Of a stretch of DNA of 20,235 bases, positions 1 through 20,235 are shown in pieces (the first letter of the stretch is position 1; each line of letters begins with the position of its first letter). Below the pieces are notes generated by a model. That model saw only the letters and a program-made list of their open reading frames with translations. It was not told the origin of the DNA and did not search any database. The translations under genes and the position numbers were made by a program. This DNA comes from a virus. Location: the IMG/VR virus record IMGVR_UViG_3300021197_001597, positions 1-20,235 of that record. One strand, given 5' to 3'.

Positions 1-2544
1 TTTAATAATATTACAGTTTTTGAAATTTTTAGAAATTATACCTCTAGATTAAATCCAGCTAAAATTTACCGCGAAACAAGCAATTTTAAAAAAATTATAT
101 CAAGCCCGTCCCAGAAAAACATATTGTATGTATCTACAAACAAGTCTGTTATTAAGCTTTATAAAACAAATTTAACAATCCCAATATCTTTTTATAATAC
201 TAGTGTATTTAATTTAAATGCAAATTATGAGTTTATAGATAGTTTAGATGTAGACTCAATTAGCGGTGTAGATAATTTAGTTTTATTCTCGCATTTAAGT
301 TCTGGAGAGACAAAATATAGTTTATTTAAAGATAAAAACGAAACCAATAAACTATATCATGAGAATTTTTATACTAACTATTTCTCATTATCTGATATTA
401 CTGTAAAATCTCAAGAGCTTGTAAATGCAATTTCATTTAATAAAACTACAGAGAAAATACTATACAATCATAGCTCCTTTTTTGAGAATATAAACAAAAA
501 GATATATTCATATTATACCGATACCCGAGTTCCTGAAATATGTACAGTAGTAGAAGCTACTTATAGTGTTCCATCGAATTTTAGTGTTACATCAGACTTT
601 TATATAGGAGTTAACGAGCCTTTATTGACAGATGTTATTAATAGGCCTATATCTAAATTATATTACCAGCAAGAAGCTTTATTTAATATTCTTAAAGAAG
701 ACTTTTTAAATACAAACCCACCAGCTAATATACCTGAGGTTTTACCATCTTCTGTTGATATAGAAGATCTTCCTGTAATTAGGTTTGATGCATCAACACC
801 AGATGCTTCAAAACCTGCAGGTGATTTTGTGAGTTATAGTGTAACGAGAAATAAAGCAGATAGTGAATCTAAATTTAAAATATATACAACAGCAGGTACT
901 GGGACTTTAACTAGTGATTATAGTCATATATCTACAGATGATTCTCCTATATATACTTTCAAATATGGAGAATCTAGTGTTGATATTAATATAGGTACAG
1001 CGCATTTTTATGGTGGTTCAAGTAAAAGTTTTACTACATCTTTATATGCTCCTTCTGGTGGTGTTATTTTACAGACTGAAGCTGAGAGAGTTACAACAAT
1101 TAACGGTTCTGGTAATTTATATACAGTTAGTTTATCTACTTTTAATGAATCCCCTGTTACAGTAGAAAATGGATCACCTGCAAGATTTGCAGTAATTAGA
1201 ACTAGCAGCGATGGTACATATACACAAGATACAAGTGTAAATATATTTACTTCTCATATTAGTACATCTGATGATGATATAGTTACAATATCAACAGATG
1301 GTACATACAAGGGTAGTCTAGACGATTTTGGTAACTTTCCAGGTTTTGCGCCTGAAAATAATTATCAGGTATTTGCAAATACGTTATCAGGGGGAACAGT
1401 AGTATTTACTGAAAACGTAAGCGCAGTTTTCTTTGATGTCAGTGCTAAAGCAGATACACTTTCAGAACTACCAGAAACATTTACTGTAAATATTAGTAAT
1501 CCAAGTCAGGGTTCTGTTATAAGTACGATCAGTCCAATAGGTAGGGTTAATGAGGAATTAAAATCTGTGAGCCTTACAGTAGACCCAACTTACCCTACAA
1601 ATTATAACTCCACTGGTAAATTAAGCGGTGTTAATATTTGGTATTTATTATCTGCTGATACTACATATAAGACTTACAGTGCTCAAAAGGCGGTTGATGT
1701 AAATCTAACGATAACATCTCCGCTTACCGTTTATAGTCCTAGCGCTGATCGAGGAGCAATTTACTTTGACGCTAAAGATACTGCGAATCCTTTAAGATTA
1801 GGTAGTAAGTTAACTGTTAACATACCCGAGACTAGTTTAGTTATAGGCAAAGGCGGAGCAGGTGGAACCGGTCTTATATGGTTATCCGGACAAGGTTTTG
1901 ATGAAGATACAGCGACTTCTCTGGTAAGTACAGTTAATGACTTAGAAGATAGTATTTATAGTCATTCAGGTGAAGATGGAGGACCGGTAATATCGTTAAG
2001 TGGTTTTGATTTACTAACTATTAATAACTCTGGGTCTGCAATTGGGGGCGCTGGTGGAGGGGGCGCTGGGTTCCTTGCTGTTAGTGCAAACCCGATGCCT
2101 GAAGTTAGCGCGCTGAGTGCTTCATCAGGTGGAGGTGGTGGTGCTGGTATTAGTCCAAATGGTTTTGGTATAGGTGGAATAAAACACCCAGGTGGTACAT
2201 TTGGCGCTTTAACAGTAGCTGCGGCGGGTTTTGTAAATAATGGTTGCGATGGAACTCAATCAGCTGGAGGAGTAGGAGGAATTACGTCTGGTACTATTGA
2301 TATTTATAATACTAATAATTTTAATGTTATGGATGGTGCCAATGGAGGTAATATAGGTTACAGTGGGGTAGGTGGGGATCAACCTGATGATGATACGGGC
2401 TATCCTACTTGTTATGATACAGTAGCAGATGATGTAACAAGGTTTAATGGTGGAGCTGTTGGTAATATAGTTCAACCCGGTGTTGACTGGCATACAAAAA
2501 CTCAAGATACAACAACTGGAACATTTTCCGGATTTGATATATAA
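1..2544 (+). CDS. Phage adhesin/tail-fibre-like protein with Calx-beta-like and glycine-rich domains (5' truncated)
   Basis: The reading frame is open from the first base, so the true start lies outside the window; the TTG at 124 is only the first start-like codon after the edge. About 847 codons are visible. A mixed N-terminal part is followed by two tandem beta-rich modules resembling Calx-beta repeats: one around 750-1110 (SVTR, then a TSDY turn) and one around 1150-1550, with the typical PETFTVNISNPSQG ending at about 1470-1515. From about 1840 the protein becomes glycine-rich (GKGGAGGTG near 1850, GGAGGGGAG near 2045, GGGGGAG near 2130), as in polyglycine-type receptor-binding tips such as T4-family gp38. 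Calx-beta modules and Gly-rich tips are known in phage adhesins, so a role in host-surface binding is inferred. A general virion or baseplate protein is the alternative. No chaperone (S74-type) domain is seen at the C-terminus. Confidence 0.6.
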   Translation, partial: FNNITVFEIFRNYTSRLNPAKIYRETSNFKKIISSPSQKNILYVSTNKSVIKLYKTNLTIPISFYNTSVFNLNANYEFIDSLDVDSISGVDNLVLFSHLSSGETKYSLFKDKNETNKLYHENFYTNYFSLSDITVKSQELVNAISFNKTTEKILYNHSSFFENINKKIYSYYTDTRVPEICTVVEATYSVPSNFSVTSDFYIGVNEPLLTDVINRPISKLYYQQEALFNILKEDFLNTNPPANIPEVLPSSVDIEDLPVIRFDASTPDASKPAGDFVSYSVTRNKADSESKFKIYTTAGTGTLTSDYSHISTDDSPIYTFKYGESSVDINIGTAHFYGGSSKSFTTSLYAPSGGVILQTEAERVTTINGSGNLYTVSLSTFNESPVTVENGSPARFAVIRTSSDGTYTQDTSVNIFTSHISTSDDDIVTISTDGTYKGSLDDFGNFPGFAPENNYQVFANTLSGGTVVFTENVSAVFFDVSAKADTLSELPETFTVNISNPSQGSVISTISPIGRVNEELKSVSLTVDPTYPTNYNSTGKLSGVNIWYLLSADTTYKTYSAQKAVDVNLTITSPLTVYSPSADRGAIYFDAKDTANPLRLGSKLTVNIPETSLVIGKGGAGGTGLIWLSGQGFDEDTATSLVSTVNDLEDSIYSHSGEDGGPVISLSGFDLLTINNSGSAIGGAGGGGAGFLAVSANPMPEVSALSASSGGGGGAGISPNGFGIGGIKHPGGTFGALTVAAAGFVNNGCDGTQSAGGVGGITSGTIDIYNTNNFNVMDGANGGNIGYSGVGGDQPDDDTGYPTCYDTVADDVTRFNGGAVGNIVQPGVDWHTKTQDTTTGTFSGFDI

Positions 2545-2565
2545 TTATAAGTAATTGTAATACAA

Positions 2566-4932
2566 ATGAAGTTTAGTAAAAATGCTCAGGGTGCATTAGC
2601 TATAGCAAAAAAATACGCAGTTGACTTCAATAGTAAAAATGTAGGGACCGAGCACTTACTAATTGGACTCCTCAGCTGCGAAGATAAAACTTTAGTCGAT
2701 ACATTCAAAAAGTTAGACGTTGAACCTACTGTACTAGTAGAGGTAGTCGCATCTATTTTGAGTATTGATAATATTAATAAGAATAACCACAAACTATCTC
2801 CTGTGGTTAATTATACTCCTCGTGTAATAAAAATTATTGAATTCGCTAAAGGTATAGCTCAGAAACTTAGTAAAAATAATGTTGATGTTATACATTTATT
2901 TTTAAGTTTACTTTATGAAAATGACGGGGTCGCTGTTTCAATTCTCTTAGAGTATGGATTAGACTTTGTAACAGTCAAGAATGTCATGAAAAAGGAATTT
3001 GGAGAAGAGATAGACTCTAATCCCGATTTCGGGGACATACCAGAAGATATACAACAATACTTCAATAACATATCTAATCTTATAGAAAAAAATAAATTAG
3101 ATATACCTATAAATAGGAACGCTGACTATAATAAGTTCTTCATCACGTTAAGCAAAAAGCATAATACTAATATTATAGTTACAGGTGAACCAGGAGTGGG
3201 TAAGAGGAGCGTAGTGTATGAACTCGCAAGACGTATATATAAAAATCAAGCACCAGAAAATCTTTGTAATAAAGTTATACTAGAAATAAAATTAAAGAGT
3301 TTAATAGGTGGTACAAAATATAGAGGTGACTTTGAGTCAAGAATGGAGTCTATACATAACTTCTTAAAGAATAATACTAATGTTATTGTTGTCATTCCTG
3401 ATATTACTCTTATTGCTCGTATAGAAGGTACTAGTAATGTTGAAGAATACTTTAGTGAATTGTTTGATTTAGATGATATTAATTTTATAGGTATAGCTGA
3501 CTCTGATAATTATAGAAAATATTTAGAAGACAATAGTTATATTGTAAGTAATTTCGAAGTTATTAATATAAAGCCAACTAATAAAGAGGAAACTTTTGAT
3601 ATTGTCTCTAATAATATATATAGATATGAAAAATTTCATGAAATAAAATATAGACTTGATGTAATTAAGTATGCAATTGACTTGAGTACTAGATATTTAA
3701 CCGACCACTCTCAACCAACAGCATCTATAAATTTACTTGATGAGTGTGGGTCTTACCTACGGATAAAAAATAAAAATATAGATCAACAAGCTATTGAACT
3801 TGAAATTCGTAGAGATGATTTAGAAGATAGAAAGATTGAATTAGTTAAAGAGCATAAATTTGATGCAGCTATCAAAATTAAAAACGAACAAGAAATAATA
3901 GAATCAAAAATTTCAGACAAACCAAAAAAAACTAGTAGAAAAAAGAATACAGTAGACCTACAATTGCTTAAGGAGATAGTGTTTCATAAAACAGGTATAC
4001 CAGTAAGTGAGATTAACGGTGCATTACCTAACCTAGAAGATGCTATTAATAATATTAAAGGTAGTTATGTATCTCAGGTACAAGCTGTTGATACTATCTT
4101 TGAACACTTCAAGAGAGTTAAAACTGGATTACAGGACCCTAGTAAGCCATTAGGTAGTTTTTTATTCTTAGGACCTACTGGAGTAGGTAAGACGTATTTA
4201 TGCGAACTTATAAGCGAGCAATTCTTTCATCACAGAAATGCTTTTCTGAAGGTAGATATGTCGGAGTTTATGGATAAGCATTCTGTCAGTAAGCTTATAG
4301 GTTCACCTCCAGGATATGTAGGTTATAAAGATAAGTGTTTGTTGGGAGACTTCGTAAAAAATAATCCCTATAGTTTAATATTATTTGATGAGATTGAAAA
4401 GGCTCATCCAGATGTAGTTAATATATTTCTACAGATTCTAGATAAAGGAGATTTAACTGATAGTACTGGTAGAAAAATTAATTTTAAAAACACTATTATT
4501 GTATTCACTAGTAACATAGGTGCTGATTTGTTTGAAACAAAGACAATAGGTTTTACTCAAAGTGCTATGTCTACTACAGATCTAGAAAACAAACTACAAG
4601 GTTTCTTCAAACCAGAGTTTTTAAATCGTTTAGATGAGATTATAACATTTGATCATCTAGAGAATGAAGACATTCTAAATCTCGTATATATTTTAATTAA
4701 AAAATTCGTTGCAAAGTTAAAGAAAATTCATAAAATTAAATTTATAATAACTGATGAAGCTACAGACTACATCGCGAATCATGGATATTCAAGAAAATAC
4801 GGAGCTAGATTCCTCAAAAGATATATCCAAAAACATATTGAATGTATGGTAGCAACATTAATTATTGCAAATAAAGAAAAATTACAAAAAGTAACTTGCA
4901 AATTAGAAAATAATGAGCTAATTATTGAATGA
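2566..4932 (+). CDS. ClpC/ClpA-type AAA+ unfoldase with degenerate D1 ATPase
   Basis: This 788-residue protein has the full Clp Hsp100 layout. Two Clp-N repeats occupy about residues 1-145 (NVGTEHLLIGLL in the first). D1 follows (about 160-400), then a short UVR-like middle domain (about 405-450, ClpC type) and D2 (about 470-788). D2 is intact: Walker A GPTGVGKT 536-543, pore loop GYVG 583-586, Walker B LILFDE 604-609, sensor-1 Asn 650, Arg finger 688 in EFLNR, and GAR 746-748. An IGF tripeptide at 661-663 sits where ClpP-binding loops lie in ClpA/ClpC. D1 keeps the KYRG pore loop (251-254), but Walker A ends GKR instead of GKT, Walker B reads VVIPD instead of hhhDE, and the Arg-finger RR is SN (328-329). 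Inferred role: protein unfolding powered by D2, perhaps feeding host ClpP, since no protease gene is visible here. No convincing ribosome-binding site precedes the ATG. Confidence 0.92.
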   Translation: MKFSKNAQGALAIAKKYAVDFNSKNVGTEHLLIGLLSCEDKTLVDTFKKLDVEPTVLVEVVASILSIDNINKNNHKLSPVVNYTPRVIKIIEFAKGIAQKLSKNNVDVIHLFLSLLYENDGVAVSILLEYGLDFVTVKNVMKKEFGEEIDSNPDFGDIPEDIQQYFNNISNLIEKNKLDIPINRNADYNKFFITLSKKHNTNIIVTGEPGVGKRSVVYELARRIYKNQAPENLCNKVILEIKLKSLIGGTKYRGDFESRMESIHNFLKNNTNVIVVIPDITLIARIEGTSNVEEYFSELFDLDDINFIGIADSDNYRKYLEDNSYIVSNFEVINIKPTNKEETFDIVSNNIYRYEKFHEIKYRLDVIKYAIDLSTRYLTDHSQPTASINLLDECGSYLRIKNKNIDQQAIELEIRRDDLEDRKIELVKEHKFDAAIKIKNEQEIIESKISDKPKKTSRKKNTVDLQLLKEIVFHKTGIPVSEINGALPNLEDAINNIKGSYVSQVQAVDTIFEHFKRVKTGLQDPSKPLGSFLFLGPTGVGKTYLCELISEQFFHHRNAFLKVDMSEFMDKHSVSKLIGSPPGYVGYKDKCLLGDFVKNNPYSLILFDEIEKAHPDVVNIFLQILDKGDLTDSTGRKINFKNTIIVFTSNIGADLFETKTIGFTQSAMSTTDLENKLQGFFKPEFLNRLDEIITFDHLENEDILNLVYILIKKFVAKLKKIHKIKFIITDEATDYIANHGYSRKYGARFLKRYIQKHIECMVATLIIANKEKLQKVTCKLENNELIIE

Positions 4933-4933
4933 T

Positions 4934-5131
4934 ATGAAAACATATAATATCTTAATCAAAGATGTGTACACTGATGATAAACGTTCAGAGACTATCGAAT
5001 GTCCAGATGCAACAGACATTAGAGATATTCACAAACAAGCAATGAAGAGTATTAAGGTCGCTGAGGATATAGAATGTATTAAAACAAGCGAAAATATGGT
5101 TTATAGTATTGATAAAGGATTCTTAGCATGA
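4934..5131 (+). CDS. Small protein of unknown function
   Basis: This encodes 65 residues starting MKTYNILIKDV. I chose the ATG one base after the clp stop codon. A TTG three codons upstream would overlap clp, but the ATG is better placed. The protein is a soluble mix of acidic and basic residues with alternating strand-like and helix-like stretches, and no recognisable motif or membrane segment. It is almost certainly co-transcribed with the unfoldase gene, and its 3' end overlaps the next gene by ATGA, suggesting translational coupling. A role as partner or adaptor of the unfoldase is possible from position only. Confidence 0.65.
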   Translation: MKTYNILIKDVYTDDKRSETIECPDATDIRDIHKQAMKSIKVAEDIECIKTSENMVYSIDKGFLA

Positions 5132-5349
5132 GTAAGAAGGATTGGAAATTAACTCTCTTAGAAGGAGCTGGTTCTTATTTTAATTACAAAAAGACAAAAG
5201 CAGAGACTAACCTCAGTAACTATCTCGAGAATCCTGCAGCCATTGGAGAGCATGGGGATGTCGTCGAGGAGTGTGTAAAACTTATAGAGTATATAGAACA
5301 CGCTAATGGGTGCATAGAGATAGTAGAAGAGATTAAGCAAAAAGAGTAA
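5128..5349 (+). CDS. Small protein of unknown function
   Basis: This encodes 73 residues and starts at an ATG overlapping the previous stop (ATGA at 5128-5131). A weak purine stretch, AAAGGA, lies upstream. The sequence has a central NPAAIGEHGD segment followed by an amphipathic acidic helix rich in Glu (VVEECVKLIEYIEHA). The spacing suggests a small helical protein; no catalytic motif, signal peptide or membrane segment is seen. It is the last gene of the clp unit: an AT-rich hairpin and a late promoter follow it. I do not recognise a named family. Confidence 0.65.
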   Translation: MSKKDWKLTLLEGAGSYFNYKKTKAETNLSNYLENPAAIGEHGDVVEECVKLIEYIEHANGCIEIVEEIKQKE

Positions 5350-5384
5350 TACAACCAGAAAATATTTCTAATATTTAATATTAC

Positions 5385-5407
5385 AATAAGATCTTTTTGT
5401 TCTTATT
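5385..5407 (+). terminator. Possible weak AT-rich hairpin terminator
   Basis: A 7-bp inverted repeat (AATAAGA / TCTTATT) flanks a 9-base T-rich loop, in the 88-base gap between the clp unit and the holin-like gene. The stem is AT-rich and not followed by a clean U-tract, so it may be incidental in such AT-rich DNA. Confidence 0.3.
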
Positions 5408-5424
5408 ATTTTACATATATTATT

Positions 5425-5432
5425 GATAAATA
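5425..5432 (+). promoter_or_regulatory. T4-type late promoter octamer (GATAAATA)
   Basis: GATAAATA matches the T4 late consensus TATAAATA at seven of eight positions. It is followed by ATTAT and then the ATG of the holin-like gene at 5438. With T4 geometry (octamer at about -13 to -6) transcription would start at the A of the ATG. Confidence 0.7.
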
Positions 5433-5437
5433 ATTAT

Positions 5438-5863
5438 ATGATACCTACTGAAATTCTTACCTTATTCGGTGGATCCATAACAGGATTTATATTTAAATTC
5501 ATGGCTCAGCGATCTCAAGACAATCAAAAGAAGTTTGAGATGCTAATGGAGCGTAATAAATTTGCCGAGGACACCCGAAATGCAGCAGCTCAAAGAGCTA
5601 CTGGTTCAGCAGGCTCGTGGGTTAGACGTTTTATAGTTATAAGCATTATGTTTGGAGTTATACTAGCTCCCTTCATGGCTACATTATTATCTATACCAGT
5701 AGTATTAGAAGTAGACCAAACTAAACCTATTTTATTTGGGTTATTTGGTAGTAGAACAGAAAAGATCTTCGTAGAATCATTAGGGTATGTACTTATTCCG
5801 GAAATAAGACAAGCTCTGACCGCAATAATAGGATTTTATTTCGGTCAATCTACAGTAAAATAG
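5438..5863 (+). CDS. Holin-like three-helix membrane protein
   Basis: The ATG at 5438 gives 141 residues. A TTG 15 bases upstream is in frame but lies inside the late promoter, so it is not the start. Three hydrophobic segments are visible: about 5-22 (ILTLFGGSITGFIF), about 64-88 (RRFIVISIMFGVILAPF) and about 112-137 (LTAIIGFYFGQ at the end). A charged amphipathic helix (about 24-52, rich in Lys, Glu and Arg) lies between the first two. The layout resembles the three-TM holins of gene transfer agents and marine phages. Such proteins perforate the inner membrane so endolysin can reach the wall. Expression from a late promoter fits a lysis role, but no endolysin gene is adjacent. Another membrane or virion-associated protein is the alternative. 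Confidence 0.5.
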   Translation: MIPTEILTLFGGSITGFIFKFMAQRSQDNQKKFEMLMERNKFAEDTRNAAAQRATGSAGSWVRRFIVISIMFGVILAPFMATLLSIPVVLEVDQTKPILFGLFGSRTEKIFVESLGYVLIPEIRQALTAIIGFYFGQSTVK

Positions 5864-5904
5864 TGGAACCATTATGTATATCAAATAAAATATAGAACGT
5901 ATAT

Positions 5905-8151
5905 ATGAAAGTAAAGAAGAGGGATGGAGGACTCGAGGACTTTAATATCGAGAAGATACATGATGTATTATTCTGGGCGACAAAAGACATTAAAGGGGTT
6001 AACGTTAGTGATATCGAAATAAACACACAGCTTCAATTACATGATGGTATAGAATCAACTAAAATACATGAGGTTTTAATTTATGCAGCTGCAGATTTAA
6101 TAAGTGACACAACACCTAATTATCAGCATGTAGCAGCTAACTTGTTAAATTACTTTCTACGTAAGCAAGTTTTCGGGGTATCAGATAATATGCCTTCGTT
6201 GCTTAGTGTTATTAAGAAGAATATTGATTATGGAGTTTACGACACAGAGATCCTAGAGTTATACTCAGAGGATGAAATTGAGCAACTAGAGAGGGTCATC
6301 CGTCATAATAGAGATTATTTATTTGTATATGCAGGCCTTCAGCAGCTAGTAGATAAGTATCTACTTAAAGACCGAACTACTAGTAAAATTTACGAGACTC
6401 CTCAATACATGTATATGCTCATAGCTATGATTCTTAATAGTAATGAGACAGAAAATAGACTCAAAGCTGTAAAGAGTTTTTATAATGATATAAGTTCCTT
6501 TGAAATTTCGTTACCTACCCCTATCATGTGCGGGGTTAGGACTCCATCCCGCCAATATAGTTCTTGTACGTTGATTGATGTAGGGGATAGTCTCCCATCT
6601 ATATTTCATTCGAACACTGCTGTAGGTTATTATACAGCTAATAGAGCAGGTATTGGTTTAAACTTCGGACGTGTCCGAGGGGTAGGTTCGAAAATAAGAA
6701 ATGGTGAAGTTGTTCATACTGGAGTTATTCCTTTCCTCAAGATGTTTGAGAGTACTACTAAGTGTTGTACTCAAAACGGAGTGAGAGGAGGCTCCAGTAC
6801 AACTCACTTTCCTTTTTGGCATAAAGAGATTGAAGAGATATTAGTATTAAAAAATAATAGAGGTACAGATGATAATAGAGTTCGTAAGATGGATTATTCT
6901 GTTCAGTTTAATCGATTGTTCTATAAGAGGTTTGTACAAGATGAGAAGATAACAGTTTTCTCTCCTCATGAAGTACCAGACTTATATGATGCTTTTTATA
7001 CCGACACTGATGAGTTCATTGCATTATATGAAAAATATGAACGTAGTCGTAGTATATTCAAGAGAGATATACCTGCGCGTAAGCTTTTTATGCACTTCTG
7101 TCAAGAACGTATAGAAACAGGTCGTATGTATGTTATGAATATAGATAATACTAATGAACATAGTTCATTTACAGATCCTATCTATATGTCTAACTTGTGT
7201 CAAGAGATAACTCTACCAACTACTCCTATATCACATATAGATAGTGAAGAAGATGGTGAGATTGCTTTATGTATATTATCAGCTATTAATGTAGGGGCTA
7301 TAAGAAAGTTAAATGATCTTGAGAGTATATCATATAACATCGTTAAGTCTTTAGACTATATTATTGATAATCAATATTACCCCGTTAACGCCTCTAAAAA
7401 GATGCTTAAGAGGAGAAGTATAGGAGTAGGTGTTACAAATCTTGCATACTATTTAGCTAAGAATGGATTTTCATATGAAGATAAGGGAGCTATTAGTTTG
7501 GTTGATGAGTTAGCAGAGAATATACAATACTACTTACTTAAGGCTTCAGTACGTTTAGCTAAAGAGAGAGGTAAGTGTGAATGGTTTGAACATACAAAAT
7601 ATAGTAAAGGTATATTACCTATCGATACATACGCAAAAGAGGTAGATAATATATGTAAACGCAAACTAACTCATAACTGGGATGAGCTTAGAGCTGAGAT
7701 TAAAGAGCATGGTTTAAGAAATAGTACATTGACAGCTTTAATGCCCTGTGAGAGTTCTTCTTTAGTTACCAACTCTACTAATGGTATTGAGCCACCAAGA
7801 AGCTTGGTTACTATTAAGAAGTCTAAACAGGGTTTAATACCTCAAGTAGTGCCTGAGATTGCTAAGCTTAAAAATAAATATACACTTGCTTATGATATGA
7901 AGACTAATATTGGATATATTAATATATGCGCTGTCTTACAGAAATATTTCGATCAAGCAATATCTGCTAATCATTATTATAATTTTGCGAAATATGAAGA
8001 AGGTAATTTGCCTATGTCTGTTGTAGCTAAGGATATTTTATATTCATATAAAGTAGGATTGAAGACTTTATATTACGCTAATACAGACGATGGGAAGACT
8101 GACACTGTAGAAGAAGATAGTGATTGTGCTGGAGGAGCCTGTAAATTATAA
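5905..8151 (+). CDS. nrdA: Class Ia ribonucleoside-diphosphate reductase, alpha subunit
   Basis: This 748-residue protein aligns well over its whole length with E. coli and T4 NrdA. It reduces ribonucleoside diphosphates to deoxy forms for phage DNA synthesis, together with NrdB. An ATP-cone is present at the N-terminus (KRDGGLEDFNIEKIH, about 5-95). Catalytic residues are all visible: Cys221 (redox), Asn430, Cys432 (thiyl radical) and Glu434 in SNLCQE, Cys456 (redox partner), Tyr723-Tyr724 (radical transfer), and the C-terminal Cys741/Cys746 pair that accepts electrons from thioredoxin or glutaredoxin. The gene is uninterrupted, with no intron or intein, unlike some T4-family RNR genes. No good Shine-Dalgarno site precedes the ATG; the upstream stretch TATAGAACGTATAT might carry a -10 element. 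nrdB follows after 38 bases. Confidence 0.98.
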   Translation: MKVKKRDGGLEDFNIEKIHDVLFWATKDIKGVNVSDIEINTQLQLHDGIESTKIHEVLIYAAADLISDTTPNYQHVAANLLNYFLRKQVFGVSDNMPSLLSVIKKNIDYGVYDTEILELYSEDEIEQLERVIRHNRDYLFVYAGLQQLVDKYLLKDRTTSKIYETPQYMYMLIAMILNSNETENRLKAVKSFYNDISSFEISLPTPIMCGVRTPSRQYSSCTLIDVGDSLPSIFHSNTAVGYYTANRAGIGLNFGRVRGVGSKIRNGEVVHTGVIPFLKMFESTTKCCTQNGVRGGSSTTHFPFWHKEIEEILVLKNNRGTDDNRVRKMDYSVQFNRLFYKRFVQDEKITVFSPHEVPDLYDAFYTDTDEFIALYEKYERSRSIFKRDIPARKLFMHFCQERIETGRMYVMNIDNTNEHSSFTDPIYMSNLCQEITLPTTPISHIDSEEDGEIALCILSAINVGAIRKLNDLESISYNIVKSLDYIIDNQYYPVNASKKMLKRRSIGVGVTNLAYYLAKNGFSYEDKGAISLVDELAENIQYYLLKASVRLAKERGKCEWFEHTKYSKGILPIDTYAKEVDNICKRKLTHNWDELRAEIKEHGLRNSTLTALMPCESSSLVTNSTNGIEPPRSLVTIKKSKQGLIPQVVPEIAKLKNKYTLAYDMKTNIGYINICAVLQKYFDQAISANHYYNFAKYEEGNLPMSVVAKDILYSYKVGLKTLYYANTDDGKTDTVEEDSDCAGGACKL

Positions 8152-8152
8152 A

Positions 8153-8182
8153 TTGCACTTACATACTATAGAATATTATAAT
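8153..8182 (+). promoter_or_regulatory. Possible sigma70-type promoter for nrdB
   Basis: TTGCAC (8153-8158) and a perfect TATAAT (8177-8182) are separated by 18 bases in the nrdA-nrdB gap. The -35 match is weak (three of six bases). The expected start, about 7 bases after TATAAT, falls at or next to the nrdB ATG at 8190, so this transcript too may be nearly leaderless. Confidence 0.4.
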
Positions 8183-8189
8183 ACTTGAG

Positions 8190-9263
8190 ATGAATAAACA
8201 AATTATTAATATTGAGAATGTTGATACAACGAAAGAGCCTTTATTTTTCGGGCAGGGATTAAACTTACAGCGGTATGATAAGCACCGTTATAAGAAAATT
8301 TACGACTTATTCCTACAACATTTAAGTTTCTTTTGGAGACCAGAAGAAGTTAGTCTAGAAAAGGAACGCGCTGATTTTGAAAAGCTAACTGATCATCAGA
8401 AATTTATTTTTACTAAAAATCTGGGTTATCAGATATTACTAGACTCAATTCAGTCGAGGGGTATTAGTCATTTATTGACGGATTGTAGTAACCCTGAACT
8501 AGAAGCGTTTGCAAAAACCTGGGAGTTCTTCGAGACTCTACATAGCTATTCATATACATATATTATTAAAAACGTATATCCTAATCCTTCAGATGTTTTT
8601 GATAATATTTTATCCGACCCTGAAATTATTAAACGCACAACATCAGTTACGAAGTACTATGATGATTTAATTAATGGAATGCCTAATGATAGTATTAAAG
8701 ATAGGAAGAAAAAATTATATCTTACTTTAGTTAGTATCAATATTCTTGAAGGCATTAGATTTTATGTATCATTTGCTTGCTCTTATTGTTTTGCTCAGAA
8801 TAAAACTATGGAAGGTAACGCAAAGATTATATCTCTTATTAATAGAGACGAAAACTTGCATTTAGCTTTCACTCAAAATATACTCAAGTATCTCAAGAAT
8901 GAAGACTCAGAGGGCTTTACAAAGATAGTAGAAGAATGTAAAGATATTGTCAGTAAGATGTTCAAGGATGCTGCAGAAGAAGAAATGGACTGGGCAAGAT
9001 ATCTATTTAAAGATGGATCTATGCTTGGCTTGAATGATGAGATTCTTATTCAGTACATGAAGCATTTATGTAACAAGCGATCCAAGGCTGTAGGTGTTGG
9101 TAATATTTTTGAAGAGACACCTAATCCTATTCTTTGGATTAAGAACTGGACAGAATCTAAGCATGTTCAAGTAGCTCCTCAAGAGACGCAAATAGAAACA
9201 TATAAAGTGGGTTCATTCAAACAAGATACATCTGATACAGATTTCTCTGATTTTAGTTTTTAA
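8190..9263 (+). CDS. nrdB: Class Ia ribonucleoside-diphosphate reductase, beta subunit
   Basis: This 357-residue protein is homologous to E. coli and T4 NrdB, which holds the diiron-tyrosyl radical cofactor and passes the radical to NrdA. All metal and radical residues are seen: Asp85 (LLDSIQSR), Glu115 and His118 (ETLHS), radical Tyr122, Glu187 (ILEGIRFYVSF), and Glu221 and His224 (RDENLHL). It is therefore a classical tyrosyl-radical enzyme. It is slightly shorter than E. coli NrdB (376) because the loop around residues 160-172 is reduced. The C-terminal tail ends in an acidic, Phe-containing segment (DTDFSDFSF), consistent with docking to NrdA. Its 3' end overlaps the convergent gene on the other strand by 11 bases. 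Confidence 0.98.
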   Translation: MNKQIINIENVDTTKEPLFFGQGLNLQRYDKHRYKKIYDLFLQHLSFFWRPEEVSLEKERADFEKLTDHQKFIFTKNLGYQILLDSIQSRGISHLLTDCSNPELEAFAKTWEFFETLHSYSYTYIIKNVYPNPSDVFDNILSDPEIIKRTTSVTKYYDDLINGMPNDSIKDRKKKLYLTLVSINILEGIRFYVSFACSYCFAQNKTMEGNAKIISLINRDENLHLAFTQNILKYLKNEDSEGFTKIVEECKDIVSKMFKDAAEEEMDWARYLFKDGSMLGLNDEILIQYMKHLCNKRSKAVGVGNIFEETPNPILWIKNWTESKHVQVAPQETQIETYKVGSFKQDTSDTDFSDFSF

Positions 9264-9606
9264 TTTTACTGAGATCTATTTCAGGTAATGGTTTTTCAAT
9301 CCTAAGTTTACTTAATGCCTCGTTTTGAATAACTAGTTTATTACCACTTACTATTTTATTGTCGACCACATTGTATACGAAGAAGACTGTTTTAAGTAAC
9401 CCTACTCTAATTATACGACTTGGTCGACCGTCTACAAATACAACATCATCTGTATTATAATCACCACCACAGAATACAGCTAATGAAGCTGCTAAACTCT
9501 TAATAGTTGATTGAAACATTATACCAACAAAGCCAATAATAAACATCCAGCCGTATTCACCTATCAGGTGCTCTGCAGTATTTTTTATTTCCAATGCTTC
9601 TCCCAT
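9253..9606 (-). CDS. Mini MscS-like mechanosensitive-channel-domain protein
   Basis: This 117-residue protein has a single hydrophobic helix (about 20-47) followed by a small beta domain (about 48-107). The order of motifs resembles the core of MscS: a pore-helix-like segment with FQSTIKSLAASLAVF, then GDYNTDDVVFVDGRPSRI in place of the MscS GEYVDLGGVAGTV stretch, and GNKLVIQNEAL where MscS has IVIPNGKII. The first two transmembrane helices and the C-terminal vestibule of MscS are missing. If folded as in MscS it would form a minimal membrane ring; whether it can gate is unknown. It is on the minus strand, convergent with nrdB, and divergent from the GIY-YIG gene across a 70-base gap. A late-promoter-like octamer with one mismatch lies 5 bases before its ATG. 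Homology is judged by eye only. Confidence 0.5.
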   Translation of the reverse strand: MGEALEIKNTAEHLIGEYGWMFIIGFVGIMFQSTIKSLAASLAVFCGGDYNTDDVVFVDGRPSRIIRVGLLKTVFFVYNVVDNKIVSGNKLVIQNEALSKLRIEKPLPEIDLSKIKN

Positions 9607-9611
9607 ACTAA

Positions 9612-9619
9612 TATTTAAT
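9612..9619 (-). promoter_or_regulatory. Late-promoter-like octamer for the MscS-like gene
   Basis: On the minus strand, ATTAAATA differs by one base from AATAAATA. It is followed by TTAGT and then the ATG at 9606, the same five-base spacing as other units here. The mismatch lowers confidence. Confidence 0.4.
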
Positions 9620-9663
9620 ATTATTGACTGATACTTTAATTTTTAAAAAAGTTGAGTAACATG

Positions 9664-9671
9664 AATAAATA
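9664..9671 (+). promoter_or_regulatory. T4-type late promoter octamer (AATAAATA)
   Basis: AATAAATA is followed by CTTAT and then the GTG start of the GIY-YIG gene at 9677. The five-base gap repeats the pattern seen at the other late promoters and supports the GTG as start. Confidence 0.65.
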
Positions 9672-9676
9672 CTTAT

Positions 9677-10036
9677 GTGTCATTAGTAGAAGGATATCTA
9701 TATCTTATAACCAATAGTGCTTGGCCTGGTTGGATAAAGGTAGGTACAACAAAAAATATTAAACACCGCGTTAGGTCGTATCAGACTGGTTCCCCCTTTA
9801 GAGATTATCAAGTAGTGTATTCTGTCAAACACCCTGACTATCTCTTAGCTGAAAAAAAGATACGTCAACAGATGGAATATTTTGCATCTGATATTCGTAA
9901 TGAATGGTTTAAAGTAGATTTACAAATCGCTAAAGACAGACTTATAGAGCAGCTAGATAACTACTTCTACGGAGAGTGTGATCAAAGTCAAAAATATAAT
10001 AACTATAAATACGAAAAACAAGTAGAGCTTGTTTAA
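9677..10036 (+). CDS. GIY-YIG / T5orf172-like nuclease-domain protein
   Basis: This 119-residue protein starts at GTG; the overlapping ATG at 9675 is in another frame and stops at once. The GIY-YIG fold is recognised from GYLYLITN (6-13, the GIY strand), WIKVGTT (19-25, the YIG strand), a conserved Arg in the RVRSYQTG segment (31-38), and the AEKKIRQQM helix with Glu59. NEWFKV (75-80) is typical of the T5orf172/MUG113 branch. Such proteins are free-standing phage nucleases, often of unknown target. Its place next to nrdAB recalls the homing endonucleases common near T4-family RNR genes, but no intron is present. It has its own late promoter, so it acts late or is packaged. The 3' end overlaps the minus-strand gene by 4 bases. 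Confidence 0.75.
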   Translation: MSLVEGYLYLITNSAWPGWIKVGTTKNIKHRVRSYQTGSPFRDYQVVYSVKHPDYLLAEKKIRQQMEYFASDIRNEWFKVDLQIAKDRLIEQLDNYFYGECDQSQKYNNYKYEKQVELV

Positions 10037-10173
10037 TTATATTTACAATGTTTCTTACCTGTTAGGTAAGGTCTTTTACATTTAGTACCTTTGACATGTA
10101 CTCTGCCACATCTTCCGCAACATGTTGCTTTAGTTTGTTTTTCAATAATTTTATATAATTCGTTAAATTTCAT
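10033..10173 (-). CDS. Tiny Cys-rich (zinc-finger-like) protein
   Basis: This short gene encodes 46 residues. It begins MKFNELYKIIEKQ and continues with a Cys/His-rich half: CCGRCG at 18-23, Cys32, and HC at 42-43, with many Lys and Arg between them. The spacing could bind one zinc ion through Cys18 or Cys19, Cys22, Cys32 and His42 or Cys43. The basic character suggests nucleic-acid binding. Its ATG comes one base after the stop of the minus-strand gene 10175-10495, so both are one unit. Its N-terminus (FNELYKIIE) resembles those of several other proteins in this window (see the findings). Its 3' end overlaps the GIY-YIG gene by 4 bases. Confidence 0.7.
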   Translation of the reverse strand: MKFNELYKIIEKQTKATCCGRCGRVHVKGTKCKRPYLTGKKHCKYN

Positions 10174-10174
10174 A

Positions 10175-10495
10175 TCAGCAATGGTAGTTTATAAATCTTT
10201 GAGCTGCTTTCGCAGTATTATTACCTTTATTCTTTTGTTTAGACTTTAAGGACTTAGCTTTAGAACAAGTTATCTTACCTTTTATTTGTTTTTTAAGTAT
10301 ACCTGGTCGGACTGGATCATGTACTCCTTCTTTCGCAGATATTTTTTTAGCTTGTTTCTTCATCTGCTTCCTGTATTTAGGGTCATTTTTCCACTTACTA
10401 GACGGGTTTCCCTTCTTTTTTCTTATATTATACCATAGTCCTTTATTTTCTTCAGATATAATATTGTTATATAATTTATCAAATTCGTTAGTCAC
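10175..10495 (-). CDS. Small basic protein with capsid-targeting-like N-terminus
   Basis: This encodes 106 residues from a GTG start, which is set by the late promoter ending five bases upstream; the ATG at 10497 is followed directly by TGA in its own frame. The first 17 residues (FDKLYNNIISEE) resemble a T4-type capsid-targeting sequence with a possible cleavage site after ISE. The rest is strongly basic (KKKGNPSSKW, KKQAKKISAKEG) with a distinct end (AAQRFINYHC) that looks conserved. A DNA-binding, head-packaged protein is a reasonable inference; the enzymatic role, if any, is unknown. It is the first gene of a two-gene minus-strand unit with the Cys-rich gene, and is divergent from the unit at 10541. 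Confidence 0.65.
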   Translation of the reverse strand: MTNEFDKLYNNIISEENKGLWYNIRKKKGNPSSKWKNDPKYRKQMKKQAKKISAKEGVHDPVRPGILKKQIKGKITCSKAKSLKSKQKNKGNNTAKAAQRFINYHC

Positions 10496-10500
10496 ATAAT

Positions 10501-10508
10501 TATTTATT
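10501..10508 (-). promoter_or_regulatory. T4-type late promoter octamer (AATAAATA), minus strand
   Basis: Minus-strand AATAAATA is followed by ATTAT and then the GTG at 10495. It stands back to back with the plus-strand late promoter at 10528 in a 45-base divergent gap. Confidence 0.7.
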
Positions 10509-10527
10509 AGTAAAATACTAAAAGTAT

Positions 10528-10535
10528 AATAAATA
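10528..10535 (+). promoter_or_regulatory. T4-type late promoter octamer (AATAAATA)
   Basis: AATAAATA is followed by ATTAT and then the ATG at 10541, identical in motif and spacing to the sites at 10501 and 14045 on the other strand. It drives the 10541-13658 unit. TATAAT (10525-10530) overlaps it and could also act as a sigma70 -10. Confidence 0.7.
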
Positions 10536-10540
10536 ATTAT

Positions 10541-11131
10541 ATGTCAGCATATGATACTAATGATTTACATGATATTGGATCTTTATTAGATAAAGTCAAT
10601 AAACAAAAAATAGCGACACCGCAGGATATATCCAATCAAGTACGTAGGTATATAAATGTACAAGAGGAGGAGAAGGATAATAATGTTGTAGAAGAAGGTT
10701 TGGATCATGTAGGTAAAGAAGACGGTGATATAGATAATGATGGGGACAAGGATAAAACAGACAAATATCTTCTTAAAAAGCGTAAAGCAATATCTAAAGC
10801 ATTAAAAGAAGCTGGGATTACTATATCTGAATATGCTGATTATTATAATGATAAGTTAGAATATATACCTCAGATAGCCTCTAAAGTACATGCAGTTGAT
10901 ATAGATGAAGAGAGTGGAGAAATAACATTAGAGTTTACCGCTAAAGACGAAAATACATATTACATAAAGTATAATACTAAAACAGAAGAGTATATTGATA
11001 TTAATATATCTGAACCAGGTGAGTCTAATTATAATAAAGAAATGACTCAAGATGAATTTTTTCAAACAGATATATCTGCAGCTGTAGATAATGAAATAGA
11101 TAGCTTAAGTAGGTTTGTATATGAAGACTGA
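10541..11131 (+). CDS. Acidic protein with EF-hand/dockerin-like calcium loop
   Basis: This 196-residue, strongly acidic protein has three parts. An N-terminal helical region (1-55) precedes a loop at 63-74 reading DIDNDGDKDKTD, which fits the calcium-binding pattern D-x-D-x-D-G with acidic residues at positions 1, 3, 5, 7, 9 and 12. A basic helix (YLLKKRKAISKALKE, 76-90) follows directly. The C-terminal half is an acidic alpha/beta region. EF-hand-like loops followed by a basic helix occur in structural proteins of marine T4-like phages as far as I recall, so a virion or prohead-core role is inferred. It is the first gene of a four-gene late unit, and its end overlaps the next gene by 11 bases. 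It lacks the capsid-targeting-like N-terminus of its neighbours. Confidence 0.55.
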   Translation: MSAYDTNDLHDIGSLLDKVNKQKIATPQDISNQVRRYINVQEEEKDNNVVEEGLDHVGKEDGDIDNDGDKDKTDKYLLKKRKAISKALKEAGITISEYADYYNDKLEYIPQIASKVHAVDIDEESGEITLEFTAKDENTYYIKYNTKTEEYIDINISEPGESNYNKEMTQDEFFQTDISAAVDNEIDSLSRFVYED

Positions 11132-11456
11132 TAAAATATTAAATGAATTATTAGAGGCTTGTGATGCATGTTCCCATGGGGAGGAACCACAAGATGGTAA
11201 TAAAGATAATCATGAGTCTCGTATGGCAAAGAGTGACTTATATAACATTGCTGAAAACGCGAAGATGCTACATGATATGCTAGAAGATGATTATCCTTTA
11301 GAAGATTGGGCAGAAGCTAAAATTACGAAAGCAGCTGATTATGTACGTTCAGTGTTTCAATATCTCAAGTATGAGATAGAGCGAGAAGGTGAACCTGACG
11401 AAAAAGAACATACTAAGATATATATCGCTACTGACCCACGTACATTAGGTTTATAG
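11121..11456 (+). CDS. Small acidic helical protein, possible virion component
   Basis: The ATG at 11121 gives 111 residues; a TTG two codons earlier is less likely. The protein starts MKTDKILNELLEA, a hydrophobic helix ending in LLE followed by Ala, which fits a T4 prohead-protease site. A second part (about 35-90) forms two predicted helices with ESRMAKSDLYNIAENAKMLH and LEDWAEAKITKAADYVRSV. This segment resembles a helical motif that I recall from virion proteins of marine T4-like phages, but I cannot name a family. It sits between the EF-hand-like protein and the nucleotidyltransferase, in the same late unit. Confidence 0.55.
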   Translation: MKTDKILNELLEACDACSHGEEPQDGNKDNHESRMAKSDLYNIAENAKMLHDMLEDDYPLEDWAEAKITKAADYVRSVFQYLKYEIEREGEPDEKEHTKIYIATDPRTLGL

Positions 11457-11457
11457 T

Positions 11458-12261
11458 ATGAATAAAATACGTAATTTTTTAAAATTCTTCGAGGGTAGAA
11501 CTTATTATAATAAAACTCTTCATCCTAATTTTTGGGATGGTGAGGCTTTTGATGAGTCAATTAGAATGGCAATTGTTAAGATTGTTAGTGATTTCTTAAA
11601 AGAGGATGAGCATATAGATGAAGATATCATCGAAGATATACAACTAACTGGTTCTATAGCTAATTATAACTACTCAGAGAAATCCGATCTTGACGTCCAT
11701 ATACTATTAGACTTTGCTGATATTAACAAGGATGAAGATCTAGTTAAAAGGGCTTTAGACGGTAAGCGCTTTATTTGGAACATAAAGCATGATATAAATC
11801 TCAACGGTCATGAAGTAGAGTTATATTTTCAAGATATTCATGAACCACATACTGCATCTGGTTTATTCAGCATACAAGATAATAAATGGATTAAAAAACC
11901 TGTTTATAATAAGCCTGAAATAGATCATAGAGATGTTGTACGTAAGTCTGAGGAATATAAAAAAGAAATAAGATCATTGAGTGAGATAATTGCTGAGTTG
12001 AGTGATGAGAAAGAACTTGCATTAGTTAACAAAAGAGCTAAGAATCTTAAGAAACGTATTATGAAGATGCGTAGAGATGGTTTATCTAGTAAGGGTGAGT
12101 TTTCTGTAGAGAATTTAGCTTTTAAGAATTTAAGAGATTCAGACTATATTGGTAAATTAAATGATATAATCATAAGATCATACGATCATATGTTTAATAA
12201 AGAAATATTAGGCGAGAAAGATTTAAGTACATGGCTGAAAGAAAGATGGTGCGATCGATGA
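11458..12261 (+). CDS. Pol-beta-type nucleotidyltransferase
   Basis: This encodes 267 residues, beginning one base after the previous stop codon. The Pol-beta superfamily signature is clear: LTGSIANYNYS (63-73) followed by SDLDVHILLDF (76-86), so Gly65-Ser66 and the metal-binding Asp77 and Asp79. HEVELYF (118-124) supplies the third carboxylate (Glu119 or Glu121). The family transfers a nucleotide to RNA, DNA, protein or small molecules; the substrate here cannot be told. A basic helical region (190-215, rich in Lys and Arg) could bind nucleic acid. The N-terminus MNKIRNFLKFFEG resembles a capsid-targeting sequence with cleavage after FFE. The end overlaps the next gene by ATGA. Together with the ligase-like protein at 14276 it suggests a nucleic-acid repair or modification function. 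Confidence 0.8.
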   Translation: MNKIRNFLKFFEGRTYYNKTLHPNFWDGEAFDESIRMAIVKIVSDFLKEDEHIDEDIIEDIQLTGSIANYNYSEKSDLDVHILLDFADINKDEDLVKRALDGKRFIWNIKHDINLNGHEVELYFQDIHEPHTASGLFSIQDNKWIKKPVYNKPEIDHRDVVRKSEEYKKEIRSLSEIIAELSDEKELALVNKRAKNLKKRIMKMRRDGLSSKGEFSVENLAFKNLRDSDYIGKLNDIIIRSYDHMFNKEILGEKDLSTWLKERWCDR

Positions 12262-13658
12262 AAACATTTAGACGATTTTTTTATAATTGTTTATTAGAAT
12301 CGAGTTTAGATAATATGGCTACAGCAGGAGCTATAGACTCTCAGTTTGGTGATTCTTTACTAAAATATTACACAGATAATAAACCTAATATTTCTAACGT
12401 TGTTTTTTCAGCAAAAGATGGTTCAAAATATACTATAAAGGATTTTGTACAAATGGTTAATAGTAATAATTCAGATAGACCGTATACAATAACTATTTCT
12501 CCTACCGGTATATGTAAACTTAGAACACCTTATAACTTAAGAATAGCCGAGTGGAAAGCTGAGAGTCAATTCAATATGGGCAGAGGAAATAAACTTCCCG
12601 TCAATACTATGAAAATCCTTGCTATATATGAGTTGTTAGAAAAAACTAACGGTAAAATTATAAAGAAAGATACAACAGCCGCGGGTATAGAATATGAAGA
12701 AAGTCAAGTATTAGCATTAAATGATGCAATAAAAAGTTTAAATCCTCAAATAGGTTTTTTAAATCTTATTGACCAAAACGGGAAACAAACAGGAATAAAG
12801 TTTGATAAAGCTGTTATGATTGACGGTAATCCGAAAGCTGATTTTGCTTTATCTAAAGATGGTAAGGAAGTTTATTGGATAAGTTATAAAGAGGGGGATT
12901 ATTTTAAACAAGATAAAGAAACTGGAGAAATGGTTATTTCTCAAAAGGTACCTTTTCAGCAATACGGGGAGTTTAAAAAACTATATAAAAAGGAAACAAA
13001 AATAGATGATAATTCTATAATTCCATTAGCTGTGAATAAATTTTGTAGCGGTATAGCAAATATATTAGCTAATAATTATAATATACCCTCTTTTGAAGGT
13101 AGCACTAAGGAGTTAGTACAATTTTTATCTAAAAAAAGAAATGGCAATAAGCTCGAGAAACTAGGTGTCAATATCGATAAATGGAAAAGAGGTTCAATAA
13201 GAGAGTCTAATATTACTAAATTTCACTTTGTACCGTCAGCTTTTTATTGTTTTCATGATTTTTATGAAGCTAATCCATCCAGCCCGCTTTCTCTTTTTGC
13301 ATTGAAGGGTATTTATGGTAATGACTATGAACCAGGCGCGGAATTTGGAATTAATAATGTAAATATTTTGCTCCAAACAACGGTAGATCAGATAAGTCTC
13401 AAAGAAATATTAAACTACGGTGACCATTTAGGTTATATGATAGACCCTGGCCAGCGAGGCCATATACTTAAAAATCCTGATTTACCGCAATCATCATTAT
13501 ATGTACCTGTATTATTCGGTAGATATACAGCTGACCAATATTTTGCTTTTATTAATACTGAAACAGGCAAAAAAGAAGCTATATTGAATACAAGACTATT
13601 TGTTTTCCCTAAAGGTAGAGTACCCAAGAATTCAGTATCTATAGATATTGAATTATAA
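12258..13658 (+). CDS. Possible PD-(D/E)XK-type nuclease, capsid-targeting-like N-terminus
   Basis: I take the ATG at 12258, which overlaps the upstream stop as ATGA, giving 466 residues. An ATG at 12231 would add nine residues but hides the typical MKTFRRFFYNCLLES start. That start resembles T4 internal-protein targeting peptides (MKTYQEF...), with a likely cleavage after LLE. In the centre, NPKADFALSKDG (191-202), YWISYKEG (206-213) and FQQYGEF (233-239) match the spacing of the Asp, S-x-K and Gln motifs of PD-(D/E)XK nucleases (Asp195, Ser209-Tyr-Lys211, Gln234/235). The usual Glu of ExK is Ser, so activity is not assured. The N- and C-terminal regions are not recognised. It is the last gene of the late unit; its stop abuts the convergent gene's stop with no gap. 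Confidence 0.45.
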   Translation: MKTFRRFFYNCLLESSLDNMATAGAIDSQFGDSLLKYYTDNKPNISNVVFSAKDGSKYTIKDFVQMVNSNNSDRPYTITISPTGICKLRTPYNLRIAEWKAESQFNMGRGNKLPVNTMKILAIYELLEKTNGKIIKKDTTAAGIEYEESQVLALNDAIKSLNPQIGFLNLIDQNGKQTGIKFDKAVMIDGNPKADFALSKDGKEVYWISYKEGDYFKQDKETGEMVISQKVPFQQYGEFKKLYKKETKIDDNSIIPLAVNKFCSGIANILANNYNIPSFEGSTKELVQFLSKKRNGNKLEKLGVNIDKWKRGSIRESNITKFHFVPSAFYCFHDFYEANPSSPLSLFALKGIYGNDYEPGAEFGINNVNILLQTTVDQISLKEILNYGDHLGYMIDPGQRGHILKNPDLPQSSLYVPVLFGRYTADQYFAFINTETGKKEAILNTRLFVFPKGRVPKNSVSIDIEL

Positions 13659-14039
13659 TTACCACATACGACAGGACCAATAACGAGCTTTAGTCTTAGG
13701 TCCTGGATTATCACAATTGTGTCTAGCTCTGAATGACTTACGTCGTTTGGGGTTAGACTTTTTTATACGCATCGTTTTTTCGCCTCTACGTTTCGCGCTT
13801 GTTCCACCGTGCCCGAAGTTTACTTTTCTTACATTTCCAGTCTTAGGGTCTTTTACATAAACTTTAAACTTTTTGACATCACCTCTCATAGGTTTATTCA
13901 ACTTAACCTTACGTCCTCTATACTCTGCTTCCTCGAAAACATCTTCATCTATAATTTCAAACTTAAGAGTACCGAGATATTCTTCTTTTTGATAAACAGG
14001 TACTGTAATATTTTCGTAGAAATCTTTAAAGCTTAGCAT
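13659..14039 (-). CDS. Small basic virus-type protein with Cys/Trp-rich C-terminus
   Basis: This encodes 126 residues. The N-terminus (MLSFKDFYENI) resembles the targeting-like starts of its neighbours. A middle part (KKFKVYVKDPKTGNVRKVNFG, about 56-76) is beta-rich and basic. It is followed by a distinctive end: PKRRKSFRARHNCDN, then ARYWSCRMW, with Cys109, Cys123 and aromatic residues. As far as I recall, related C-termini occur in proteins of marine T4-like phages and some large DNA viruses, with no established function. Metal or nucleic-acid binding is plausible. The gene has its own perfect late promoter and is transcribed against the flow, ending back to back with the nuclease-like gene. 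Confidence 0.7.
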   Translation of the reverse strand: MLSFKDFYENITVPVYQKEEYLGTLKFEIIDEDVFEEAEYRGRKVKLNKPMRGDVKKFKVYVKDPKTGNVRKVNFGHGGTSAKRRGEKTMRIKKSNPKRRKSFRARHNCDNPGPKTKARYWSCRMW

Positions 14040-14044
14040 ATAAT

Positions 14045-14052
14045 TATTTATT
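14045..14052 (-). promoter_or_regulatory. T4-type late promoter octamer (AATAAATA), minus strand
   Basis: Minus-strand AATAAATA is followed by ATTAT and then the ATG at 14039, identical to the sites at 10501 and 10528. The same 13 bases separate the divergent ATGs at 14039 and 14053. Confidence 0.7.
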
Positions 14053-14262
14053 ATGGAGGATTCATTTTATGACATTTTTGTTTTTGGCTTTAGAGTACAA
14101 ATTATGCCTAATGTGTTTATAATCTATGATGACAATAAATGTATAGAAGATCAAACAATACCTGATAAGATTATAAAATATTGCATAAATGAGGGACTAT
14201 GTGATGAGAGTGTATCTCATAATACATATGATTTTAAAGTCGAGATAATGCGTAAAAAGTAA
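14053..14262 (+). CDS. Small protein of unknown function
   Basis: This encodes 69 residues starting MEDSFYDIFVFGF. It is partly hydrophobic at the N-terminus, then has a short region with single Cys residues at about 31, 45 and 51, ending in basic residues. It has no ribosome-binding site. A plus-strand TATAAT at 14039-14044 lies about 9 bases ahead of the ATG, so it may also be expressed with almost no leader. I do not recognise a family; small size and isolation make it less certain than its neighbours. Confidence 0.5.
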   Translation: MEDSFYDIFVFGFRVQIMPNVFIIYDDNKCIEDQTIPDKIIKYCINEGLCDESVSHNTYDFKVEIMRKK

Positions 14263-14268
14263 TAAATA
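14261..14268 (+). promoter_or_regulatory. T4-type late promoter octamer (AATAAATA)
   Basis: AATAAATA overlaps the stop codon of the previous small gene and ends 7 bases before the ATG at 14276. With T4 spacing the leader would be only about two bases. Confidence 0.65.
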
Positions 14269-14275
14269 ATAATAT

Positions 14276-15523
14276 ATGATACTTTTTGAGCAATACTTCA
14301 AGCTTTATGAAGACGCAGGCCCTAATAAGCATTTAACTCACTTAGAAGAGCTTGTACTTACTAATAAGAGAGAAGGAGCTCAAAGGGCTATTAATTATCT
14401 GAGTTCTCTCTCTGAGATTTTAGATAGTAACACTGACAAGGCAGTGAACGCGACAGTTAAGTATGACGGTGCACCGGCTGTTGTCGTTGGTAGAGATCTT
14501 GATGGTAAATTCTTTGTTGGTAGTAAGTCTGTATTCAATACAGACCCAAAGATAAATTACAGTATTAAGGATATAAAAACAAATCATGCTGCATCTGCTG
14601 GATTAATTGATAAGCTAGTACAAACATTTGTACATTTTAAAGATTCTAACTTCAATGGTGTATATCAAGGAGACTTTTTATTTGATAATGAGATAAAAGA
14701 TACATCTTCTATTGACGGAGAAGAGCATGTTACATTCAAACCTAATACAATTGTATATGCAGTACCTGTAAATAGTAAAGAAGGTCAGGATATTTTAAAT
14801 TCTAATATAGGAGTTGTGTTTCATACTGAATATGAAATGCAGAAAGATGAAGAAGGTAAGATAAGATTTAGTACGAAAAAATTTGGAGTTGATGTAAGTA
14901 CTCTAGACCCTGGTCCTAAAGTTTATGTTAAGGATGCATATTTTGAAAATGATTCTGGTTATATAACTTTAACAGATGAGGAAACTGTTTTAGTTAATAG
15001 TTTAATATCTAAGTCATCTGAACTAGTAGAAGAAATTAATTTCGATAGTATTGATGATCGTATTTACTTAGGTTTGAATACATATATTAATACAGAAATA
15101 AGACAAGGGGAATTTCTTAAAGATATTGACGTATCATTTCAGCAGTTCGTAGAATGGGTTGAAGGTAGACTAGATCGTAAGATTGATTCTCTTAAGAGTG
15201 AGAAAGGTAAAGCTAAAGCAACAGAAGCAAAAACTCAAATGTTGAGCTTAGTAGAAGCTGGTAAACAAGATATTGTAAATATTCTTAGATTACAAATATT
15301 AATTAAGCAAGGTAAAGATATATTTATACAAAAGTATAATAATATTATGAAGGGGGTAAGTATGAAGCATTATTTATTTAATGCTGAAGGAGACCTTGTT
15401 GTTACAGAGCCTGAGGGTTATGTTGCTATAGACCAAACAGGAAATGCAATCAAGTTTGTTGATAGACTTGAATTTAGCAAAGCTAATTTTGCAATCAGCT
15501 CGGATCAGAAGTTTAAAAAATAG
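14276..15523 (+). CDS. Ligase-like (KxDG) nucleotidyltransferase-fold protein
   Basis: This 415-residue protein carries a KYDGAP motif (62-67) in a strand-like setting (NATVKYDGAPAVVVG), as in motif I of ATP-dependent DNA/RNA ligases and capping enzymes, where the Lys is adenylylated. Other ligase-like blocks follow in order: FVGSKSVFN (80-88, like motif Ia), VYQGDFLFD (129-137, like motif III) and IGVVFHTEY (178-186, like motif IV). A clear motif V is not found by eye. The C-terminal part (about 290-350) is charged and helical. The N-terminus MILFEQYFKLYEDAG resembles a capsid-targeting sequence with a possible cut after LYE. Related proteins occur in marine T4-like phages as far as I recall; the substrate is unknown. 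A non-catalytic ligase-fold protein is the alternative. Confidence 0.6.
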   Translation: MILFEQYFKLYEDAGPNKHLTHLEELVLTNKREGAQRAINYLSSLSEILDSNTDKAVNATVKYDGAPAVVVGRDLDGKFFVGSKSVFNTDPKINYSIKDIKTNHAASAGLIDKLVQTFVHFKDSNFNGVYQGDFLFDNEIKDTSSIDGEEHVTFKPNTIVYAVPVNSKEGQDILNSNIGVVFHTEYEMQKDEEGKIRFSTKKFGVDVSTLDPGPKVYVKDAYFENDSGYITLTDEETVLVNSLISKSSELVEEINFDSIDDRIYLGLNTYINTEIRQGEFLKDIDVSFQQFVEWVEGRLDRKIDSLKSEKGKAKATEAKTQMLSLVEAGKQDIVNILRLQILIKQGKDIFIQKYNNIMKGVSMKHYLFNAEGDLVVTEPEGYVAIDQTGNAIKFVDRLEFSKANFAISSDQKFKK

Positions 15524-15542
15524 TTGTTTCCTAAAACGCCAT

Positions 15543-15550
15543 TGTAAATA
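15543..15550 (+). promoter_or_regulatory. Late-promoter-like octamer (TGTAAATA)
   Basis: TGTAAATA differs by one base from TATAAATA and ends 6 bases before the ATG at 15557, close to the spacing at other late units in the window. It would drive the 15557-17301 cluster. Confidence 0.45.
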
Positions 15551-15556
15551 TTATAT

Positions 15557-15736
15557 ATGGCATCTAAGAAACCTAAGAAAAGATATTCCTTATATCGTCA
15601 AGGCGTTATAGACGCTATTGATCACCTAGATATTCTTATCCCAGATGCTTTCGGTAGTGATCCTCGAGCTAGTAGATATGAAATAGAAGAGAAAATTAAG
15701 TATATTCAAAATAAACTTAAAGAGTTGATCGTATGA
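15557..15736 (+). CDS. Small basic protein of unknown function
   Basis: This short gene encodes 59 residues. It starts MASKKPKKRYSLYRQG, a basic tail, followed by a helical region (IDAIDHLDILIPDAF) and a charged amphipathic helix (YEIEEKIKYIQNKLKELI). Its stop overlaps the start of the next gene as ATGA (15733-15736), and a late-promoter-like octamer stands just upstream, which supports a real gene. It heads the glycosyltransferase-like cluster. No known motif is seen. Confidence 0.65.
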   Translation: MASKKPKKRYSLYRQGVIDAIDHLDILIPDAFGSDPRASRYEIEEKIKYIQNKLKELIV

Positions 15737-16314
15737 AGTTTATTTTTTGTTTCTATGATTTAAATTACACTCCTGAATTCCTTAAGTCCTGGGTTAACCT
15801 ATCTACTACTCTCAACAAGAAAGAAATACCATATAATATATCTACCGGGGATAGCTGCAATGCATTTTATGCTAAACAAAAGGCCCTCAAGGGTAGTATA
15901 CTACAGGGTAGTAATCAAAATCCATTCCAAGGTCAATGTAATTATGAATATATAGTTTTTCTGAGTGGTAGTATTTTATTTAATAACAATAATTTTATTA
16001 AATTATATAATAATATATACTCTAATGATTTAAATTTTTTATCTGCTAAGGTAGATAGTAGATATAAATTAACAAATAAAAAACAGAATGACTTTGAGTT
16101 AGCTGAATACCTAGAATTTGATATGGTCATAGTAAAGTATGGTGTTATAGAGAAGTTATCATACCCGTGGTTTAGACCTTGGAAATCCCGAAATAAAAAA
16201 GAGCAAACATTTACGGATATTGATATCTGTAAACGTATACAAAAAGAAGCTAATGTTAATTTATTAATTGACCCTAGTGTGAGCATAAAACGGAAAGATA
16301 TTGTTTATGTATAA
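15733..16314 (+). CDS. Glycosyltransferase-like paralog lacking the DxD motif
   Basis: This 193-residue protein is clearly homologous to the next gene product. They share an NPF/KPF segment followed by a beta strand, a KYG/KKG-V-x-E/Q-L-x-YPWF-x-P block (here about 135-149) and a C-terminal IDP/VDP segment. The position of the metal-binding DDD in the partner reads SGS here (78-80, FLSGSILF), and the partner's MEDVSF acidic motif is FTDIDI. A GT-A fold is likely, but sugar transfer by the usual metal-dependent route is doubtful. It could be a regulatory or substrate-binding partner of the intact paralog, or have changed function. It overlaps the preceding gene by 4 bases and the following one by 8. 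Confidence 0.55.
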   Translation: MKFIFCFYDLNYTPEFLKSWVNLSTTLNKKEIPYNISTGDSCNAFYAKQKALKGSILQGSNQNPFQGQCNYEYIVFLSGSILFNNNNFIKLYNNIYSNDLNFLSAKVDSRYKLTNKKQNDFELAEYLEFDMVIVKYGVIEKLSYPWFRPWKSRNKKEQTFTDIDICKRIQKEANVNLLIDPSVSIKRKDIVYV

Positions 16315-16957
16315 TGTTATGATATGTATGCCAGGGACAAGCTTTAGTAGTAAGACAATAACCTGTGTAAGTAATCTATTAAGACATTTTCACAAACAGG
16401 GTATACAATATAAATTTAGTTCTACTTATTCAAGAAACATATATGAAACTAGGAATATGTGTTTGTTAGGAGAACCTTCGAAAGGTAAAGACCAGAAACC
16501 ATTTGATGAAGGTGAATATACTCATATTTTGTGGATAGATGATGATATAATTTTTAATATTAAAGATATTGAGAGGTTATTTAAAGCGGATAAAGATATG
16601 ATTTCTGGTCTTTATTTAATGGCCTCGGGGGAGAACTACGCAGTTGTAGAGGATTGGGATGAAGAGTTTTTTGCTCGTAACGGTTACTTTCATTTTCTAT
16701 CTAAAGAAGATTTAAAAAATAAAGATTCTATTTTTAAAGTCTCTTATGTAGGTTTTGGTTTTCTATTAATTAAAAAAGGAGTATTTGAGCAACTTAAATA
16801 TCCTTGGTTTGAACCTAGATATATAGAAATACAATCGTGTGAAGATTTTTGTATGGAAGATGTATCTTTTTGTCTTGACTGTAAGGATAATAATATACCT
16901 ATATATGTTGACCCTCAGATTAAAGTAATTCACTGTAAGACCGCATACTTAAAATGA
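16307..16957 (+). CDS. GT-A-type glycosyltransferase-like protein
   Basis: The ATG at 16307 overlaps the upstream gene by 8 bases and gives 216 residues; a TTG at 16301 is less likely. The motifs are those of small GT-A enzymes: an N-terminal strand (NVMICMPG), ETRN (47-50), HILWIDDDIIF (73-83) with the metal/nucleotide-sugar DDD at 78-80, a YVGFGFLLIKKGVFE block, YPWFEP, and MEDVSFCLD followed by VDPQIKVIHC. The family uses nucleotide-sugars to glycosylate proteins, DNA or glycans. Lying just before the fibre genes and after head-type genes, it may modify a virion protein or the phage DNA; the sequence does not decide. The next gene overlaps it by ATGA. Confidence 0.75.
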   Translation: MYNVMICMPGTSFSSKTITCVSNLLRHFHKQGIQYKFSSTYSRNIYETRNMCLLGEPSKGKDQKPFDEGEYTHILWIDDDIIFNIKDIERLFKADKDMISGLYLMASGENYAVVEDWDEEFFARNGYFHFLSKEDLKNKDSIFKVSYVGFGFLLIKKGVFEQLKYPWFEPRYIEIQSCEDFCMEDVSFCLDCKDNNIPIYVDPQIKVIHCKTAYLK

Positions 16958-17301
16958 ATGATCATTGGTCAGAAAATTACTGGGATAATTATATAAGAAA
17001 AAAATTTTCTTATAACAGGAGCTCCAGAGATTTGACTATAGTTGAGCTTTCCAAAGTATATGATTACCCTAGAAGTATATTTTGTGGTCATACTGATAAT
17101 GACTATATAGTAAAGGTATCATATTGGTCAGAAGGAACTGATTTATACCTAGGAGTTGGTTACGGTGAAACATATTATGAAGCAGATGATATAACTACAT
17201 ATCAGTTATTTTTAAAAGATATAGACGATGAGTCAGTAATAGATATATTAAAAAAGGAGTTTAGATGGAATATTATAAATTATTTTAGTTTTTGCGAGTA
17301 G
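16954..17301 (+). CDS. Small protein of unknown function
   Basis: This 115-residue protein starts at an ATG overlapping the glycosyltransferase-like stop (ATGA at 16954-16957). It is rich in Tyr and Asp, with a beta-rich middle (DYIVKVSYWSEGTDLYLGVGYG) and a Trp/Phe-rich end. No catalytic motif, signal peptide or membrane segment is seen. It is the last gene of the 15557 unit, just before the late promoter of the fibre gene. Coupling to the glycosyltransferase-like gene suggests a related role, but I do not recognise the family. Confidence 0.6.
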   Translation: MNDHWSENYWDNYIRKKFSYNRSSRDLTIVELSKVYDYPRSIFCGHTDNDYIVKVSYWSEGTDLYLGVGYGETYYEADDITTYQLFLKDIDDESVIDILKKEFRWNIINYFSFCE

Positions 17302-17306
17302 TTGTA

Positions 17307-17314
17307 AATAAATA
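17307..17314 (+). promoter_or_regulatory. T4-type late promoter octamer (AATAAATA)
   Basis: AATAAATA lies inside the longer TGTAAATAAATATTTAT and ends 8 bases before the ATG at 17323. The predicted leader is about three bases. Confidence 0.65.
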
Positions 17315-17322
17315 TTTATAAT

Positions 17323-19500
17323 ATGGCTACTAATACTGACTTTCGTGTAAAAAATGGTTTATATGTAGGAGAGAATATAAACGCCCTTCGAGGAAGTGTT
17401 TCTGCATCAACATATTACGGTAAATTATTTAATATATCTTCTTCTGGTGCATTAGGATCTGGTAGTAATGACCCTCTTAGTGGTCAGAATACTCTTAATT
17501 TCGAAGCTGTTTCTGGAGTCAAAATTGCGGTTTCTGATAATAACTTACAATTCAGCCTAAGTTTATCTAATAGTTTTGAAATCGATAGTAATAGTTTAGA
17601 CTTAACTGATACTGGTGTTAGCGCTGGTACTTATGGTTCTCAATCTGCAATTCCTACCTTTATTGTAGATACTCAAGGTAGATTAACATCAGTTACCGAA
17701 GTAACTGTTGCTACAGCGCTTAGTACTGAAGCTGGAACTGGTTTAGGTGATGTTGATTTATTATCTGAGCGTCTAAGAATACTGGGTACATCTAATGAAA
17801 TCACCACAGTTGCATCTAATAATACTGTTACTGTTGGTTTACCTAATGACGTCACTATAGGTAATAATTTAACTGTAACAGGTAACTTTACTGTTAACGG
17901 TACTACTATAACACAAGATGTAACTACTGTACTTATTGAGGACCCGGTTATTAAACTAGCTAATGGGAACACCTCCGCGGATACTAAGGATATAGGGTTC
18001 TACGGGGAATATGCAGACTCTGGTACTAAGTATACTGGTCTTATAAGAGATGTAACATTTGCAGGAGGTAACAAGCCATATGTTTTCTTTGATGGAGCTA
18101 CTACTGATATACTATCTGACAATGATTCTGGCTCCGGAAAACCCACAGTAGCGAACTTTGCTGATGTTTACATGGGTAGGATTGGTGTTAATACTAGTAC
18201 TTATAATGCAACTACAAGGGTTGAGATAAATCTCGAAAATGGAGAGAATATACATTTTGATGGTGATGGAGATTTGTTTGTTGATATTGATAGAAATTCT
18301 TCCCATGATGCTGGTAGATTAAGATACCAAACTAATGGTACAGATGAATTCGAAGTAGGTCTTATTGGTGGAACTGCTGGTTATCATATAACAGATGGTA
18401 GTATTAATCGTTTACTTACGGTTCTATCGAGTGGTAATATTGGTATAGGAACAGCAACTCCGAGCTCTGCTTTAGAGATTGTTGGAGACCTTACATTTAG
18501 CGGAGCTAGTAGAGATATTTTAATACCTGATAATTTTGGAGCAGCTTTAGAAATTAAAGAGGGTAGTAATTTATATCAAAGATTTATAACTACTAACGGA
18601 TCTGAAAAGATTGAATTCAATAAAGATATTTATATTGGTACTAATCTTACAGTTACTGGTACCATTAGCTCTGCTAGCACTATCTACGCTGATGCGTTTG
18701 AATCAAAGACAGGTGGTAGTACTATTGACTTTAATGATAATGTAGATCTAGATGGTACATTAACTGTTTCTAGTACGATCTCAGGTAATAATACTTTATT
18801 TGTTGACGGAGCAACTACATTACGAGGCGCAGTTAACCTAGGCAATGCTTCAGGTGATATTATTACTATCAATGGTCAAACAATTAATACACCAAATATA
18901 GCTGCAGGTACGGATGATAGTGTAGTAGTATATAATGGATCCTCTTTAGTTACTGATGAGATTGATTCTAGAGTATGGGAGAATTCATTAATTGATAATA
19001 ATAATACTTCTGGTACTGCTAATAGACTTACTAAATGGTCAGATGGTAATACTATTGCAGATAGTCAAATTACCGATACATCTTCTATAGTAACAATAGG
19101 TACCGGTCAAACTAATCCATTAGTAGTAGAGCCTACATCGACTAGTACTTCTGTCAAGTTCGCTAATAATACAAGTGGTTATCATTCTATATGTACCTCA
19201 GTTACTCAGTCATCTAGTGCTGTTGTATTATCTTTTCCGCATGCTGATTATAGATCAGGTAAGATGGTTATACAATCAGAGGTAAATAGCGCTCAATATG
19301 AACTGGCTGAGTTACTAGTAATACATGATAGTTCAGCTGCTCATCATACAGAATATGGTAATATATCTACAGGTTCATCTATTTGTGTTACATATACAGC
19401 TCGTATAAGTGGTTCAAACTTACAAGTTATTGCTACAAATGCCTGTAATAGTGGTTCAGCAGCTGTAACAACCTCTGTAACTCAGTTAACCAATACATAA
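17323..19500 (+). CDS. Tail-fibre-like structural protein
   Basis: This 725-residue protein is rich in Ser, Thr, Gly, Asn and Val, and low in Cys and Trp, as is usual for trimeric beta-fibres. The N-terminus (MATNTDFRVKNGLYVGENI) resembles that of the next fibre gene and probably serves for attachment. Fibre-type repeats are visible: DVTIGNNLTVTGNFTVNGTTI (about 175-195), a second NLTVTGTI near 445, GRLRYQTNGTDEFEVG, and NIGIGTATPSSALEI (about 374-388), a repeat common in phage fibres and S74-type proteins. No peptidase-S74 chaperone is seen; the end is a separate Ser/Val/Ala-rich domain (about 610-725, starting SGYHSICTSV), a candidate receptor-binding head. It has its own late promoter and a strong terminator after it. 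Host-binding is inferred from family. Confidence 0.8.
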   Translation: MATNTDFRVKNGLYVGENINALRGSVSASTYYGKLFNISSSGALGSGSNDPLSGQNTLNFEAVSGVKIAVSDNNLQFSLSLSNSFEIDSNSLDLTDTGVSAGTYGSQSAIPTFIVDTQGRLTSVTEVTVATALSTEAGTGLGDVDLLSERLRILGTSNEITTVASNNTVTVGLPNDVTIGNNLTVTGNFTVNGTTITQDVTTVLIEDPVIKLANGNTSADTKDIGFYGEYADSGTKYTGLIRDVTFAGGNKPYVFFDGATTDILSDNDSGSGKPTVANFADVYMGRIGVNTSTYNATTRVEINLENGENIHFDGDGDLFVDIDRNSSHDAGRLRYQTNGTDEFEVGLIGGTAGYHITDGSINRLLTVLSSGNIGIGTATPSSALEIVGDLTFSGASRDILIPDNFGAALEIKEGSNLYQRFITTNGSEKIEFNKDIYIGTNLTVTGTISSASTIYADAFESKTGGSTIDFNDNVDLDGTLTVSSTISGNNTLFVDGATTLRGAVNLGNASGDIITINGQTINTPNIAAGTDDSVVVYNGSSLVTDEIDSRVWENSLIDNNNTSGTANRLTKWSDGNTIADSQITDTSSIVTIGTGQTNPLVVEPTSTSTSVKFANNTSGYHSICTSVTQSSSAVVLSFPHADYRSGKMVIQSEVNSAQYELAELLVIHDSSAAHHTEYGNISTGSSICVTYTARISGSNLQVIATNACNSGSAAVTTSVTQLTNT

Positions 19501-19522
19501 TATTATTAAAATAACAATTAAG

Positions 19523-19549
19523 AGACCCGGTAATCCGGGTCTTTTTTTT
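19523..19549 (+). terminator. Rho-independent terminator after fibre gene
   Basis: A perfect 8-bp stem (AGACCCGG / CCGGGTCT) with a TAAT loop is followed by a run of eight T. It is the most GC-rich hairpin noticed in this AT-rich window. It lies 22 bases after the fibre stop codon and directly before the next late promoter. Confidence 0.93.
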
Positions 19550-19556
19550 ATAAATA
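19549..19556 (+). promoter_or_regulatory. T4-type late promoter octamer (TATAAATA)
   Basis: This is the only perfect TATAAATA among the late sites listed here. It begins at the last T of the terminator tract. Unlike the other sites it leaves a leader of about 21 bases before the ATG at 19583, containing a GGAAAG purine stretch that could act as a weak ribosome-binding site. Confidence 0.8.
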
Positions 19557-19582
19557 ATAATGTAAGTGGAAAGTGAAACTTA

Positions 19583-20235
19583 ATGGCTACTAAAAATTTC
19601 TATATAAACGACGGACTTAAGGTTAAAGGAGATACATTATTAAACGGCTCATCATATAGTGACTCTGCTTTATCTAAACTACATGTAAAGACTGCAGCTA
19701 ATGGCGCTGGTGCTAATCTCAATAACGTTAATGGCTTACTTATTGAAAACAGTAGCTCATCTGCTTCTCACTATGCGCTCAAACTTGCAACCGGTGCTGG
19801 TAATATACTTAGTGTTACTGATTCAGGTAATGTTGGTATGGGTACAGTAAGCCCGGGCACTAAATTAGATATTACTGGTACTTTTAGAGTTAGTGATTGG
19901 GGGCACTTTGCTAATACTGGAGAGAATCAAATCGTGTTGGGTAGTTCAGGGTCTAATTTTGGGTTCATAATGAACCCAAGTGCTGGCGTATGGTCTTTAG
20001 GTTACGGTAGTGATCGAGATGCTTTAGGCACATCTGTTTTGTCTTGGAGTAGTTCTAATCTTGTTACTATTAATAATGCATATAATCTATTTTTAGACGG
20101 TGGAAATATTACGTTAGAAAATAGCGCAGGAGATAATTCAGCTACTATTAGTAATACCGGGGCTTCAGGTAGTAGTAAAATTAACGTAGCTGATGCATTA
20201 TATGTAATAGAGGGTGGTAATGTTGGTATAGGTAC
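19583..20235 (+). CDS. Second tail-fibre-like protein (3' truncated by window edge)
   Basis: The frame is open from the ATG at 19583 to the last base, giving 217 complete codons; the rest lies outside. The N-terminus (MATKNFYINDGLKVKGDTLL) is similar in shape and residues to that of the preceding fibre, so the two are probably paralogs that share an attachment site. The body has repeated fibre units: GNVGMGTVSPGTKLDI (about 90-105) and GNVGIGT at the very end, with Ser/Asn/Gly-rich beta segments between. This repeat pattern often precedes an S74-type chaperone domain, which would lie beyond the window. It has its own late promoter. Probable role: adhesion or a long fibre segment. Confidence 0.75.
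   Translation, partial: MATKNFYINDGLKVKGDTLLNGSSYSDSALSKLHVKTAANGAGANLNNVNGLLIENSSSSASHYALKLATGAGNILSVTDSGNVGMGTVSPGTKLDITGTFRVSDWGHFANTGENQIVLGSSGSNFGFIMNPSAGVWSLGYGSDRDALGTSVLSWSSSNLVTINNAYNLFLDGGNITLENSAGDNSATISNTGASGSSKINVADALYVIEGGNVGIG

Follow-up and report, generated by a model that had tools for sequence, protein, structure and literature searches.

Why should a run of neighbouring phage genes, encoding proteins with unrelated bodies, begin with the same kind of short helix? The question is raised by a window of 20,235 nucleotides (positions 1 to 20,235 of the IMG/VR virus record IMGVR_UViG_3300021197_001597), in which a first-pass annotation had noticed seven neighbouring proteins whose N-termini end in hydrophobic-x-Glu, and had likened them to the phage T4 internal proteins that are packaged in the head. 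Very probably, according to our analyses, a T4-like marine phage here holds a cassette of late-expressed cargo genes, and most of the encoded proteins begin with a T4-type capsid targeting sequence. At the sequence level, this reading draws on the tags themselves, a swap slot, late-promoter sites, a prohead protease in related genomes, and tagged homologues or analogues in the virions of cultured relatives.

Organization of the cluster

Each of the seven N-termini was confirmed at the coordinates and on the strand first reported, gene 10495 having a GTG start that had gone unmentioned, and the bodies behind them are indeed unrelated, with differing or no Pfam and PHROG matches. The features are as follows, genes being named by the position of their first nucleotide.

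10033..10173 (minus): gene 10173, 46-aa Cys4 mini-protein; residues 1-11 tag-like, MKFNELYKIIE (nt 10141-10173)
10175..10495 (minus): gene 10495, 106-aa basic protein with a GLWxNI module, GTG start; residues 1-15 tag-like, MTNEFDKLYNNIISE (nt 10451-10495); N-terminus from residue 1 to the Glu, VTNEFDKLYNNIISE
10501..10507 (minus): ATAAATA, late-promoter-like, upstream of gene 10495
10529..10535 (plus): ATAAATA, late-promoter-like, upstream of gene 10541
10541..11131 (plus): gene 10541, 196-aa protein with a KEDGDIDNDGDKDKTDKYLLKKRKAI module; no tag
11121..11456 (plus): gene 11121, 111-aa protein; weakest tag candidate, MKTDKILNELLE (nt 11121-11156)
11458..12261 (plus): gene 11458, 267-aa Pol-beta-type nucleotidyltransferase; tag MNKIRNFLKFFE (nt 11458-11493)
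12258..13658 (plus): gene 12258, 466-aa occupant of a hypervariable, putative cargo slot; tag MKTFRRFFYNCLLE (nt 12258-12299)
13659..14039 (minus): gene 14039, 126-aa protein with a promiscuous C-terminal module, RARHNCDNPGPKTKARYWSC; tag MLSFKDFYE (nt 14013-14039)
14045..14051 (minus): ATAAATA, late-promoter-like, upstream of gene 14039
14053..14262 (plus): gene 14053, 69-aa conserved small protein within the cluster; no tag
14262..14268 (plus): ATAAATA, late-promoter-like, upstream of gene 14276
14276..15523 (plus): gene 14276, 415-aa DUF6267 protein with a putative RNA-ligase-like fold and invariant KxDG; tag MILFEQYFKLYE (nt 14276-14311), adjoining the domain

The cyanophage late promoter has been described as NATAAATA (PMC2984593), and of the 23 genes in the window 6 have ATAAATA upstream, where 0.47 would be expected. 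Scanning the window for Rfam families and tRNAs gave no hits.

The N-terminal pattern

Under a loose definition (hydrophobic-x-E at residues 8-17 with at least three hydrophobics), the pattern occurs in seven of the nine genes between 10.0 and 15.5 kb (binomial p 3.5e-4), 10541 and 14053 lacking it, versus 3 of the remaining 14 window genes (Fisher p 0.012). The same definition is matched by 20% of random internal windows, so that a loose hydrophobic-x-E is common by itself and weak for any single gene. A hydrophobic N-terminal helix followed by Glu may simply be frequent in AT-rich genomes, and 11121 and 10495 would be unremarkable alone.

The T4 register, an aromatic at residues 4 and 7, is exact in 12258 (F4/F7), 14039 (F4/F7) and 14276 (F4/Y7), nearly so in 11458 (I4/F7), and displaced by one residue in both 10173 and 10495. 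Protein 11121 falls outside it, with D at residue 4, and its homologues in two loci (L014 and L030) replace the tag E by D. Among the viral loci that we fetched, the register stands at 57 of 1121 N-termini versus 1.4 expected, a 40-fold over-representation carried by 18 groups of unrelated bodies. Because these loci were picked by homology to the cluster and the tag patterns were tuned after inspection of the data, all tag p-values are optimistic. This over-representation, the conservation within the slot and the marking of virion proteins in the cultured phage S-CREM2 (both below) nevertheless leave chance very little room as a general explanation, and for the tags of 12258, 14039 and 14276 a chance origin is already unlikely; the start of 11121 may be a chance match.

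The likeness to T4 holds, with one correction: the start quoted for all three internal proteins, MKTYQEFIAEA, is that of IPII and IPIII, and the start of IPI, MKTFKEF, is closer to the cluster. In IPIII, residues 4 and 7 are required for targeting and residues 8 and 10 for processing (PMC9026906). As in IPI, IPII and IPIII, aromatics at positions 4 and 7 are followed by hydrophobic-x-Glu (PMC9026906, PMC3012670), unrelated bodies stand behind a conserved tag, and a gp21-type protease occurs in the related genomes. Unlike those proteins, the putative cargo is larger and enzyme-like and is encoded in a single cluster whose swap slot holds one to three genes, and many tags end in FFE or FYE, with Glu at residue 9 or 10. 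Five of the seven motif ends (IIE, ISE, LLE twice, and LYE) conform strictly to L/I-x-E; FFE and FYE break this published rule and, together with the absence of the register from 11121, count against the cargo reading. T4 Alt, a head-packaged enzyme that is processed by gp21 and injected (PMC9026906), resembles the proposed cargo in kind, but no homology to Alt was seen among the cluster proteins, its N-terminus aside.

A swap slot behind a constant tag

Between the nucleotidyltransferase gene and 14039/14276 lies a hypervariable slot, found in about 28 loci, in which flanks up to 98% identical enclose unrelated bodies. With the first 25 residues removed, these bodies form six groups without a blastp link between groups, and profile comparison (hhalign) gives links within groups only; one further type of occupant is an untagged homing endonuclease. 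Nearly all occupants begin MKTFKxFF..E, and the T4 register is present in 27 of 32 distinct ones. The slot bodies of L001 and L023 are 98.9% identical, whereas their nucleotidyltransferases are 98% and only 65% identical to that of the window, respectively, and L005 carries three tagged slot genes in tandem. The slot thus appears to accept interchangeable cargo with the tag alone retained, which supports a removable tag. One may consider instead that the shared starts merely record a recombination joint, with crossover at the conserved slot DNA ATGAAAACATTTAAACAATTTTTT and no signal in the amino acids, since the slot genes resemble one another over their first 24 nt at the DNA level too. Synonymous and conservative changes, however, preserve F4, F7 and the Glu, and the amino-acid register is common to unrelated genes outside the slot, in S-CREM2, in S-SM1 and in T4, so that we regard a mere joint as highly improbable.

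What does the slot encode in the window? Slot proteins from L005 and L008 match the PADLOC REase_II profile at 3e-13 and 1e-12. The 12258 protein does not match REase_II itself, and shares with them the motif GxPKxDFxL...ISxKxG; it is probably a distant relative of these restriction-enzyme-like proteins and nuclease-like. None of the slot bodies scored above the cut-off in Pfam or NCBIfam, sequence searches against solved structures gave no meaningful match, and 12258 had no match among cultured phage records; the structure model of the protein has a pLDDT of 38.7.

The nucleotidyltransferase and the DUF6267 protein

Protein 11458 carries the active-site motif LTGS...SDLDVH (GS plus DxD), with G65, S66, D77 and D79 invariant, and its match to Pfam NTP_transf_2 (E 0.0037) remains under the cut-off. 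Within its tag, F7 and E12 are invariant in 21 homologues. It is conceivable that this motif is part of the enzyme's own fold: in relatives it sometimes lies 30-130 residues from the N-terminus, and in a homologue from a 735-kb phage the domain sits within a longer protein with no tag-like motif beside it. We find this reading less likely because the starts of distant homologues are unalignable and yet tag-like (Cr30, MRKFSQLLE; DSL-LC03, MNLESFLE; Molly, MNLKTLVE).

Protein 14276 matches PF19782 (DUF6267) from residue 17. Its best fold matches are RNA ligases (Z 8.6 over 184 residues, rmsd 4.0), the range over Naegleria Rnl and T4 Rnl1 and Rnl2 being Z 8.6 to 7.4, and the shared motif I, KxDG, is invariant in 27 homologues (K62, D64, G65). 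In contrast to this likeness in fold, identity to the ligases is just 10-16% and the Foldseek E only 0.045. DUF6267 occurs in cultured relatives as well, among them a Methylophilales phage, Melnitz, and HTVC008M, in which the protein begins MYNDLLVE.

Virion proteins and protease of relatives

Published virion detections (PMC10665884) allow the tag to be compared with particle content in the cyanophage S-CREM2. The strict register marks 5 of 28 non-structural or unknown virion proteins versus 1 of 167 undetected proteins (p 2e-4), and a T4-core pattern within the first 18 residues 5 of 28 versus 0 of 167 (p 4e-5), the tagged virion proteins being gp6, gp13, gp14, gp136 and gp154, the last with MKNFSSFLTE up to its predicted cleavage Glu. 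Loose definitions were not significant there (p 0.07 and 0.15), and a bare hydrophobic-x-E is therefore too common for use. A position matrix trained on the tags of the slot proteins finds gp6, gp14, gp136 and gp154, and misses 10173 and 10495. Most of the S-CREM2 virion-associated proteins (SAM hydrolase, APH-like kinase, cytidylyltransferase, Cas9-like nuclease) start with a tag in T4 register. This set differs from that of the window, a common element being gp156, a homologue of 11458 detected in virions (PMC10665884), whose start, MKKLISE, is outside the strict register; the DUF6267 homologue of S-CREM2, gp87, is untagged and absent from the virion list. In S-SM1, a second cultured relative, a cytidylyltransferase detected in virions (PMC3037559) begins MKKFSAFLNEA. 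The full text of the S-CREM2 proteome paper mentions neither capsid targeting nor internal proteins (PMC10665884), and our literature search, which covered sources other than subscription papers, turned up no marine phage for which capsid targeting sequences had been reported.

The first-pass annotation had proposed a check for a gp21-type protease. The window, a genome fragment, contains no gp21-type (S77) prohead protease; one is encoded by G001 and G002, the closest large relatives, where it adjoins a gp23-family capsid gene whose product has an LxE site (LRE/LKE) in its N-terminal region.

A model for the cassette

The idea of head-packaged cargo is supported by three independent lines, namely the slot, the virion proteins of relatives and the protease, with 11121 fitting poorly and 10173 and 10495 only loosely. 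We propose the following model. The tag is a short helix at the N-terminus, hydrophobic or aromatic near residues 4, 7 and 8 and continued by hydrophobic-x-E; it would pull each protein into the prohead core, whereupon a gp21-type protease would probably cut after the tag Glu; DNA would be packaged around the cargo, which would enter the next host along with it. We infer that these very proteins are so packaged, cleaved and injected, among them the putatively RNA-ligase-like DUF6267 protein, the nucleotidyltransferase and the exchangeable slot protein, which is probably nuclease-like, and that they probably serve early counter-defence or host takeover. Very tentatively, we speculate that they form an injected first-minute kit, in which the RNA-ligase-like enzyme and the nucleotidyltransferase mend RNA or DNA cut by the host at entry and an exchangeable restriction-type nuclease acts against competitors or the host, whole cargo units moving between phages behind a shared tag that works in fusion proteins too.

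The kind of tag is known; the cargo and the slot are new. For the majority of genes in marine T4-like phages no role is known, and it is in the cell that the struggle of phage and host begins. Unrelated proteins of the cluster mostly bear a T4-like head-loading tag, and the same tag on particle proteins of related cultured phages suggests that it can be used to predict injected proteins, giving a sequence-readable list of what is carried into the cell.

Small proteins and head assembly

Could the tags instead bring proteins to the prohead as parts of the core or scaffold, whether they stay or leave, so that these are head-assembly proteins and not injected effectors? The small basic proteins 10173, 10495 and 14039 resemble DNA-binding core proteins, and T4 IPIII influences head assembly too (PMC9026906). 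The slot protein, the nucleotidyltransferase and the DUF6267 protein, however, look enzyme-like, and free exchange of slot content is ill-suited to an essential assembly role; we consider an assembly function possible, if rather doubtful, and favour injected cargo. The modules of 10173, 10495 and 14039 also recur inside long marine phage proteins, as would suit assembly parts. In L003 and L005 the 10173 module is fused to a 10495 homologue, there with no tag-like start, and in L072 the sequence MKTFKEFFTE directly precedes a GLWANI module.

Tagged N-termini and proposed head packaging

Ribonucleotide reductase genes and a Clp-like ATPase are encoded in the window, a virus fragment of 20.2 kb, together with a cluster at 10.0-15.5 kb, in which a first-pass annotation had recognized seven N-termini with a short helix ending in hydrophobic-x-Glu, likened to the T4 capsid targeting sequence. 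All seven proved to be as written; gene 10495 (genes are named by start coordinate) uses a GTG start. Random internal windows show a loose form of this tag at a rate of 20%, so that an isolated case carries little weight; its frequency is 7/9 among cluster genes versus 3/14 elsewhere in the window (binomial p 3.5e-4; Fisher p 0.012). Comparison with the T4 register is a sharper test. In T4 IPIII, residues 4 and 7 mediate targeting and residues 8 and 10 processing, Asp at position 10 blocking cutting with targeting unaffected (PMC9026906). Fetched sequences of T4 IPII and IPIII start MKTYQEFIAEA, and that of IPI MKTFKEFTSTTTPVSTITEA. Aromatics at both 4 and 7 are found in 12258, 14039 and 14276; 11458 has I4/F7, 10173 and 10495 are off by one, and 11121 does not fit the T4 register, its Glu being replaced by Asp in two homologues.

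Are such proteins found in virions? For the cultured cyanophage S-CREM2, 52 virion proteins are listed (PMC10665884; sequences from OR473000). Non-structural members in the T4 register are a SAM hydrolase (MKDFDSFLEE), a kinase (MKRFDAFLTEE), a cytidylyltransferase (MKNFSSFLTEA), gp13 (MKDLHSFLTE) and gp136 (MQTFSMFFSE). The strict register, whose residue classes were fixed after some S-CREM2 and S-SM1 sequences had been seen, holds for 5/28 non-structural or unknown virion proteins versus 1/167 undetected proteins (p 2e-4). The S-SM1 cytidylyltransferase, also detected in virions, starts MKKFSAFLNEA. The 11458 homologue gp156 (E 6e-42) is among the S-CREM2 virion proteins, and the DUF6267 homologue gp87, which lacks a tag, is absent from the list. 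The Cas9-like virion nuclease gp12 (record 7704-10313) has a tag-like stretch, RFASFMAEAA, that spans residues 18-27 rather than the extreme N-terminus.

A gp21-type prohead protease, named in the first-pass annotation as a check, is present as an S77 protease in the closest large relatives, G001 (200.8 kb) and G002 (127 kb), along with a gp23-family capsid protein bearing LRE or LKE within its N-terminal region. The cyanophage late-promoter core ATAAATA (PMC2984593) lies immediately 5' of 6/23 window genes (0.47 expected), including 10495, 10541, 14039 and 14276; the late expression this predicts would suit head cargo. The proposal of head-packaged cargo is supported for the slot protein 12258, the DUF6267 protein 14276, 14039 and the nucleotidyltransferase 11458. 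It is plausible for 10173 and 10495; for 11121 the case is weak. Such a mechanism is already known in kind, and what appears new is the cargo of these marine phages and their swap slot.

Swap slot and modules

In about 28 contigs, a slot lies between the nucleotidyltransferase and DUF6267 genes. Its occupants form six groups that blastp does not connect after deletion of the first 25 residues, and hhalign pairs members only inside a group. With few exceptions their N-termini read M[KIS][TSP]FKx[FY]F and then have Glu at 9 or 10 (at 14 in the window's own occupant); the start is damaged or different in L035, and the slot of L003 and L004 holds a homing endonuclease without a tag. The latter gene is GIY-YIG-looking and differs from the GIY-YIG-type T5orf172 gene flanking the cluster (window 9677-10036). 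L001 and the window have nucleotidyltransferases 98% identical and different slot bodies, and L001 and L023 share a slot body 98.9% identical although their flanks are only distantly related. T4 internal protein genes show the same pattern, the tag constant and the cargo changing.

In L003 and L005, the 10173 module is fused, without its own tag, behind a 10495 homologue. The C-terminal module of 14039 ends many long, otherwise unrelated proteins, and in L072 MKTFKEFFTE lies directly N-terminal to a GLWANI module. The nucleotidyltransferase motif F..FFE (F7 and E12 invariant in 21 homologues) sits behind a module of 30-130 residues in several relatives; the displaced motif may have been kept as a site of cleavage or may belong to the enzyme itself. 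In L025 and L027, a long odd insert, with an ambiguous base, separates MPAKLDRCVK from FKQFFE, possibly an assembly chimera. Eight tagged copies of another family (L060:2033-2641; start MKHFRDYLIESE) occur in the fetched loci and match phrog_14802, 'virion structural protein'.

Possible functions of the cargo

T4 IPI and IPIII counter host defences (PMC3012670, PMC9391042), and we infer a role for the marine cargo during infection. A restriction-enzyme profile matches the slot proteins of L005 (3e-13) and L008 (1e-12), which have a motif in common with 12258. In 14276, the Pfam DUF6267 match begins at residue 17, right behind the tag; the structure model (pLDDT 81.8; residues 1-18 below 50) has RNA ligases as top fold matches (Z 8.6 to 7.4; Foldseek by itself weak, E 0.045), and K62, D64 and G65 are invariant. 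In L065:302-2209, a C-terminal HxGH-type nucleotidylyltransferase region (KPPTKGHF) is fused to DUF6267, a sequence arrangement suggesting that the two may act together.

Gene 11458 encodes a Pol-beta-type nucleotidyltransferase. Its DNA is closer to that of a 735-kb uncultured phage (window 11590-11910 versus LR756501.1:458117-458431; 71% identity over ~320 bases) than to any cultured phage. Elsewhere in the window, a 788-aa AAA+ protein of the ClpA/ClpB type that includes a Clp_N domain (2566-4932), a chaperone unusual in phage, adjoins the ribonucleotide reductase genes. A pair of neighbouring genes 3' of the cluster (15733-16957), unassigned to a family, is perhaps glycosyltransferase-like; an analogous gene in G001 starts MTIVFNLFE.
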